A stretch of DNA of 64,000 nt from positions 372,001 through 436,000 of the forward strand of contig NZ_LNBE01000003.1 of NCBI RefSeq assembly GCF_001445655.1, read 5' to 3'. A program made the translations under genes and the position numbers. The DNA comes from Streptomyces roseifaciens. Its GTDB lineage: Bacteria; Actinomycetota; Actinomycetes; Streptomycetales; Streptomycetaceae. The notes below the pieces were generated by a model. It did not search any database. It saw only the letters and a list, made by a program, of their open reading frames with translations, and was not told where the DNA came from. Below, piece after piece: positions 1 through 64,000 of the stretch (positions are counted from its first letter, which is position 1; each line of letters starts with the position of its first letter).

Positions 1-433
1 GGGCCTTCTCCTCGTCGCGGCGGCCGCCGCCGAAGACGGCGTCGAAGCGGTGGCGGGTGATGGCGTCGAGGAGGGGGACGGTCTGCAGGGGGTTGCGGGT
101 GCCGTCGGGGCGCTCACGCACCCGTCCGGTGTCGATGGCCTCCTGGACCGAGGCGACGTGCAGGCGCAGCCCGTGCCCGGCGACGGTGCGGTCGCGGTAG
201 GCGAGGACCTCGGGGAAGTTGTGGCCGGTGTCGACGTGCAGCAGCGCGAACGGCAGCGGCGCCGGCGCGAAGGCCTTCAAGGCCAGGTGCAGCATGACGA
301 TGGAGTCCTTGCCGCCCGAGAACAGCAGCACCGGCCGCTCGAACTCCCCCGCCACCTCACGGAAGACGTGCACCGCCTCCGACTCCAGCACCTCCAGGTG
401 GGGCAGGGCGAAGGGGCTTCCGGCGGCGCTCAT
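1..433 (-). CDS. cysD: Sulfate adenylyltransferase subunit 2 (partial, C-terminus outside window)
   Basis: Small, ATP-pyrophosphatase subunit of ATP sulfurylase, which converts sulfate and ATP to adenylyl sulfate (APS) with the GTPase CysN. About 144 N-terminal residues are visible; the gene runs off the left edge. The PP-loop SGGKDS sits at residues 39-44 and is followed by the HVDTGHNFPE segment typical of CysD. The ATG overlaps the cysC stop as ATGA, so it is the last visible gene of the sir-zinc ribbon-cysH-cysC-cysD operon and is probably translationally coupled. cysN is expected just outside the window. Confidence 0.96.
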   Translation of the reverse strand, partial: MSAAGSPFALPHLEVLESEAVHVFREVAGEFERPVLLFSGGKDSIVMLHLALKAFAPAPLPFALLHVDTGHNFPEVLAYRDRTVAGHGLRLHVASVQEAIDTGRVRERPDGTRNPLQTVPLLDAITRHRFDAVFGGGRRDEEKA

Positions 434-987
434 GCCAGCCCCCGTCCCGCCAGCAGGGCGTGCAGCGCCCCTGCCGACTCCGCCACGCTCTGCCCGTGCG
501 CCTCGATCCGCAGGTCCGGGTCGGCCGGCGCCTCGTAGGGGTCGTCGACGCCCGTCAGCCCGGAGATCTCGCCCGCCGCCTGCCGTGCGTACAGGCCCTT
601 GACGTCCCGGACCGAGCACACCTCGACGGGCGTGGCCACGTGCACCTCCAGATAGCCGGTGCCCCGCTCCTGGTGGTGCTTGCGCACCGCCTCGCGGGAG
701 TCCGCGTACGGCGCGATCACCGGGACGAGCACCTTCACGCCGTGCGCGGCGAGCAGCTGTGCGACGAAGCCGATCCGCCGCACGTTGGTGTCCCGGTCCT
801 CCCGGGAGAAGCCCAGCCCGGCCGAGAGGAACTCGCGGATCTCGTCGCCGTCCAGCACCTCCACCCGGTGTCCCTCGTCGTGCAGCCGCCCGGCCAGCGC
901 CCGGGCGATCGTGGTCTTGCCCGCGCTCGGCAGGCCGGTGAGCCAGATGGTGGCCCCGCTCATCGCTTGCTCCTGCTCCTGTGTCAT
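430..987 (-). CDS. cysC: Adenylylsulfate kinase
   Basis: APS kinase, phosphorylating APS to PAPS with ATP. The 185-aa product has a Walker A loop GLPSAGKTT at residues 18-26 followed by the family's DGDEIREFLS and FSREDRDTNVRRIG segments. The chosen ATG (MTQEQEQAM) overlaps the cysH TGA by 4 nt. A second in-frame ATG eight codons downstream (MSGATIW) is the alternative start, but the ATGA overlap used at every other junction of this operon favours the first. Length is normal for a free-standing CysC. Confidence 0.95.
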   Translation of the reverse strand: MTQEQEQAMSGATIWLTGLPSAGKTTIARALAGRLHDEGHRVEVLDGDEIREFLSAGLGFSREDRDTNVRRIGFVAQLLAAHGVKVLVPVIAPYADSREAVRKHHQERGTGYLEVHVATPVEVCSVRDVKGLYARQAAGEISGLTGVDDPYEAPADPDLRIEAHGQSVAESAGALHALLAGRGLA

Positions 988-1673
988 CCGTGCAGCCCGC
1001 ATTCGGTCTTGGCCAGCCCGGCCCAGCGGCCGGCGCGCGCGTCCTCGCCCGCGGCGACCCTGCGGGTGCAGGGCGCGCAGCCGACGGAGGCGTAGCCGTC
1101 CATCAGCAACGGGTTGGTCAGCACGCCGTGTTCGGCGACGTACGCGTCCACATCCTCCTGGGTCCAGCGGGCGATGGGGGAGACCTTCACCTTCCGCCGC
1201 CGCTCGTCCCAGCTGACGACGGGGGTGCCCGCGCGGGTGGGGGACTCGTCGCGGCGCAGCCCGGTCGCCCAGGCGTCGTACGCGGCGAGCCCGCGCTCCA
1301 GCGGCTCGACCTTGCGCAGCGCGCAGCACAGGTCGGGGTCGCGGTCGTGCAGCCGGGGGCCGTGGGCGGCGTCCTGCTCGGCGACGGTCGCGCGGGGCGT
1401 GAGCGTGATGACGTTGACGTCCAGCACGGCGGCGACCGCGTCGCGGGTGCCGATGGTCTCCGGGAAGTGGTAGCCGGTGTCGAGGAAGACGACGTCGACG
1501 CCGGGCAGGGCGCTCGAGGCGAGGTGGGCGACGACCGCGTCCTCCATGGAGGAGGTGACGCAGAAGCGCTCCCCGAAGGTCCCGGCGGCCCAGCGCAGTA
1601 TCTCCGGCGCCGGGGCCTCCTCCAGCTCGCGGCCCGCCCGTTCGGCGAGCGCCCGCAGATCGGTGGCGGTCAT
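984..1673 (-). CDS. cysH: Assimilatory phosphoadenylyl/adenylyl-sulfate reductase
   Basis: Reduces activated sulfate to sulfite using thioredoxin. The 229-aa product has the nucleotide-binding TSSMEDA loop near residue 40, the FLDTGYHF segment and the C-terminal catalytic ECGLHG with Cys225. It also has Cys116-Cys117 and Cys199-x2-Cys202, the four-cysteine set that binds a [4Fe-4S] cluster in enzymes that prefer APS, whereas the E. coli PAPS reductase lacks them. The direct substrate is therefore more likely APS, although the APS kinase gene lies next door. An SD-like AAGGGGG precedes the ATG, which overlaps the upstream small gene as ATGA. Confidence 0.94.
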   Translation of the reverse strand: MTATDLRALAERAGRELEEAPAPEILRWAAGTFGERFCVTSSMEDAVVAHLASSALPGVDVVFLDTGYHFPETIGTRDAVAAVLDVNVITLTPRATVAEQDAAHGPRLHDRDPDLCCALRKVEPLERGLAAYDAWATGLRRDESPTRAGTPVVSWDERRRKVKVSPIARWTQEDVDAYVAEHGVLTNPLLMDGYASVGCAPCTRRVAAGEDARAGRWAGLAKTECGLHG

Positions 1674-1861
1674 GACGTGCTGCCCCCTTCGCCGGGTACG
1701 GGCGCGGGGCCCCGGTGGCGCGGGGCCAGCAGCCCGAGGAACGACAGGCGGAACGCGCGGCTGCATGCGGCGCATTCCCAGGCGCCGTGCCCCTCCTCGG
1801 AGGGGCGCAGGTCCTCGTCGCCGCAGTAGGGGCAGTAGAAGGGGGCGGCGCGTCCGCTCAT
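1670..1861 (-). CDS. Small zinc-ribbon protein of the sulfur assimilation operon
   Basis: 63-aa protein between sir and cysH, overlapping both neighbours by 4 nt (ATGA). It carries two CxxC pairs, Cys10/Cys13 (CPYC) and Cys30/Cys33 (CAAC), spaced as in a zinc ribbon or rubredoxin-like knuckle, followed by a basic/hydrophobic tail. A small gene is known at this position in Streptomyces sulfur operons, but its role has not been established as far as I know. Possible jobs are electron transfer, Fe-S delivery or stabilisation of the reductases; the sequence does not decide between them. It is too short for most automatic gene finders. Confidence 0.85.
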   Translation of the reverse strand: MSGRAAPFYCPYCGDEDLRPSEEGHGAWECAACSRAFRLSFLGLLAPRHRGPAPVPGEGGSTS

Positions 1862-3555
1862 GACAGGTCCGCCTCTCCGGCGCGCGCGACCCAGGCGGCG
1901 AACCGCTCGCCGTCCTCGCGCTGTTCGGCGAAGCGGGTCAGCACCCGCTCGATGTAGTCGGGCAGTTCCGCGGAGGTGACCTTCAGTCCGCGGACCTTGC
2001 GGCCGAAGCCGGCCTGCAGGCCCAGCGCGCCGCCCAGGTGCACCTGGAAGCCCTCGACCTGACGGCCGTCCTCGTCCAGCACGAGCTGGCCCTTGAGGCC
2101 GATGTCGGCGGTCTGGATGCGGGCGCAGGCGTTGGGGCAGCCGTTGATGTTGATGGTGACCGGCTCCTCGAAGTCCGGCATGCGGCGCTCGAGTTCGTCG
2201 ATCAGGGAGGCGCCGCGCGCCTTGGTCTCCACGATGGCGAGCTTGCAGAACTCGATGCCGGTGCAGGCCATCGTGCCGCGCCGGAAGGGGGAGGGCGCGA
2301 CCTGGAAGCCCAGTGCCTCCAGCCCGGCGACGAGGGAGTCCACCTGCTCGCGCGCCACGTCCAGGATGACCATCTTCTGCTCGACCGTGGTGTTGAGCCG
2401 GTCCGAGCCGTGGGCCGCCGCCAGTTCGGCGATCTTGGTGAGGGTGCTGCCGTCCACCCGGCCGACGCGCGGGGCGAAGCCCACGTAGAAGCGGCCGTCC
2501 TTCTGCTCGTGCACGCCCACGTGGTCGCGCCAGCGGTTGCTGGGCTCGGCGGGCGGCGGCCCGTCGGCGAGCTTGCGCTTGAGGTACTCGTTCTCCAGGA
2601 CGTCGCGGAAGCGCTCCGGGCCCCAGTCCGCCATCAGGAACTTCAGCCGGGCGCGGGTGCGCAGCCGCCGGTAGCCGTAGTCGCGGAAGATGCCGACGAC
2701 GCCGGCCCACACGTCCGGCACGTCCTCCAGCGGCACCCAGGCGCCGAGCCGCTCCCCGAGCCGGGGGTTGGTGGACAGCCCGCCGCCCACCCAGACGTCG
2801 AAGCCGGGCCCGTGCTCGGGGTGGACGACGCCGACGAACGCGATGTCGTTGATCTCGTGGACCACGTCCTGCACCGGCGAGCCGGAGACCGCCGACTTGA
2901 ACTTCCGCGGCAGGTTGGAGAATTCCTTGCTGCCGATGTAGCGGCGCTCGATCTCCTCGATGGCCGGCGTGCCGTCGAGGATCTCGTCCGCGGCGATCCC
3001 GGCGACCGGCGAACCGATGATCACGCGCGGGCAGTCGCCGCACGCCTCCGTCGTCGACAGCCCGACGGCCTCCAGCCTCTCCCAGATGGCGGGCACGTCC
3101 TCGATGCGCACCCAGTGCAGCTGGATGTTCTGCCGGTCGGTGATGTCGGCCGTGCCGCGGGCGTAGGTCTGCGAGACCTCGCCGATGGCGCGCAGCTGGG
3201 CGACGGTGAGCCGGCCGCCGTCGATGCGGACGCGCATCATGAAGTACTCGTCGTCCAGCTCCTCCGGCTCCAGGACCGCGGTCTTGCCGCCGTCGATCCC
3301 CGGCTTGCGCTGGGTGTACAGCCCCCACCAGCGCATCCGTCCGCGCAGGTCCGCGGGGTCGATGGAGTCGAAGCCGGCCTTCGAGTAGATCGTCTCAATG
3401 CGTGTCCGCACATTGAGACCGTCGTCGTCCTTCTTGAACTGCTCGTTGCCGTTGAGCGGGGTGAAGTGGCCCACGGCCCACTGGCCCTCGCCGCGGTGGC
3501 GGCCGGCCTTGCGGCGGGACGTGGCGGCTGAGGGGGTGTGCGAGGTGGCAGCCAT
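1858..3555 (-). CDS. sir: Ferredoxin-dependent nitrite/sulfite reductase
   Basis: Siroheme/[4Fe-4S] enzyme reducing sulfite to sulfide for cysteine synthesis; the sulfur operon context favours sulfite over nitrite. The 565-aa length fits the monomeric ferredoxin-type family. The four cluster cysteines are visible as Cys431-x5-Cys437 and Cys473-x3-Cys477 (NGCPNAC). Two ferrite-reductase half-domains and two siroheme domains can be followed through the duplicated fold. The ATG was chosen because AAGGA lies about 9 nt upstream; the frame stays open further upstream but that part is a repetitive leader. First structural gene of the operon, 209 nt downstream of a leader peptide ORF. Confidence 0.94.
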   Translation of the reverse strand: MAATSHTPSAATSRRKAGRHRGEGQWAVGHFTPLNGNEQFKKDDDGLNVRTRIETIYSKAGFDSIDPADLRGRMRWWGLYTQRKPGIDGGKTAVLEPEELDDEYFMMRVRIDGGRLTVAQLRAIGEVSQTYARGTADITDRQNIQLHWVRIEDVPAIWERLEAVGLSTTEACGDCPRVIIGSPVAGIAADEILDGTPAIEEIERRYIGSKEFSNLPRKFKSAVSGSPVQDVVHEINDIAFVGVVHPEHGPGFDVWVGGGLSTNPRLGERLGAWVPLEDVPDVWAGVVGIFRDYGYRRLRTRARLKFLMADWGPERFRDVLENEYLKRKLADGPPPAEPSNRWRDHVGVHEQKDGRFYVGFAPRVGRVDGSTLTKIAELAAAHGSDRLNTTVEQKMVILDVAREQVDSLVAGLEALGFQVAPSPFRRGTMACTGIEFCKLAIVETKARGASLIDELERRMPDFEEPVTININGCPNACARIQTADIGLKGQLVLDEDGRQVEGFQVHLGGALGLQAGFGRKVRGLKVTSAELPDYIERVLTRFAEQREDGERFAAWVARAGEADLS

Positions 3556-3609
3556 GGCGGTATGTCCTTCGGTGGCCTGCGGGTACGCCCACGGGTGCGC
3601 CCGGCCTGC

Positions 3610-3660
3610 GTACGAGTACGAGTACGGGTGCGCGTACAAGTGCCGGTACGGGTACGGGTG
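3610..3660. repeat. Degenerate hexamer tandem repeat in sir 5' leader
   Basis: About 8.5 units of a 6-bp repeat with consensus GTACGG/GTACGA lie between the leader peptide stop and the sir start. The repeat lies in transcribed, untranslated leader if the promoter is upstream of the leader ORF. Confidence 0.8.
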
Positions 3661-3764
3661 CTCACGGGGCTGCGTGGGTGCGCAAGGGGGACGCTCGTCC
3701 GCGGCATCGGGGACGGCGGGGGAGCGGGCGAAAGTCAGGAAACGGCAGTGCTGGTGCTGAGACG

Positions 3765-3848
3765 TCAGCCCGCCGGACAGATGGCGCTGGACACGCGGAC
3801 GAGGTCGACGTGACGCCGACTCACCAAGACGATTCCAGCTCCGGACAT
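3765..3848 (-). CDS. Leader peptide upstream of sulfite reductase
   Basis: 27-codon ORF ending ...SRRHVDLVRVSSAICPAG. Short peptides with an RRHVDLxRxSSAxC signature are known across Streptomyces ahead of sulfur-metabolism genes and are annotated as putative leader peptides. The single Cys codon near the end would let the ribosome report cysteine-tRNA supply and control downstream transcription or sir translation; that mechanism is inference. An in-frame GTG (codon 9) is an alternative start. Confidence 0.85.
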   Translation of the reverse strand: MSGAGIVLVSRRHVDLVRVSSAICPAG

Positions 3849-3904
3849 GGGGGAAGCGTGGCACGGCGGGATCCGGCCAGTCCACCATTGTCCGCAATAT
3901 GGAC

Positions 3905-3933
3905 GATCCCGTCCCGCAATGCGGGACGGGATC
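3905..3933. terminator. Perfect 14-bp inverted repeat with 1-nt spacer
   Basis: Arms GATCCCGTCCCGCA and its exact complement flank a single A. It lies 43 nt past the stop of the acetyltransferase gene and about 60 nt before the sulfur-operon leader ORF, so it may end acetyltransferase transcription. No T-run follows. Because it also lies at the expected sulfur promoter, an operator role is the alternative. Confidence 0.6.
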
Positions 3934-3976
3934 GCTCGGCGGCCTGTGCCGCCCGTGACGGGTGCGGTGCCTGTGC

Positions 3977-4558
3977 TCAGGCGTGGGCGCCCGGCCAGGG
4001 GCCGGGCGGTGCGGCCTCCGGCTGCTCCTCGGTCTTGGTCGCGAACAAACGGAAGCCGCGCTTCTCGTAGTTGGCCACCGCGTGCTCGCCGTCGAGGCTG
4101 CAGGTGTGCAGCCAGACCCGCCTGGTCGGCTCCAGGCCCTCCCAGCGGTCGGCCAGGTCCCAGGCCCGCGCGGTGCCGTACGACAGCAGGTGACCGCCGA
4201 TGCGGCGGCCGCGGAACGCCGCGATCAGCCCGAAGTAGACGATCTCGACCGTGCCGCCGGGCTGCGGCTCCAGCTCGATGTAGCCCGCCGGCGTCCCGTG
4301 CTCGTAGGCCACCCAGGTCTCCACGCCGGGCCGCTCCAGGTGTGCGCGCCACTGCTCGTGGCTCCAGGGCAGCCGGTCGAGCCAGGTCACGTCGCCGCCG
4401 ACGGCCGTGTAGAGGAACCGGCTGAACTCGGGCGAGGGCACCTCGGAGCGGACGATCCGGATGCCGGACGCGGCGTCCGGCACCTGGACGGGCACGAGGT
4501 CGGCCGGCGAGGTCTGTTCCAGGGACCAGGTGGTCACGGTGGTCGTACGGATGCTCAT
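3977..4558 (-). CDS. GNAT family N-acetyltransferase
   Basis: 193-aa protein with a C-terminal GNAT core. The acetyl-CoA pyrophosphate loop is recognisable as FRGRRIGGHLLS around residues 115-126 (R/Q-x-x-G-x-G/A pattern), preceded by the YIELE strand and followed by the GFRLF strand of the fold. Substrate cannot be read from the sequence. It is a single gene, separated from the sulfur leader by a strong inverted repeat and from the upstream GAF regulator gene by about 490 nt of repeats. Confidence 0.85.
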   Translation of the reverse strand: MSIRTTTVTTWSLEQTSPADLVPVQVPDAASGIRIVRSEVPSPEFSRFLYTAVGGDVTWLDRLPWSHEQWRAHLERPGVETWVAYEHGTPAGYIELEPQPGGTVEIVYFGLIAAFRGRRIGGHLLSYGTARAWDLADRWEGLEPTRRVWLHTCSLDGEHAVANYEKRGFRLFATKTEEQPEAAPPGPWPGAHA

Positions 4559-5043
4559 ACGCCCAGCGAACCACGGGCCGGGCCACACGCTACACGTGGG
4601 GCCCGCAGGGCCCGCGCGACTCCCGGCCCTGCGCGCCGGGTGCCTTTGCTCCCGCCGCGGCGGGGTGCGGCGGTGCCGAGCGGGCCCTCGGGGTCGGTTC
4701 GGCGCCGCCGGGATCCTTGTGGGGGTTGATCGCCGTCGCGGCGGGGGTGGGGTGGTGCGGCTTTCGATTCCGGCGAGGCTCCTGCTTCCGCCGCGGCGGC
4801 GCTCAGCCGTCGCGGCGGGTCTCGGCGGTGCCGGGTGGGCCCTCGGGGTCGGTTCGGCGCCGCCGGGGACCTTGTGGGGGTTGATCGCCGTCGCGGCGGA
4901 GCGAGTTCGCGCCGCGTGCCCGGGTGCTGCCGCGGCTTCGATTCGGCCGCGGGCTCTTGCTTCCGCCGCGGCGGCGCTCAGCCACCGTGGTGGAGTCCGG
5001 CGGTGCCGGGCGCGCCTCAGGTCGAGGGTGGGTGTCGGCCCGG
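4559..5043. repeat. Intergenic region with tandem copies of a GC-rich repeat
   Basis: No gene is supported in this 485-nt stretch. A 77-bp block at 4668-4744 recurs nearly identically at 4823-4899, and its first ten bases (CGGCGGTGCC) start a third, shorter copy at 4998. A second shared block with the sequence TTCCGCCGCGGCGGCGCTCA follows each full copy. A related motif, GGAGTCCGGCGGTGCCGGG, occurs at 4992-5010 and again near 56496, so this is a dispersed intergenic repeat family. Confidence 0.85.
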
Positions 5044-6294
5044 TCACCGGGCCCGGTCGCGGTCTGCCAGGACGACCGGGGCCGTTGACGACGGCAGTAG
5101 GTCTTCGGCCTGCGGCGGGGCCAGCAGGTGGACGTCGACGCCGTCCGCGAAGCGGTACGGGCGGTGACCGAGGACGCCTCCCAGGGTGCGGCGCATGCGG
5201 GACATCTCCGCGCGGACCGTGACCGTCCGGGAGGCGTCGCCGAACAGGTCCGCCGCGAGCTCCGCGGCGGAGCGGCCCCCGGGGTGCCGCGCCAGCACGT
5301 ACAGCAGCTCGGCGTGGCGGGGGCTGAGCTCCTGCGACCACTCGCCGGCGGCGCCCGCGACCGTGACCGTCCAGCGGCGCGGGCCGCGCACGTCGAGCAC
5401 GACGCGGTTGGGCACGAGCTCGGGGCGCGCGGCCTCCTCCACCTGCACCAGCCACCCGTCCGGCAGCGGCGCGAGCGAGCACAGCCCGAGCGAGGGCAGC
5501 CAGGCCCGCCCCGCCTGCACGGACTTGGGCAGGGCGACCCGGCCGACCGGCCCCATGCCGGTCACCGCCGCCGCCCAGCCGTCGCGGTCCACCACCAGCG
5601 CCCGCCCGCTCACCCGGGCCAGCATGGGGGCCGCGACCGCCCGCAGCCGCTCCACCGACTCCCAGTGCCGGGCCCGCAGCTCCCCCTCGCCCAGCTTCGC
5701 GACCGCCGTGACCAGCGGCAGCGTGGCGGGGTTGAACACCGGCGCCGGCCCGCTGACGTTCAGCACGCCCAGCAGCCGCCCGTCGCGCGGATCGTGCAGC
5801 GGGGCCGCCGCGCACGTCCACGCGTGGTGGGTGCGGACGAAGTGCTCGGCCGAGCGCACCTGAACCGGCCGCCGCTCGACGAGCGAGGTGCCGATGCCGT
5901 TGGTGCCCACGAGCTCCTCGGCCCACGACGCCCCCACGTCGAAGCCGAGCCGGTCGGCGCTGCGCAGCACGCCGGGGTTGCCCTGCCGCCACAGCACCCG
6001 GCCCTCGGCGTCCGTGACGGCCATCAGGTGCCGCTCGATGTCGACCACCGTGCCCAGCCCCTCGTGCAGCTGGCCGAGCAGCGCCGCGAGCGGCGAGCGA
6101 TGCCGCCGCTGCTCGACCTCGTCGGCCGGCAGCGGCGGGGACGAACCGCCCTTCTCCGGATCGACGCCCCGCAGCCGGACGCGGTGCCAGGACTGCCCGA
6201 TGACCGGGCGCGGGGGCACGGGAGGCCGTGCGTCACCCAGGCAGGCCTCCCGGACGGCCGGCAGCAGGCGTTCGTCGGTGGTTCCGCGGTTCAC
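5044..6294 (-). CDS. GAF domain-containing transcriptional regulator
   Basis: 416-aa protein. Residues about 60-230 form a GAF sensor like that of AcoR-type activators (LVGTNGIGTSLVERRPVQV and HAWTCAAAPLHDP are hallmark segments). There is no AAA+ sigma54 domain; instead the C-terminal part (about 320-400) ends in a winged-helix-like segment around ELSPRHAELLYVLARHPGG. Such proteins are common single regulators in Streptomyces, often linked to alcohol or aldehyde metabolism, but no such gene is adjacent here. The start is a GTG with only a weak upstream GGGACGG; no better in-frame start was found. Divergent from the YihY gene. Confidence 0.8.
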   Translation of the reverse strand: MNRGTTDERLLPAVREACLGDARPPVPPRPVIGQSWHRVRLRGVDPEKGGSSPPLPADEVEQRRHRSPLAALLGQLHEGLGTVVDIERHLMAVTDAEGRVLWRQGNPGVLRSADRLGFDVGASWAEELVGTNGIGTSLVERRPVQVRSAEHFVRTHHAWTCAAAPLHDPRDGRLLGVLNVSGPAPVFNPATLPLVTAVAKLGEGELRARHWESVERLRAVAAPMLARVSGRALVVDRDGWAAAVTGMGPVGRVALPKSVQAGRAWLPSLGLCSLAPLPDGWLVQVEEAARPELVPNRVVLDVRGPRRWTVTVAGAAGEWSQELSPRHAELLYVLARHPGGRSAAELAADLFGDASRTVTVRAEMSRMRRTLGGVLGHRPYRFADGVDVHLLAPPQAEDLLPSSTAPVVLADRDRAR

Positions 6295-6525
6295 GCTGCC
6301 ATGGTGCCGTCCCGCGGGCCCGTCCGGCGGGGCATCCGCAGGATTGCAACTCCATGCAACCGTTGCGCGGGGGCGCGCCGCGGGCGGATGGTGTGGGAGA
6401 GCGGCCGGAGGGTGGTGCCGAGTCGGCGCAGCATCACCCTCCACCGGACGCTCGTCCCGCCCCGCGTCGCCCGTCTGTTCGGCGGGCGTGCGAGCCGATG
6501 CTGCCAGGGCGGATACGGTTAGAGC

Positions 6526-7710
6526 GTGCAGGCAGCAAACGAATCACCGGGGCGTCGGGCCGGCCGGCTGCACAGGGCTCGCGTCCTGTACCGAAATGTC
6601 TCGAAACGCAGGATGGCGTGGCTTCTTCTGAAGGACACGGTCAACTCCTGCATCGAATACCGCGTCACCGGGCTCGCGGCGGAGGCCGCGTTCTTCACCC
6701 TGCTGTCGCTGCCGCCGCTGCTGCTGGGCCTCCTCGGCCTGCTGGGCTACCTGGACGACTGGACCGGCACCAACACCATCGGCTCCATCCAGGAGAACAT
6801 CCTCAAGGCGTCCGCGACGGTCCTCAGCGACAAGGGCGTCAACGAGATCGCCCGGCCCCTGCTGCGGGACGTCACCAAGGGCCGCCCCGACGTCATCTCC
6901 GTCGGCTTCGCCATCGCGTTGTGGTCCGGTTCGCGCGCCGTCAACGTCTTCGTCGACACCATCACGATCATGTACGGGCTGGAGGGCAAGCGCGGCATCG
7001 TCCGGACCCGCCTGCTCGCCTTCCTCCTCTACATCGTCGCCCTCCTCATCGGGGCGGTGGCGCTGCCGCTGATGGTCGCCGGGCCCGAGGCGGTGGTGGA
7101 CGTCGTGCCCTGGAGCGCCGACGTCGTGCGCTTCCTGTACTGGCCCGTCGTCATCCTGCTGTGCATCGCCTTCCTCACCACGCTCTACCACGTGTCCGTG
7201 CCGGTCCGTTCGCCCTGGCAGGAGGACATCCCCGGCGCGCTCGTCGCCCTGACGATGTGGGTGTTCGGCAGCTTCCTGCTGCGGATCTACCTCACCCACA
7301 CGGTGGAGGGCCTGACCATCTACGGCTCCCTCGCCGCGCCCGTCGCCGTGCTGCTGTGGATCGGCGTCTCGGCCTTCGCCGTGCTCGTCGGCGCGGCCGT
7401 CAACGCCGCGCTCGACCGGGTGTGGCCGTCGGTGGCCACCGCCGCCGCGCGCGCCGACGTCGACCGGCTGCGGGCCGCGGCCGCGGCGCAGGAGGCGGCC
7501 GAGCGGGCGGCCCGCGCGCTGGAGGCGAGCCTGGAGGAGGACCTCGACGACTACGGCCCGGACGAGGGCGTGATCGGCCAGGACCGCGAGCCGCCTTCGG
7601 AGTTCCCGGAGCGGTGGGCGCAGTTCCTGCCCCCTGACGACGTCCGCTCCCGCCTCCAGAAGGAGGGCCACCAGCCGAAGCACGCGCGGCACGCGAAGCG
7701 GCGCGACTAG
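6526..7710 (+). CDS. YihY/BrkB family inner membrane protein
   Basis: 394-aa integral membrane protein. Six hydrophobic segments lie between about residues 45 and 300, including LLLGLLGLLGYL, LLAFLLYIVALLIGAVALPL and VAVLLWIGVSAFAVLVGAA, with the family's GSxxAPVAVLLWI signature. The C-terminal 90 residues are charged, Ala/Glu-rich and end in a basic tail, likely cytoplasmic. The GTG start has TACGGT-like and TAG-rich sequence immediately upstream and no good Shine-Dalgarno, so the transcript may be leaderless, which is common in Streptomyces. Biochemical role of the family is not settled; it is often annotated as ribonuclease BN-like in error. Confidence 0.88.
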   Translation: MQAANESPGRRAGRLHRARVLYRNVSKRRMAWLLLKDTVNSCIEYRVTGLAAEAAFFTLLSLPPLLLGLLGLLGYLDDWTGTNTIGSIQENILKASATVLSDKGVNEIARPLLRDVTKGRPDVISVGFAIALWSGSRAVNVFVDTITIMYGLEGKRGIVRTRLLAFLLYIVALLIGAVALPLMVAGPEAVVDVVPWSADVVRFLYWPVVILLCIAFLTTLYHVSVPVRSPWQEDIPGALVALTMWVFGSFLLRIYLTHTVEGLTIYGSLAAPVAVLLWIGVSAFAVLVGAAVNAALDRVWPSVATAAARADVDRLRAAAAAQEAAERAARALEASLEEDLDDYGPDEGVIGQDREPPSEFPERWAQFLPPDDVRSRLQKEGHQPKHARHAKRRD

Positions 7711-7845
7711 CGAAGGCGACGAAGGAAGAGGCAACGCGACGAGCAGGGGCGCGACGGGAAAAACCTTTCGCGTCCGCCCGTGCACCCCACTTAAGCTCAC
7801 CCCAGCGCGAAGGACGCGTGTTCCCAGGAGAGGAGGCGAGGACCG

Positions 7846-7965
7846 ATGACTGTCACGGCCCGCACCCAGCAGAAGTCCGTCACTTCCCCCTCCCTTAAGG
7901 AACACCGTCTTGACCGAGCTCTCACACCCTCTCGCCCCCTACGGCTGGGACGAAGGGTTCGCTGA
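7846..7965 (+). CDS. Possible small ORF overlapping the rsgA start
   Basis: 39-codon ORF (MTVTARTQQK...) with a very strong ribosome site, AGGAGAGGAGGCGAGG, ahead of its ATG. It runs past the TTG start of rsgA in another frame by 56 nt. The peptide resembles nothing I recognise and is basic at its end. It may be a regulatory upstream ORF that tunes initiation at the weak rsgA TTG, or chance. Confidence 0.4.
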   Translation: MTVTARTQQKSVTSPSLKEHRLDRALTPSRPLRLGRRVR

Positions 7966-9001
7966 CAGCTTCACCGCACACGCCGCCGGGGGCGCCGTCC
8001 CCGGCCGCATCGTCCGCGTCGACCGGGGCCGCTGCGACGTCGTCGTGCCCGCGCCGGACGGCACCGGCGTGCACACCGTGCAGGCCGACACCGCGCTCGT
8101 CACCACCGGCGACCCGCTGAACATCATGTGCACCGGCGACTGGGCCGCCGTCGACACCGACCGCGCAATGGTGCTCGCCCTGCTGCCCCGCCGCAGCGCG
8201 TTCGTGCGCTCCACGTCCTCCAAGCGCTCCGAGGGCCAGGTCCTCGCCGCCAACGTCGACCACGCCGTCATCGCGGTCTCGCTGGCCGTGGAGCTGGACC
8301 TGGGCCGCGTCGAGCGGTTCCTGGCCCTGGCCTGGGAGAGCGGCGCCGAGCCGGTGGTCGTCCTCACCAAGGCCGACCTCGTGCCCGACCCCGTCGTCCT
8401 CGGCCACCTCCTCGCCGACACGGCGACCGTGGCGCCGGGCGCCCAGGTCCTCGCCGTCAGCGCGGAGACCGGCGAGGGCGTCGACGTCCTCGCCGCCTCC
8501 CTGGCCGGGGGCACGTCCGTGCTGCTCGGCCAGTCCGGCGCGGGCAAGTCCACCCTCGCCAACGCCCTCGTCGGCGAGGAGGTCCAGGGCGTCAACGCCG
8601 CCCGCGACCGGGACGGCAAGGGCCGTCACACCACCACCACGCGCAACATGCTCAAGCTGCCCTGCGGCGGCGTCCTGATCGACACCCCGGGGCTGCGCGG
8701 CGTCGGCCTGTGGGACGCGGAGAACGGCCTCTCGCAGACGTTCGCCGAGATCGAGGAGCTGGCCGCCCGCTGCCGGTTCCACGACTGCGGCCACGCCGCC
8801 GAGCCCGGCTGCGCCGTCCTCGCGGCGGTCGGCTCGGGGGAGCTGGGGCAGCGGCGCCTCGACAGCTACCGGAAGCTGCAGCGCGAGAACGCGTGGATCG
8901 CCTCCCGCACCGACGCCCGGCTGCGGGCGGAGATCCGCCGCGACTGGAAGCAGAAGTCGGCGGAGGGCCGCGAGGCGTACGCCCGCAAGCGGGGCCTGTA
9001 G
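7910..9001 (+). CDS. rsgA: Ribosome small subunit-dependent GTPase A
   Basis: Circularly permuted GTPase that assists late 30S maturation. In the 363-aa product an OB-fold N-terminus is followed by the permuted G motifs: G4 TKAD first, then SAETGEG (G5), the P-loop GQSGAGKST and DTPGLRGVG (G3). A C-terminal zinc knuckle is visible as [14 protein letters not shown]. The TTG start is chosen because TAAGGAACACC gives an SD at proper spacing and the reading fits the family N-terminus. It is followed by a long inverted repeat that probably ends transcription before the DNA repair genes. Confidence 0.95.
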
Positions 9002-9019
9002 GCGCGGGTCCCTCACCGG

Positions 9020-9116
9020 GCGCTGTACGGCCCGGGGCAGGTGGGTCCGGCGCCGCCGGGACGGGCAGCCGTCGGCGGTGCCGGACCTGCCCCGGCCTTC
9101 GGAGCCCGTACAGCGC
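9020..9116. terminator. Long imperfect inverted repeat downstream of rsgA
   Basis: Outer arms GCGCTGTACGG and CCGTACAGCGC are complementary, with inner complementary blocks CCGGGGCAGGT/ACCTGCCCCGG and CCGGCGCCGCCG/CGGCGGTGCCGG. The whole can fold into one hairpin of about 97 nt with small bulges, 19 nt after the rsgA stop. It fits a U-less actinobacterial terminator. Confidence 0.7.
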
Positions 9117-9186
9117 GCACCGGGGGCCCGAAGGCCCCGTCCGATTTCCGCCAGTCGCACGCGCCCCCGTGCCGCAGACTGGACGC

Positions 9187-10659
9187 ATGGACGACGAGGC
9201 CCGCTACCAGGCGGTACACAGCAGGGACGCCCGCTTCGACGGCGAGTTCTTCCTCGCCGTGAAGACCACGGGCATCTACTGCCGTCCCAGCTGCCCCGCC
9301 GTGACCCCCAAGCGCCGGAACGCCTGCTTCTACCCCTCGGCCGCCGCCGCGCAGGGCGCCGGATTCCGCGCCTGCCGCCGCTGCCGCCCCGACACCGCCC
9401 CCGGCTCCGCCGAGTGGAACGTCCGCGCCGACCTCGTCGGCCGCGCCATGCGACTGATCGGCGACGGCGTCGTCGACCGCGACGGCGTCGCGGGCCTCGC
9501 CTCCAGCCTGGGCTACAGCGCCCGGCAGGTGCACCGCCAGCTCACCCAGGAGCTCGGCGCCGGCCCCATCGCCCTCGCCCGCGCCCAGCGCGCCCACACC
9601 GCACGCGTCCTGCTGCAGACCACCGACATGCCGGTCACCGGCATCGCCTTCGCCGCGGGTTTCGCGAGCGTGCGCCAGTTCAACGACACCATCCGCGAGA
9701 TCTACGCCGCCACCCCCAGCGGCCTGCGCGGATGCAGGAGCCGCCGGCCCGCCGGCGCAGGCATCCCGCTGCGGCTGGCCCACCGCGGCCCGTACGCCGC
9801 CCCCGAGATCTTCGGCTTCCTGCAGCGGCGCGCCGTCCCCGGCGTCGAGGAGGTCCTCGGCACCGAGGGCGCCCGCCTCTACCGCCGCACCCTGCGGCTG
9901 CCGTACGGCACCGGCGTCGCCGAGGTCCACGAACCCCGCCCCGGGGACGGCCGGCACGGAGCCTGGCTCGACTGCCGGCTCCACCTCACCGACCCCCGCG
10001 ACCTGGCCACCGCCGTCCAGCGCGTACGCCGCCTGTTCGACCTCGACGCCGACCCCTACGCCGTTGCCGAGCGGCTCGGCGCCGACCCCCTGCTGCGCCC
10101 GCTCGTCGAGGCCCGGCCCGGCCTGCGCTCGCCCGGTGCGGCCGACGGCGACGAACTGGCCGTGCGTGCCGTGCTCGGGCAGCAGGTGACCGTGGCCGCC
10201 GCGGCACGCCTCGGCGAGCACCTCGTCGCCGCCTACGGCAAGCCGCTGCCAGCCCCCGACGGAGGCCTCACGCACCTCTTCCCCGAGCCCGCCACCCTCG
10301 CCGACGCCGCACTCGACGAGCTCGGCATGCCCGACGCCCGCAAGCGCGCCCTGCGCGCGACGGCCACGGCCCTCGCCGATGGCACCGTCCGCCTCGACCC
10401 CGGCGCGGACCGCGAGGAAGCGGCCCGGGCCCTCCTCGGCCTCCCCGGCATCGGCCCCTGGACCGCCGGCTACATCCGGATGCGGGCCCTCGGCGACCCC
10501 GACGTCCTCCTCGGCGACGACGCCGGCGTCCGCCACGGCCTCGCCGCGCTCGGCGCGGACCCCACCGCCGCCGACGCGTGGCGCCCCTGGCGCAGCTACG
10601 CCCTCCACCACCTCTGGCACCTCGCGGCCACGGCCGCCCCGACCCGCAAGGACTCCTGA
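9187..10659 (+). CDS. alkA: Ada-AlkA fusion: methylphosphotriester-sensing regulator and 3-methyladenine DNA glycosylase
   Basis: 490-aa protein with three parts. The N-terminal Ada zinc domain has Cys32, Cys36, Cys63 and Cys66; Cys32 corresponds to the methyl acceptor. An AraC-type helix-turn-helix covers about residues 75-180. The C-terminal AlkA-type glycosylase (about 190-490) contains the helix-hairpin-helix [12 protein letters not shown] and the catalytic Asp region [11 protein letters not shown]. It removes alkylated bases and probably senses methylated DNA to activate its own operon. It is followed after 2 nt by ogt, so the two repair genes form an adaptive-response unit. Confidence 0.93.
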
Positions 10660-10661
10660 CC

Positions 10662-11177
10662 ATGACCACCCTCTACAGCGAGATCACCAGCCCCCTCGGC
10701 CCGCTCCTCGTCACCGGCCGGCCCTCCGCCGGCGCCCCCGGCGGGACGGCCATCGCCTCCCTGTCCGTGCCCGGCCAGAAGAACGCGCCCGCCGTGGCAC
10801 CGGACTGGCAGCGCGACACCGCCGCCTTCGCCGAGGCCGAGCGGCAGCTCACCGCCTACTTCGCGGGCGACTCCCGGGACTTCCGCCTCGAATTCGCCGC
10901 GGAGGGCACGGAGTTCCGCCGCCGCGTCTGGGACGCCCTGGACGCCATCCCCTACGGCGCCACCACCACCTACGGCGAGCTCGCCGCCCGCATCGGCGCC
11001 TCCCGCGCCGCGGTCCGCGCGGTCGGCGGGGCCGTCGGCGCCAACCCGCTGCTCGTGCTGCGCCCCTGCCACCGGGTGATCGGCGCGGACGGCTCGCTCA
11101 CCGGCTACGCGGGCGGCCTGGACCGCAAGCGCGCCCTGCTCGCCCTCGAAGGCACCGGAGGCGCGGCCGGCCGGTGA
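10662..11177 (+). CDS. ogt: Methylated-DNA--[protein]-cysteine S-methyltransferase
   Basis: 171-aa suicide enzyme that repairs O6-methylguanine by transferring the methyl group to Cys136 in the PCHRV motif (residues 135-139). The DNA-binding helix-turn-helix [12 protein letters not shown] and the [10 protein letters not shown] segment precede it, and the GYAGGLDRK loop follows, as in the Ogt/MGMT family. It starts 2 nt after the Ada-AlkA stop, so co-transcription and shared induction by alkylation damage are likely. Confidence 0.95.
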
Positions 11178-11248
11178 GCCGGTGACTCGGTGGGCCGGAG
11201 CCCGGCCCGGGTCGCGCCCGGGGCCCCCGGCCCCGCCTCGGTCCCGGC

Positions 11249-11731
11249 TCATCCGGCGGTGACCGCGCCGATCCACATCCCCACCACGAGCAGGCACGCG
11301 AACAGCTCCACGAGGACGCTCGTGCCCAGCGCCCGCATCACGTTCCGGGTGGACGCCCACGCCGCGCCGTGCCCGCCCAGGCGCCTCCGCTCCACGCCGT
11401 AGAGCCCGGCGACGAACCCCGGGACCGCGCCCAGCACCGGGATCACGAAGAAGCCGGCGATGCCGGAGACCCCCGCCACGAGGAAGGCGCGGCGCGTGAT
11501 GCCCGCGCCCCGGAGGCGGCGGGGCGGCAGCAGCCAGCCGACGGCCCGCTCCAGCAGCAGCACGCCCGTCGCCCCCGCCAGCACGGCCCAGGCGAGGGCG
11601 GTCCGGTCGGTCATCGACCACCACAGCACGCCGGCCCACACGATCGGCGGCCCCGGCACTCCGGGGGTGACGACGCCGAGCAGGCCGAGCAACATCACGA
11701 GGCCGACCAGGACCAGCTGCCACGTCCCCAT
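11249..11731 (-). CDS. DUF456 family membrane protein
   Basis: 160-aa protein with four hydrophobic segments: LVLVGLVMLLGLLGVVTPGVPG near the N-terminus, two central segments (AWAVLAGATGVLLL and GIAGFFVIPVLGAVPGFV), and a C-terminal LVELFACLLVVGMWIG. The LPG-like VTPGVPGPP and the glycine-rich IPVLGAVPGFVAG repeats are typical of DUF456. Function unknown. It converges on ogt. Start chosen at MGTWQLVL; the longer frame upstream has no supporting site. Confidence 0.85.
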   Translation of the reverse strand: MGTWQLVLVGLVMLLGLLGVVTPGVPGPPIVWAGVLWWSMTDRTALAWAVLAGATGVLLLERAVGWLLPPRRLRGAGITRRAFLVAGVSGIAGFFVIPVLGAVPGFVAGLYGVERRRLGGHGAAWASTRNVMRALGTSVLVELFACLLVVGMWIGAVTAG

Positions 11732-11840
11732 GCACCAAGGTTGCCGGAAGCCGGGCGGCGGCGCTCCCGGACGATTGCGGCCACCGTGGCCGAGACCCGA
11801 CCCCCGCCTCCCACCTGCGGGGATGCCCATGGAGTCCGTG

Positions 11841-12689
11841 TCAGCGGCGTGCGGTCCAGCCGTGCGCGGCCGCGTGCCAGCCCAGCTGCAGCCGGGTGGT
11901 CACCCCGGCCAGCTCCATCAGCCGCTTCACCCGGCGCTGCACCGTGCGCAGCCCGAGTCCGAGCTGCTTGGCGACGCTCGCGTCGGTCAGGCCGTCCATC
12001 AGCAGGGAGAGGACGGCCAGGTCGAGCGCGTCGGGCCCGGCCGGGGGGCCGTCGGCCGCGCGCCGGGCCGCGTCCGCACAGACCCGGAGGGGGAGGGCCT
12101 CGTTCCAGATGTCCTCGAACAGGTTCACCAGCGACGCGAGGAGCGGGCCGGGGTGGACGACGAGGGCCGCCGGCTCGGACAGCTCGGGCAGCGCGGCGAG
12201 CCCGGCCGTGCGGGGGGTGAGCGGAAGCAGGGCAACTGCGCGGTCGGCGATCACCAGTTCGGCGGGAATGCGCTCCGCGACGCGCATCAGGGCCGGATCC
12301 CCGGAATCCGGCAGCGCGGCGAGGCCGGCGCGTTCGACGACGGTGCGGTGGGGTATGCCGGACGCTGTGTCCGATGAAACGGCTGAGCCGTCCGAGCCGC
12401 CCGATCCGTCCGTGCCGTCCGGTGCGGCCCGGTCGGCCGTCCGCCAGTGTCGTCCCGCCAGCAGCGCGCATATCTCCACGGAGGCGCCGCGGCGTATGCG
12501 CAGCAGCCGTTCGTCAACACAGCGTGCGCCCGTCACCAGTTCCACACCACTGTGTCCTGCGGGCTGTTGCCGTTCCTTTTCCGTCCCCCCGCAACGGCCC
12601 ATCTCCCGGACTGCGGCAGGCTCTTCCAGTCCAATGGCACCGAGCACACGACATCCCTCCCCGCGACCGCTTTTCGACTCGGTCATCAT
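11841..12689 (-). CDS. LuxR-type helix-turn-helix regulator
   Basis: 282-aa protein. The C-terminal about 60 residues form a LuxR/GerE helix-turn-helix (LSLLMDGLTDASVAKQLGLG then RTVQRRVKRLMELAGV). The middle region (AERIPAELVIADRAVALLPL, VNLFEDIWNEA) matches the phospholipase D-like effector region seen in many orphan Streptomyces regulators of this type, which lack a receiver domain. The N-terminus (up to residue about 90) includes a Gly/Ser/Asp tract GSGGSDGS. Start is one of two consecutive ATGs; the longer frame upstream overlaps the divergent gene and is not favoured. Confidence 0.8.
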   Translation of the reverse strand: MMTESKSGRGEGCRVLGAIGLEEPAAVREMGRCGGTEKERQQPAGHSGVELVTGARCVDERLLRIRRGASVEICALLAGRHWRTADRAAPDGTDGSGGSDGSAVSSDTASGIPHRTVVERAGLAALPDSGDPALMRVAERIPAELVIADRAVALLPLTPRTAGLAALPELSEPAALVVHPGPLLASLVNLFEDIWNEALPLRVCADAARRAADGPPAGPDALDLAVLSLLMDGLTDASVAKQLGLGLRTVQRRVKRLMELAGVTTRLQLGWHAAAHGWTARR

Positions 12690-12749
12690 CCCCGGGTGAG
12701 GTCTGCCGTGCACTCTTCCCGTATGCCCAAGAGTATGGACAATAAGGGC

Positions 12750-15700
12750 ATGAGCCAGCAGGGGGACCCGCACACCGGTCAAGAGGACGCCTGGTGGGGC
12801 GAGTTGTACGACAAGAATGCACCGGATATCGGCTCCGCCGCCGGGGACGACAGCAGCCTGGACGAGCGATTCACCTCCGCCTCGGCGGTGGTGAGGGCGG
12901 AGTCCGGCGGCGAACGGCCGAAAAGGACGCAGAGGACGGTGAGGGCGCCGAGAGCCGAGCCCCCCGATCCGCCGCGGCCCCCGGATCCCGTCGCCGTTCC
13001 CCCGAGCGGGCTTCCATCGCTGCCGAAGGGATATGGGGCGCCCCGTTCGCGCGGGGTGCCGGGGCGTGCCGAATTCACGCCCCCGCCGCCCGGAGCGGAA
13101 CCTCCGCCCGAACTGCCCCCGCCTTCGCGCGCGGAGCGGCTCGCGGACGGTCCCGTGCCCGGCCGGGCGGCCAGGGTCCCGCTGCCGAGGATTCCGAAAC
13201 CGCCGGATCTCCATTCGGCGGGACTCCTTCCGGAACTCCTGGAGAAACCGCAGAAGTGGCGCAAGAGCGACCCCCGCAGGCAGGCGGAGGTACCGCGGCA
13301 GCCAGGAGGGCAGCCGGGGCGGCCGGTGCGGCCCTCCGGCCCGGAGCGGCAGGACCCCCGGAGCCGCGCCGACGGCCCGCCGGAGGCGCGGCCGGATCTG
13401 CCGCCGGGATCCCCGGGGTCACCGGGCCCCGCCCGCCCGGCCGGGCGTGAGCCGGACGGCACGGCGGCCCCGGCCCCGGACCGCTCGCGGCGCCCCGCCC
13501 GCCCCGTCGCCGGGGAACGCCCCGGCCGCCCGGCCCGTTCGGACCGCTGCGAAGGCGCGGACCTCTTCTTCGGCGGCGACCGCCGTACCCGCTCCGAACG
13601 CGGACCCGACCGCCCCGACCGCCCGGACCGCCCGGCACAGACGGGCCGTTCCGACGCCCCGGCCGCCCCCGTGGCGGAGCAGGCGGACCGCGCCGGGAGC
13701 GCGAAGCGATCCGCACAGGAGAGCTGTACGGGACGCGCGGACCGTGCCGACTGTCCGGACGGTTCCGAGCCGGTGGACCGCCTTGACGGCGGGGACGCCC
13801 CGAGCCGCCGCCCGGACCGTACGACGCGGGTGAGCCGTACGGAATCTGCGGACGGTTCCGGATATCCGAAGGCCCCGGAGCCGGTGGGCCGCTCCGCACA
13901 GGTGAATCCTGCGGACCGCCCGAGCCGTTCCGACGCCCCGGCCGCCCCGGAGGCGGAGCAGGCGGACCGCGCCGGGAGCGCGAAGCGATCCGCGCAGGCG
14001 AGCCGTACGGGACGCGCGGACCGTGCCGACTGTCCGGACGCTCCCGAGCCGGTGGACCGCCCCGGCGCCGGGGATGCTCTCGTTCGTTCCCGCCGTTCCG
14101 CGCAGCCGGGCCGGTCCGAACGCGCAGGTGGCCCCGACTGTCCGGACGGCGCGGAGCCGGTGGACCGCCCGGACGGCGGGGACGTCTCCGGTCGCGGGGA
14201 CCGCACCGGCCGGCCGGAGCCCTCCCGCCGTGCGGACGCCGCAGACCTGCCCGAGGGCCCCGAAGGCCCGGATGACCTCGCCCAGCCGCAGGCGCCCGCC
14301 CGGCGGGAGCTTCAGGAGGGGTACGAGCGGCCGGCCGAACCGCGGCCGCCGGAGCGGCTCAAACGTTCGGGACGGCTCGAGAGGCCGACCAGGCCGGTGC
14401 GGGCCGAACGCCCCCTGCGGCCGCCGCGGCGCCCCCTGCCCGAACCGCCCGCCCCGCAGCCCCGGCACCTCCTGGAGCCGCCGGAGCTCCCCGAGCCGTA
14501 CGAGCGCCCGGAGTTCTCCGGTATCCCCGCCCAGCAGCGCCCGGAGCTCCCGGAGCCACGGGAGGAGCCCCTGCCCCCGGCCGTGCCGGCCCGGAGGACG
14601 CCCGGGGCGAGCCCCGCCCGCATCACGGCGCGGGACGCCCGGCCGGCCGTCCCCGAGCCCGGCGGCGAACCCGCCGGGCCGGTGGAGCCCGCAACCGGGG
14701 CGGCGTCCCTGGAGCCGGCCTCCCGCCCGCCCGTCGTCTCCCGCGAGTCCACGCCGCCCCGGCGCCACCCCCTGGCCGCGCCTCCGCAGCCGCCCGGCCG
14801 GGCGGGCCGCGCGGCGGAGTACGTCGGCGAGCGTCCGCCCACGTACGACGCGGAGCCGACGGCCTGGCCCGCCGCCGACCCGCAGGACCTGGACGGCCTC
14901 GTGCCGGACACGGTCCTGGACGGCGCGCAGTACGGCGCCGTCACGCTGCGGGCCCTGTCCCTGCGCGGCGATTCCGCGCGCTACCGCGGCGAGCCCCGGC
15001 GGGACGCGCTGCTGACCGCCCGCTTCGGCGAGGGGGAGAGCGCGCTGCTGCTCGTCGCGATGGCCAGCGGCCCGCGCGGCTCGAACGTGGCGCCGCGCGC
15101 GGCGCGGGACGCCTGCGCGTGGCTGGCCGGCGCCGTCGGCCGCAGCCACGCCCGGCTGGCCGACGACATCCGCGGCGGCCGGCGCGGCGAGCTGAAGTCG
15201 GGCCTGCACCGGCTCACCGACCGCTCCTACGGGCGGCTGCGCGCCCAAGCCGCCGAACTGGGCCTGCGGCCGGACGAGTACACGGCCACCGTCCGCTGCC
15301 TGCTGCTGACCGCGGACCCGCAGTGCCGTACGCGCGTGTTCTTCGGCGTCGGTGCGGGCGGCCTGTTCCGCCTCCGGGACGGGGTCTGGCAGGACCTGGA
15401 GCCGGACCCGCCGGCGGAGCGCACGGGCGAGCCCGTCATCGGCTACGGATCGGCGCCCGCCGACCTGATGACGATGGATCTCGGCATTCCGACGCCGGGC
15501 CTCACGCCGCCCGTCGAACCCGTCGAGGTGGAGCCGCCGGGCGAGCCCTTCCGCTTCCGGGCGTCCGTGGCCCGGCCCGGGGACGCCCTGCTGCTGTGCA
15601 CGGCGGGCCTCGCCGATCCCATGCGCGGCGAACAGGAGCTGGGCGGGCGGCTGGCCGAGCGCTGGGCGGGCGAGCACCCGCCGGGGCTCGCGGCGTTCCT

Positions 15701-15770
15701 CGCGGACACCCAGCTGCGGGTCAAGGGATACGCCGACGACCGTACGGCGTGTGCCCTCTGGGAGGCGTAA
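12750..15770 (+). CDS. PP2C-like (pseudo)phosphatase with long repetitive Pro/Arg/Asp-rich N-terminus
   Basis: About 1006 aa. After a short conserved head (DAWWGELYDKNAPD, LDERF) some 680 residues are low complexity, rich in Pro, Arg, Asp and Ala, with internal repeats. The last roughly 290 residues are a PP2C-like fold, with GVGAGGLFRLRDG corresponding to the GDSRAYRLRDG strand and LLCTAGLADPM to the LCSDGL strand. The metal-binding Asp positions appear replaced (VAMASGPRG where active enzymes have VADGxGG), so catalysis is doubtful. Starts at 12723 and 12735 are also in frame; none has a strong SD. Role unknown; a signalling scaffold is possible. Confidence 0.75.
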   Translation: MSQQGDPHTGQEDAWWGELYDKNAPDIGSAAGDDSSLDERFTSASAVVRAESGGERPKRTQRTVRAPRAEPPDPPRPPDPVAVPPSGLPSLPKGYGAPRSRGVPGRAEFTPPPPGAEPPPELPPPSRAERLADGPVPGRAARVPLPRIPKPPDLHSAGLLPELLEKPQKWRKSDPRRQAEVPRQPGGQPGRPVRPSGPERQDPRSRADGPPEARPDLPPGSPGSPGPARPAGREPDGTAAPAPDRSRRPARPVAGERPGRPARSDRCEGADLFFGGDRRTRSERGPDRPDRPDRPAQTGRSDAPAAPVAEQADRAGSAKRSAQESCTGRADRADCPDGSEPVDRLDGGDAPSRRPDRTTRVSRTESADGSGYPKAPEPVGRSAQVNPADRPSRSDAPAAPEAEQADRAGSAKRSAQASRTGRADRADCPDAPEPVDRPGAGDALVRSRRSAQPGRSERAGGPDCPDGAEPVDRPDGGDVSGRGDRTGRPEPSRRADAADLPEGPEGPDDLAQPQAPARRELQEGYERPAEPRPPERLKRSGRLERPTRPVRAERPLRPPRRPLPEPPAPQPRHLLEPPELPEPYERPEFSGIPAQQRPELPEPREEPLPPAVPARRTPGASPARITARDARPAVPEPGGEPAGPVEPATGAASLEPASRPPVVSRESTPPRRHPLAAPPQPPGRAGRAAEYVGERPPTYDAEPTAWPAADPQDLDGLVPDTVLDGAQYGAVTLRALSLRGDSARYRGEPRRDALLTARFGEGESALLLVAMASGPRGSNVAPRAARDACAWLAGAVGRSHARLADDIRGGRRGELKSGLHRLTDRSYGRLRAQAAELGLRPDEYTATVRCLLLTADPQCRTRVFFGVGAGGLFRLRDGVWQDLEPDPPAERTGEPVIGYGSAPADLMTMDLGIPTPGLTPPVEPVEVEPPGEPFRFRASVARPGDALLLCTAGLADPMRGEQELGGRLAERWAGEHPPGLAAFLADTQLRVKGYADDRTACALWEA
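13646..14059 (+). repeat. 135-bp in-frame duplication within the PP2C-like gene
   Basis: Two copies of a 135-bp segment at 13646-13780 and 13925-14059 are offset by exactly 279 bp (93 codons). They encode near-identical stretches beginning SDAPAAP and ending EPVDR, including AEQADRAGSAKRSAQ and TGRADRADCPD. A third, shorter copy (PDCPDGAEPVDR) follows near 14130. Confidence 0.85.
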
Positions 15771-16089
15771 CCGGGCCGGTTCCGGGGCGGGGGGGGGGGG
15801 GGGGGGCCCCCCCCCCCGCCCGGCCGTCTCCGGGCCCGGTGCGGCGCAGCGGTCGCGGCAAGGTACGGACCGGCGCGCCGGGAATTCCTTCCAGCCCCGC
15901 ACAAATTCCCGGACCGGCGCACGCCAACGGCATATTCGCGCACCGCGCAAGAGGCTCCGGGATTTTGGTCATATCACCATGTTGATGGCTCAACAGGCGT
16001 TGTCCAGCGTGGTCCGGGGCATGCATTGCGGTGAGTGAGCGCGAGCGTGTTCGAGGCCGGGGCGCCGGGGAGGGGTCGGGGCGGGGAGG
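15771..16089. other. Intergenic region with G18C11 homopolymer palindrome
   Basis: 319 nt without a supported gene. Nineteen nt after the PP2C-like stop lies a run of 18 G (15789-15806) followed directly by 11 C (15807-15817), able to fold into a G:C hairpin. The exact length may be uncertain because such runs are hard to sequence. The rest is more AT-rich near 15950-15990 and likely holds the promoter of the downstream ATPase gene; no clear -35/-10 pair was identified. Confidence 0.7.
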
Positions 16090-16659
16090 ATGAAACGGCA
16101 GGCAGCAGGCCGGGCGGGCGCGGAGGGCTACGCGGGGGAGCGGGAGGACCGTACGGACCACAGGAGCGGTTTCGGGGACGGCGCGGCGCATTCCGGGCCG
16201 CTATTCGAAAGGAGGCTCCGCCGCCGGGATCTCACCGGCGTCCGGGAAGTCCGGGCCGAGTTGCGGCGCTTTCTGGCCCGCTGGGGCGCGCCGGGCCGTG
16301 CGGAGACCGCCGAGCTGCTCACGAGCGAGCTCGTCACCAATGCGCTGGTGCACACCGACGGCGGCGCCGTGGTCAAGGCCGTGTTCACGGGCGCGGCGTT
16401 CACGGGCGGGGCGGGCCGCGCGAAGGGGCGGCTGCGCGTGGAGGTGCGGGACTTCATGGCGGGCCATCCCGCGCTGGGCGGCCCGGGCACGGACATCGGC
16501 CCGGTCAGGGACGCCGTTCCGGAGATGAACGACATCGAGAAGGCGGCGACGTCGGGGCGGGGGCTGCTGCTCGTCCACGCCCTGTCGGACGGCTGGGGCG
16601 TGTGCGCCCACGGCGTCGGGAAGTCGGTCTGGTTCGAGCTGGCCGCCCAGGAGCCCTGA
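16090..16659 (+). CDS. HATPase_c anti-sigma-factor-like ATP-binding protein
   Basis: 189-aa protein related to RsbW/SpoIIAB-type serine kinases. The N-box helix is ELLTSELVTNALVHT (about residues 74-88) and the G2 glycine loop is SGRGLLLVHALSDGWGV; an FERRLRRRDLTGVREVRAELRRFL helix region precedes them. Such proteins in Streptomyces bind ATP and regulate sigma factors or act as orphan regulators. No sigma or anti-anti-sigma gene lies next to it, but the PP2C-like gene upstream on the same strand could belong to the same signalling circuit (PP2C phosphatases oppose these kinases); that link is inference. Confidence 0.82.
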   Translation: MKRQAAGRAGAEGYAGEREDRTDHRSGFGDGAAHSGPLFERRLRRRDLTGVREVRAELRRFLARWGAPGRAETAELLTSELVTNALVHTDGGAVVKAVFTGAAFTGGAGRAKGRLRVEVRDFMAGHPALGGPGTDIGPVRDAVPEMNDIEKAATSGRGLLLVHALSDGWGVCAHGVGKSVWFELAAQEP

Positions 16660-16692
16660 ACCGCCGCTGCGCGACGACCCAGGGCTCAGGGC

Positions 16693-17736
16693 TCAGCCGA
16701 ACTGCCGCTCGATCTGGGCCAGCTTGGCCTCGAGCGAGTCCAGGCGGGGGATCGCCTGGGTGTCGTCCTCCGCGGTGAGGTCGATCGGATCAGGGCGGCC
16801 GACCGCCTGCAGGGGACGTGCGCGGACGGGAAGCTGTCCCTGGTCGACTATGGAAGGGTCCGACCCGATCTGCGCCGGCTGTGGGGCCGCGGGCACGGCG
16901 GGCCCGCCGACCTCGACCTGCCGGCCGCCCCGGACCCGGCCCCACACCCGGTTCTGCCGGTTGTACGCCTTGAGCCGGGCGCGCTCCAGCTTGCCGGCCT
17001 CCCTCCTGCGGGCCCTGGCCTGCTCCCGCTGCCGTTTGTCCTCGCGGACCTCCTCCACGGCCTCGTCCAGCGAACGGACGCCCTCCAGGAGCATCAGGGA
17101 CCAGGCGCCGAAGGTCTCGCGAGGAGCCCGCAGCCAGCGGACCATCCGGATCTGCGGCAACGGCCTGGGTACCAGGCCCTGTTCGCGCAGCGCGGCCCGG
17201 CGGGTCTGCTTGAGCGCGCGGTCGAAGAGGACGGCCGCGGACAGCGACATGCCGGCGAAGAACTGCGGTGCCCCGGCGTGGTCCAGGCCCCGGGGCGCGT
17301 GCACCCAGTTGAACCAGGCGGCCGCGCTGGCGAAGGTCCACACGAGCATGCGCGAGCCGAGCGCGGCGTCACCGTGGCTCGCCTCGCGCACCGCCAGCAC
17401 CGAGCAGAACATGGCGGCCCCGTCGAGGCCGAAGGGCACCAGGTACTCCCAGCCGCCCGTCAGCCCCAGGTTCTGCCGCCCGAACCCCACGAGGCCGTGG
17501 AAGGAGAGGGCGGCGGCCACCGCGGCGCAGCAGAACAGGAGGACGTACGAGGCGCTTCCGTAGATGGCCTCCTTGCGCCGTCTGCGCTCCTCGTTGCGCT
17601 CCCAGGAGTCCGCGCCGCCTCCTGCGTCGTCCGCGCCGTGCCGGCCGCGTGCGAGCACCGTCACCGCCACCACGGCCCCGGCGAGCGCCACGACACTGGG
17701 GAGCATCCAATTCAGCGGTATATCGGTCACTCTCAT
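16693..17736 (-). CDS. DUF2637 domain-containing membrane protein
   Basis: 347-aa protein with one N-terminal membrane segment (MLPSVVALAGAVVAVTVL) and a cluster of hydrophobic segments between about residues 75 and 185, including SYVLLFCCAAVAAALSF and VPFGLDGAAMFCSVLAV, matching DUF2637/SpdB-like proteins. The C-terminal half is charged with a probable coiled coil (REDKRQREQARARRREAGKLERA) and ends in a short acidic helix. SpdB proteins take part in plasmid spread in mycelium, but the chromosomal versions have no assigned role. ATG chosen with AAGGGACGCAAG upstream. Confidence 0.82.
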   Translation of the reverse strand: MRVTDIPLNWMLPSVVALAGAVVAVTVLARGRHGADDAGGGADSWERNEERRRRKEAIYGSASYVLLFCCAAVAAALSFHGLVGFGRQNLGLTGGWEYLVPFGLDGAAMFCSVLAVREASHGDAALGSRMLVWTFASAAAWFNWVHAPRGLDHAGAPQFFAGMSLSAAVLFDRALKQTRRAALREQGLVPRPLPQIRMVRWLRAPRETFGAWSLMLLEGVRSLDEAVEEVREDKRQREQARARRREAGKLERARLKAYNRQNRVWGRVRGGRQVEVGGPAVPAAPQPAQIGSDPSIVDQGQLPVRARPLQAVGRPDPIDLTAEDDTQAIPRLDSLEAKLAQIERQFG

Positions 17737-17884
17737 CTTGCGTCCCTTGCATAGCTGTACAGCCTTTCGCGCGCCATCCTCGCGGAATCGGCCCGTTCGC
17801 CAAGGGGTTTCGCGCCAACTGCCTGCCAATGGAGGGCAACGGCATACGGATAGGTGCGAAGAAATTCGAACGTCATTAAGGGAA

Positions 17885-17903
17885 GAGGGAATTGCGTTCC
17901 CTT
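17885..17903. terminator. Hairpin downstream of the FhuF-like gene
   Basis: Arms AGGGAA and TTCCCT around a TTGCG loop, about 30 nt past the stop of the minus-strand FhuF-like gene. On the minus strand it is followed by a pyrimidine-rich TCTTCCCTTAA tract. Weak but well placed. Confidence 0.5.
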
Positions 17904-17934
17904 CACCTCACCCGATCGAGTGGTGTGAGGCCGG

Positions 17935-18756
17935 TCAGCTTACGGACAGCCGCTGTACCCGGTCCGTGTCGCACGTACGGGGGCAGGTCGTACAGGCGTC
18001 CTCGGGGCGCACGGTGTAGAAGAGGCAGCAACTGACGCGATCACGGGTCGGGATCGGCTCTCCCAGGCGGCCGGTAAGCATCCGGAAGGCCGCGCCGCCG
18101 GCGTACGGCGGCGTCACCCCCGGCAGCAGCAGGGCCAGTTCGCGGCGCGCCCGTTCCTCCTCGCCGAGCAGCTGTCCCACATACCACAGCGATTCGGCCA
18201 GTTCGTCCGTCACCATGCCCCACAGGGCGCGCGGACCGCGCCGCATACGCGGCTGGAAGCCGACCAGCACGGGTGTGAAATGCGCGGCAATGGAAGCGCG
18301 CACTTCCGCGCGCAGTGCCTCTTCACCGGGGACCGTCCGGGCGCCCGGCAGGCCGGCGGCCGGGTCGCCGGGCAAACACGCGAACTCCGCCGCCCGGGCC
18401 GTCATCCGGCCCAGCGCGCGGTGGAAGGAGACGTCCCCGGCGGACAGCCGCGGCACCCTGCGGTGCAGGAACCAGGGGACGGTGACGAGCAGGCAGGCCG
18501 GCCACGCGTAGCGGTGCAGGCCGACGCTCGCGACGACGTCGGGGCGGGCCTGCGCCCCGTGGTCGCGCCGGATCTGCTCGTCGTCCCACGCGAGGAAGGC
18601 GTCCAGCTCGCCGGCGCCCTCCGCGAGCCCCGCGGCGCTCACCCAGCCCTCGCCGGTGCACGGGGGCCCGGCGGTCACGGAAAGGGCGGGGAAGACCTCG
18701 GCGAGGCGGGCGTAGGAGTCCGAGAGCGAGGGCGGGGCAGTCGGGGCGGACGTCAT
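17935..18756 (-). CDS. FhuF-like ferric iron reductase / (2Fe-2S)-binding protein
   Basis: 273-aa cytoplasmic protein predicted to reduce Fe(III)-siderophores. The C-terminal metal motif is Cys243-Cys244-x10-Cys255-x2-Cys258 plus Cys262 (CCLFY...ACTTCPRTC), matching the FhuF family's CC-x10-CxxC cluster ligands. The N-terminal helical region carries the family's WxLxxRxPRLS-like WFLHRRVPRLS. A well-formed iron box lies 29-47 nt upstream of the ATG, so repression by the DmdR/IdeR iron regulator is strongly suggested. No siderophore genes adjoin it. Confidence 0.88.
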   Translation of the reverse strand: MTSAPTAPPSLSDSYARLAEVFPALSVTAGPPCTGEGWVSAAGLAEGAGELDAFLAWDDEQIRRDHGAQARPDVVASVGLHRYAWPACLLVTVPWFLHRRVPRLSAGDVSFHRALGRMTARAAEFACLPGDPAAGLPGARTVPGEEALRAEVRASIAAHFTPVLVGFQPRMRRGPRALWGMVTDELAESLWYVGQLLGEEERARRELALLLPGVTPPYAGGAAFRMLTGRLGEPIPTRDRVSCCLFYTVRPEDACTTCPRTCDTDRVQRLSVS

Positions 18757-18784
18757 GCGGGGACCACCGAATCGCGATCGTTCT

Positions 18785-18803
18785 ACGGGTAAGGCTTACC
18801 TTA
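18785..18803. promoter_or_regulatory. Iron box (DmdR/IdeR-type operator)
   Basis: The 19-bp site ACGGGTAAGGCTTACCTTA matches the actinobacterial iron-box pattern TTAGGTAAGGCTTACCTTA at 16 of 19 positions, with a central palindrome GGTAAG-G-CTTACC. It lies in the divergent region between the FhuF-like gene and the GntR gene, closer to the former. Confidence 0.8.
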
Positions 18804-18874
18804 CCCCGGTTGATCGGGGTTTGAACTGCCGGAGGGGCCGCCTATGGTTCAGAAAGGACATCAGGAGGACCCCA

Positions 18875-19738
18875 ATGGAGCAGGGAAGATCCCGCACCGC
18901 CCCGCCGGCCGCGGGGCCGTTCGCCGGCGTGCCGGCGCAGGCCGCGCGCGGCGAGGCCGTTCCCGCCGCCGCTCCTGCCGGCGGCCGTGCCGGTGTCCGC
19001 GGCGAGGGGGCCCGCGGCGAGCACGTCCACGCCGAGCAGGAGTACCCGGCGTACGGGGGCCGCTGCGCCGCTCCCTCGCCCGCTCCCGCGCCCAGGCTTC
19101 CCCAGCGCCACTCCGTGCGCGGGCAGGTGCTGGACGCCCTGCGCAAGGCCCTCGTCAGCGGCGAGCTGACACCGGGCGAGGTCTACTCCGGCCCGGCGCT
19201 CGGCGAGCGCTTCGGCGTGTCGGCGACGCCCGTGCGGGAGGCGATGCAGCAGCTGGCGCTGGAGGGCGCCGTCGAGGTCGTCCCCAACCGAGGCTTCCGC
19301 GTCACCTCGCGCACCGCCCGCGACCTCGCCGAGCTCGCCGAGGTGCGCGCCCTGCTGGAGGTCCCGGTGCTGCTGCGGCTGGCCCGTACGGTCCCGGCCG
19401 CCCGCTGGGACGGGCTGCGGCCGCTCGCCGAGGCCGCGTGCGTGGCCGCGGCCACCGGCGACCGCGCGCTCTACGCCGAGGCCGACCGCGCCTTCCACCG
19501 CGCGCTCCTGGGCCTCGCGGGCAACCACCAGCTGGTCGCCGTCGCCGACGAGCTCCACCGCCGCGCGCAGTGGCCCACGGCCCACGGCCGGCAGCTCCGT
19601 GCGGCCGACCTTGTTGCCGACGCGGCCGAACACCACGCCCTGCTGGCGGCGCTGGCCGCGCACGACGTGGAGCGGACCGAGGCGCTGGCGAGGGGCCACT
19701 TCGCGGGAGCGGAGCGAACGGTGCCGGGGACGGCCTAA
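18875..19738 (+). CDS. GntR family regulator (FCD/FadR subfamily)
   Basis: 287-aa protein. After an Ala/Pro/Gly-rich N-terminal 80 residues comes a GntR winged helix (QVLDALRKALVSGELTPGEV, then ALGERFGVSATPVREAMQQLALEGAVEV, about residues 90-155) and an FCD effector domain (AELAEVRALLEVPVLLRLA, ADRAFHRALLGLAGNHQL, AEHHALLAALAAHD). The His residues that bind metal in FCD proteins are present. Ligand not predictable. ATG preceded by AGGAGG. The gene shares its upstream region with the iron box, so iron control cannot be excluded. Confidence 0.9.
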   Translation: MEQGRSRTAPPAAGPFAGVPAQAARGEAVPAAAPAGGRAGVRGEGARGEHVHAEQEYPAYGGRCAAPSPAPAPRLPQRHSVRGQVLDALRKALVSGELTPGEVYSGPALGERFGVSATPVREAMQQLALEGAVEVVPNRGFRVTSRTARDLAELAEVRALLEVPVLLRLARTVPAARWDGLRPLAEAACVAAATGDRALYAEADRAFHRALLGLAGNHQLVAVADELHRRAQWPTAHGRQLRAADLVADAAEHHALLAALAAHDVERTEALARGHFAGAERTVPGTA

Positions 19739-19857
19739 GGCGCGCACGACGGCTCACGGATCAGCGCCGGGACCCGCGGATCGGCGCCGAGCCCCCGGAG
19801 TCGGGGCGGGGCCCTGCGGGTCGCTGCGGGGCCCGGCCGATCAGTGGGGCTCTGCGA

Positions 19858-20676
19858 TCAGTCCGGGCTCGTCGCCGCGGGGGCCAGCTGTTCGGCCAGC
19901 CAGCCCGGGATGCCGCCGAGCAGCCGGACCAGCCGGGCCGCCTCCTCCCGCAGCCGGGCGGCCTCGCCCGGGTCGTCCAGGACGGCGGCGAGCGAGGCCA
20001 GCGCCGGGGCGATGCCCACGAGATAGCCCAGCTCTTCCCGGATGCGAAGCGACTCCGCGAAGCCGTAGCGCGCCTCGGCGAGCCTGCCCTCGTGCTCGGC
20101 CATGGCCGCCACGTGCCGCCAGGTGAAGGACAGCAGCAGGCGCTGGCCCTGCGCCGTCGCCCCCGCGTGGGCGCGCTCGAAGGCGGCCGTCGCGTCGGAC
20201 GGGTTGTCCGACAGGTGCTGGGCGATCAGGCCGCGGCGGAAGTGCAGCAGGGGGCGGTTCGGCGACCCCGGCGCGAGCAGGGCCGCGGCCCTGCCCAGGG
20301 CCGAGCGGGCCTCGTCGGCCCGGTCGCGGACGCCCAGGAGGGTGGACGCGTAGGCCAGGTGGCCGCGCTCGCAGGCCGCCGCCCCGCGCTCCTCGTCGTC
20401 CGTGGCCAGGGCCTCCGCCGCGCGCAGCGCGTCCTCGGCGGCTCCCCAGCCCTCCTTGGTGAACATGCACCGCTCGGTCAGCACCGCCGTCCGCTGCAGG
20501 GCCGGCCCGGGCTCGGCGGCCGCGCGCGGTGCGAGCAGGGCCGCGGCGTCGTCCCAGCAGGCGCGTGAGCGCAACCGCCACACGGCCCGCTCCAGTGGAT
20601 CGTCCCCCCGCGGATCCCCGCCCTGCGGTCCCCGCGGCTCCGGCAACCCCGCATTACGCATGGCGGTGTCCGCCAC
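19858..20676 (-). CDS. Uncharacterised helical-repeat (TPR-like) protein
   Basis: 272-aa soluble protein made of Ala/Leu-rich helices with TPR-like spacing (RRGLIAQHLSDNPSDATAAFERAH, WRHVAAMAEHEGRLAEARYGFAESLRI, LASLAAVLDDPGEAARLREEA). I do not recognise a specific family. GTG start chosen because GGGGAGGG sits 5-7 nt upstream; an ATG five codons later (MRNAGLPEP) lacks an SD. A scaffold or regulator role is guesswork. Divergent from the ribosomal protection gene. Confidence 0.72.
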   Translation of the reverse strand: MADTAMRNAGLPEPRGPQGGDPRGDDPLERAVWRLRSRACWDDAAALLAPRAAAEPGPALQRTAVLTERCMFTKEGWGAAEDALRAAEALATDDEERGAAACERGHLAYASTLLGVRDRADEARSALGRAAALLAPGSPNRPLLHFRRGLIAQHLSDNPSDATAAFERAHAGATAQGQRLLLSFTWRHVAAMAEHEGRLAEARYGFAESLRIREELGYLVGIAPALASLAAVLDDPGEAARLREEAARLVRLLGGIPGWLAEQLAPAATSPD

Positions 20677-21011
20677 AGTGCCCTCCCCAAGCGCGCCGTC
20701 GAGCTGGAAGCCGTGACCGCATCTCAGCACGAAGACGAGGGCCCGGCCAAGGGTCAGGTGTGAACCAATTCACAAATGCTCTCCCAGCGGTACGTGCACA
20801 TTACCAAGAGTGAGCGGCTCATGAGCGCGGCGTCGCTCATATGCGCTACCGGGAAATTCGCTGGATCACCCCGCCGGGCGGCTGCCAGGATGGCGGCGCG
20901 CGCCTTCGAACGCGCCGCGAAGCCCCCCACACACCTCGGGAGACACGCCCATGCGCCAGAGCCTCGGTAACCCCCAGCGCCCTGACCGGACGACTCCTTC
21001 CGAGGACTTCC
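20677..21011. other. Leader region of the ribosomal protection gene
   Basis: 335 nt between two divergent genes. It contains the palindrome at 20759-20774, then an AT-richer stretch, then an inverted repeat GAGCG...CGCTC around 20813-20838 with a central GCTCATGAGC. Short ORFs begin at 20776 and 20841 but none is convincing. The long untranslated leader could host attenuation, which is known for ribosomal protection genes; nothing decisive is seen. Confidence 0.5.
20759..20774. promoter_or_regulatory. Palindrome TGTGAA-N4-TTCACA
   Basis: Perfect 6-bp arms around CCAA, in the divergent region between the helical-repeat gene and the ribosomal protection gene. Shape suits a dimeric regulator; no regulator gene of an obvious matching type is adjacent. 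Confidence 0.55.
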
Positions 21012-23063
21012 TTGCGTACGCACACCCTGCTCTCCGGGCTCTGCCTGCCCGTACGGCCCGTTCTGAACGTCGGCATCCTCGCGCACGTCGACGCGGGTAA
21101 GACGAGCCTGACCGAGCGCCTGCTCTTCGACACCGGCGCCATCGACCGGCTCGGCAGCGTCGACGCCGGCAGCACCCGCACCGACAGCGGCGAGCTCGAA
21201 CGCCGCCGCGGCATCACCATCCGCACCGCCGTCGCGCCCTTCCGCGTCGGGGGCCTGCGCGTCAACCTCGTCGACACCCCCGGCCACAGCGACTTCGTCG
21301 CCGAGGTCGAGCGCGCCCTCGGCGTCCTCGACGCCGCGGTCCTCGTCCTGTCCGCCGTCGAGGGGGTGCAGGCGCAGACGCGCGTGCTGATGAAGACGCT
21401 GCGGCGGCTGCGCCTGCCCACCCTCGTGTTCGTCAACAAGACCGACCGCGCGGGCGCCCGGGAGGCGGAGACGCTCGCCGCCGTCCGCCGCAGGCTGACC
21501 CCGTACGTGATTCCCATGGGCACCGTCCGCGGCATCGGGACCCCCGGCGCCCGCACCGTCCCCGGTTCGTACGGGGACGCCGCCTTCCGCGAGGCCGTGG
21601 CCGAGGTGCTGGCCGAGAACGACGACGCGCTGCTCGCCAAGCTGGTCGACGACCGGCAGGTGACGCCCCCCGAACTGCGGGAAGCCCTCGCGCGGCAGAC
21701 CGCGCGCGGCCTCGTCCACCCCCTCTACTTCGGCTCGGCCGTCTCCGGCGAGGGCGTGGCGGACCTGATCGACGGCATGGTGCGCCACCTCCCGCCCGCG
21801 CGCGGCGGCTCCGGCGCCGAGGCCACCGGCACGGTCTTCGCCGTCGACCGCGGGCCCTCCGGCGAGAAGACCGCCCACCTGCGCCTCTTCTCCGGCGCGG
21901 TCTCCGAGCGCGACCGCATCACGCTCCACCGGCCGGAGGCCGGCGGCGGCCGCACCGAGCACACCGCCCGCGTCACCTCCCTCGTGGTGGTCGAGGCCGG
22001 GGAGCCCGGCACCGCACGGCGCCGCGCCACGGCCGGCGACATCGCCCGGATCAGGGGCCTGGCGGAGGTCAGGGTGGGCGACCGCCTCGGCCCCGCGCGC
22101 GAGGGCGCGCAGACGCCGCACTTCGCCCCGCCCGGCCTGGAGGCGGTGGTCAGGCCCGTGCGCCCCGAGGACGCGGCCCGGCTGCACGCCGCCCTCACGG
22201 CCCTCGCCGACCAGGACCCGCTGATCGGCACCCGCGCCCTGCCGGCGGGCGGCGGCACCTCCGTGCTGCTCCACGGCGAGGTGCAGAAGGAGATCGTCGC
22301 GGCGACGCTCGCCGAGGAGTTCGGCGTCGACGCGGTCTTCGAACCGAGCAGCACCGTCCACCGCGAGCGGGTCACCGGCACGGGCGAGGCGTACGAGGAG
22401 ATCGGCCGGCACGGCGGTCACGCCTTCTGGGCGACGGTCGGCCTGCGCGTCGAGGCGGGCGAGCCGGACTCCGGCACCGTCTTCCGCCGCGAGACCGAAC
22501 TCGGCGCCCTGCCCCTCGCCTTCGACCGCGCGATCGAGGAGACCGTCCACCGCACCCTCGCCCAGGGCCTGTACGGCTGGCCGGTGACCGCCTGCGTGGT
22601 CACGCTGACGCGCTCGGGCTTCGCGGCGCCGGTGAGCACCGCCGCCGACTTCCGCCGGCTGACCCCGCTGGTCCTGATGGCCGCCCTCGCCGAGGCGGGC
22701 ACGCGGGTGTACGAGCCCTGCCACTCCTACGAACTGGAGGCCCCCGCCGACACCCTGAGCGCCGTCACGGGCCTGCTGGCCGGGCTCGGGGCCGACCTCC
22801 ACGACACGGCGGCCGGCCCGGAGGTGTGCGTCCTCAAGGGCACGATCCCGGCCCGCAGCGCCCCCGCCGCCGAACGCCGTCTGCCCGCCCTGACCCGCGG
22901 CGAGGGCGTCTGGTGGACCCTCCCGGCCGCCGACCGTCCGTACGACGGCCGCCCGCCGGTGCGTCCGCGCACGGACGGCAACCCGCTCAACAGGGCCGCG
23001 TACCTGCGGCATCTGACGGCGGCGCGGAACGGAGCGCCGTCGGAGGCGGCGGACCCGGCGTAG
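21012..23063 (+). CDS. Tet(M)/Otr(A)-like ribosomal protection GTPase
   Basis: 683-aa EF-G-like translational GTPase of the ribosomal protection family. The G domain shows AHVDAGKTS (G1, about residues 23-31), RGITIRTA (G2), DTPGHSDF (G3) and NKTDRAG (G4). It lacks the insertions of true EF-G, and the C-terminal domains IV-V carry the family's ARQTARGLVHPLYFGSA and YEPCHSYELEAP segments. These proteins release tetracyclines from the ribosome; many Streptomyces carry one chromosomally, with or without resistance. The TTG start is supported by CGAGGA 7 nt upstream. Resistance is not proved by sequence. Confidence 0.85.
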   Translation: MRTHTLLSGLCLPVRPVLNVGILAHVDAGKTSLTERLLFDTGAIDRLGSVDAGSTRTDSGELERRRGITIRTAVAPFRVGGLRVNLVDTPGHSDFVAEVERALGVLDAAVLVLSAVEGVQAQTRVLMKTLRRLRLPTLVFVNKTDRAGAREAETLAAVRRRLTPYVIPMGTVRGIGTPGARTVPGSYGDAAFREAVAEVLAENDDALLAKLVDDRQVTPPELREALARQTARGLVHPLYFGSAVSGEGVADLIDGMVRHLPPARGGSGAEATGTVFAVDRGPSGEKTAHLRLFSGAVSERDRITLHRPEAGGGRTEHTARVTSLVVVEAGEPGTARRRATAGDIARIRGLAEVRVGDRLGPAREGAQTPHFAPPGLEAVVRPVRPEDAARLHAALTALADQDPLIGTRALPAGGGTSVLLHGEVQKEIVAATLAEEFGVDAVFEPSSTVHRERVTGTGEAYEEIGRHGGHAFWATVGLRVEAGEPDSGTVFRRETELGALPLAFDRAIEETVHRTLAQGLYGWPVTACVVTLTRSGFAAPVSTAADFRRLTPLVLMAALAEAGTRVYEPCHSYELEAPADTLSAVTGLLAGLGADLHDTAAGPEVCVLKGTIPARSAPAAERRLPALTRGEGVWWTLPAADRPYDGRPPVRPRTDGNPLNRAAYLRHLTAARNGAPSEAADPA

Positions 23064-23068
23064 ACGGC

Positions 23069-23107
23069 GCGCGGCGCCGCGGGGAAGGCCTCCCCGCGGC
23101 GCCGCGC
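23069..23107. terminator. Bidirectional terminator hairpin
   Basis: A perfect 17-bp stem (arms GCGCGGCGCCGCGGGGA and its complement) closes on a 5-nt AGGCC loop, between convergent genes, 5 nt after the ribosomal protection gene stop and 22 nt from the protease stop. No T-run, as usual for high-GC terminators. Confidence 0.85.
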
Positions 23108-23129
23108 CGGTGCTCCGCCGTCCTGCGGC

Positions 23130-24950
23130 TCAGCCGTTGTTCACCAGCGGGGACCACTGCCCCGGGCCGTCGGTGCTCAGCCCGTCGTACAGGGACGTCT
23201 CGCCGTCGGACCAGCGGACGACCAGGTCGTCGGGGCGGCCCGAGCCGGTGAGGTCGCCCGCGGTCATGGCCGCGCCCGCCCACGAGGGGTTGGGGGCCTG
23301 GAGGCGGGTGCCCTTGCCGAGGGCGGTGCCCGTCGTGGCGTACGAGCCGAGGGAGCCGTCCGACCAGCGCACGAGGAGGCTGCTGCGGTCCTGGCCCGCC
23401 GGGCGGGGGCTGCTGAGCGCGGTGGCGTAGTTCCAGTACGAGCCGGCGTCCATCAGGCGCCGCTCCGTGCCCGGCCCGGTGGGGCTCGCGCCGGAGTACA
23501 CGCTGAGGCTGCCGTCGACCCAGCGGACGGCCAGGTCCCTGGAGCGGTCCGTGGAGTCGTAGCGTCCGGCCGTGATCTGCGAGGCGTACTTCCAGTACGA
23601 GCCGCCGGCGCCGAGGGTGTGCTCCGGGCCGGAGCCGGCGGCCTGGAAGTCCTCGTAGTAGCTCAGCTTGCCGGTGTCCCAGCGGACCATGAGGTCGGGC
23701 TTGCCGCTGCCGCCGAAGTCGCCGGCCGTGACCGTCACGGCGCGCTTCCAGAAGCTGTCCGCCCGGGCGAGCTGCTGCTCGGTGCCGAAGCCGCCGCGGC
23801 CGTCGCCGGGGTAGAGGCTGACCTCGCCGTCGCTCCAGATCGTCAGCAGGTCGTCGCGCCCGTCGCCGGTGAAGTCGGCGGAGACCAGGTGCTTGCCGTG
23901 CGACCAGGTGGAGGCGGCGCCGGGCAGCCGGGCGCCGTCGGAGGGACGCTGGTAGGCCGTGCGCACGGGGGTCCGGTCGGCGACCGCATCCCGGTAGAGG
24001 TCCTGGACCTCGCGGCCGAACACCGGGGAGTAGCTGACCCAGTCGTCGCCGGTGAGGTTGCCGCCGCCGTTCCAGCCGCCGAGGTTGCCGATGACGTCTC
24101 CGGTGCGGGAGGCGGCGTCGTAGTGGGCGATCCACGGGCTGCCGGACGTGCCGCCGTAGAAGCCGCCGCACTTCATCTGCAGCTGGTGCTGGCCGGACAG
24201 GCGCGACGTCGGCACGGTGCAGCTCAGCGCCTGCTGGCCGGTGTTGTGCGAGCCGGGGTAGCCGACGACGGTGACGGTGCTGGTCCAGCGGGGTGTGGGG
24301 GTCAGCCGGAGAGCGCCGGCGGCGTTCTCCGCCTGCTCGCCGCGGGAGTTGGGGCCGAGGCGGGCGAAGCCGAAGTCCAGGTCGGAGTCGGCGCCGGTGC
24401 TGTTGCGGGCGTACCGCGGGTCGCTGAAGACCCGCTGTACCGGGAAGACGCCGTACGGCTGGCGGGCCGCGTCCTGGCCCTTGCGGTACTGCGGCACGAA
24501 GATCTGCTGCCCGCTCCCGGCGAGGCCGTGGGCGCAGTGCCCGGCGGTGAGGACCAGGTTGCGGCCCGGGCTCTGCACGACGCTCGCGGTGCAGTACGTG
24601 GGCCCGTCGGGGGTGCCGCCGAAGAACGTGCCGACCATGGGCAGGCCGTCGCCGTACGTGCCCTGGGGCGTGCCGGCCGGTGCGGCGGCCGCCGCGACCG
24701 ACGTGCGCGGGGCGGCCAGGCGCGCACCGGAGGCCGGCTTCGCCTGCCGCGCGGGCAGCGGCTTGGCGGCGGCCATGCGCTCGGCCGTCCAGTACGTCTC
24801 GGCGGAGCGGGCGGCGGCGGCCGCGGACGGGGCGGGGGAAGGGGGCGCCGGGGACGGTGCGGCGGACGCCGTGGCGGTCGTTCCGCAGGTGGCCAGGCTC
24901 GCCACGCTCAGGGCGATGACGAGCGGCCAGGTCCGTCTGAAGGGAGACAA
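23130..24950 (-). CDS. Secreted trypsin-like serine protease with FG-GAP/VCBS repeats
   Basis: 606-aa exported protein. A signal peptide covers about residues 1-30 (RRTWPLVIALSVASLA then an Ala-rich cleavage region). The chymotrypsin-fold domain (about 95-320) has the triad in TAGHC (His), SDLDFGF (Asp) and GGTSGSPW (Ser). The C-terminal half holds repeated blade units with aspartate-rich calcium-like loops (DFTGDGRDDLL, DFGGSGKPDLM, DLTGSGRPDDL), as in FG-GAP propeller proteins. The start is TTG with TGAGG just upstream; an overlapping ATG upstream is in another frame. Probably an extracellular endopeptidase; substrate unknown. Confidence 0.9.
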   Translation of the reverse strand: MSPFRRTWPLVIALSVASLATCGTTATASAAPSPAPPSPAPSAAAAARSAETYWTAERMAAAKPLPARQAKPASGARLAAPRTSVAAAAAPAGTPQGTYGDGLPMVGTFFGGTPDGPTYCTASVVQSPGRNLVLTAGHCAHGLAGSGQQIFVPQYRKGQDAARQPYGVFPVQRVFSDPRYARNSTGADSDLDFGFARLGPNSRGEQAENAAGALRLTPTPRWTSTVTVVGYPGSHNTGQQALSCTVPTSRLSGQHQLQMKCGGFYGGTSGSPWIAHYDAASRTGDVIGNLGGWNGGGNLTGDDWVSYSPVFGREVQDLYRDAVADRTPVRTAYQRPSDGARLPGAASTWSHGKHLVSADFTGDGRDDLLTIWSDGEVSLYPGDGRGGFGTEQQLARADSFWKRAVTVTAGDFGGSGKPDLMVRWDTGKLSYYEDFQAAGSGPEHTLGAGGSYWKYASQITAGRYDSTDRSRDLAVRWVDGSLSVYSGASPTGPGTERRLMDAGSYWNYATALSSPRPAGQDRSSLLVRWSDGSLGSYATTGTALGKGTRLQAPNPSWAGAAMTAGDLTGSGRPDDLVVRWSDGETSLYDGLSTDGPGQWSPLVNNG

Positions 24951-25047
24951 AAGGCCTCATTGTGCTGGTGGGACAAGGGCATGAAGGAACGCGAACAACT
25001 CAAAAATGCGACTCACGTTCTATCAGAGGCTGTCCTGTGCACCCCTT

Positions 25048-26226
25048 TCAGGCCACCGGATACCGGGCGACCGACCCCGGCCCCTGCGGCCGCTCGTGGT
25101 GGATGGGCGTGTGCGCGCCCGTCAGCGGCGCGCCCGTGCCCCCGTGCCGGAGCGCGACGATCTCCGCCGCGATGGACAGGGCCGTCTCCTCCGGGGTGCG
25201 CGCCCCCAGGTCGAGCCCGATCGGCGAGCGCAGCCGGGCCAGGGCGCGCTCGCCGACGCCCGCCTCGCGCAGCCGTCCCAGCCGGTCCTCGTGCGTGCGG
25301 CGCGAGCCCATCGCGCCGACGTAGGCGACCGGCAGCCGCAGGGCCCGCTCCAGCAGCGGCACGTCGAACTTGGGGTCGTGGGTCAGCACGCACAGGACCG
25401 TCCGGGCGTCGAGCGCCCCGGCCGCCTGCTGGGCGTCGAGGTAGCGGTGCGGCCAGCCGACGGCGACCTCGTCCGCCTCGGGGAAGCGCCCCGCCGTCGC
25501 GAACACGGGACGCGCGTCGCACACCGTGACGTGGTAGCCGAGGAACTTGCCGGCCCTGACGAGCGCCGCGGCGAAGTCCACCGCCCCGAAGACGATCATG
25601 CGCGGGGGCGGCAGGCACGACTCCACGAGGAGCGTCACCGGGTCCTCGCAGCGCATCCCGTCCGGACCGGCCGTGACCGTGCCCGTCCGTCCGGCGGCCA
25701 GCAGCGCGGCGGCCTCCGCGGCGGCCGCGCGGTCCAGCCCGCCGGACTCCGCGAGCGCCCCCGCGTACGTGCCGTCCGCCCGTACGAGCAGGGCCCGGCC
25801 CAGCAGCCCGTCCGGGCCCGCGACCACCCGGGCGAGCGCCACCGGCTCGCCCGCTGCGACCGCCGCCAGCGCCTCGGCCAGCACGGCGCGCCCGGGGGCG
25901 CCCGGAAGGACCGGGACAACCAGCACGTCCAGGACGCCGCCGCAGGTCAGGCCCGTCGCGAAGTCGTCCTCGCCCGGGTGGTCACCCGGCCGGCCGAACC
26001 GTTCCCGCACGCTCTCGCCGCTCTCCAGCGCGGCGCGGCACAGCTCGTACACCGCGCCCTCCACGCACCCGCCCGAGACCGAGCCGACCGCCCTGCCCTC
26101 GGCGTCGACGGCGAGGGCCGCGCCCGGTTGCCGGGGCGCGCTGCCCTCCACGGCGACCACCGTGGCGACGGCGAACGCGCGTCCTTCCCCGCACCAGCGG
26201 TGCAGCTCCTCGGCGATGTCCAGCAT
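25048..26226 (-). CDS. XdhC/CoxI family molybdenum cofactor maturation protein
   Basis: 392-aa protein that prepares molybdopterin cofactor (sulfuration/insertion) for xanthine dehydrogenase. The N-terminal XdhC_CoxI domain is seen in ATVVAVEGSAPRQPGAALAV and GSVSGGCVEGAVYELC; the C-terminal Rossmann domain shows RMIVFGAVDFAAALVRAGKFLGY, VLTHDPKFDVPLLERAL and YVGAMGSRRTHEDR. Last gene of the xdh operon on the minus strand, 23 nt after the permease gene. AAAGGG upstream of the ATG. Confidence 0.92.
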   Translation of the reverse strand: MLDIAEELHRWCGEGRAFAVATVVAVEGSAPRQPGAALAVDAEGRAVGSVSGGCVEGAVYELCRAALESGESVRERFGRPGDHPGEDDFATGLTCGGVLDVLVVPVLPGAPGRAVLAEALAAVAAGEPVALARVVAGPDGLLGRALLVRADGTYAGALAESGGLDRAAAAEAAALLAAGRTGTVTAGPDGMRCEDPVTLLVESCLPPPRMIVFGAVDFAAALVRAGKFLGYHVTVCDARPVFATAGRFPEADEVAVGWPHRYLDAQQAAGALDARTVLCVLTHDPKFDVPLLERALRLPVAYVGAMGSRRTHEDRLGRLREAGVGERALARLRSPIGLDLGARTPEETALSIAAEIVALRHGGTGAPLTGAHTPIHHERPQGPGSVARYPVA

Positions 26227-26249
26227 GACAAGCCCTTTCCCCGGGCGGC

Positions 26250-27707
26250 TTACTTGACGCCCAGCCAGCTCTCGATCGGGTGCAGGGCGAAGTACCCCGT
26301 GAACACGGCCGTCAGCAGCCACATGAAGACGCCCGGCTCACGCCACCTGCCCTGGGCGGCCTTGATCGCCGTGTAGGCGATGACGCCGGCGCCGACACCC
26401 GCCGTGATGGAGTACGTGAACGGCATCAGCACCACCGTCAGGAAGGCCGGGACGGCGATCGCCCGGTCGCTCCAGTCGACGTGCCGGGCGTTGCTCATCA
26501 TCATCGCTCCGATGACGACGAGCGCGGCGGCGGCGACCTCGCCGGGCACGATGCGCGTCAACGGGGTGAAGAACAGGCATGCGGTGAAGAGCAGCCCCGT
26601 CACGACGGACGACAGGCCCGTCCGGGCGCCTTCGCCGACACCGGTCGCCGACTCGATGAAGACGGTCTGCCCCGAGGCCCCCGCGACTCCGCCGATCGCG
26701 CCGCCCGCGCCGTCGATGAAGAGCGCCCTGCTCAGGCCCGGCAGCCGGCCGCGCTCGTCGGTCAGCCGGGCCTCGGTGGCGACGCCGATGATCGTGGCCA
26801 TGGCGTCGAAGAAGCCGGCCAGGACGAGCGTGAAGACGATCATTCCGACGCTCATGACGCCCAGCGACCCCCAGCCGCCGAACTCCACGTGCCCGAGGAG
26901 GGAGAAGTCCGGCACGGACACGGCGCCGCCCTCGAGCCCGGGCGCGCCGCTCTGCCAGGCGGCGGCCCCCGGGGCGGCCGCGGCGTTGACGACGACGGCC
27001 AGCACCGTGCCGACGACGATGCCGATCAGGATCGCGCCGGGGACGTCGCGGGCCTGCAGCATGAGGACGGCCAGCAGGGTGACGCAGAAGACCAGTACGG
27101 GCCAGCCCGCGAGCTCGCCCGCGGGGCCGAGCGTCACCGGTCCGCCGCCCTCGGAGGCGTGCACGAAACCGGCCTTGACCAGCCCGATCAGGGCGATGAA
27201 CATGCCGATGCCCATCGTGATGGCGTGCTTGAGGGCGAGGGGTATCGCGTTCATGATCAGCTCGCGCAGGCCGGTGACGGCCAGCAGCACGATCACCGCG
27301 CCGTACAGCACGCACATCCCCATGGCCTGCGGCCAGGTCATGTGGGGCGCCACCTGGGTGGAGAGCACCCCGGAGACGCCCAGCCCGGCGGCCAGGGCGA
27401 GCGGGACCCTGCCGACGAGGCCCATGAGGAGGGTGCAGACCGCCGCGGCGAGCGCGGTGGCCGTGATCAGCCCGGCGTGGCCGAGCCGGTTCCCGGCGGC
27501 GTCCGGGCCGGAGAGGATCAGGGGGTTGAGCAGGAGGATGTAGCACATCGCCATGAAGGTGGTGATGCCGCCGCGCACCTCCCGCCCGACGGTGGATCCG
27601 CGTGCGCCGATGCGGAAGTAGCGGTCGAGCCGGGAGGCGGCGGAGCGGCGCGGGCCCGCGCCCGCGTCCTGCGCCGCGCCTCTCGGCTCCACGGATGGCT
27701 GGGTCAT
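26250..27707 (-). CDS. NCS2-type (AzgA-like) purine permease
   Basis: 485-aa transporter with about 12-14 membrane segments. Family marks include EVRGGITTFMAMCYILLLNP at the first helix, MNAIPLALKHAITMGIGMFIALIG, and DGAGGAIGGVAGASGQTVFIES. The AzgA branch of NCS2 carries adenine, guanine and hypoxanthine by proton symport. Placement between the xanthine dehydrogenase subunits and XdhC indicates uptake of purines for catabolism. ATG preceded by GGAG. Confidence 0.92.
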   Translation of the reverse strand: MTQPSVEPRGAAQDAGAGPRRSAASRLDRYFRIGARGSTVGREVRGGITTFMAMCYILLLNPLILSGPDAAGNRLGHAGLITATALAAAVCTLLMGLVGRVPLALAAGLGVSGVLSTQVAPHMTWPQAMGMCVLYGAVIVLLAVTGLRELIMNAIPLALKHAITMGIGMFIALIGLVKAGFVHASEGGGPVTLGPAGELAGWPVLVFCVTLLAVLMLQARDVPGAILIGIVVGTVLAVVVNAAAAPGAAAWQSGAPGLEGGAVSVPDFSLLGHVEFGGWGSLGVMSVGMIVFTLVLAGFFDAMATIIGVATEARLTDERGRLPGLSRALFIDGAGGAIGGVAGASGQTVFIESATGVGEGARTGLSSVVTGLLFTACLFFTPLTRIVPGEVAAAALVVIGAMMMSNARHVDWSDRAIAVPAFLTVVLMPFTYSITAGVGAGVIAYTAIKAAQGRWREPGVFMWLLTAVFTGYFALHPIESWLGVK

Positions 27708-27873
27708 GAGTGCCTGCTCCCATGGTCCGGGCGGGTGGTTCGGCTGCACGGCCCGGGGGACGGCCCGAGACGAAGGACGGCACGTCACCGGCGGCTGGGG
27801 GGTGCTGAGGGCCGCGGCCCGGGACAGGGCGCCGGTGGTGCCCTGCGAGGGGCTTTCGGATTCCGGTGGGGAC

Positions 27874-30246
27874 TCAGGTGCCGGTGAGGTGTTCGGGCCG
27901 CACCGGCACCCGCGCGAGCGCGATCCCGGTCGCCGCCCGGATCGCCGCGACGACGGCCGGGGTGGCGGACAGCGTGGGCGCCTCGCCGGCGCCGCGCAGC
28001 CCGTACGGGGCGTGCTCGTCGGCGAGTTCGAGGATGTCCACGGGGATGGCGGGGGTGTCGAGGATCGTGGGGATCAGGTAGTCGGTGAAGGACGGGTTGC
28101 GCACCCGCCCGTCCGCGGCGACGACGATCTCCTCCATGACCGCGAGGCCCAGCCCCTGGACGGTGCCGCCCTGTATCTGGCCGGTGACCGCCAGCGGGTT
28201 GACCGCCTTGCCGACGTCCTGCGCGCAGGCCAGCTCCACGACCTTGACCAGCCCGAGCCCGGTGTCGACGTCGACGACGGCCCGGTGGGCCGCGAAGGAG
28301 TACTGGACGTGGCCGTTGCCCTGCCCGGTGCGCAGGTCGAACGGCTCGGTGGGCCGGTGCCGCCACTCGCGCTCGACGTCGATCACCTCGTCCTCCAGGA
28401 CGTCGGCGAGGGCGGCGAGGACCTCGCCCGCCTCGGTGGCGACCTTGCCGCCCTCCAGGACGAGCACGGCCCGCTCCCAGGCCGGGTGGTGCGCGCCGAA
28501 CCGGGCGCGGCCGAGGGCGAGGACCCGCTCGCGCACCTCCTGGCACGCGTGGCGGACGGCGCCGCCGGTGACGTAGGTCTGGCGGGAGGCGGACGTGGAG
28601 CCGGCCGAGCCCACGCGGGTGTCGGCGGGCTGCAGGACGACCCGGGTGACGCCGAGTTCGGTGCGGGCGATCTGGGCGTGGACGGTCACCCCGCCCTGGC
28701 CGACCTCGGCCATCGCGGTGTGCACCGTCGCCACCGGCTGCCCGGCGACGGCCTCGAGCCGTACGCGGGCCGTCGAGTAGTCGTCGAAGCCCTCCGAGAA
28801 GCCGACGTTCTTGATCCCGACCGCGTAGCCGACGCCGCGGACCACGCCCTCGCCGTGGGTGGTGTTGGACAGCCCGCCCGGCAGGGCGCGGACGTCGGGC
28901 GCGCCGCCTGCGGTGTCCCAGGGCCGCTCGGGCGGCAGCGGCCGGGCCTTGACCCGGCGCAGCAGCTCGGCGACGGGCGCGGGGGCGTCCACGACCTGCC
29001 CGGTGGGCATCACGGCGCCCTGTTCCATGGCGTTGCGCTGCCGGAACTCCACCGGGTCCAGGCCCAGCCGCTCGGCCAGCCGGTCCATCTGGGCCTCGTA
29101 GGCGAAGCAGGCCTGGACGGCGCCGAAGCCGCGCATCGCCCCGCAGGGCGGGTTGTTGGTGTAGAGGGCGAGGGCCTCGACGTCGACGTCGCCGACCACG
29201 TACGGGCCGACGGCCAGGGACGCCGCGTTGCCGACGACGGCCGGGGACGAGGAGGCGTAGGCGCCGCCGTCGAGGACGATGCGCGCCTTCACGAACAGCA
29301 GGCGCCCGTCGCTGCTCGCGCCGTGCTCGTAGTGGAGCCTGGCGGGGTGGCGGTGCACGTGGCCGAAGAAGGACTCGAAGCGGTTGTAGACCATCTTCAC
29401 GGGCCGGCCGGTGCGCAGCGCGAGCAGGCACGCGTGGGCCTGCATGGACAGGTCCTCGCGCCCGCCGAAGGCGCCGCCGACGCCCGAGAGGGTCATGCGG
29501 ACCTTGTCCTCGGGGAGGCCGAGGACGGGGGCGATCTGGCGCAGGTCGGCGTGGAGCCACTGGGTGGCGATGAAGAGGTCGACGCCGCCGTCCCCGGCGG
29601 GCACGGCGAGCCCGGACTCCGGGCCGAGGAACGCCTGGTCCTGCATGCCCACCTCGTAGTCGCCGCTGACGACGACGTCGGCGCGGGCCCGGGCGGCGGC
29701 CACGTCGCCGCGGACGACGGGCTGGCGGTGGACGATGTTCGGGTGCGGGACGTGGGCGGCGTGGTGGTCGTCGCGGGCCGGGTGCAGCAGGGGCGCGCCG
29801 GGGGCGGTGGCGCTCTCCTCGTCGCCGACGACGGGCAGTTCCTCGTAGGTGATACGGATCCGGGCGGCGGCGCGGCGGGCCGTCTCGGGGTGGTCGGCGG
29901 CGACGAGGGCGACGGGCTCGCCGTGGTAGCGGACGACGCCGTCGGCGAGGACGGGGGTGTCCTGGATCTCCAGCCCGTAGCGGGTCGCGGCGGGCAGGTC
30001 GTCGTGGGTCAGGACCGCGTACACCCCCGGGGTGGCGAGCGCCCCGGAGACGTCGGCGGAGATGATCCTGGCGTGGGCGTGGGGGCTGCGGAGGGTGAAG
30101 CCCCACAGCATGTCCTCGTGCCACAGGTCGGAGGCGTAGGCGAATTCGCCGGTGACCTTGAGCGTGCCGTCGGGGCGCGGGGCGGATTCCCCGACGCCGC
30201 CGTGGGCGGTCCGGGCGAGGCCGGCGGGGGTGTGCGCGGTGCTCAT
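27874..30246 (-). CDS. Xanthine dehydrogenase molybdopterin-binding subunit
   Basis: 790-aa catalytic subunit of a molybdenum hydroxylase that oxidises hypoxanthine and xanthine to urate. Cofactor-contact segments visible include GVGGAFGGRED, CGAMRGFGAVQ (with the Arg that orients substrate), MAEVGQGGVTVHAQI and the C-terminal RGAGEAPTLSATPAVVAAI containing the catalytic Glu. It overlaps the 2Fe-2S subunit gene by 4 nt (ATGA). Subunits split over three genes is the usual actinobacterial arrangement. Confidence 0.94.
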   Translation of the reverse strand: MSTAHTPAGLARTAHGGVGESAPRPDGTLKVTGEFAYASDLWHEDMLWGFTLRSPHAHARIISADVSGALATPGVYAVLTHDDLPAATRYGLEIQDTPVLADGVVRYHGEPVALVAADHPETARRAAARIRITYEELPVVGDEESATAPGAPLLHPARDDHHAAHVPHPNIVHRQPVVRGDVAAARARADVVVSGDYEVGMQDQAFLGPESGLAVPAGDGGVDLFIATQWLHADLRQIAPVLGLPEDKVRMTLSGVGGAFGGREDLSMQAHACLLALRTGRPVKMVYNRFESFFGHVHRHPARLHYEHGASSDGRLLFVKARIVLDGGAYASSSPAVVGNAASLAVGPYVVGDVDVEALALYTNNPPCGAMRGFGAVQACFAYEAQMDRLAERLGLDPVEFRQRNAMEQGAVMPTGQVVDAPAPVAELLRRVKARPLPPERPWDTAGGAPDVRALPGGLSNTTHGEGVVRGVGYAVGIKNVGFSEGFDDYSTARVRLEAVAGQPVATVHTAMAEVGQGGVTVHAQIARTELGVTRVVLQPADTRVGSAGSTSASRQTYVTGGAVRHACQEVRERVLALGRARFGAHHPAWERAVLVLEGGKVATEAGEVLAALADVLEDEVIDVEREWRHRPTEPFDLRTGQGNGHVQYSFAAHRAVVDVDTGLGLVKVVELACAQDVGKAVNPLAVTGQIQGGTVQGLGLAVMEEIVVAADGRVRNPSFTDYLIPTILDTPAIPVDILELADEHAPYGLRGAGEAPTLSATPAVVAAIRAATGIALARVPVRPEHLTGT

Positions 30247-30824
30247 CGCGGGCCCGCCTCTCCGGCGCGGGCGGCCGCGAGGCGGACCGCGTCGAGGATC
30301 GTCTCGTAGCCGGTGCACCGGCACAGGTTGCCCGACAGGGCCTCGCGGATGTCCGCGTCGGAGGGCTCGGGGTTGCGCTCGATGAGCTCGTCGGCGGCGA
30401 CGAGCAGGCCGGGGGTGCAGAAGCCGCACTGGACGGCGCCCGCGTCGACGAAGGCCTGCTGGACGGGGGAGAGCGCCGCGGCGCGCGTGCCGTCCGGTGC
30501 GGCCGTCCAGCGGCGGGCCTCGTCCAGGCTCGTCCCGGCGGGCTCCGGCGGTGTGCCGGCGCCCGCGGCGCGCCGCCGGGCGTGCTCGGCGAGGCCCTCG
30601 ACGGTGACGACCTCCCGCCCCTCGGCCTGGCCCGCCGCCACCAGGCAGGCGCACACCGGCAGCCCGTCCAGCCGGACCGTGCACGAGCCGCACTCGCCCT
30701 GCTCGCAGGCGTTCTTCGAGCCCGGCAGCCCGAGCCGCTCGCGCAGGACGTACAGCAGGCTCTCGCCCTCCCACACGTCGTCGGCCTGCTGCGGCCGGCC
30801 GTTGACCGTGAAGTTCACGCGCAT
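30243..30824 (-). CDS. Xanthine dehydrogenase 2Fe-2S subunit
   Basis: 193-aa iron-sulfur subunit. The plant-type [2Fe-2S] ligands are in KNACEQGECGSCTVRLDG with Cys further on at PVCACL, and the second cluster in QCGFCTPGLL and NLCRCTGYETI. A roughly 35-residue insertion between the two halves (GTPPEPAGTSLDEARRW and beyond) is longer than in most homologues. It passes electrons from the molybdenum subunit to the FAD subunit. Its start overlaps the FAD subunit gene by 10 nt and its end overlaps the molybdopterin subunit gene by 4 nt. Confidence 0.94.
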   Translation of the reverse strand: MRVNFTVNGRPQQADDVWEGESLLYVLRERLGLPGSKNACEQGECGSCTVRLDGLPVCACLVAAGQAEGREVVTVEGLAEHARRRAAGAGTPPEPAGTSLDEARRWTAAPDGTRAAALSPVQQAFVDAGAVQCGFCTPGLLVAADELIERNPEPSDADIREALSGNLCRCTGYETILDAVRLAAARAGEAGPR

Positions 30825-31702
30825 CGGCTGTCCCTCCCCCCGCTGCGGTAGGCGTCCCACGTCCAGCCGAGCGTGCGGCGCGCCATCACGGCGACCGCGT
30901 GCCGGCGGTAGCGGGCGCTGCCGCGCACGTCGTCGATCGGGTTGCACGCCCCGGCGGCGAGCTCGGCGAACCGGCGGGCGGCCGAGGGCGGCACGGGCCG
31001 CCCGGACTCCCAGCAGCCGCCCTCCTCCAGGGCCGCGGCGAGGAAGTCCTCCGCGGCGCGGGCCCGCACCGGCGTGGGGGCCGCGGAGCCGATGCCGGTA
31101 CGGACCGTGCGGCTGCGCGGGTGCAGGGCGAGGGAGAACGCGCACACGGCGATGACCATGGCGTTGCGGGTGCCGACCTTGGAGAACTGCTGCGGGCCGT
31201 CGGCCCGTGCGATGCGCACGGCCCGGATCAGCTCGTCCGGGGCCAGGGCGTTGCGCTTGACGCCGGTGTAGAACTCCTCGGCGGGGATCAGGCGGGTGCC
31301 GCGCACGGACTCCGCCTCCACCTGTGCACCCGCCGCCAGCAGGGGCGGGTGGGAGTCCCCGGCGGGGGAAGCGGCGCCGAGGTTGCCGCCGACGCTGCCC
31401 CGGTTGCGGATCTGCGGCGAGCCGACGGTGTGCGCCGCGAGCGCCAGGCCGGGCAGCTCGGCCCGCAGCTCCTCCATGATCCGTGCGTACGGGACGGAGG
31501 CGCCCAGCCGGACCTCGTCCTCCCCCGTCTCCCATTCGTACAAATCGCCGATGCGGTTCAGGTCCAGCAGGTGGTCCGGCCGGCGCCGATCGAAGTTGAT
31601 CTCGACCATCACGTCCGTGCCGCCCGCGAGGGGAACGGCCTCCGGGTGCTCGGCCTTGGCGGCCAGAGCCTCCTCCCAGCTGCCGGGGCGCAGGAACTCC
31701 AT
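30815..31702 (-). CDS. Xanthine dehydrogenase FAD-binding subunit
   Basis: 295-aa flavoprotein subunit that transfers electrons to NAD+. FAD-contact motifs are PLAGGTDVMVEIN (about residues 24-36) and the GSPQIRNRGSVGGNLGAASPAGDSHPPL region; the C-terminal CO_deh_flav_C domain begins near residue 175. First gene of the xdh-permease-XdhC operon, facing the PucR regulator across a 285-bp divergent region where control probably occurs. The Shine-Dalgarno (GAGAAG) is weak. Confidence 0.94.
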   Translation of the reverse strand: MEFLRPGSWEEALAAKAEHPEAVPLAGGTDVMVEINFDRRRPDHLLDLNRIGDLYEWETGEDEVRLGASVPYARIMEELRAELPGLALAAHTVGSPQIRNRGSVGGNLGAASPAGDSHPPLLAAGAQVEAESVRGTRLIPAEEFYTGVKRNALAPDELIRAVRIARADGPQQFSKVGTRNAMVIAVCAFSLALHPRSRTVRTGIGSAAPTPVRARAAEDFLAAALEEGGCWESGRPVPPSAARRFAELAAGACNPIDDVRGSARYRRHAVAVMARRTLGWTWDAYRSGGRDSRCA

Positions 31703-31987
31703 GGGGCTTCTCTTCTCGATCGGTCTCACAGGGTCGTCCGAGGGATGTGCCGGGGTGTGCCGGGTGGTCCGGTGGGGGGATTCCGCGTGGCGGTCCGCCG
31801 CGCTCCGCGGCCGTGCCGCACGCTGTGGGCCCAGTACACAGAGCGCCCGGCGGGACGGTGCAGTCACCGAAAACATGAAGCGGTTGGCTGGCCAGAGCGC
31901 CCATCTTGTAGATTCGAACGAAAGACGGGGTTGGGAAACCTCACTGCATTCCACTGGTAACAACAAGACAGATCGGCGGCGACCACG

Positions 31988-33676
31988 ATGCGGCTGCGCG
32001 CACTCCTGGAGACCGAAGCGCTGGGCCTCCGACTGCTCGGCGGCGAGGACGAGCTGGACCGCACGGTGCGCGGCGTGATGACGACCGACCTGCGCGACCC
32101 GAGCCGCTACCTCTCCGGCGGCGAACTGGTCCTCACCGGCCTCGCCTGGCGGCGGGAGCCGGAGGACTCCGAGCGGTTCGTGCGGATCCTCACGGGCGCG
32201 GGCGTGGCGGGGCTCGCGGCGGGCGAGGCCGAGATGGCCTCCATCCCGGACGACCTGGTCCGGGCCTGCGCCCGCCACCGCCTTCCGCTGTTCTCCGTGA
32301 ACGAGAACGTCTCCTTCGCGTCCATCACCGAGCACGTCGTCCGGCAGGTGTCGAGCGAGCGCGCCGGGGACCTGGCGGCCGTCGTCGACCGCCACCGGCG
32401 GCTGATGACGTCGGGCCCGGCGGGCGGCGGCCCCGAGGTCGTCCTCGACCTGCTCGGCTCCGACCTCGACCTGCGGGCGTGGGTGCTCTCGCCGACCGGC
32501 CGCCCCATCGCGGGCTCCTCGCTGGCGGGCGCCGGGCCCGAGCTGCCCGCCGCGGTCAGCGCGGCCCTGGCCGGCGAGCACCTGGCCGCCTCGCGCACGG
32601 GCCGGCGCGGCCCGCACCGGGTGACCATTGCCGGCGACACGTACTCGCTCTTCCCCATCAGCCACAGCGGCCGCGCCCTGGCGGCCCGCGACGTGCGCGA
32701 GACGGTCCTGTCGGACTGGCTGCTGGCCGTCGAGGCCGACGCCGGGGACTGGTCGCCGGAGCGGCTCGACCTGCTCGACGGCGTCACCCAGCTGATCGCG
32801 GTGGAGCGCGACCGGCGCGACGCCGCCCGCACCGTGCGCCGCAGGCTCGCCCAGGAGGTCCTCGAACTCGTCCAGGCCGGGGCGGCCCCCGCCGAGATCG
32901 CCGCCCGCCTGCGCGTCGCCGCGCCCGTCCTGCTGCCCGGCCTCGGCACGGCGCCGCACTGGCAGGTCGTCGTGGCCCGCGTCGAGTGGGAGGACGGCGA
33001 CATCGCGGGCGGGCCCGTCGCCCAGGCCCTGCTGGAGGAGATGCTCGTCGCCCCGGAGGCGGCCGGGCCCGAGCCGTCCGACCGCATCGCCGTCGCCCAC
33101 ATGGGCGACGAGGCCGTGGCGCTGGTGCCGCTGCCCGCCGTGCCGGCCGAGGCCGAGGGCGGCGAGGAGGGCCGCATCCCCGGCCTGCACGCGGACCGGG
33201 TCCTCGCGGCCGTCCGCGAGCCGCTCTCCCGCGGGCTCGACGACGACGGCCGCCTCACCCTCGGCGTCAGCGCCGCCGTCCACTCCGCGGAGGGCCTGCG
33301 CGGGGCGCTGGAGGAGGCCCGCCACGCCCGGCGGGTCGCCGCCGCGCGCCCGGGCCGCGTGTGCGCCGCGGGCCACCAGGAGCTGGCCTCGCACGTCCTG
33401 CTGCTGCCCTTCGTCCCCGACGACGTCCGCCGCGCCTTCACGGCCCGGCTCCTGGACCCGCTGCGCGACTACGACCGCCGGCACCGCGCCGAGCTCATCC
33501 CGACGCTGGAGGCGTTCCTCGACTGCGACGGCTCCTGGACCCGGTGCGCGACGCGGCTGCATCTGCATGTCAACACCCTGCGCTACCGGGTGGGCAGGAT
33601 CGAGCAACTGACGGGCCGGGACCTGTCGCGCCTGGAGGACAAGCTGGACTTCTTCCTGGCGCTGCGGATGAGCTGA
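31988..33676 (+). CDS. PucR family transcriptional regulator
   Basis: 562-aa regulator. The N-terminal PucR domain (about residues 1-125) contains MTTDLRDPSRYLSGGELVLTGLAW; a CdaR/GGDEF-like middle follows (about 280-450) and the C-terminal HTH_30 reads LDCDGSWTRCATRLHLHVNTLRYRVGRIEQL. PucR proteins respond to purine or ureide intermediates. Divergent orientation from the xanthine dehydrogenase operon makes that operon its likely target. Could be an activator or a repressor. Confidence 0.92.
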   Translation: MRLRALLETEALGLRLLGGEDELDRTVRGVMTTDLRDPSRYLSGGELVLTGLAWRREPEDSERFVRILTGAGVAGLAAGEAEMASIPDDLVRACARHRLPLFSVNENVSFASITEHVVRQVSSERAGDLAAVVDRHRRLMTSGPAGGGPEVVLDLLGSDLDLRAWVLSPTGRPIAGSSLAGAGPELPAAVSAALAGEHLAASRTGRRGPHRVTIAGDTYSLFPISHSGRALAARDVRETVLSDWLLAVEADAGDWSPERLDLLDGVTQLIAVERDRRDAARTVRRRLAQEVLELVQAGAAPAEIAARLRVAAPVLLPGLGTAPHWQVVVARVEWEDGDIAGGPVAQALLEEMLVAPEAAGPEPSDRIAVAHMGDEAVALVPLPAVPAEAEGGEEGRIPGLHADRVLAAVREPLSRGLDDDGRLTLGVSAAVHSAEGLRGALEEARHARRVAAARPGRVCAAGHQELASHVLLLPFVPDDVRRAFTARLLDPLRDYDRRHRAELIPTLEAFLDCDGSWTRCATRLHLHVNTLRYRVGRIEQLTGRDLSRLEDKLDFFLALRMS

Positions 33677-33864
33677 GCGCGGTTTCCGGTTCCGGCTCGC
33701 GGCTTCCGGCTCGCGGTTCCGGGCGTCCGGGGCTCGGCTCCCGGCCCCCGGCCCCGGCTTCCGGCGTGCCGGACGTACGACGAAAGACCGGAGCCGTACG
33801 CAGAAAGGAGGAGTCGTGCCCAAGTGGGGTACGGCTCCTGTGGCAGGCGCGCATCATCACGGAT

Positions 33865-34110
33865 ATGAGTGAGCCTGAAGAGGCGTGCCCCGGCCCCCAC
33901 GCCTTCTGCAAGGGATGCAGGGGGAGCGGCGACTACCACGCCGCCGTCCTCTACTTGAGCCAGCCCGGCCAGGGCGGCCACATGACGGGGGCTCACCTCT
34001 GCCCGTACTGCTCGGGCCGCGGCTTCTTCTGCAAGCACCACCCCCCGTGCAGCGGGCTGCACGACGACGACACGCCCGTCATCGGGCCGGACGTCCTGCC
34101 GCCCGTGTGA
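33865..34110 (+). CDS. Small cysteine-rich protein (zinc knuckle-like)
   Basis: 81-aa protein with cysteines and histidines arranged as CPGPHAFCKGCRGSGD and CPYCSGRGFFCKHHPPC. The repeated CxGC/CSGRG elements resemble DnaJ-type CxxCxGxG zinc knuckles. No recognised family name. ATG at the start of MSEPEEACPGPH has no strong SD, so the exact start is uncertain. Stands alone between the PucR gene and a convergent EEP gene. Confidence 0.7.
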   Translation: MSEPEEACPGPHAFCKGCRGSGDYHAAVLYLSQPGQGGHMTGAHLCPYCSGRGFFCKHHPPCSGLHDDDTPVIGPDVLPPV

Positions 34111-34164
34111 CGTCCGGGGGCGGCTGGGGGACCGGGGGCGGCTTCGTGGGACCGGGGCCCGCCC

Positions 34165-35163
34165 TCACCCGTGCAGCGTCGCGTCCAGCACCAGCGCCCG
34201 GTGATCGGTGCCCGGCAGGTCCAGGAAGCGGGCCCGGTCGGGCTGCAGGGCGGAGCTGAGGAGGACGTGGTCGATCTGGGCGCCCAGCGGGGGCGCCGTC
34301 AGCGACGGCCAGGTGGGCGTCCGGGAGCGGCCGAGCACCGCCGCGCCGTCGCGCATGCCCGTGTCCAGCACGGAGCGGAAGGCCGCGTGGTCCTGCGAGG
34401 CGTTGAAGTCCCCCGCGATGACGGTGGGGCCCCCGCCCCGGCCGGCGGCCATGGCGCGGACGCGGCCCAGCTCCGTCCGCCACAGCTCCAGCCCGCCCGC
34501 CACCGGCGGCATCGGGTGCGCCACCTGGAACAGCAGCTGCGCCCCCGGCACCTGCACCAGCGCCCGGGGCATCGCCAGCGTGCCGGGCACCGAGCCGTCC
34601 GGCCGCAGCGGGAACCTGCTCAGGAGCGCGGACCCCTGGGCCCGGCCGCCGCCGACGATCACCCGGTACGGGTACGCGGCCCGCACCTGCGCGCCCTCCA
34701 GGGCCGGTGCGCACTCCTCCGGCGCGCACTCCTGCACCGAGACCAGGTCCGGCTTCTCGCGCCGCAGGGCCTCCAGCAGGGCCGGGGTGGCCCCGCCGAA
34801 CTCCAGATTGGCCGTCAGGATGCGCAGCCGGGCCACCACCGGGCCGGAGGCCGGCGCCCGGTCCGCCGCGTACGGGGGCAGGAAGAACAGCGTGCCGAGG
34901 ACCGCGGTCAGCGCCCACGCGCAGCCGACGAGCCACCGGGTGCCCGCCGCGAGCACCAGCGCCGTCGCCGCCGGGGCGAGCAACCACGGCAGGAACGCCA
35001 GCAGTTGGGGCATCGGCGTGACGCCGTCCACGTCGCAGGCGCGGCACAGCAGCGGCCCGCTCACCAGCAGCAGGAGCAGGCCCGCGCACCAGCGGGCGGC
35101 CTTGTGCCGGACGAGGGGCGGCGGCCCCTCGTCCGCCATGGGCACCGGGCCGGCCTCCTCCAT
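34165..35163 (-). CDS. Membrane-anchored endonuclease/exonuclease/phosphatase family protein
   Basis: 332-aa protein. Three hydrophobic segments lie in the first 110 residues (AARWCAGLLLLLVSGPLLC, LLAFLPWLLAPAATALVLA, WALTAVLGTLFFLPPY), placing the rest outside the membrane. The EEP domain shows LTANLEFGGA (metal Asn), VSVQECAPEE (metal Glu), VIAGDFNASQDH (catalytic Asp/Asn) and a final GTDHRALVLDA (catalytic Asp-His). Substrate may be a phosphodiester lipid or nucleic acid; not decidable here. ATG with AAGGG 8-9 nt upstream; a second ATG (MADEG) eight codons on is an alternative. Confidence 0.88.
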   Translation of the reverse strand: MEEAGPVPMADEGPPPLVRHKAARWCAGLLLLLVSGPLLCRACDVDGVTPMPQLLAFLPWLLAPAATALVLAAGTRWLVGCAWALTAVLGTLFFLPPYAADRAPASGPVVARLRILTANLEFGGATPALLEALRREKPDLVSVQECAPEECAPALEGAQVRAAYPYRVIVGGGRAQGSALLSRFPLRPDGSVPGTLAMPRALVQVPGAQLLFQVAHPMPPVAGGLELWRTELGRVRAMAAGRGGGPTVIAGDFNASQDHAAFRSVLDTGMRDGAAVLGRSRTPTWPSLTAPPLGAQIDHVLLSSALQPDRARFLDLPGTDHRALVLDATLHG

Positions 35164-35290
35164 GGTTTTGACCCTTGTATTACCTACTGATTGCGGACGG
35201 CTTGACGTCATATGGCAAGCTAGACGCTGAAGGTGCCGCTCCGGCCGCATTTGGCGTGTATTTCGCGCGGTGCCTGCACTGTTCGTACGA

Positions 35291-35340
35291 GCGAGGAGGT
35301 GATCGGGATGACCAGTCGGAGTCCCGAGGGAAGTCCTCGC
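35291..35340 (+). promoter_or_regulatory. SD-sequestering hairpin in Mg2+ ATPase leader
   Basis: GCGAGGA (35291-35297) pairs perfectly with TCCTCGC (35334-35340). The left arm includes part of the leader ORF's ribosome site GAGGAGG and the right arm lies inside the leader ORF, so folding would block its translation. Inner pairing GACTCCGAC-like bases could extend the stem. Confidence 0.5.
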
Positions 35341-35373
35341 TTCAGTGCGGTTCCTGCTTGCGCAGTGCTCTGA
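35308..35373 (+). CDS. Possible leader peptide upstream of mgtA
   Basis: 21 codons, MTSRSPEGSPRFSAVPACAVL, with GAGGAGG seven nt before the ATG. Three prolines are spread along it. Leader peptides controlling Mg2+ transporters are known in enterics (MgtL, proline codons) and an upstream ORF acts in mycobacteria; this could be an actinobacterial counterpart. The peptide itself matches nothing I know. Confidence 0.5.
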   Translation: MTSRSPEGSPRFSAVPACAVL

Positions 35374-35635
35374 TCCACTGAGTTGACGTACGGGGTCGTG
35401 TGCCCCGGGCGCTGTTGCGCGCACTTCCTTTATCAGGCCCTTATCGGGCCTTGTCCTCGGTTGCCCGTGCGGCTTTTTCCTGCCTTCCGGCAGCCGTAGC
35501 GACCCGTATTCCTGCATCTCCACCGACTTTTCCGTGCCCACGGCCCGGCCGCACCGCCATGGCGCCATGAGGCCATGCCGCCATGCCGTCATGCATTCGT
35601 GCGCTGCGCCGTCGTGCCCGGAGAGAGGTTCCGCC

Positions 35636-38386
35636 ATGACCGACACCACCCTCACGCCCCGCAAGCTCGCTCCGCCGGGCCGCACCCGCCGCGAGCGGAA
35701 GGCCGCCGAGCTGGAGGCCCGTACCCGCGCCGCCGGCGACCGGCTGGCCAGGATCAGCGGCTGGCCGGCCGCGCAGGTCCTGCAGGACACCCGCGCCACG
35801 TCCCACGGCCTGCGCCAGGACGACGCCGAGCTACGGCTCGCGCGCTGCGGGGCCAACGTCGTCGCGCACGACACCGGCCCCCGCTGGTACGCGCAGCTCG
35901 CCAAGGCCTTCTGGAACCCCTTCATCATGATCCTGGCCGTCCTGCTGGTGATCATGTACGTGCAGTGGCTGCAGGTCGCCGACGAGGAGCCCTTCGACCC
36001 CAAGATCCCCATCATCGGTGCGATGGTGCTGGTCAGCGGCCTGCTGCGGTTCTGGCAGGAGCACCGCTCGGCGGGCGCCGCGGCCGCCCTGCGCGCCCTC
36101 GTCACCACGACCACGGCCGTCCGGCGGCGCGCGGGCCACGGCGCCGCCCCGGCCACCGTCGAGATCCCGATGGACCGGGTCGTCGTGGGCGACGTCGTGA
36201 GCCTGTCCGCGGGCGACCTCGTCCCCGCCGACCTGCGCCTGCTCACCGCCAAGGACCTCATGGTCGGCCAGGCCGCGCTGTCCGGCGAGTCGCTGCCGGT
36301 CGCCAAGGCCGACACGCGCACCCACGACTACGGGCAGTCCACGACCACCGACCCCGTAGAGGCCGACAACCTCTGCCTGATGGGCACCTCGGTGACCTCC
36401 GGCACCGCCACCGGCGTGGTCGTCGCCACCGGCGCGGACACCTACTTCGGGTCGATGGCCGGATCCCTCGTCGGGGAGCGCCCCGAGACCAGCTTCGACG
36501 CCGGCGTGAAGAAGGTCGGCTTCCTGCTGATCCGCTTCATGCTCGTGATGGTCCCGCTGGTGTTCGCCGTCAACGGCTTCACCAAGGGCGACTGGAACGA
36601 GGCGTTCATGTTCGCCGTCGCCGTGGCCGTCGGGCTCACGCCCGAGATGCTGCCGATGGTCGTCACCACCAACCTCGCGCGCGGCGCCGTCGCCATGTCG
36701 CGCCGCAAGGTCGTCGTCAAGCGCCTGAACGCCATCCAGAACCTGGGCGCCATGGACGTGCTGTGCACCGACAAGACCGGCACGCTCACCGAGGACCGCA
36801 TCGTCCTCGACCGCTACCTCGACGTCCACGGCCGGGAGGACACCGAAGTCCTCGAATACGCCTACCTCAACAGCCACTTCCAGACCGGGCTGCGCAACCT
36901 CATGGACCAGGCGGTCATCGACCGCGTGCTCGAGGCCGAGGAGGTTGTCGTCGACGCCCGCTTCACCAAGGTCGACGAGATCCCCTTCGACTTCGCCCGC
37001 CGCCGCATGTCGGTGGTCCTGAGCCGCAACGACCTGGACGGGCCCGCCTCCGGCGAGCACGCAGTCGGCGAACACGTCCTCATCACCAAGGGCGCCGTCG
37101 AGGAAGTCCTGGCGCTGTGCACCCACATGACCGAGGACGGCCGCCGCACCGAGCTCGACGCCGGGCTGCGCCGCCGCGTCACCCGTACCGCCGAGGACAA
37201 CAACCGGCAGGGGCTGCGCGTGCTGGCGGTCGCCACGCGCACGCTGCCCGGCGACCGCGAGACGTACGGCGTCGCGGACGAGGACGGGCTGACCCTCGTC
37301 GGCTTACTCGCCTTCCTCGACCCGCCGAAGGCGGACGCCGCCGCGGCCCTGCAGGCCCTCGCCGAGAAGGGTGTCGCCGTCAAGGTCGTCACCGGCGACA
37401 ACGAGCTCGTCGCCGCGCGCGTCTGCGCCGACGTGGGCATCGACGTCGGGGCCGTCGTGACCGGGGCCGTCATCGACACCCTCGACGAGACGGAGCTGCG
37501 CGCCCTGGTCCGCGCCACCACGGTCTTCGCCAAGACCAACCCGGTGCAGAAGGCCCGCATCGTCCGGGCGCTGCAGGCCGAGGGCCACACCGTGGGCTTC
37601 CTGGGCGACGGCATCAACGACGCCGCCGCCCTGCGCGACGCCGACGTCGGCATCTCCGTCGACACGGCCGTCGACATCGCCAAGGAGTCGGCCGACATCA
37701 TCCTGCTGGAGAAGGACCTGACGGTCCTGGAACAGGGCGTCGAGCAGGGCCGCACCACCTTCGGCAACACCATCAAGTACATCAAGATGACGGCGAGCTC
37801 GAACTTCGGGAACGTCTTCTCGGTCCTGGTGGCCAGCGCCTTCATCCCCTTCCAGCCGATGCTCGCGATCCACCTGCTGGTGCAGAACCTCGCCTACGAC
37901 GTCTCGCAGTTCGCCACGCCCTGGGACCGCATGGACCCGGAGTACCTGCGCAGGCCGCGCACGTGGGACGCCAGGGGCATCGCCCGGTTCATGCTCTTCA
38001 TCGGCCCGATCAGCTCCGTCTTCGACATCACCACCTTCCTGGTGCTGTGGCACGTCTTCGGGGCGGACAGCGAGGCGGGCCAGACGCTGTTCCAGTCCGG
38101 GTGGTTCATCGAGGGCCTGCTGTCCCAGACCCTCATCGTCCACATGATCCGCACCCGCAAGGTGCCCTTCATCGGGTCCCGGGCCTCGGCCCCGGTGATG
38201 GTGATGACCGCCGTGGTGATGGCGTTCGGCATCTTCCTGCCGTTCTCGCCACTGGCCCCGGCGCTCTCGATGGAGCCCCTGCCGATGGGCTACTTCCCGT
38301 GGCTGATCGCGATCCTGCTGGCGTACTGCGCCCTGACCCAGGCGGTCAAGACCTGGTACATCCGGCGATTCAACACCTGGCTGTGA
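35636..38386 (+). CDS. mgtA: Magnesium-translocating P-type ATPase
   Basis: 916-aa P3B ATPase importing Mg2+. The phosphorylation motif CTDKTGTLTED places the catalytic Asp at residue 379; TGES is present as SGESLPVAK, the nucleotide domain as TKGAVEEV and VTGDN, and the hinge as GDGINDAAAL. About ten membrane segments, including IMILAVLLVIMYVQWL and the C-terminal MVMTAVVMAFGIFLPF. SD GAGAGAGG precedes the ATG. A TTA codon (Leu557, at 37304-37306) makes translation depend on the bldA tRNA in Streptomyces. mgtC-like follows 35 nt downstream. Confidence 0.93.
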   Translation: MTDTTLTPRKLAPPGRTRRERKAAELEARTRAAGDRLARISGWPAAQVLQDTRATSHGLRQDDAELRLARCGANVVAHDTGPRWYAQLAKAFWNPFIMILAVLLVIMYVQWLQVADEEPFDPKIPIIGAMVLVSGLLRFWQEHRSAGAAAALRALVTTTTAVRRRAGHGAAPATVEIPMDRVVVGDVVSLSAGDLVPADLRLLTAKDLMVGQAALSGESLPVAKADTRTHDYGQSTTTDPVEADNLCLMGTSVTSGTATGVVVATGADTYFGSMAGSLVGERPETSFDAGVKKVGFLLIRFMLVMVPLVFAVNGFTKGDWNEAFMFAVAVAVGLTPEMLPMVVTTNLARGAVAMSRRKVVVKRLNAIQNLGAMDVLCTDKTGTLTEDRIVLDRYLDVHGREDTEVLEYAYLNSHFQTGLRNLMDQAVIDRVLEAEEVVVDARFTKVDEIPFDFARRRMSVVLSRNDLDGPASGEHAVGEHVLITKGAVEEVLALCTHMTEDGRRTELDAGLRRRVTRTAEDNNRQGLRVLAVATRTLPGDRETYGVADEDGLTLVGLLAFLDPPKADAAAALQALAEKGVAVKVVTGDNELVAARVCADVGIDVGAVVTGAVIDTLDETELRALVRATTVFAKTNPVQKARIVRALQAEGHTVGFLGDGINDAAALRDADVGISVDTAVDIAKESADIILLEKDLTVLEQGVEQGRTTFGNTIKYIKMTASSNFGNVFSVLVASAFIPFQPMLAIHLLVQNLAYDVSQFATPWDRMDPEYLRRPRTWDARGIARFMLFIGPISSVFDITTFLVLWHVFGADSEAGQTLFQSGWFIEGLLSQTLIVHMIRTRKVPFIGSRASAPVMVMTAVVMAFGIFLPFSPLAPALSMEPLPMGYFPWLIAILLAYCALTQAVKTWYIRRFNTWL

Positions 38387-38421
38387 CCGGCCGATAGAGA
38401 TACCGACGAGGAAGGTGGATC

Positions 38422-39216
38422 ATGGTTGTGGTCAACGAGTGGCACATGGCGGCCAACATCGCGGCCGGCCTGGGCTTCGGTGCGATCATCGGACTGGAGC
38501 GCCAGTGGCGGGCCCGGATGGCGGGCTTGCGCACCAACGCGCTGGTCGCGGCCGGATCCGCCCTCTTCGTCCTCCTCTCGCAGTACGGCTTCGCCTCCGC
38601 CACCAGCACCACCGGCTACGACGGCTCCCGCGTCGCCGCGCAGATCGTCTCCGGCATCGGCTTCCTCGGAGCGGGCGTCATCATGCGCGACGGGCTGAGC
38701 GTGCGCGGCCTCAACACCGCGGCGACCCTGTGGTGTTCGGCCGCCGTCGGCGCCCTCGCCGGGACCGGGCTGTACGTGGTGGCCGCGCTCGGCACCGTGG
38801 GCGTGGTCGGTGCCAACACCCTGCTGAGGCCGCTGGCGCGCGGCCTCGACCGGGGGCCGCACGGCGGCGCGGAAGTGGCCACCGACTACCACTTCGAGGT
38901 CGTGTGCACCGAGCCCGAGGAGGCCCACGTCCGCACCCTCGCCGTCCAGGCCGTCGCCCGCCCCGGCTTCCGGCTGCGCTCGGTCTACAGCGCGGACGCG
39001 GAGGCCCCCGGCAAGGTGGTCGTGTCGGCCGACCTCACCACGGAGCGCCGGGACGACAGCCTCCTGGAGGAGGCCGTCAGCCGCCTCTCCCTGGAACCCG
39101 CGGTCTCGGCCGTCAGCTGGACCGTACTGCAGGGCCCCGACGACGACGCGGACGACGACTACACGGCGGAACGCCGGGGCCGGCGCCGGGTGCGGGACTT
39201 CTTCACGGGGAGGTGA
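38422..39216 (+). CDS. MgtC/SapB family membrane protein
   Basis: 264-aa protein with the MgtC N-terminal membrane domain: NIAAGLGFGAIIGLERQWR, GLRTNALVAAGSALFVLLS, GIGFLGAGVIMRDGLSVRGLNTAATLWCSAAVGALAG, covering about residues 10-150 in four to five helices. The C-terminal about 100 residues form a cytoplasmic ACT-like domain. MgtC proteins modulate the F-ATPase or MgtA in other bacteria. Close behind mgtA with its own SD (GAGGAAGG), so they are likely one transcript answering low magnesium. Confidence 0.92.
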   Translation: MVVVNEWHMAANIAAGLGFGAIIGLERQWRARMAGLRTNALVAAGSALFVLLSQYGFASATSTTGYDGSRVAAQIVSGIGFLGAGVIMRDGLSVRGLNTAATLWCSAAVGALAGTGLYVVAALGTVGVVGANTLLRPLARGLDRGPHGGAEVATDYHFEVVCTEPEEAHVRTLAVQAVARPGFRLRSVYSADAEAPGKVVVSADLTTERRDDSLLEEAVSRLSLEPAVSAVSWTVLQGPDDDADDDYTAERRGRRRVRDFFTGR

Positions 39217-39238
39217 CTCGCCGGGCCCCGCCTGCCGG

Positions 39239-40126
39239 TCACGCGGCGGGGCGGCCGAGCACCTCCGTCATGCGGGAGAAGGCGTCGTCGCCGTAGCCCG
39301 CCTCGATGGCCCGCCGGGCGGTCGCACGGGCGGCCTTGAGGATGCCGGCGTCGATGCCGTGGTGCTCGGTGACGTCGACGATGTGCTCGATGCCGGCCGC
39401 GGCCGAGGCGAGGGTGAAGACGTCGCTGACGTGGTTCCCCGCGTCGGTCCGCTCCGCGTGATCGGTGAGGCTGCGGGGCAGCAGGCCCACGATGCCCTGG
39501 GCGAACGGCTCCAGGTCCTTCGCCTTGATGTTCTCGGCCCTGGCGAGGGCGAAGGCGTGCGCGATGCCGCTCATGGCCGTCCAGAGGATGTCGAGCAGGG
39601 CCACGTCGTGGGCCGCGGCCCGGCCGGGGTCCTCGCCGAGGTACGTGCCGGTGCCGCCCAGGGCGGCGAGCGTGGCCCGGTGGGCCCGGTGGACGGATTC
39701 CGGGCCGCTGTAGAGCACGACGGCATCGGGGCCGCCGATGGTCACGGTCGGGGTCATGATCGCGCCGTCCAGGTAGCCGAAGCCGTGCCGGGCGGCCCAT
39801 GCGGCCGTCTCGCGGGCGTTCGCGGGGGAGTCGGCGGTGAGATTCACCAGGGTCCGGCCCTCGAGGGCCGTGGTCACCGGGCCGAGGATCGTGCGGACGG
39901 CGGCGTAGTCGATGACGCAGACGACGACGAGGGGGCTCGCGGCGATCGCCTCGGCGGCCGTGGGGGCGAGGACCGCGCCCTGCTCGACCAGTGCGGCGGC
40001 CTTGCCGGGGGAGCGGTTCCACACGGTGGTCGGGTGACCCGCTTTCAGGAAGGCGCCGGCCAGGGCCTGGCCCATGAGACCGAGGCCGATGACGGTGACG
40101 GGCGCGCCGGCAGGGGCGTGGGGCAT
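39239..40126 (-). CDS. NAD(P)-dependent oxidoreductase (imine reductase / beta-hydroxyacid dehydrogenase family)
   Basis: 295-aa two-domain enzyme. The Rossmann N-terminus has VTVIGLGLMGQALAGAFLKAGH with the GxGxxG and WNRSPGK that follows (NADP-type). Residues 170-290 are the helical C-terminal domain, with the DILWTAMSGIAHAFALA stretch typical of imine reductases and related 6PGDH-like proteins. Substrate unknown. A tandem inverted repeat about 100 nt upstream of the ATG is a likely operator, of the kind bound by HxlR/MarR regulators; no such gene adjoins it. Weak SD. Confidence 0.85.
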   Translation of the reverse strand: MPHAPAGAPVTVIGLGLMGQALAGAFLKAGHPTTVWNRSPGKAAALVEQGAVLAPTAAEAIAASPLVVVCVIDYAAVRTILGPVTTALEGRTLVNLTADSPANARETAAWAARHGFGYLDGAIMTPTVTIGGPDAVVLYSGPESVHRAHRATLAALGGTGTYLGEDPGRAAAHDVALLDILWTAMSGIAHAFALARAENIKAKDLEPFAQGIVGLLPRSLTDHAERTDAGNHVSDVFTLASAAAGIEHIVDVTEHHGIDAGILKAARATARRAIEAGYGDDAFSRMTEVLGRPAA

Positions 40127-40226
40127 CTGTTGTCCGTTCGTTCGGGGGGTGGTTCGCGGGGTGGTTTGTGGGGGTGGTCCGTGGGGTGGTCCGTCACGAG
40201 CTTCGTCCGGGGTCCGCCGGGTCCTC

Positions 40227-40255
40227 AAGTACGCACTTCGAGGTAAGTGATTACC
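40227..40255. promoter_or_regulatory. Two adjacent inverted repeats, likely operator
   Basis: AAGT-ACGC-ACTT (40227-40238) is followed by GGTAA-GTGA-TTACC (40242-40255). The pair sits about 100 nt upstream of the oxidoreductase start; tandem sites of this size suit an HxlR- or MarR-like dimer. Confidence 0.5.
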
Positions 40256-40630
40256 CCGGGGAAGGTGTCCCGGCCGTGTCCCGGCCGCGTCCTGCGCCGC
40301 GCCCCGGCCCGCACCCGGTGTGCCGTTCCCGTCACCGAACGTCGCTCCGGGAAATCTCCACAATCTCCGGGTACCGGCGGTAGCCCCTGTTCACCGGCCC
40401 GGAAAATGCCGGTTATGCCCGACGCGCTTGATGGTCGTGTGTCCATTTATGTTCCGCGCGGATCACGAGGCCCGTGTATCTGTTACTCGATCTTGTGAAG
40501 AACGTGTGATGATCCGGCGGAGGAATCCGAAAGCGTGCCTTCGGAAAGGGCCTCCGGACGTCAATGCGGTTGGCCGCGCCACCCGTTCGCGTGCTTATAT
40601 CTGCGGCACCGCGGCGGCTCTTTGAACGGT

Positions 40631-40644
40631 GGCCGGTTCCGGCC
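40631..40644. promoter_or_regulatory. Palindrome GGCCGG-TT-CCGGCC upstream of precursor gene
   Basis: 6-bp arms with 2-nt centre, 53 nt before the precursor peptide ATG. In GC-rich DNA such sites arise easily, so operator function is tentative. Confidence 0.35.
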
Positions 40645-40696
40645 GGGCCGACGCGGTCAATTGAGAAACATTCAGACAAACGAAGGGTGCGCCATA

Positions 40697-40915
40697 ATGC
40701 GTGACAACCTCGAGACCCGTGAGATCGCCGACGCCGAGCTGGACGCCGTTTCCGGCGGTGTGAGCATTTCCGGCGGCCTGCTCGGCGCCGTGACCGGCGA
40801 CGTTCACAACGTGCTGGGCACCGTGACCTCGCTGCAGACGGTCCAGGCCGTGCCGGGCGCGGCCGGTCAGGTCGAGGGCATCGTCGGCGTGCGCGCCGGC
40901 GTCGCCGGTCTCTGA
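40697..40915 (+). CDS. Double-glycine leader precursor peptide, cysteine-free
   Basis: 72-aa peptide with a leader ending ELDAVSGG (Gly20-Gly21), the pattern cut by C39 peptidases. A second GG follows at 26-27 (SISGG). The remaining about 51 residues (VSISGGLLGAVTG...RAGVAGL) are hydrophobic, Gly/Val/Ala rich, with no cysteine. Similar leaders in Streptomyces are auto-labelled type A2 lanthipeptides, but without Cys no lanthionine ring can form here. GAAGGG precedes the ATG. The exporter genes with a C39 peptidase domain follow, so it is most likely their substrate. Confidence 0.85.
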   Translation: MRDNLETREIADAELDAVSGGVSISGGLLGAVTGDVHNVLGTVTSLQTVQAVPGAAGQVEGIVGVRAGVAGL

Positions 40916-40929
40916 GAAAACCGCCACCC

Positions 40930-40966
40930 GTGAATCCCGGAACTCCTCCCCTGTTCCGGGGTTCAC
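40930..40966 (+). terminator. Hairpin between precursor and export genes
   Basis: Arms GTGAATCCCGGAAC and GTTCCGGGGTTCAC pair at 13 of 14 positions (one T-G wobble) around a 9-nt loop, 14 nt after the precursor stop. Such hairpins let the peptide mRNA outnumber transporter mRNA by partial read-through. Confidence 0.75.
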
Positions 40967-41046
40967 GGCTGCCCGTATTTCCGCCGCATATTTCGGCGCC
41001 GTAGTCGTCAGCAGCCGGGTCGCCGGTGCAGTAGAAGGAATAGTCC

Positions 41047-41853
41047 GTGCAGTTCCGCCAGCAGGCGCTTTCCAAGCTGCAATCGCCCGAAGAGCTCGAT
41101 CTGCCCGTACGATTCGCGCGCCCGCAGGGCCGGCTCGTGCTGGCCGTCACGGTCGCCGTCGTTGCCGCGGCGGCTTTCTGGGCGTTCACCGGAACGGTGT
41201 CGTCCAGGCTGAGCGCACCCGGCATTCTCACCCGGGCCGAGGGCAGTTATCTGCTGCAGAGCCCGTACGCGGGGCAGGTCACCGGAGTCCTCGCGCGCGA
41301 GGGCCAGCTGCTGGCGCCGGGCGCCCCCCTGCTGCAGATCAGCACGGACCGGGGCGAGCGGACCGTGCGCGTCGTGGCCGGGGGACGGGTGACGACGCTC
41401 GTCGCCAAGACGGGCGCGGTCGTCACGACCGGCGCGGACGTCGCGATCGTGGAAAAGGTGACGAACCCGGACGAGCCGCTGGTGGCCATGCTGTACGTGC
41501 CCGGCGGGAGCGGCGGCGCGATCCCCGTGGGCGCCGCGGTCGACCTGAACGTCCAGTCCGTCCCCCGGGAGAAGTTCGGCGTGCTGCGCGGCCGCGTCCA
41601 GGCCGTAGGCCGCGCACCCCAGACCCCGGCGCAGATCGGCGGCTTCCTCGGTGACGGCCGGCTCGCCGCACAGTTCACCCGGCAGGGCAACCCCGTCGCC
41701 GTGCTCGTGCGGCTGGAGCGCTCGCCCGCCGCCCGGTCCGGCTACCGCTGGTCCTCGGCGGACGGCCCCCCGTACGCCGTCGACTCCACGACGCCGGTCA
41801 CCGCCGCCGTCCACCTCGCCGACCAGCGGCCCGTCGACTGGCTGCTGCCGTGA
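41047..41853 (+). CDS. HlyD-like membrane fusion/adaptor protein (NHLM system type)
   Basis: 268-aa adaptor. A single membrane anchor (VLAVTVAVVAAAAFWAF, about residues 31-47) is followed by a biotinyl-lipoyl-like barrel (LQSPYAGQVTGVLAREGQLLAPGAPLLQIS) and no long coiled coil, the short form usual in actinobacterial NHLM export systems. It probably docks onto the peptidase-ABC exporter. GTG start with AAGGAA upstream. Its TGA overlaps the GTG of the exporter (GTGA), indicating translational coupling. Confidence 0.85.
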   Translation: MQFRQQALSKLQSPEELDLPVRFARPQGRLVLAVTVAVVAAAAFWAFTGTVSSRLSAPGILTRAEGSYLLQSPYAGQVTGVLAREGQLLAPGAPLLQISTDRGERTVRVVAGGRVTTLVAKTGAVVTTGADVAIVEKVTNPDEPLVAMLYVPGGSGGAIPVGAAVDLNVQSVPREKFGVLRGRVQAVGRAPQTPAQIGGFLGDGRLAAQFTRQGNPVAVLVRLERSPAARSGYRWSSADGPPYAVDSTTPVTAAVHLADQRPVDWLLP

Positions 41854-44054
41854 CCGCCCCGCGCCGCCGCCGCGCGCCCGCACCCGCCCCCCGGGGCCGG
41901 ACGCCCCGGCCCGTCCGCACCCCCACCGTGCTGCAGATGGAGGCGGTGGAGTGCGGTGCCGCCGCGCTGGCCATGGTGCTCGGCCACTACGGCCGCTTCG
42001 TCCCCCTGGAGGAGCTGCGCATCGCGTGCGGCGTCTCGCGCGACGGCTCCCGAGCGAGCAACCTCCTCAAGGCCGCCCGCAGCCACGGGCTGAAGGCCAA
42101 GGGCATGCAGATGGACGTCGGCGCGCTCGCCGGGGTGCGCCCGCCCGCCGTCCTCTTCTGGGAGTTCAACCACTACGTCGTCCACGACGGCACGGGCCGC
42201 CGCTTCGGCCGCCGGGGCGTGTACGTCAACGACCCCGCAAAAGGCCGGCGGTTCGTCCCCATGGACGAGTTCGACGACTCCTTCACCGGCGTCGTCCTCA
42301 CCTTCGAACCCGGCGACGACTTCCGCCGCACCGGCCGCAGACCGGGCGTCACAGGCGCCCTGCCCGCCCGCCTGCGCGGCACCTCCGGCACCCTGCTCGC
42401 CGCCGTGATCTCCAGCCTCCTGCTGGTGGTCGTCGGCGCGGCGGTGCCCGCGCTCAGCCGCACGTACATCGACACGTTCCTGATCGGCGGCCGGACGTCG
42501 CTGCTGGGCGTGCTCTTCGCGTCCATGGCGGGCGCCCTGGTGCTCACCGCGACGCTCACCGCGCTGCAGCAGGCCAACCTGCTGCGCGGGCGCATCATCT
42601 CCTCCACCCTGGGCAGCGCCCGCTTCCTGCGGCACCTGCTACGCCTCCCCGTCACCTTCTACTCCCAGCGCAACCCCGCCGACCTCGTCCAGCGCCTGCA
42701 GTCCAACGACGCGGTCGCCGAGACCCTGGCGCGCGACCTCGCCGCGGCCGGCGTGGACGCGGTCGTCGTCCTGCTCTACGCCGTGCTGCTGTGGACGTAC
42801 GACCCGCAGCTCACCGTCGTCGGCGTGCTGATGGCGCTGCTCAACGTCGTCGCCATGCGCATCGTGGTCCGCGTACGGGCCACCGGGACGCAGAAGCTGC
42901 GCGCCGAGAGCGCCCGGCTCACCAACACCTCCTACAGCGGCCTGACCCTCATCGAGACGATGAAGGCCACCGGCGGCGAGAACGGCTTCTTCCGCCGCTG
43001 GGCCGGCCAGCACGCGGTCACGCTCGACGTGCAGCAGCGGCTCGGCGTGCCCAGCGCGTGGCTGGCGGTCGTCGCGCCCGCGCTGGCCGCGCTCAACAGC
43101 GCCCTGATCCTGATGATCGGCGGCGTGCGCGCGGTGGAGGGCCACCTCTCCGTCGGCCTGCTCGTCGCCTTCCAGGCCCTGGTCACCGGCTTCACCGCGC
43201 CGATCACCCGGCTCAACGGCGTCGCCGGGCGGATCCAGGACTTCGCGGCCGACGTCGCCCGCCTCAAGGACGTCGAGAACTTCCCCGCCGACCCGGTCTA
43301 CTCGCGGCGCGAGGCCCCCGCCGGCACCCGCCGCCTCAAGGGCCACGTGGAGCTGGAGAACGTCACCTTCGGCTACAGCCCCCTCGACGCCCCGCTGCTC
43401 AAGGACTTCTCGCTCTCGGTCGGCCCCGGGCAGCAGATCGCGCTCGTCGGCGGCTCCGGCAGCGGCAAGTCCACCGTCTCCCGGCTCATATCCGGCCTCT
43501 ACGCCCCCTGGGAAGGCGCCATCCGCATCGACGGAATGCGGCTGGAGGACATCCCGCGCGGCGCGCTGGCCGCCTCCGTCTCCTTCGTCGACCAGGACGT
43601 CTTCCTCTTCGAGGGCACCGTGCGCGACAACGTCGCCCTGTGGGACCCGTCGATCACGGACGAGGCCGTCGTCGCAGCCCTGGAGGACGCCGCCGTGTAC
43701 GACGTCGTCGCGCGCCGCCCCGGCGGCATCCACAGCCGCGTCGAGCAGGACGGCCGTAACTTCTCCGGCGGCCAGCGCCAGCGCCTGGAGATCGCCCGGG
43801 CGCTGGTGCGCCGCCCCAGCGTCATGGTCCTGGACGAGGTGACCAGCGCCCTGGACGCGGTCACCGAGCAGACCGTCATGGACAACCTGCGGCGCCGCGG
43901 CTGCGCCTGCGTCGTCATCGCCCACCGGCTGAGCACCGTGCGCGACAGCGACGAGATCGTCGTCCTCGACCGGGGCACGGTCGTGGAACGCGGGCGGCAC
44001 GAGTACCTGGTGGCCGCGCAGGGCACGTACGCGGAACTGGTCAAGGAGCACTGA
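41850..44054 (+). CDS. Peptidase C39-containing ABC transporter (NHLM system ABC1)
   Basis: 734-aa exporter. The N-terminal C39 peptidase has Cys35 (MEAVECGAAA), His108 (EFNHYVV) and Asp128 (VNDPAKG), so it should cut the leader after GG. The six-helix ABC membrane domain spans about residues 170-470. The ATPase domain has GGSGSGKST (Walker A), SGGQRQRLEIARALV (signature) and VLDEVTSALD (Walker B), ending with the H-loop IAHRLST. Architecture equals the NHLM_micro_ABC1 family. It precedes ABC2 by one nt. Confidence 0.94.
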   Translation: MTAPRRRRAPAPAPRGRTPRPVRTPTVLQMEAVECGAAALAMVLGHYGRFVPLEELRIACGVSRDGSRASNLLKAARSHGLKAKGMQMDVGALAGVRPPAVLFWEFNHYVVHDGTGRRFGRRGVYVNDPAKGRRFVPMDEFDDSFTGVVLTFEPGDDFRRTGRRPGVTGALPARLRGTSGTLLAAVISSLLLVVVGAAVPALSRTYIDTFLIGGRTSLLGVLFASMAGALVLTATLTALQQANLLRGRIISSTLGSARFLRHLLRLPVTFYSQRNPADLVQRLQSNDAVAETLARDLAAAGVDAVVVLLYAVLLWTYDPQLTVVGVLMALLNVVAMRIVVRVRATGTQKLRAESARLTNTSYSGLTLIETMKATGGENGFFRRWAGQHAVTLDVQQRLGVPSAWLAVVAPALAALNSALILMIGGVRAVEGHLSVGLLVAFQALVTGFTAPITRLNGVAGRIQDFAADVARLKDVENFPADPVYSRREAPAGTRRLKGHVELENVTFGYSPLDAPLLKDFSLSVGPGQQIALVGGSGSGKSTVSRLISGLYAPWEGAIRIDGMRLEDIPRGALAASVSFVDQDVFLFEGTVRDNVALWDPSITDEAVVAALEDAAVYDVVARRPGGIHSRVEQDGRNFSGGQRQRLEIARALVRRPSVMVLDEVTSALDAVTEQTVMDNLRRRGCACVVIAHRLSTVRDSDEIVVLDRGTVVERGRHEYLVAAQGTYAELVKEH

Positions 44055-44055
44055 G

Positions 44056-46998
44056 GTGACGACTCCGCACCACGCCCACGTCCCGGTCGCCGCCGATCCC
44101 GTGCTGGCCGCCATGGGCGGGCTCGGGACGCCCGTCGACTGCACCGGCCTGCGCAGCCTGTCGCTGGAGGGCCCGCACGTGCTGTGGCTCGTCGAGGACG
44201 GCGAGCTGGACCTGTTCGCCGTCGACGTCGCGCAGGCGGGCCACTGGCACTTCCTGGGCCGGCTGGAGCCGGGCACGCTGCTGCTGGGCCCGGCGGAGGG
44301 CCCGGCGCACACGCTGACCGGCCGCCCGCGGCAGGGCTGCCGGCTGCGCCGCATCGAGCTGGGGGAGCTGTACGCGTATGGCGCGTATGGCGCGTATGGC
44401 GACCAGGGATACGGCACGAACGGCTCGCATGGCTCGTACGGCGATCAGGGGTATGGCGCGTACGGCGCGTACGGCTCGTACGGCGACCAGGGATACGGCT
44501 CGTATGGCTCGTACGGCGCTCCTGAAGGGACGCTGAGCCCCTTGGAGGACGCCTTTGCCCTCGGCGTCGGCCGCGGCCTGCACGTGCTGTATCAGGCGCC
44601 GCTGGAGAACAACAGGACCGGCGCCGCCCGCAGCGGGGCCGACGACGACGTGCTGTGGATGCAGATCGCCCCGGGCAGTGTGCAGTACGGCGCCGCGTAC
44701 GAGGGGTACGCCGCGGGGAGCCTCCTCGTCGACGCGGCGATGTGGCAGGGCATGATCGACCAGCAGTACCGCCTGCTGCACGCCCTCGACCGCTGGATCG
44801 AGCAGCTGGAGCGCGCCCACGAGGACCGTACGGCCGCCGGCATCGAGGCGGGCGAGGCCGCCCGCACCCAGGCGGACCGGACGCTGATCGCTTCCATCGG
44901 CCGCTCCGGCGAGAGGTCCCGGCGCGGCGGGACCGGCGGCGACGACAGTGCGACGTTCGAGGTGTGCCGGCTGGTGGCCGGGGCGGCGGGCATCGCCCTG
45001 TCCGAGCCCGGCGCGGCCTCGCCGGGCCGGACGGACCCCGTCGAGCGCATCGCGCTCGCCTCACGGATCCGCACCCGTACCGTCAGGCTGAGCGGCCGAT
45101 GGTGGCAGGAGGACGGCGGGCCCCTGGTGGCCCGGCGCGCGGGGGACGGGGCACCGGTCGCCCTGCTGTGGCGGCGCGGCCGCTACGAGGCGGTCGACCC
45201 GGCGACCGGCACGCGGGAGCGCGTGGGGAAGGACGCCGAGTCCTCCTTCGAGCCGCGGGCCGTCATGTTCTACCGCCCGCTGCCGGACGTGCCGTTGGGG
45301 CCGCTGGGGCTGGTGCGTTTCAGCGTGCGCGGCACCGGCAGGGACCTGCGCGGCGTCCTGCTGGGCGGCCTGGTCGCCGTCTGCCTGGGCGCACTCGTGC
45401 CCGTCGCCACGGGACGGGTGCTCGGCACGTACGTACCCGCCGCCGAGACCGGCCTCATCGTGCAGACCGCCCTGGGGCTCGTCGTCACGAGCATCGTCTC
45501 GGCGGTCTTCATGCTGCTCCAGAACGTCTCCGTCCTGCGGATGGAGGGCCGTATCGAGGCCACCCTGCAGCCGGCCGTCTGGGACCGGCTGCTGCGGCTG
45601 CCGACGACGTTCTTCACCGGCCGCTCCACCGGCGAACTGGCCGGTGCCGCCATGGGCATCAGCGCCGTCCGCAGGACGCTGTCCGGCATCGGCCCGGTCG
45701 TCCTGCAGGCGGCCACCGTCGGCACAATGAACCTCGTCCTGCTGCTCGTCTACAGCGTGCCGCTGGCGCTGGCCGCCGTCGCCATGCTGACCGTCATCGC
45801 GGCGGTCTTCCTGGGCCTGGGGCTGTGGCAGCTGCGCTGGCAGCGGCAACTGATCAAGCTGAGCAACAAGCTCAACAACCAGGCGTTCCAGACCCTGCGC
45901 GGACTGCCGAAGCTGCGCGTGGCCGCGGCCGAGAGCTTCGCCTACGCCGCCTGGGCGCGGGAGTTCGCCCGCACGCGCGAGCTGCAGCAGCGCATCGGCC
46001 GGCTCAAGAACGTCGTGACGGTGCTCAACGCGGTCTGCCTGCCCCTGTGCACGCTCGTGATGTTCATGCTCCTGGCGGGCCCGGCCCGGGACAGCATGTC
46101 CGCGGGGGACTTCCTCACCTTCAGCACCGCCGTGACGATGCTGCTGTCCTCCGTGACCCAGCTGACTGGCGCCCTCCTGTCGGCCGCCGCCGTCCAGCCG
46201 ATGTTCGAACAGGTCAGGCCGATCCTCCGGGCCGAGGTCGAGGTCCGCGGCTCGAGCGTCCAACCGGGCGAACTGAGCGGCGCCATAGCGGCCAAGAGCC
46301 TGTCCTACCGCTACAGCGCGGACGGCCCGCTCGTCCTCGACGACGTGACCTTCGACGTGCGCCCGGGCGAGTTCGTCGCCGTCGTCGGCGCCAGCGGCTG
46401 CGGCAAGTCGACCCTCCTGCGCCTGCTCATCGGCTTCGACAAGCCCGCCTCCGGCAGCGTCCTCTACGACGGCCAGGACCTCGCCGCCCTCGACCGGCCG
46501 GCTGTCCGCCGCCAGTGCGGCGTCGTCCTCCAGCACGCCCAGCCGTTCTCCGGCTCGATCCTCGACTGCATCCGCGGCGCCGGCGACTTCACCCTGGAAG
46601 AGGCGTGGGAGGCCGCCGCGATGGCGGGCCTCGCCGAGGACATCAAGGCGATGCCCATGGGCATGCACACCATGCTCTCCGACGGCGGCGGCACCGTCTC
46701 CGGCGGCCAGCGCCAACGCCTCATGATCGCCCAGGCCCTCATCCGCAAGCCCCGCGTCCTCTTCCTGGACGAGGCCACGAGCGCACTGGACAACGAGGCC
46801 CAGCGCGTGATCACCGAATCCACCCGCGCCCTACGGGCCACGCGCATAGTGATCGCCCACCGCCTGTCCACGGTCATGGACGCCGACCGCGTCATCGTCA
46901 TGTCGGAAGGCCGCATAACCCAACAGGGCCCACCCACCACCCTCCTGACCGACACAACAGGCCTCTTCCACGAACTGGTCCACCGCCAGCTCGGCTGA
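44056..46998 (+). CDS. NHLM system ABC transporter 2 with Tyr/Gly repeat insertion
   Basis: 980-aa ABC protein without a peptidase domain. The N-terminal about 100 residues resemble a cyclic-nucleotide-binding-like barrel (SLEGPHVLWLVEDGELDLFAV). A tandem repeat of about 50 residues follows, made of YGAYG/YGDQGYG units, then a helical linker, a membrane domain from about residue 435 (GVLLGGLVAVCLGALVPVA), and an ATPase with GASGCGKST, SGGQRQRLMIAQAL and LFLDEATSALD. It matches NHLM_micro_ABC2 apart from the repeat. Probably forms the second half-transporter with ABC1. Confidence 0.92.
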   Translation: MTTPHHAHVPVAADPVLAAMGGLGTPVDCTGLRSLSLEGPHVLWLVEDGELDLFAVDVAQAGHWHFLGRLEPGTLLLGPAEGPAHTLTGRPRQGCRLRRIELGELYAYGAYGAYGDQGYGTNGSHGSYGDQGYGAYGAYGSYGDQGYGSYGSYGAPEGTLSPLEDAFALGVGRGLHVLYQAPLENNRTGAARSGADDDVLWMQIAPGSVQYGAAYEGYAAGSLLVDAAMWQGMIDQQYRLLHALDRWIEQLERAHEDRTAAGIEAGEAARTQADRTLIASIGRSGERSRRGGTGGDDSATFEVCRLVAGAAGIALSEPGAASPGRTDPVERIALASRIRTRTVRLSGRWWQEDGGPLVARRAGDGAPVALLWRRGRYEAVDPATGTRERVGKDAESSFEPRAVMFYRPLPDVPLGPLGLVRFSVRGTGRDLRGVLLGGLVAVCLGALVPVATGRVLGTYVPAAETGLIVQTALGLVVTSIVSAVFMLLQNVSVLRMEGRIEATLQPAVWDRLLRLPTTFFTGRSTGELAGAAMGISAVRRTLSGIGPVVLQAATVGTMNLVLLLVYSVPLALAAVAMLTVIAAVFLGLGLWQLRWQRQLIKLSNKLNNQAFQTLRGLPKLRVAAAESFAYAAWAREFARTRELQQRIGRLKNVVTVLNAVCLPLCTLVMFMLLAGPARDSMSAGDFLTFSTAVTMLLSSVTQLTGALLSAAAVQPMFEQVRPILRAEVEVRGSSVQPGELSGAIAAKSLSYRYSADGPLVLDDVTFDVRPGEFVAVVGASGCGKSTLLRLLIGFDKPASGSVLYDGQDLAALDRPAVRRQCGVVLQHAQPFSGSILDCIRGAGDFTLEEAWEAAAMAGLAEDIKAMPMGMHTMLSDGGGTVSGGQRQRLMIAQALIRKPRVLFLDEATSALDNEAQRVITESTRALRATRIVIAHRLSTVMDADRVIVMSEGRITQQGPPTTLLTDTTGLFHELVHRQLG
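44368..44521 (+). repeat. Tyr/Gly-coding tandem repeat inside ABC2
   Basis: Degenerate 9-nt and 30-nt units (TATGGCGCG, GGCGACCAGGGATACGGC) encode runs like YGAYGAYGDQGYG and YGSYGDQGYG in-frame. Bases 44368-44521 of the gene. Confidence 0.85.
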
Positions 46999-47060
46999 CC
47001 CGGGGCCCGGGGCAGGGGCACCGCCGCCGGGGCCTCAGGCTCTCCCCAGCCAGGGTCGGC

Positions 47061-47327
47061 TCAGCCTATTCCCTCGCGTGCGGCCTTCAGGTCGTCCACG
47101 AAGAACACGTCTTGACGCCACTCCCCGGGCCATGCAGCGAGTACGAGATCTTTCGGTCCCGCCTGCGCCAGCAGGGCCCGCTTGTCAGTGATGCGGGTCG
47201 CTTGGGAGACGACCCCCTGGGCATCGATCCGGATCAGGGTCACGGTCTGTCCGCGCCAGGGGAACCCGGCTTCCACAGAGCTGGTGCGGCGGAGGCTCGA
47301 AGCGTTGAACTCGGCAAATCTCGGCAT
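47061..47327 (-). CDS. Uncharacterised 88-aa protein
   Basis: 88-aa soluble protein (MPRFAEFNASSL... to ...DDLKAAREGIG). Alternating hydrophobic segments GQTVTLIRIDAQGVVSQATRIT and KDLVLAAWPGEWRQDVFFVDD suggest a small alpha/beta fold. I recognise no family. It lies 69 nt downstream of the 630-aa HEPN-like gene on the same strand and may be its partner. The ATG follows an AGG 11 nt away; a start farther upstream (frame open to 47378) is possible. Confidence 0.6.
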   Translation of the reverse strand: MPRFAEFNASSLRRTSSVEAGFPWRGQTVTLIRIDAQGVVSQATRITDKRALLAQAGPKDLVLAAWPGEWRQDVFFVDDLKAAREGIG

Positions 47328-47396
47328 GATGTGCAGCCTACTTTTGCCGTTGAGGGGGTGTGGATCTTTTGCGTACACCAGTGCGCGGCTCGCAGC

Positions 47397-49289
47397 TCAT
47401 GCAGCAGGCCAGGCATCGAACGTCTCGCTCGCGGGAATGCCTGAGAGCCATCGCGCGGCCCAGGTGTCGGCGTTGTCTCGTCTCTTGGCATGCGCTGTTG
47501 CCTGGGACTCGCCTTCGAGCAGCGCACTGAGGCTGTCCATGAGGCCGGTGCCCGCCAGGAAATGGGCGAGCGGTGCGACCGACGCAGCTGCCCCTGGTGT
47601 GACGGGGCCGCCATGCGCGAGTGAATTACGCACAGATCTCAAACGATTGAGGGCACGTGACCAGCGGTCATTGAACTCCTCGTACCAGGCGTGCATGCCT
47701 TCACCTCCCGCTACTCGCCTCGCCAGGCTCTCCGCACGCCGCCGCTGCTTGCTGTGTGTGGGGTAGACCAGCACAAGGTCTGGCAACCTGGAGATAACCT
47801 TGTGTATGTCGGTGTGGAAACCCATACCCTCGTACTGCACCATTTCCCTGCGCAGCGCCTCGGCGGCTTGGCCGACGTCCGGCGTGAAGTGCCTCAGGTC
47901 ATCGCGGGCGTGCCAGGCCACACGCATCAGTGCGTGGGCGATTTGATGCTGGATCCAGGCGTTCTTGTGGAAGTTGTCCAGGTAGACGTACCACTCCTGG
48001 CCCGAGACCCTGCTGGCGAGCAGTTCGAGGATCCTCACGTCCAGGACGACCGCCGGCAGGGAAGGTTGTGCGCTGGAGGCTTTCCACCAGCCGACCGCGT
48101 CGATGACATCGGACAGGTCCGAGTTTGCTCCAGGGAGATGCGGAGCAACACGAGGGGCCATACGATTCAAGCGCTCTGCCGTGGCATCCATTTGGAGGTG
48201 CGGTGTCGCGAAGTCTTCCTCGGCCAGGCGGAATGCCTCGTTGGAAGTGCAGATGCCGTCGACAGCATGGATGTACCCCACGTACATCTCCCAGCCGCGG
48301 AAGTCCTCCGGGAATGTCGCGGCTAGGACCATGGACCGTGCCTGTAGACGCGAGACGGCTGGAGCGTCTGCCGCTGCTACTACGCCGAGATCGACGCGTA
48401 CGAGGACTACGTGCGGTCCCTCCGGAAGCCAGTCCGTGGGGAAGAAGGATTCGGCTTCGGTCACCTCGTGCGGCAGTTGGTCTCGGTGAGGGCCATCCTC
48501 GGTCGCGTTGCCATGAAACCAGTCCCGGTCGTACAGGGTGATGGATCCGAACGTCTGCACCATGCCCGCGATCCGCGCCTTCGCGAAGGCGTGCCACACC
48601 ACGTGATGGGCCCGACGTGGAGGAACTGTCAGCAGTCGCACAGAGAGGTCGAGCCGGGCCTCTTCGGACAGGCCGGCTGATGCCTCGGCATCCTGACGCG
48701 ACAGCGTGCTCAGGTCCGCGACGTCCCCCAGACTGAGCTGAGCCACCCGCACGTCTATCTGCCGGTCGAGTAGGACCCCGGTGATGGAGCGCATCACTTC
48801 TGCGGAACCTCGCTGAGAACGCTTCAGGAGGGCGCGGAGCAAGCCAGTACGCATGCGGATGACCTCGTAGTCCTGGCCGTCTCTGACAGCGGACACGACG
48901 TCCCGCCAAGCGCAGATCAACTGGCCGTCTGAGCAGGCTTCCCGGGCGAGGGAGAGCAGCAGCTGACTCGCCTGTGCCACTTGCTCTTCGGCCCCCGCCG
49001 CAGGCAGGCCCTCCATTGCGGAACGGAAAGTGTCCACCTGGACGGTCAGCCCCTGTCTGTACTCCGGTCCCAGACGGTTGACGCCGTCGTCGAAGTCGTT
49101 CATGGCGGCCTGCCAGTAGAACCGGTGCCGCCTTTCGAAGTCGCGCGAGTCGTCAAGCCAAGACCGGAGCTGGTCCAGCGTCGCCGGGAACGTCAGGTCC
49201 ACTTCTTCCTTTTCGTACCAACGGTCGCGGAGGGCCTCCGTCAGCTCGAAGGTCCACGATGGGTCGACTACGACATCCCCGAAGAACAT
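47397..49289 (-). CDS. 630-aa protein with C-terminal HEPN-like motif
   Basis: Soluble 630-aa protein of unrecognised overall family. Near the C-terminus RSVRNSLAHG (551-560) gives Arg554-x4-His559, the Rx4-6H signature of HEPN nucleases, with helices on both sides (WSRALNRLR, VAPLAHFLAGTGLMDSL). The N-terminal about 250 residues are helical and charged. The middle (HVVLVRVDLGVVAAADAP, FRGWEMYVGYIHAVDGI) has beta-strand character. GC content and codon use are lower than flanking genes, suggesting acquisition. HEPN proteins in such places often serve in phage defence or toxin systems; this is inference. The 88-aa gene follows. Confidence 0.7.
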   Translation of the reverse strand: MFFGDVVVDPSWTFELTEALRDRWYEKEEVDLTFPATLDQLRSWLDDSRDFERRHRFYWQAAMNDFDDGVNRLGPEYRQGLTVQVDTFRSAMEGLPAAGAEEQVAQASQLLLSLAREACSDGQLICAWRDVVSAVRDGQDYEVIRMRTGLLRALLKRSQRGSAEVMRSITGVLLDRQIDVRVAQLSLGDVADLSTLSRQDAEASAGLSEEARLDLSVRLLTVPPRRAHHVVWHAFAKARIAGMVQTFGSITLYDRDWFHGNATEDGPHRDQLPHEVTEAESFFPTDWLPEGPHVVLVRVDLGVVAAADAPAVSRLQARSMVLAATFPEDFRGWEMYVGYIHAVDGICTSNEAFRLAEEDFATPHLQMDATAERLNRMAPRVAPHLPGANSDLSDVIDAVGWWKASSAQPSLPAVVLDVRILELLASRVSGQEWYVYLDNFHKNAWIQHQIAHALMRVAWHARDDLRHFTPDVGQAAEALRREMVQYEGMGFHTDIHKVISRLPDLVLVYPTHSKQRRRAESLARRVAGGEGMHAWYEEFNDRWSRALNRLRSVRNSLAHGGPVTPGAAASVAPLAHFLAGTGLMDSLSALLEGESQATAHAKRRDNADTWAARWLSGIPASETFDAWPAA

Positions 49290-49701
49290 GTGCTTCAGTT
49301 TGCCCCCTTGCAGCCCGGGCCGGTCGCACAGGCGGCTGACACGCAGCTGGAGATTGCTGCACTCAGGCCCGGAGCGGGACTGCGTCGAGGGTGGACGAGC
49401 GTATGGACCACGCCGACGGCCTCATCTCCGCGCTCTACGCTGCGTCACCTCCGGGATGTGCAAGCACCTCGGGTCTTGCGTCGCAAGGATGCCGTGCCTT
49501 GAGGTACTGGAGCATGCCGAGAGATTCAGCCCTGAGGACTCCCGTGACGCCAAGGGCCGACCTTCATGCCAGGTAAGCCGGAGGCGGTTTCGGCCATTCC
49601 CGAGCCAACCAGCGCATTTGCGCAAATTATCGTGTTTGCGGTCTGGCGGTTCTTGCTGTCCGCAGTGAAGATGCCCGCTTGTCGGCGAACGGGGGAGCGG
49701 G
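49290..49701. other. Divergent intergenic region in accessory island
   Basis: 412 nt between the HEPN-like gene and the membrane protein gene. Long apparent ORFs lack starts with SDs. An AT-rich patch around 49605-49645 holds the palindrome GCGCATTTGCGC overlapping TTTGCGCAAA and is the best candidate for promoters or an operator. Confidence 0.55.
49612..49626. promoter_or_regulatory. Overlapping palindromes in an AT-rich patch
   Basis: GCGCA-TT-TGCGC (49612-49623) overlaps the perfect 10-bp palindrome TTTGCGCAAA (49617-49626). It is 76 nt before the ATG of the membrane protein gene. Confidence 0.45.
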
Positions 49702-51471
49702 ATGGCAGTTGGGTGGGGCGTCCATGCTCGGGGGAAGGGGCGTTCGGAGGAGGCCGAGTGGCCTGCGGTCCCGATTCACGCGAACCATGCTGCTCATGGG
49801 GCCAGCCGTCCTGTGGAGGTGGACCCTGCATCGTCCGAAGTGACGAGGCTGCTGTGTCAGGCGGTCTACGCGCGACCCGACCGGGTGAAGATGGTGAAGG
49901 CGTGGTGGCGCAAGATCCGGGGCAAGAGGGGGAAGGCCAAGAAACCTCGGCGTAGTACCAGGCGGCCAATCTATCTGGAGGGCAGCGATGACTGTCCGAC
50001 CCTGGGTGAGCCGACTGCGCAGTGGGTTGTCGACCATGTGTTGCACGGTCCGCCGCTGCCTGTGCCGTCGTACGGCTTCGATCTTGTTCCGGTGACGGCG
50101 CACAGCCTTCGTGCGCGGCGCCGCCGGTGGGCACGGCGCGCTTGCATCCTGATCCTCTGTGGGCTGGTCGCCTATGCGGCGCCGTGTGCTTTCGCGATCT
50201 GGGCAGCGGCCGTCATCGTCGCTCTATTCCTACGGTGGGCTGCCTTCCGCGCGATCCGCAAGGTCGGCCGGACGAGGTGGGCGCCTTCGCGGCGCGTGGC
50301 GTATGTCGTGCTTCTCATCCCATGGTTGCTCGCACTCATACCGTACGAACCCGCTGGTGGCGACGCGCTCGAACTGCGATTCGAACTGGCCTTACTCCCC
50401 TTCGGGCTGGCGGTTGTCGTCGCACTGGTGTACGCAGCTGACCGGCTTGTGGCACGGGCCGCGCTGGGCGCCCTGGCTCGGGAGGGTGTGTCGTCCGATG
50501 GCTTGCCGTGGGCCGCCGCGAAGGCCAGACACAGGATGACGGAGATCGGCAAGGCCCAGTCGCAGCTGGCGCTGCCTTACGACGCCTTGGAGCGGTTCGT
50601 CGGTGCCGGACGCGATGTCTGGGGACCTGCTCGCATCAGCATCCCCCTGCAGCCCAAGGACGCCGAGGAGTCGGTCAGGCCGTTCGGGGAGGCGGAACTC
50701 CTCCGGTGCGTGGGCATCGCCCTCAAGGAACTGGGCCGTGGCGCTCGGGAAATCACGGATCCACTCCCCGGGTTCTCGATGGAGCGCATACTCGGCCTTC
50801 CGGCGGCCCGATGGCTGCAGCGCACCCGCGAGACGAACGTGGAGCTGTCTGACCTGATCGGTCTGGGGCGTAGGTCCCCTTCAGGCGTGCCGGACCGGCT
50901 GTATCTGCGAGCTCAGTGCATCAGCTGGGACGGACAGATCGTGGTGAGCGTCTTCGTGCATGCCGCGCTGGAGGCCGGAGAACTCCGCCTGACCATTCGC
51001 CCGCATGTGATCACGCCGCTCTACAACGAGCTGCGGGTAGCCGACCTACCGGCCCGGACGCGCGGGGCGCGTCTACTCAGGTGGCTTGCTGCGCAGTCAC
51101 TCCTGGACACACTCATGGGCCCTTTGGCCGTGTGGCGACTGGTCGCCCGCCTCGGTGAGAAAGCCGAGGGCCGCGTGGAGGAAGAAGCCCCGGTGAGCCT
51201 GCGTGACCGGTACTCCACCGAGGAAGTCACCGACATGCACCAGGGCGACGATGCCAAGCGGCACGTCGTTCTGATGCAGTCTTGCGTATTCCGGACTGTG
51301 GCCGAGTATCTGGATGAGCAGGGAATCGACCTGACTGCGTACGAACGGCAAGTTGCCGCCGTGACCAACAACATCCTCGTATACGGGGACAACAACGCTC
51401 CCATCCAGAACGTCGCCGGCAGCGGGATCAGTGGTGTTGGCCAGGACAACAAGAATCAGGGAGACAAGTAA
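49702..51471 (+). CDS. 589-aa membrane protein ending in an NNAPxQNV motif
   Basis: Unrecognised protein. A basic N-terminus (IRGKRGKAKKPRRSTRR near residue 70) is followed by hydrophobic segments CILILCGLVAYAAPCAFAIWAAAVIVALFL, VAYVVLLIPWLLALIP and LALLPFGLAVVVALVYA (residues about 150-255). The rest is likely cytoplasmic and ends in VYGDNNAPIQNVAGSGISGVG about 15 residues from the end. An in-frame TTA (Leu231, 50392-50394) implies bldA dependence. The ATG has GGGGGAG nearby; a later ATG (MVKAWWRK, 49891) is possible. The stop overlaps the next start as TAATG. Lower GC than the core genome. Confidence 0.7.
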   Translation: MAVGWGVHARGKGRSEEAEWPAVPIHANHAAHGASRPVEVDPASSEVTRLLCQAVYARPDRVKMVKAWWRKIRGKRGKAKKPRRSTRRPIYLEGSDDCPTLGEPTAQWVVDHVLHGPPLPVPSYGFDLVPVTAHSLRARRRRWARRACILILCGLVAYAAPCAFAIWAAAVIVALFLRWAAFRAIRKVGRTRWAPSRRVAYVVLLIPWLLALIPYEPAGGDALELRFELALLPFGLAVVVALVYAADRLVARAALGALAREGVSSDGLPWAAAKARHRMTEIGKAQSQLALPYDALERFVGAGRDVWGPARISIPLQPKDAEESVRPFGEAELLRCVGIALKELGRGAREITDPLPGFSMERILGLPAARWLQRTRETNVELSDLIGLGRRSPSGVPDRLYLRAQCISWDGQIVVSVFVHAALEAGELRLTIRPHVITPLYNELRVADLPARTRGARLLRWLAAQSLLDTLMGPLAVWRLVARLGEKAEGRVEEEAPVSLRDRYSTEEVTDMHQGDDAKRHVVLMQSCVFRTVAEYLDEQGIDLTAYERQVAAVTNNILVYGDNNAPIQNVAGSGISGVGQDNKNQGDK

Positions 51472-51869
51472 TGGTTGTGAGACGGCGTCGCCCCGATCCG
51501 GACCCTGGCCATGGCTCGGGCATCAGCATCGGCGGTAACAACAACGCACCGTTGCAGAATGTGGTGGGACAGAACATCGCCAACATCCATCAGTCAGCCT
51601 CGTTGCAGGGCATGGTTGACATCGATGCTGTGCGCGGTCTCCTTACCGCCTTCCGTTCGGACGTCGACCACAACGCGGCGGACCTGCAGAACGCGATGGT
51701 GCTGCGTGCGATGGCGGACACCGTTGACGCCTCGCTGATGACCCCCGATGCGCCACAGGTCGGAACACTGCGTGGAATCGCGCAGGCGTTGCCTGCGCTT
51801 GTGGCGGGCACCGTTGTGCAGCAAGGAGGCGAAGCGCTCGCCAACGCCATCAGTGGACTGGTGAGCTAA
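51471..51869 (+). CDS. 132-aa partner protein beginning with an NNNAPxQNV motif
   Basis: After a basic head (VVRRRRPDPDP) residues about 17-38 read GISIGGNNNAPLQNVVGQNIAN, matching the C-terminal motif of the protein encoded just upstream. The remaining about 90 residues are Ala-rich helices (IDAVRGLLTAFRSDVDHNAADLQNAMVLRAMADTV). It overlaps the upstream gene by 1 nt (TAATG) with AGGGAG as SD, so the two are one translational unit. No known family. Pairing through the shared motif is a reasonable guess; the function is unknown. Confidence 0.75.
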   Translation: MVVRRRRPDPDPGHGSGISIGGNNNAPLQNVVGQNIANIHQSASLQGMVDIDAVRGLLTAFRSDVDHNAADLQNAMVLRAMADTVDASLMTPDAPQVGTLRGIAQALPALVAGTVVQQGGEALANAISGLVS

Positions 51870-52141
51870 GTCGGCTTGCCCGAGCTGCCTGGGGGTGCGG
51901 GATGGACTGTTCCGGCTGCTCCCGAGCGAGTCGTCACCCCCACAGGGCCTCGCCGGGTTCGCTGTTCGGTTCGCTTTGCTGCACGGGCACGGAGGGCCCC
52001 TCAACGGTCTCTTGTATTCGCGCTGCCCAGGGGCGAGCGGGAGCCGGAAACGCTAAGGGGCGTGGCTCGCTCCCCGGTGCCACGGGTTCTCCCCAGATTC
52101 TCCCCAGGGCCCTGAATCGGTCACTCGACAATGTTTGCTGT

Positions 52142-52165
52142 GGCGAATTCGATCAGTGATTCGCC
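52142..52165. terminator. Hairpin just downstream of corA
   Basis: GGCGAAT and ATTCGCC pair perfectly around a 10-nt loop, 1 nt past the corA stop (minus strand) and facing the accessory operon. A plausible terminator for corA. Confidence 0.55.
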
Positions 52166-52166
52166 G

Positions 52167-53330
52167 CTACAGCCAGTCCCGTCGCTTGAAGATGAAGTAC
52201 AGGCTCGTGCACACCGCTGCCATCAGCAGGATCGCGAACGGGTAGCCGAACGTCCAGTGGAGCTCCGGCATCTGGTCGAAGTTCATGCCGTAGATCGTTC
52301 CCACCAGCGTGGGTGCGAACAGGATCGCCGCCCATGACGAGATCTTCTTGATCTCCTCGTTCTGTTCGAAGCCGGCTTCTGCCAGTGCGCGCATTTCGGC
52401 GTTCTGTTGTTGGGTGACGAGTGTTGCGTTGACCGCGAGGATGTCCGCCAGGGCCGAGCGGAAGCCGTCGACGCGTTCGCTGGTGTGGGTGACGTGGTCG
52501 GCGACGTCGCGGAGGTAGCGCTGGAGTTCGTCGTCGGTGCCGTATTTGGCGAAGCCTGCCATGAGGCCGTGGAGCATGCCGACCAAGGGGCGGGTGGCGC
52601 GCTGGAACTCGACCATTTCCCGGGCGAGTTCGTAGATGCGGCGGGAGACGGCGGGGTCGCCGCTGAAGACCTCGGTCTCGATCTCGTCGATGTCGTTCTG
52701 CACGCCCGCCACGACGGGGGCGTAGCCGTCGACGACGGCGTCGAGGATCGCGTACAGCACCGCCTCCGGGCCCAGGGCCAGCAGCTCCGGGGTGGCCTCC
52801 ATGCGGTGGCGGACGGCCGAGAGGTCCGGGGCCGCGCCGTGCCGGACGGTGATCACGAAGTCGGGGCCGACGAAGACGTGCAGTTCGCCGAAGTCGACCT
52901 CCTCGGGGGCGTCCAGGTAGCGCGCGGCGCGCAGGACGACGAAGAGGGTTTCGCCGTAGCGCTCCAGCTTGGGGCGCTGGTGGGCCTCCAGGGCGTCCTC
53001 GACGGCGAGCTCGTGGAGACCGAACTCCTCGGCGAGGGAGAGGAGTTCCGCCTCGGTGGGGCGCTGCAGGCCGATCCAGGCCATGCTGTCGGGCTGCTCG
53101 TGCAGCCGGCGGTAGGTGTCCGCCAGCGAGTCCGGCGTCGCGATGCGGCGGCCGTCGCGGTAGACCGCGGCGTGCACGATGCTGCCCGCGCCGCCCGCGG
53201 GCGGGGCCGCCGGGGGTGGGGGCGGGGTGGCGGTGCCGTCCGTGCGGCCGGTCGTGCGGCCGTTCGCCGGGCGGAGCCGGGAGTGCTTCCGGGGCGTGGG
53301 GCGCCTGCCGTGCGGAGGGTTTTCGGACAC
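52167..53330 (-). CDS. corA: CorA family magnesium/cobalt channel
   Basis: 387-aa channel subunit. The large N-terminal cytoplasmic domain is followed by two C-terminal membrane helices (WAAILFAPTLVGTIYGMNF and WTFGYPFAILLMAAVCTSLYFIF); the selectivity motif GMN is at residues 348-350 before the PEL loop. A Pro/Gly-rich tract (PPPPPAAPPAGG) precedes the conserved domain. It works as a pentamer to admit Mg2+ or Co2+. GTG start with GGGAG at a good distance. A second Mg2+ uptake route besides the P-type ATPase found earlier in the window. Confidence 0.94.
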   Translation of the reverse strand: MSENPPHGRRPTPRKHSRLRPANGRTTGRTDGTATPPPPPAAPPAGGAGSIVHAAVYRDGRRIATPDSLADTYRRLHEQPDSMAWIGLQRPTEAELLSLAEEFGLHELAVEDALEAHQRPKLERYGETLFVVLRAARYLDAPEEVDFGELHVFVGPDFVITVRHGAAPDLSAVRHRMEATPELLALGPEAVLYAILDAVVDGYAPVVAGVQNDIDEIETEVFSGDPAVSRRIYELAREMVEFQRATRPLVGMLHGLMAGFAKYGTDDELQRYLRDVADHVTHTSERVDGFRSALADILAVNATLVTQQQNAEMRALAEAGFEQNEEIKKISSWAAILFAPTLVGTIYGMNFDQMPELHWTFGYPFAILLMAAVCTSLYFIFKRRDWL

Positions 53331-53444
53331 GGGTGCACTCCCTCTCGCTGTTCACGGAACCAGGCACAGGATATACATGCTGAATTCGGTCGCGCGGTGC
53401 GGTTCAGGACCGGATCTGTCCGCAACTCGGCCTAGCTTGATCAC

Positions 53445-54563
53445 ATGGCAACCAGCGGGTCCCCGATTCTGACCGTCCGAGCCCTCAATCGTGCTCTCCT
53501 TGAGCGCCAGCTGCTACTGCGCCGCACCGCGCTGCCGGTCCTCGACGCCGTGGAACACCTGGTCGGCCTCCAGGCGCAGTCGCCCCAGGACCCGTACTAC
53601 GCGCTCGCCGCCCGCCTCGACGGCTTCGACCCCGAGGAGCTCTCCGGCCTGCTCGACTCCCGCGCGGCCGTCCGCATCCCGGTGATGCGCTCGACGATCC
53701 ACCTGGTCAGCGCCCGCGACTGCCGGGCCCTGCGCAGCCTCTTCCAGGTCGTGCAGGAGCGCTCGTTCCAGGGCAACCACGGCAAGCGCCTCGGCGACGT
53801 CGACCTCGCGGCCGTGGCCGCGCTCGCCGCCCGGCTCGTCGCCGAGCGCCCGTACACCTTCCACCACCTCGGCCTGGCGCTCGCCGAGGTGTGGCCGGAT
53901 CACGCCCCTCAGGACCTGGCGATGGCGGCCCGGACGCTGCTGCCGCTCGTCCAGGTGCCCCCGCGCGGGCTATGGGGCCGCAGCGGGCCCGCCGCCCACA
54001 CCACCGCCGACCACTGGCTCGGCGACCGCCCCGCCTCCGCCCCCGCGCCCGACCTCGGCGCCACCCTCCTGCGCTACCTCGCCGCCTTCGGCCCCCCCTC
54101 CGTCAAGGACGTGCAGAAGTGGTGCGGCCTGACGGGGCTGCGCAGCGTCGTCGACGGGCTCCGGCCCGGCCTGCGCACCTTCCGCGACGAGAACGGCACC
54201 GAACTCCTCGACCTGCCCGACGCCCCGCTGCCCGACCCCGGCACGCCGGCCCCGGTGCGCTTCCTGCCCGAGTTCGACAACATCTCCCTCTCGCACGCCG
54301 ACCGCGCCCGCATCGTCGACCCCGCGCACCTGCGCCGCATCTGGCGCGTCAACCGGGCCGCGCCCACGGTCGTCCTCGACGGGTTCATCCGCGCCGTGTG
54401 GCGCCTCGACCGGGCCGTCCCGGAGACCACGACGCTCGTGGTCGAGCCCTTCGAGGAGATCCGTCCGGCGGACCGGGCCGGGCTGGAGGAGGAGGCCGCC
54501 CGCGTCCTGGCCATGGCCGCGCCCGGCACCGCCCACGATCTGCGCGTCCTGCCGGTCGCCTGA
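53445..54563 (+). CDS. AlkZ-like winged-helix DNA glycosylase
   Basis: 372-aa protein of the HTH_42/AlkZ family. The catalytic QxQ motif is present as Gln43-Ala-Gln45 (HLVGLQAQSPQDPYYAL), followed by RIPVMRSTIHLVSARD and a winged-helix repeat arrangement. AlkZ removes cytotoxic DNA crosslinks such as those caused by azinomycin; many Streptomyces carry housekeeping YcaQ/AlkZ-like members whose lesions are not known. Divergent from corA. Function by family only. Confidence 0.86.
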   Translation: MATSGSPILTVRALNRALLERQLLLRRTALPVLDAVEHLVGLQAQSPQDPYYALAARLDGFDPEELSGLLDSRAAVRIPVMRSTIHLVSARDCRALRSLFQVVQERSFQGNHGKRLGDVDLAAVAALAARLVAERPYTFHHLGLALAEVWPDHAPQDLAMAARTLLPLVQVPPRGLWGRSGPAAHTTADHWLGDRPASAPAPDLGATLLRYLAAFGPPSVKDVQKWCGLTGLRSVVDGLRPGLRTFRDENGTELLDLPDAPLPDPGTPAPVRFLPEFDNISLSHADRARIVDPAHLRRIWRVNRAAPTVVLDGFIRAVWRLDRAVPETTTLVVEPFEEIRPADRAGLEEEAARVLAMAAPGTAHDLRVLPVA

Positions 54564-54614
54564 CAGACCCGGACCTCTTCGGACCCCTTCGGCTTCCGGC
54601 CCCTTCCTGCCTCC

Positions 54615-55961
54615 CTACTCGCCCACGTCCCGGCTGCGCAGGTCGTCCAGCGTCTCGCGGCGTACGAGCAGCCGGGCGCGGCCCCCGGACACCGCGGCCA
54701 CCGGCGGCCGGCCGACGAGGTTGTACGCCGAGGCCATCGACAGGTGGTACGCGCCGGACGCGGGCACCGCCAGCACGTCGCCCGGGCGCAGGTCGCCGGG
54801 GAGCTCCACGTCCTCGGCGAGCACGTCACCCGCCTCGCAGTGCCGCCCCACCACCGTCACCGTGCGGCCGGGCGCCACCGATGTGCGCCCGGCCAGCCGG
54901 ACCGTGTAGCGGACCCCGTACAGCGCCGGGCGCGGGTTGTCGCTCATGCCGCCGTCGACGGCCACGAACGTCCGGGCGGCCGTGGTCTTCACCGACAGCA
55001 CCCGATAGAGCGCGACGCCCGCCGGGCCCGCTATCCACCGCCCGGGCTCCACGGTCAGCCGCGGCCGCGGGAGCCCGAACCGGGCGCACTGCAGGTCCAG
55101 TTCGGATCCGATCCGCTCGGCGTACGTGCGCGGGTCCACGGCCGGGTCGCCCTCGCGGTAGGCGATGGCGAAGCCGCCGCCGAGGTCCAGCTCGGGGAAG
55201 GTCACCCCGTGCCGGTCGCGGACGCGGGCCAGCAGCGGGACGAGCCGGCGCACCGCGGTCACGTACGGGCCCAGGCCCGCGATCTGCGAGCCGAGGTGGC
55301 AGTGCAGGCCCGCCAGCTCCAGCCGCGGCTGGCCGAGGAGCCGCTCCACCGCCTCCTCGGCCTCGCCGCCGGCGACCGGCACGCCGAACTTCTGGCCCTC
55401 CACACCCGTCCGCACGGCCGCGTGCGCCCCCGCGGACACGCCCGGCACGACCCGCAGCAGCACCCGCTGGCGGGCGCCCGGCGGCACGAGGGCCGCGAGC
55501 CGGGCGATCTCGCCCGTGCCGTCGATGACGATCCGGCCCACGCCCAGGCGCAGGGCGGCCCGCACGTCGTCGGGGCTCTTGGCGTTGCCGTGCAGCACGA
55601 TCCGCTCGGCGGGGAAGCCGCTGTGCGCGGCCAGTTCGAGCTCACCGGCGGAGCAGACGTCCAGGCTCAGCCCCTCCGCCTCGATCCAGCGGATCATCGC
55701 GCGGGAGAGGAACGCCTTGCCGGCGTAGGCGACGTCGGCACCGGGGAGCGCCGTGCGCCAGGCGCGGGCGCGGGCCCGGACCTCGTCCTCGTCCATGACG
55801 TAGACGGGCGTACCGAACCGGTCGGCGATCTCGCCCAGCGGCACCCCGCCCACGGCGAGCCCGCCGCCGCCCGGCACCTCCTGCGCGGAAGCGGGCCACA
55901 CCGGTGCGGCGGGTGTGCTCGACGGGGGCGGCGGGGATACGGGGGCGGTCGGCATGGCCAT
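54615..55961 (-). CDS. lysA: Diaminopimelate decarboxylase
   Basis: 448-aa PLP enzyme converting meso-diaminopimelate to lysine. PLP lysine is Lys82 (VAYAGKAF); further marks are HCHLGSQI, LDLGGGFAIAYREGD, EPGRWIAGPAG and the dimer-partner Cys in VGRHCEAGDVLAED. A Pro/Ala-rich N-terminal 30 residues are extra. AAGGAG is 7 nt before the chosen ATG; a second ATG (MPTAP) is two codons later. Streptomyces often have more than one paralogue, so this may not be the main biosynthetic copy. No lysine riboswitch was seen upstream. Confidence 0.9.
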   Translation of the reverse strand: MAMPTAPVSPPPPSSTPAAPVWPASAQEVPGGGGLAVGGVPLGEIADRFGTPVYVMDEDEVRARARAWRTALPGADVAYAGKAFLSRAMIRWIEAEGLSLDVCSAGELELAAHSGFPAERIVLHGNAKSPDDVRAALRLGVGRIVIDGTGEIARLAALVPPGARQRVLLRVVPGVSAGAHAAVRTGVEGQKFGVPVAGGEAEEAVERLLGQPRLELAGLHCHLGSQIAGLGPYVTAVRRLVPLLARVRDRHGVTFPELDLGGGFAIAYREGDPAVDPRTYAERIGSELDLQCARFGLPRPRLTVEPGRWIAGPAGVALYRVLSVKTTAARTFVAVDGGMSDNPRPALYGVRYTVRLAGRTSVAPGRTVTVVGRHCEAGDVLAEDVELPGDLRPGDVLAVPASGAYHLSMASAYNLVGRPPVAAVSGGRARLLVRRETLDDLRSRDVGE

Positions 55962-56336
55962 GAGGTCTCCTTCGGAGGGAATGCGGTGCGGCGTGGCACG
56001 GAGGTGTGGGGTGAGACCGCGGTGCGGGGTGGGGCTCCCTGCGGTGCCGACGCGGTCGGGCCGGGTCGGGCACCGGCGGGCCGCGCCGCGGGGGGTTGCT
56101 TGTTGCTGCGGTGGTTTTCTTGCCTGTGGCAAGGGAGTGGGAGAGCGGCGGGCTTGCCTGGTGCCGGCGAGGTCGGGGTGTGTCCGGCACCGCCGGGCTG
56201 CGCCGTTGTGGTTGGTCGCCGTTGCGGCGGGGTTTCTCTGGCCTGCGGCCAGTGGGCCGGGGGACCAAGTGGTGGGGCTGCCGCTGGGCGAGGCCGCGGG
56301 GTAGGGGCGGGTAACCGGGTGAGTGGGTGGTCGGGT

Positions 56337-56378
56337 GAGTGGGAGTGGGAGTGGGAGTGGGAGTGGGAGTGGGAGTGG
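56337..56378. repeat. Seven perfect GAGTGG units
   Basis: (GAGTGG)x7 without interruption, followed by a further GT-rich stretch. A simple sequence repeat of this length is prone to slippage. Confidence 0.95.
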
Positions 56379-56909
56379 GTGACCGGGCGACCGGGTGGAC
56401 AAGTCGGTCGCCGGGGAAGCGCCCTTCGCCGGGACTGCCGAGGTTCTTGCCGCGAGGCAGCGGTCCTCCGCCGCGATGGTGAGGAACCCCCGCTGCGGAG
56501 TCCGGCGGTGCCGGGCGCACCCCGGCTGCGACGTGGGCCCCGGCGGTGCAGGCCGCTCGTGCCGGGCATACCCGGCTGCGCCCGTGGGCCCACCGGCGGC
56601 GTCGACCGGCGGTGCCGGACACACTCCCGTCCCGACGGCGAGTAACCCCTGCTGCGCAGTCCGGCCGCCGCCCTGCCGGATACCCCCCCGTCGCGACGGC
56701 GAGAAGCCCTCGCGGCGCAGAGCCGCGGTGGCGGGCACCCCCGCCGCGACGGTACCCGTCCGCCCGGGCGGCAACCGTCGCCGCGACGGCACCCGCCCGC
56801 CCGGACGGCAACCGGGTCAGGCCGGTCAGCTGGGTCACCCCGAGCCATCCAGGCCACCGGGGCCACCCGTGTCACCCGGACCATCCAGGCCACCGGGTCC
56901 ACCCCGGGC

Positions 56910-56983
56910 CACCCAGGCGACCCCGGACCACCCCGGCCACCCGAGTCACCCAGGCGACCCCGGACCACCCCAGCCACCCAAGT
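56910..56983. repeat. 37-bp tandem repeat, two units
   Basis: The unit begins CACCCAGGCGACCCCGGACC and ends in CCACCCGAGT or CCACCCAAGT; the two copies differ at two positions (G/A). Shorter decayed copies flank it. Confidence 0.85.
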
Positions 56984-57027
56984 CACTCAGATCACCCAGA
57001 CCGCCTAGATCACCTAGATCACCCAGT

Positions 57028-57435
57028 TCAGCCCGAAAGCGCCGTCAGCGGCGGCCCCGCCGGGTTCGCTCGTACTGGTGGAGCCGTCAGCTGGGGGTCG
57101 ATCGAGATCGTGGCGACGCCGAGCGGTGTCGCCAGGGCGCGTACGGCCGGGAGGGCCAGGCGGACCGAGGGCTGGTCGGGGCCCAGAACGGCCGAAAGCC
57201 GTCGCTCGGTGGTGAAGGCGACGGCGGTCCTCGTGCCGAGGGGGGAGCGGAAGACCCGCAGGGCGAAGCCGCACGCGCAGCGCCGCACGGGTACGTACAG
57301 CGGCTGCTCGGGGGCGCGGCCGGCGGGATGGGAGGGTTCGGAGGGTTCCCCGTCGCCGGACTGCGGGCTCTCGGCGGCCGTGCCGGAGGCGGCGGCGACT
57401 GCGGCGGCTTCGGCGGGGGTACGGCTCAGGTGCAT
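57028..57435 (-). CDS. SAV_915-type conserved protein
   Basis: 135-aa protein with the core of the Streptomyces SAV_915-like family: PLYVPVRRCACGFALRVFRS followed by GTRTAVAFTTERRLSAVLG and VRALATPLGVATISIDPQL. Such small proteins hold a short beta-rich domain, are widely spread in the genus and often accompany developmental or regulatory genes; biochemical role unknown. GAGGACC precedes the ATG. Transcribed in the same direction as the LuxR-type gene upstream, 195 nt away. Confidence 0.8.
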   Translation of the reverse strand: MHLSRTPAEAAAVAAASGTAAESPQSGDGEPSEPSHPAGRAPEQPLYVPVRRCACGFALRVFRSPLGTRTAVAFTTERRLSAVLGPDQPSVRLALPAVRALATPLGVATISIDPQLTAPPVRANPAGPPLTALSG

Positions 57436-57630
57436 GACGGTCCTCGGAAGCTCGGGAGGTGTCGGATGGGAGCGTCGTTGACGGCGCCGCGGCGCCGCCG
57501 TTCACGCTATGCCCGTACCGAACCCCGCCGAGCTCCTCCTTGACAGGCTGTTGACCCTCGGTGCCACTCCTTTGACGCTTCCTTGACGGTCCGGGGAGCG
57601 GTCGGCGACGAGGGACGAGGGTGCGATCGG

Positions 57631-58473
57631 TTACGGCAGCAGACCCGCCCGCCGCGCCGCGACCACCGCCTCCAGGCGCGTGTGCACCCCCAGCTTCCGC
57701 ATGCTCGACCGGAGGTAGCTCTTGACCGTTTCCGGGCGCAGGCCCAGCCGGTCCGCCGCCGTGGCGTTCGTCGCGCCCGTCGCCACGCACGCGAGGACGT
57801 CCACTTCGCGCGGCGACAGGTCCACGCCGGGCCCCGCTCGCCGTACCGCCGGGTCCGCGGAGGAGGCCGCCGCGAGGCGCCCGCACGCCGCGAGCAGCTC
57901 CTGGCGCAGGCGCTGGTCCGTGACACGCTGTGCCAGGGCGCGCAATTCGCCGTGCGCCTCGCGGACCTCCTCCCACATCGCCGGGTCGGCGGTGGTGGGC
58001 TGATGGGCCACGGACAGCAGCCGCTGCACCTCGTCCTGGACGGCGAGGGCCTGTTCCAGCTCGCGCGCCGCGTCGACGGCGGCGGTCAGGGAGCGGTCCC
58101 CGAGGGTGAGCGGGCGCCGCAGGGCGCCGTAGAGCACGCCGCGCACCCGGCCCCGTACGACCACGGGTACCGCGAGCACGGAGCGCAGGCCCTCGGCCGC
58201 CACCGCCGCGTCGTACTCGTGCGTGATGACGTGCGAGGACTGGTAGTCGGTCACGGACAGCGGGCGGGTGAGGGCGGCCGCCTTGCCGCCCAGTCCGCTG
58301 CCCGTGCGGATCGCCAGTCCGCGCAGGACCGGCGTCGTCGTCCCGGTCATGTCCGATATTCGGAACTGCCGTGCTCCCGTGAGCAGTCCGCCGAAGGCGA
58401 CCGGCAGTCCGGCGCCCTTGCGCATCCGCATCAGCGCCGCCCGCACCTCGGCCGTCCCGTCCGGATCTCCCAT
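57631..58473 (-). CDS. GAF domain LuxR-type transcriptional regulator
   Basis: 280-aa protein. A GAF-like sensor covers about residues 25-165 (LRGLAIRTGSGLGGKAAALTRPL, VLAVPVVVRGRVRGVLYGALR), followed by a LuxR/GerE domain LSPREVDVLACVATGATNATAADRLGLRPETVKSYLRSSMRKL. Proteins of this type in Streptomyces sit divergent from acyl-CoA synthetase genes and probably answer to an acyl or aromatic compound. The ATG is preceded by GGAGG; an upstream in-frame GTG (58485) lacks an SD. Divergent from the two AMP-binding enzyme genes; the palindrome at 58529-58548 may be its target. Confidence 0.9.
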   Translation of the reverse strand: MGDPDGTAEVRAALMRMRKGAGLPVAFGGLLTGARQFRISDMTGTTTPVLRGLAIRTGSGLGGKAAALTRPLSVTDYQSSHVITHEYDAAVAAEGLRSVLAVPVVVRGRVRGVLYGALRRPLTLGDRSLTAAVDAARELEQALAVQDEVQRLLSVAHQPTTADPAMWEEVREAHGELRALAQRVTDQRLRQELLAACGRLAAASSADPAVRRAGPGVDLSPREVDVLACVATGATNATAADRLGLRPETVKSYLRSSMRKLGVHTRLEAVVAARRAGLLP

Positions 58474-58528
58474 CGCTGCCTCCACGTCCCGGATCCGGAG
58501 GTGGAATCTCCGTATCCCTGAAATGCGG

Positions 58529-58548
58529 CCACCCCCGTTCGGGGGTGG
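58529..58548. promoter_or_regulatory. 20-bp palindrome in a divergent promoter
   Basis: CCACCCCCG-TT-CGGGGGTGG, perfect arms of 9 bp, between the GAF-LuxR gene and the acyl-CoA synthetase gene. The best operator candidate for the adjacent regulator. Confidence 0.6.
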
Positions 58549-58619
58549 TGAGACTCAGATCACCGTCGCACGATGCTAACCGTGCGGGCCCGCGATGCGC
58601 CCCGCAATCTGGAGGACAC

Positions 58620-60527
58620 GTGACGTCATCGAAGCCGAGGAACGCAGGGGATGCCGCCGGAGCGCCGGGCTCCGCCGCGGAGTTCCGCGCCGCCCGGGAC
58701 TTCCTGCTCGCGCACCGCGAGGACTGGCAGGCCGCGTACGAGGGCTTCGCCTGGCCCCGCCCCGCGGAGTTCAACTGGGCGCTGGACTGGTTCGACGCCG
58801 TCGCCGAGGGCAACGGCCGCACCGCCCTGTGGATCGCCGAGGAGGACGGCAGCGGGGTCAGGCTGTCCTTCGACGACTTGCGCCGCCGCTCGAACCGGGT
58901 CGCCAACTGGCTGCGCGGGCAGGGCGTGCGCGCCGGCGACCGGATCCTCGTCATGCTCGGCAACCAGGCCGAGCTGTGGGAGACCGCGCTGGCCGCGATG
59001 AAGCTGCGCGCCGTGGTCATCCCGGCCACCCCGCTGCTGGGCACCGCCGACCTCGCCGACCGCGTCGAGCGCGGCCGGGTCTCCCACGTGCTCGTACGGG
59101 CCGAGGACACGGCCAAGTTCGCGGACGTGCCGGGGTCCTACACCCGGATCGCGGTCGGGGAGCGGACAGGGGAAGGGCCTGCGGAAGGGTCTTCGGAGGG
59201 GCCCGTGGAGGGGCCCGCGAAGAGGCCTGTGGAGGGGCCCGCGCAGGGGCCCGCGCAGAGGTCTGCGGAGGGGTCTGCGGAGGGGGCGGACGGCCGGAAT
59301 CGGACGGACGACCGGAACCGTACGAACGTCGACCGAGCCCGTACAGACGTCGACCGAGCCCGTACAGGCGCCTGGATCCCCTACTCCGACGCCGCCCACG
59401 CCGACGACACCTTCACCCCCGACGGCTCCACCCGCGCCGACGACCCCCTCCTGCTCTACTTCACCTCCGGCACCACAGCCCGCCCCAAGCTCGTCGAACA
59501 CACCCACATCTCCTACCCCGTGGGCCATCTGACGACCATGTACTGGATCGGGCTCCGGCCCGGCGACGTCCACCTCAACATCTCCTCGCCCGGCTGGGCC
59601 AAGCACGCCTGGTCCAGCCTCTTCGCCCCCTGGAACGCCGAAGCCACCGTCTTCGTGCACAACTACACCCGCTTCGACCCCGCCCGCCTCATGGCCGAGA
59701 TGGACCGGGCGGGCGTGACGAGCTTCTGCGCCCCGCCGACCGTGTGGCGGATGCTCATCCAGGCCGACCTGAGCGGGCTGCGCACCCCGCCCCGCGAGGC
59801 CGTGGCCGCGGGCGAGCCCCTCAACCCCGAGGTCATCGAGACCGTACGGCGGGCCTGGGGCGTGACGATCCGCGACGGCTTCGGGCAGACCGAGACGACC
59901 GTGCAGATCGCCAACCCGCCCGGCCGGCCGCTGAAGGTCGGCTCCATGGGCCGCCCCAGCCCCGGCTTCTCCGTCGTCCTCCTCGACCCCGGCACGGGCG
60001 AACCGGCCGCCGAGGGCGAGATCGCCCTCGACCTCTCCGGGCGTCCGGTCGGCGTCATGACGGGCTACGCGGGCGACCCGGAACGCACCGCGGAGGTCAT
60101 GGCCGGCGGCTACTACCGCACCGGCGACATCGGCTCCCGCGACGCCGACGGGTACATCACCTACGTGGGCAGAAGCGACGACGTGTTCAAGTCCAGCGAC
60201 TACAAGGTGTCCCCGTTCGAGCTGGAGAGCGCGCTCCTGGAGCACGAGGCCGTCGCCGAGGCCGCGGTCGTCCCCGCTCCCGACCCGCTGCGGCTCTCCG
60301 TGCCCAAGGCGTACGTCGTCCTCGCCGAGGGCTGGGAGCCCGGCCCGGGGACCGCCAAGGCCCTGTTCGCCCACTCGCGGGCCGTGCTCGCCCCGTACAA
60401 GCGCATCCGGCGCCTGGAGTTCGCCGAGCTGCCCAAGACCGTGTCCGGCAAGATCCGCCGCATCGAGCTGCGCGAGCGCACCGCGCGCGGCGGCGGAGAC
60501 GAGTACCGAGAGGAAGACCACCGGTGA
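58620..60527 (+). CDS. AMP-dependent acyl-CoA synthetase (medium-chain type) with repeat insertion
   Basis: 635-aa adenylating enzyme. Motifs: [17 protein letters not shown] (P-loop), [29 protein letters not shown] and the C-terminal [12 protein letters not shown] lysine. The N-terminal [10 protein letters not shown] matches medium-chain/MACS-type ligases. Between about residues 179 and 250 a repeat-rich insertion (EGPAEG/EGPAQG units, then [13 protein letters not shown]) separates conserved parts. GTG start with GGAGG 5 nt away. The stop overlaps the next gene's GTG (GTGA). It probably activates a carboxylic acid, possibly aromatic or medium-chain, to acyl-CoA. Confidence 0.9.
59155..59373 (+). 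repeat. Tandem repeat insertion inside the first acyl-CoA synthetase
   Basis: GAGGGGCCCGCG-like 12-nt units encode EGPA/EGPV blocks, followed by two copies of a 24-nt unit giving [16 protein letters not shown]. In frame; lies after the A2-like region. Confidence 0.85.
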
Positions 60528-62152
60528 CCACACCCGCGTACGCGGCCGGGAGCACCTCCATCCCGCTGATCGACGACACCATCGGTGCCGATCTCGCGTT
60601 CACCATCGAGCGCTTCGGCGACCGTGACGCCCTCGTCGACGTCCCCAGCGGACGCCGCTGGACCTACGCCGAGTTCGGGCGGGCCGTCGAGGAGATCGCC
60701 CTGGGGCTGCTGGCCAAGGGGGTGGCCAAGGGCGACCGCGTGGGCATCTGGGCGGTCAACTGCCCCGAGTGGGTCATGGTCCAGTACGCCACGGCGCGCA
60801 TCGGCGCGATCATGGTCAACATCAACCCGGCCTACCGCGTCCACGAACTGGGCTACGTGCTGCGCCAGGCCGGCATCGGCGTGCTCGTCGCCTCCGTCGA
60901 GCACAAGGCCAGCGACTACCGCCGCATGGTCGAACAGGTCCGGGCCGACTGCCCCGCGCTGCGCGACGTCGTCTACATCGACGACCCCACCTGGGAGGGC
61001 CTCGTCCGGATCGGGGAAACCGTGCCGCGCGAGCGGCTCGCCGAGCGCGAGGCGCAGCTGAGCTGCCACGACCCGGTCAACATCCAGTACACCTCCGGGA
61101 CCACGGGCTTCGCCAAGGGCGCCACCCTCTCCCACCACAACATCCTCAACAACGGCTACTTCGTGGGCGAGCTCCTCGGCTACACCGAGGCCGACCGGGT
61201 CTGCCTGCCCGTGCCCTTCTACCACTGCTTCGGCATGGTCATGGGCAATCTCGCCGTCACCAGCCACGGCGCCTGCGCCGTCATCCCGGCCCCGGCCTTC
61301 GACGCCACCGCCGCCCTGCACGCCGTCGAGCGCGAGCGCTGCACCTCCCTCTACGGCGTCCCCACCATGTTCATCGCGGAGCTGGAGCTGCCCGACTTCG
61401 CCACGTACGACCTCTCCTCGCTGCGCACCGGCATCATGGCCGGCTCGCCGTGCCCGACCGAGGTGATGAAGCGGGTCATGGGCGAGATGCACATGTCCGA
61501 GGTCAGCATCTGCTACGGCATGACCGAGACCTCGCCGGTCTCCACCCAGACCCGGCGCGACGACGACATCGCGCGGCGCACCGGCACCGTCGGCCGGGTG
61601 CTGCCGCACATCGAGGTGAAGGTCGTCGACCCGGAGACGGGGGAGACCGTCGCCCGCGGCGAGCCGGGCGAGCTGTGCACGCGCGGCTATTCGGTGATGC
61701 TCGGCTACTGGGACGAGCCGGAGCGCACCGCCGAGGCCGTCGACGCCGAGCGCTGGATGCACACCGGCGACCTCGCCGTGATGGACGAGGACGGCTACGT
61801 GCGGATCGTCGGCCGCATCAAGGACATGATCATCAGGGGTGGGGAGAACGTCTACCCGCGGGAGATCGAGGAGTTCCTCTACACCCACCCCAAGATCTCC
61901 GACGTGCAGGTCATCGGTGTGCCCGACGAGAAGTACGGCGAGGAGATCATGGCCTGCGTCATACTCCGCGACCCCGAGCGTCCCCTCACCCGCGACGAGC
62001 TCGCCCGCTTCTGCCGCGGCCGGCTCGCGCACTACAAGATCCCGCGCTACCTGCGGATCCTGGACGCGTTCCCCATGACGGTCAGCGGCAAGGTGCGCAA
62101 GGTGGAGCTGCGCGAGCAGGCGAGCGCGGGTCTCGCGGCGGCGGAGGCCTGA
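60524..62152 (+). CDS. Long-chain acyl-CoA synthetase (FadD type)
   Basis: 542-aa adenylating enzyme that makes acyl-CoA from a free fatty acid. P-loop [18 protein letters not shown], adenylation motif [12 protein letters not shown], FadD signature [40 protein letters not shown] and the catalytic KVRKVELRE near the C-terminus. The GTG overlaps the upstream synthetase stop by 4 nt and AGGAAG serves as SD, so both are coupled. Control by the neighbouring GAF-LuxR regulator is likely. Confidence 0.93.
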
Positions 62153-62476
62153 GGGGTGGGCGGAGGTCTGGAAGGGGTGGAGGCCTGACGGGTGGGCGGA
62201 GGCCTGGCAGGGGTGGCGGCCCGACGGGTGGGGCGCGGCCCTGACGGGGCGGAGCCTGACCGGGGCGGAAGGCCCGGCGCCCGGCCGTCCGCCTGAGGCG
62301 GAGGCCGGGGCGGGCGGCGGAGGGCCGGGTGCGTGGGCGGCCCCGAACAGCTGGAGGGGCCCGCGATCCCCCGTATGTTTCGCGGGCCCGGTACGAAGTC
62401 TCCGCCCCCGGGCACCCAACTCGCCATCGTCCGGGCGTGGTTCAGAGGAAAAATTGAGCTTGGCGGTACGGGCGGC
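62153..62476. repeat. Intergenic tandem GC-rich repeat after the acyl-CoA synthetase genes
   Basis: 324 nt without a supported gene. A 36-bp unit (GGAGGCCTGAGGGGTGGGC + GGAGGTCTGGAAGGGGT) begins at 62143, inside the end of the coding region, repeats with small changes from 62179, and decays after about 62235. The rest carries GC-rich text with no hairpin of note. Confidence 0.7.
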
Positions 62477-63280
62477 TCAGGCGGGCCCGCGCCCGACGAG
62501 CTCGTCGGCCGGGCCGTTCAGCGGCTGCGGAGTGCCGGTGAGGTCCATCACGAACAGCGGAACGCGCAGGTCGTCCGCCCGGGAGCGGGCCTCGTGGGCG
62601 TAGCCGGCGAGGGAGAAGAAGACGCCGGACGCGGAATCCACCATGGCGTGCAGCCACAGGCACTCGACCGCCCGCAGCGAGGTGGGCACGGTGGACGGGT
62701 CGACCCGGGCGACGAGGGCGCCCGCGCGCAGGTCGACGCCCGCGGCCTCCGGATCTCCCGGCCGGGTGACATCCGTGCAGCCCAGCCACGTCAGATAGCG
62801 CTCGGCGGCGGCCAGCGCGTCGTCGGCGGTCCGGATGGGCACCGGCCGGAAGGCGGGGCGCTGCGCCGCGGCGTGCTGCTCACCGGTTCCGGCGGCGCCG
62901 TTCCCGTCGCCCTTGCTGCCGCCGTCCCCGGCTCCGTCCCTGTCCCCGTTCCCGTTCCCGTTCCCGTCCCCGGCTCCGCCCCCGCCCCCGTCCCCGGCTC
63001 CGTCTCCAGGTGCGGGCGCCGGCGAACGGACGGGCAGGCGCACCACCGTGCCGCAGGAGCAGCCGAATTCCGGCCGCGGCCACTGGTCCTGCCGGTCGCA
63101 GGAGGGGCAGCGGACGGCCACCCACGCGTCGCGCCAGGTGCGGTGCGCCAATAACTCGGGGGAGGCGTCCGCCTGCACCGGCAGCGTGAGCGGCGCACCG
63201 CACGCGCAGGGGAAGGTGGGTGGGGTGAAGGAGTGCTCGCGACGGCACGTCGGGCAGTGAACCGGCACGCTCTTGGCCAT
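62477..63280 (-). CDS. Zinc-ribbon protein with degenerate restriction-endonuclease-like domain
   Basis: 267-aa protein. Two zinc ribbons at the start: CPTCRREHSF...CACG and, further on, CPSCDRQDQW...CSCG. A linker rich in Gly/Asp/Asn (GNGNGNGDRDGAGDGG) separates them from a C-terminal about 115-residue domain reading DALAAAERYLTWLGC...AAGVDLRAGALVARVD...; its GVDL-x10-VARV layout resembles Mrr-like PD-(D/E)xK endonucleases, but the Lys of the third motif is absent. So a DNA-binding role without cleavage is the safer guess. ATG with GGAG 8 nt upstream; an upstream GTG-like start (63325) lacks support. Confidence 0.75.
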   Translation of the reverse strand: MAKSVPVHCPTCRREHSFTPPTFPCACGAPLTLPVQADASPELLAHRTWRDAWVAVRCPSCDRQDQWPRPEFGCSCGTVVRLPVRSPAPAPGDGAGDGGGGGAGDGNGNGNGDRDGAGDGGSKGDGNGAAGTGEQHAAAQRPAFRPVPIRTADDALAAAERYLTWLGCTDVTRPGDPEAAGVDLRAGALVARVDPSTVPTSLRAVECLWLHAMVDSASGVFFSLAGYAHEARSRADDLRVPLFVMDLTGTPQPLNGPADELVGRGPA

Positions 63281-63433
63281 ATTCGGCTCCAGCAACGGGT
63301 CCGTGAGTAAGGGGTACGGGCCCATCGTCCACGATGCGGGCGCGCCGGGGGAGCGAATGCCGAAGTGGGCGGGTGCGCCCCCCGCGCCTCCCGTGGCGCC
63401 GCCGAGCGCGAGGGCGCGCGCGCCCGTCGTGCG

Positions 63434-64000
63434 CTAGCGCTCCGGTACGGGTTCGCTCTCGCGGACGGCGTCGATGTCCGGGCCGTGCGGGGTGTCCGCC
63501 TCCCGCTCGATCATGATCTCCACCAGGACGGGCCGCGAGGTCGCGACGGCCTCCTTGCGCGCCCACTCGATCGCCGGCCGGATCTCCCCGGGGTCCGCCA
63601 CCCGCCGGCCCGAACAGCCGTACGCCTCCATCAGCTTGACGTGGTCCGTGCCCGACTCGTCGTAGTGGACGTCCACCTGGTAGTTCATGCCGTAGCCGGC
63701 CGAGGCCTGGCGGATCAGGCCCAGGTACGCGTTGTTCAGCATGATCAGCACGAACGGGACGTCGTACTGCGCGGCCACGGCGAGCTCCTCCACCGTGAAC
63801 TGGAAGCCGTAGTCGCCGACCACGCCGACGACCTCCTCCGCGCCCCGGCCCATGCCCTGCAGCGCCTTCTTGACGCCGATCGCGGCCGGCACCTCCCAGC
63901 CGAGCGGGCCCGCCTGCCCGCAGACCTGGTAGTGGCGCGGCCGGTGGGCCTTCTGATGCTGGCCGCCCCAGATCTGGTACAGGCCGATGGCCGTGACGAA
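63434..64000 (-). CDS. gcl: Glyoxylate carboligase (partial, N-terminus outside window)
   Basis: The last 188 residues of a thiamin diphosphate enzyme that joins two glyoxylates into tartronate semialdehyde with CO2 loss. The ThDP pyrophosphate/Mg2+ region reads EEVVGVVGDYGFQFTVEELAVAAQYDVPFVLIMLNNAYLGLIRQA, with MNYQVDVHYDESG after it, as in Gcl rather than acetolactate synthase. The frame is open to the window edge. It would assimilate glyoxylate released in purine breakdown, linking it to the xanthine dehydrogenase operon about 32 kb away. Confidence 0.9.
   Translation of the reverse strand, partial: FVTAIGLYQIWGGQHQKAHRPRHYQVCGQAGPLGWEVPAAIGVKKALQGMGRGAEEVVGVVGDYGFQFTVEELAVAAQYDVPFVLIMLNNAYLGLIRQASAGYGMNYQVDVHYDESGTDHVKLMEAYGCSGRRVADPGEIRPAIEWARKEAVATSRPVLVEIMIEREADTPHGPDIDAVRESEPVPER

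Follow-up and report, generated by a model that had tools for sequence, protein, structure and literature searches.

Co-diverging terminal motifs on a membrane protein and its small neighbor in Streptomyces roseifaciens

The window considered here, a 64,000-nucleotide stretch of the 8.64-Mb Streptomyces roseifaciens assembly (C3:372001-436000), contains two overlapping genes whose products carry similar sequences, the one at its C-terminus and the other near its N-terminus. The question raised by this locus is whether such a likeness reflects recognition between the two proteins. The first gene (49702-51471, + strand) encodes a membrane protein of 589 amino acid residues, designated MP, and the second (51471-51869, + strand) a small protein of 132 residues, designated SP. 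They are joined by the sequence TAATG at 51469-51473, in which base 51471 is common to the stop codon TAA of MP and the start codon ATG of SP, and this one-base overlap confirms the junction described in the earlier note. The MP chain is laid out as a soluble N-terminal part, hydrophobic segments, an α+β C-terminal domain, and a motif tail. The hydrophobic segments (residues 144-186 and 195-256; 50131-50469, + strand), which are predicted to form the membrane part, were called from 19-residue hydropathy windows of at least 1.5 together with long helices in the AlphaFold2 model. The C-terminal domain, as defined by the same model, comprises residues 290-563 (50569-51390, + strand). It probably faces the cytosol, a judgment made by eye from the positive charges rather than by computation.

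The C-terminal end of MP reads YGDNNAPIQNVAGSGI, and near the start of SP is found IGGNNNAPLQNVVGQNI (in fuller readings, NNILVYGDNNAPIQNVAGSGISGVGQDNKNQGDK at the end of MP and MVVRRRRPDPDPGHGSGISIGGNNNAPLQNVVGQNIANIHQ at the beginning of SP). The segment GDNNAPIQNVAGSGI is located at 51385-51429 in MP, and GGNNNAPLQNVVGQNI at 51531-51578 in SP. Local alignment pairs residues 556-587 of MP, NNILVYGDNNAPIQNVAGSGISGVGQDNKNQG (51367-51462, + strand), with residues 16-47 of SP, SGISIGGNNNAPLQNVVGQNIANIHQSASLQG (51516-51611, + strand), at a score of 73. Joint shuffling gave a mean of 23.9 and a maximum of 53, and none of 20000 shuffles scored as high as the observed match. Both open reading frames and both motifs are indeed present, as had been claimed from the sequence at the outset. 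Among 77 co-directional adjacent open reading frame pairs taken from the window and 24 related loci, the six MP-SP pairs retained by the gene picker score 67-80, whereas 70 other pairs score 35 or less with a mean of 21.9. An adjacent pair in locus L155 that scored 71 proved to be an artifact, since a tandem SGQRAAG repeat there is translated in two frames that overlap. Composition alone as the cause of the match between the tail and the downstream gene is ruled out by these 70 pairs and by the non-cognate controls given below. A search with the core NNAPxQNV, written as degenerate DNA, gave 12 sites in nine of 199 genomes of the genus, and the reversed control pattern gave none among the matches listed for those genomes. 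Eleven of the 12 sites lie inside MP or SP genes, and the twelfth (G001) is ∼120 bases from an SP-like fragment. The sequences thus support the description of MP and SP as a homotypic-looking pair of terminal motifs on overlapping neighbor genes.

The AlphaFold2 model of MP (58 sequences, mean pLDDT 80.9, pTM 0.80) displays long membrane-type helices and the α+β C-terminal domain, with residues 562-589 falling below a pLDDT of 50. In that of SP (69 sequences, mean pLDDT 71.2, pTM 0.53), residues 13-45 fall below 50, and helices at residues 51-67, 75-90, 97-111, and 117-131 give the body of the protein (residues 51-131; 51621-51863, + strand) the form of a predicted four-helix bundle. Because the pLDDT is below 50 at both motifs, these are predicted to sit in flexible, disordered tails beside folded domains. 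The SP of the window displays no clear membrane helix by hydropathy (best 19-residue mean of 1.24), and fold searches with the models returned no specific relative. Relative to the rest of MP, the aligned tails are enriched in N (8.7% versus 0.9%), Q (6.9% versus 2.6%), I (7.0% versus 2.5%), and G (18.7% versus 8.8%), and depleted in R (2.4% versus 11.1%) and L (1.3% versus 11.0%).

The motif is by no means confined to these two proteins, and the outcome that the earlier note named as refuting its idea, a motif restricted to this one pair with no pairing among homologues, did not arise. Relatives of MP were collected with MP-driven searches of 199, 150, and 150 genomes and of 197 genomes from the order, most of which belong to the genus; only the best loci were taken, and stretches from the window's own genome were added. 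Loci obtained through SP, DUF5955, or weak hits (L001-L004, L035-L054) and repeated own pairs (L058, L088, L118) were dropped before counting. An MP open reading frame is present in 120 loci, nine of which (L027-L034 and L057) hold tail-less paralogues that were labeled "core" by reading of the tails. An SP-type gene lies directly downstream in 104 of the 111 other loci and in none of the nine core loci. With repeated loci removed, there are 94 distinct pairs and five distinct loci without a pair, such that an SP-type neighbor accompanies 94 of the 99 distinct non-core MPs. A downstream SP was accepted when its start fell between -60 and +150 bases and its body matched the SP profile at E < 0.01, the first 40 residues of the candidate being omitted and the profile having been built without the motif region. 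Choosing the downstream frame by codon usage was wrong at several loci, and the SP body profile was used instead. The window SP matches that profile with an E-value of 1e-22, the profile itself including this protein.

The MP and SP genes overlap or are close to one another throughout the family, with a 4-base overlap in 45 of the 94 pairs. The non-core MPs of L025, L075, and L134 have no SP directly downstream, and the sequence of L082, one of the five loci without a pair, stops 85 bases past MP. In L024, which is counted in the 94, SP is disturbed by a frame change. L137, the last of the five loci without a separate pair, has a single open frame of 666 residues that joins MP and SP with both motifs present, and this could be a natural fusion or a sequencing error at the junction. 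In L168 (G093:C1:4418917-4420676), MP is split into several frames and the SP frame is intact. The core paralogue, which has a related domain and neither motif nor SP, is widespread and might serve as a pointer to the function of MP. Several SPs (L056:4494-5054 and the similar proteins of L026, L093, and L129) apparently carry a second copy of the motif, the example in L056 being GGIAIGRMTGGAVAAG and GGVAVGELSGGAVAAG.

The window pair is one member of this large family, and the main result of the analysis is that the cognate motifs diverge together across it. The motif sequence differs strongly among lineages, yet the tail and the N-terminus agree within each locus. The last 75 residues of the MPs were aligned against the SP N-terminal regions in all combinations. 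For representatives at 70% MP identity (n = 42), the cognate mean is 70.4 and the non-cognate mean is 33.3, and none of 20000 permutations reached the observed cognate sum at any of the cut-offs of 90, 70, 50, and 40% MP identity. With ties counted as first, the cognate partner ranks first in nine of nine cases in both directions at the 40% cut-off; at 50%, this holds for nine tails and 11 SPs out of 13 each. At 70%, only 15 tails and 18 SPs out of 42 each have their cognate in first place, and at 90%, 24 of 87 tails and 24 of 87 SPs do; in these comparisons, the partner of a relative often outscores the cognate. Such low ranking among close relatives is expected if the motif class is shared, yet no fine specificity is seen at that range. 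The difference between cognate and swapped scores, calculated for 79 representatives, grows as the MPs diverge: it is 3.8 at 70-85% MP identity (81 comparisons, 67% positive), 11.1 at 60-70% (165 comparisons), 19.9 at 50-60% (233 comparisons), 27.3 at 40-50% (436 comparisons, 96% positive), and 38.7 at 25-40% (617 comparisons, positive fraction of 1.00 to two decimals). Because cognates outscore non-cognates, unlike the outcome of one old duplication followed by independent drift, the motifs of MP and SP change together. From this co-divergence we infer that the two proteins may recognize each other specifically through their motifs.

The genome of the window contains three MP-SP pairs in total. 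The second pair, L055 (C3, ∼1470 kb), has the tail HVHGTVTGNVQTGDGANATH and the SP sequence VIHGTFSGNAQTGDHARAEY, and the third, L056 (C4, ∼2276 kb), has GGVFIGSMSGGAVAAGSGAQAK and GGIAIGRMTGGAVAAGDRAQAE, respectively. An additional MP paralogue in this genome, L057, has neither a motif tail nor a downstream SP. The three cognate scores are 73, 68, and 87, and the six cross scores range from 22 to 40. In eight genomes with two or three known pairs, hand-picked from the loci, the cognate score exceeds the cross score in 24 of 24 comparisons (means of 76.1 versus 28.6), the lowest cognate score being 45 and the highest cross score 40. The insulation is seen here at the level of sequence, and it suggests that the paralogous pairs may be insulated in function as well.

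The earlier note had likened the pair to homotypic signaling pairs of the RHIM or BASS type. The homotypic-looking terminal motifs bear out that comparison in part, whereas the absence of the RHIM tetrad and the nature of SP, which is no NLR, do not. In the NLR/Bell pairs of BASS 1-10, according to two publications (PMC7889193, PMC8086366), one protein ends and its neighbor begins with a similar short motif, the genes are adjacent or overlapping, and there are many motif families without a common sequence in actinobacterial hosts. The MP-SP pairs are alike in all of these respects, from the similar motif at the C- and N-termini of neighbors and the adjacent or overlapping genes (TAATG in the window) to the many dissimilar motif families and the actinobacterial hosts. 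Also common to MP and the BASS effector side, as described in PMC7889193, is a C-terminal motif on the membrane-associated partner. Unlike the BASS pairs, the partner with the N-terminal motif is a 132-residue DUF5955-like protein rather than an NLR, and the window SP matches no Pfam family at E ≤ 1, NB-ARC and NACHT included. MP, with 589 residues and multiple segments, has no Pfam hit and is much larger than the small Bell domain as described (PMC7889193). The best reading, by analogy, is that the MP-SP pair may work like a BASS pair; it is not filed as one since SP is not an NLR.

The consensus of the RHIM core tetrad is (V/I)-Q-(V/I/L/C)-G (PMC9444067). The window motifs are similar to RHIMs in being short, G/N/Q-containing, and homotypic-looking, with IQN or LQN and a nearby G, and differ from them in that the core tetrad is missing from both. 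Across the family, the tetrad occurs in none of the 94 tails (last 60 residues) and in three of the 94 SP N-terminal regions. The SP bodies form one profile-linked family that is distantly related to DUF5955 (PF19380), with 20 of 69 SPs matching it at E ≤ 0.01. The window SP does not match it at E ≤ 1, and among its relatives the SP of L017 scores 24.4 bits and that of L055, from the same genome, 45.8 bits, which is over the curated cut-off of 27.1 bits. The DUF5955 model leaves the motif undescribed, and no motif was seen by eye in L054, a DUF5955 gene of the same genome (125.4 bits). Small helical domains, homotypic coupling of components, and multicellular bacteria are features shared with the effector-associated and death-like helical adaptor domains of bacteria described in PMC8195603. 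In those systems, the folded domain is the homotypic element, unlike the disordered terminal motif of MP and SP. The literature search yielded no report recognized as the MP-SP pair, overlap with the tables of the BASS-defining 2020 paper being possible, and no paper on DUF5955.

When 24 loci and window positions 39001-62000 were scanned for the P-loop pattern, the scan covering genes that passed a codon filter within the contig ends, no NLR emerged; the matches were read as transporter-, FtsK-, and GTPase-like genes. There are 14 NB-ARC matches in the window's genome, the nearest on the same contig being ∼467 kb from the window pair. An NLR of this genome sharing the motif of a pair was sought by comparing the upstream parts of the 14 NB-ARC matches with the three own tails, and was rejected for this method and this genome. 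The top scores, 45 (L213) and 43 (L218), were both against the L055 tail and corresponded to weak or proline/serine-rich alignments. L213 is located ∼18 kb from the L055 pair.

The explanation that we favor, with modest confidence, is that MP and SP constitute a dedicated, NLR-free two-protein module joined by a private homotypic motif, in which an amyloid-like templated co-assembly would activate MP. It starts from the established matching of the motifs, the coupling of the genes, the co-divergence, and the low cross-similarity within a genome. MP would sit in the membrane and probably expose both its C-terminal domain and its disordered motif tail to the cytosol, and SP would carry the matching motif in the disordered tail that precedes its four-helix body. 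Upon a trigger, the two motifs would template each other into a β-rich, probably amyloid-like co-assembly, thereby clustering MP at the membrane and switching it on. The geometry is that of NLR/effector amyloid signaling (PMC7889193), with a DUF5955-like helical domain replacing the NLR as the putative activator. With its own version of the motif for each lineage and paralogue, a cell could operate several modules without crosstalk. As output, the membrane may perhaps be damaged or a hyphal compartment killed. That the two proteins physically recognize each other by means of the motifs is suggested by the sequences; the amyloid nature, the direction of signaling, and the output are conjectured by analogy. 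Templated co-assembly is favored because in each class read MP and SP have the same motif sequence, as would suit like-on-like stacking. More tentatively, the family as a whole may represent receptor-free, prion-like signaling modules, each comprising a membrane protein and a small helical partner that both carry a self-matching motif; this motif would have diversified into many dissimilar classes, providing an insulated channel for each paralogous pair.

The main rival to templated co-assembly is a specific complex of a non-amyloid kind, in which the tails pair by β-strand addition or co-fold, SP then serving MP either as a constitutive subunit or as its inhibitor. Such a complex would explain the co-divergence and the low cross-similarity equally well, and a stoichiometric pair would agree with the order and overlap of the genes. 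Interacting surfaces need complementarity, however, and not likeness, so that the sameness of both sides across diverse classes is better accommodated by stacking, and the G/N/Q/I-rich composition of the motifs also speaks against this reading, which we consider rather unlikely on balance. Matched and co-changing motifs would likewise be expected if the tails were not in contact and both bound one shared third partner in each lineage, be it a chaperone, a protease, or a filament. An extra membrane-protein gene is indeed seen by eye beside the pair in some other lineages (L056, L075, L025). In the window's class, however, most of the 24 named loci have no third conserved gene, and a separate partner would be required for each of the three paralogous pairs in the window's genome; an arrangement of this type appears improbable.

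The likeness could also be maintained at the DNA level by gene conversion or repeated duplication, with no function in recognition. The two copies of the motif are ∼150 bases apart, a favorable distance, and matched residues share their codon at a frequency of 0.60-0.61, a little more than the 0.53-0.54 predicted from the codon usage of the genes themselves. Yet the same codon is used at 687 of 1139 positions with identical residues in cognate motifs (0.603) and at 6578 of 11261 in non-cognate motifs of the same class (0.584), values that are nearly equal. Gene conversion is already disfavored because recent copying would give a far higher codon identity, towards 1, and we regard concerted evolution of this sort as very improbable.

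A 2021 review of amyloid signaling asks whether bacterial signaling amyloids exist in NLR-independent pathways, and describes motif searches to date as biased to NLR/executor architectures (PMC7889193). The MP-SP family is a direct and testable candidate for such amyloids; its motif exists in numerous natural variants, and the genomes compared have as many as three pairs each. If templated co-assembly is correct, the family would offer orthogonal pairs for homotypic interaction, and its motifs would amount to a natural experiment in the divergence of specificity.

An SP of the window's class is present in 12 of 199 genomes of the genus, in two of these by a fragment or weak match alone, and 22 of the 24 named loci of the class are titled Streptomyces. 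Across the phylum, a sample of 296 genomes contained 12 with MP-type proteins, counting those without a tail, and three of these 12 lie outside the genus (G594, G393, G549). Matched pairs are found in L190, from another order (VIAGNIGGEGNSGSV with VVAGNIGGSGNNGQI), and in L192, from another class (GVMLSGGSIQAESLAVGAGARA with GISMSGGRIEAGALAVGRGARA), both having been read by eye outside the permutation test. No partner was seen in the stretches examined from G549 (L191, L202).

Upstream of the window pair lies a divergent gene for a 630-residue orphan (47397-49289, - strand) with a chance-level hint of HEPN (Pfam E of 0.27); it is present in one (L148) of the 24 named loci. Downstream, on the opposite strand, is a gene that was read by us as CorA-like. 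No defense gene adjoins the pair. Searches of Pfam, NCBIfam, and PADLOC assigned MP to no family at cut-off, and PADLOC gave no match at E ≤ 1 for the window MP, SP, or upstream gene and one weak hit (0.00077) for 58 MPs. The downstream genes in the 24 named loci, some of which are cut by contig ends, include five of HNH, four of PLD-like, and three of integrase type. One example of each was scanned against Pfam and PADLOC: the HNH protein is hit by the PADLOC family SAVED_HNH at 4.9e-26, the hits of the PLD-like protein are weak (Pfam 0.0095, PADLOC ZacB 1.8e-8), and the integrase has Pfam hits. These are hints of defense or mobile islands around the pair for some lineages only. In L155, L159 (8485-10149), L166, L168, and L170, the downstream gene encodes 554-566 residues, with an HNH domain like those of SAVED-HNH defense effectors and a C-terminal part without an assigned family. 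A further gene near the pair in L056 (4984-6114), L025, and L075 encodes a protein whose W-containing N-terminus (RWDA..QQWV-like) precedes a membrane segment; the L056 copy has no Pfam or PADLOC hit, and it is possibly a third component in those lineages. Within the window itself, positions 41850-46998 (+ strand) contain two adjacent ABC-transporter-type genes with P-loops, which we read as a peptide-exporter pair.
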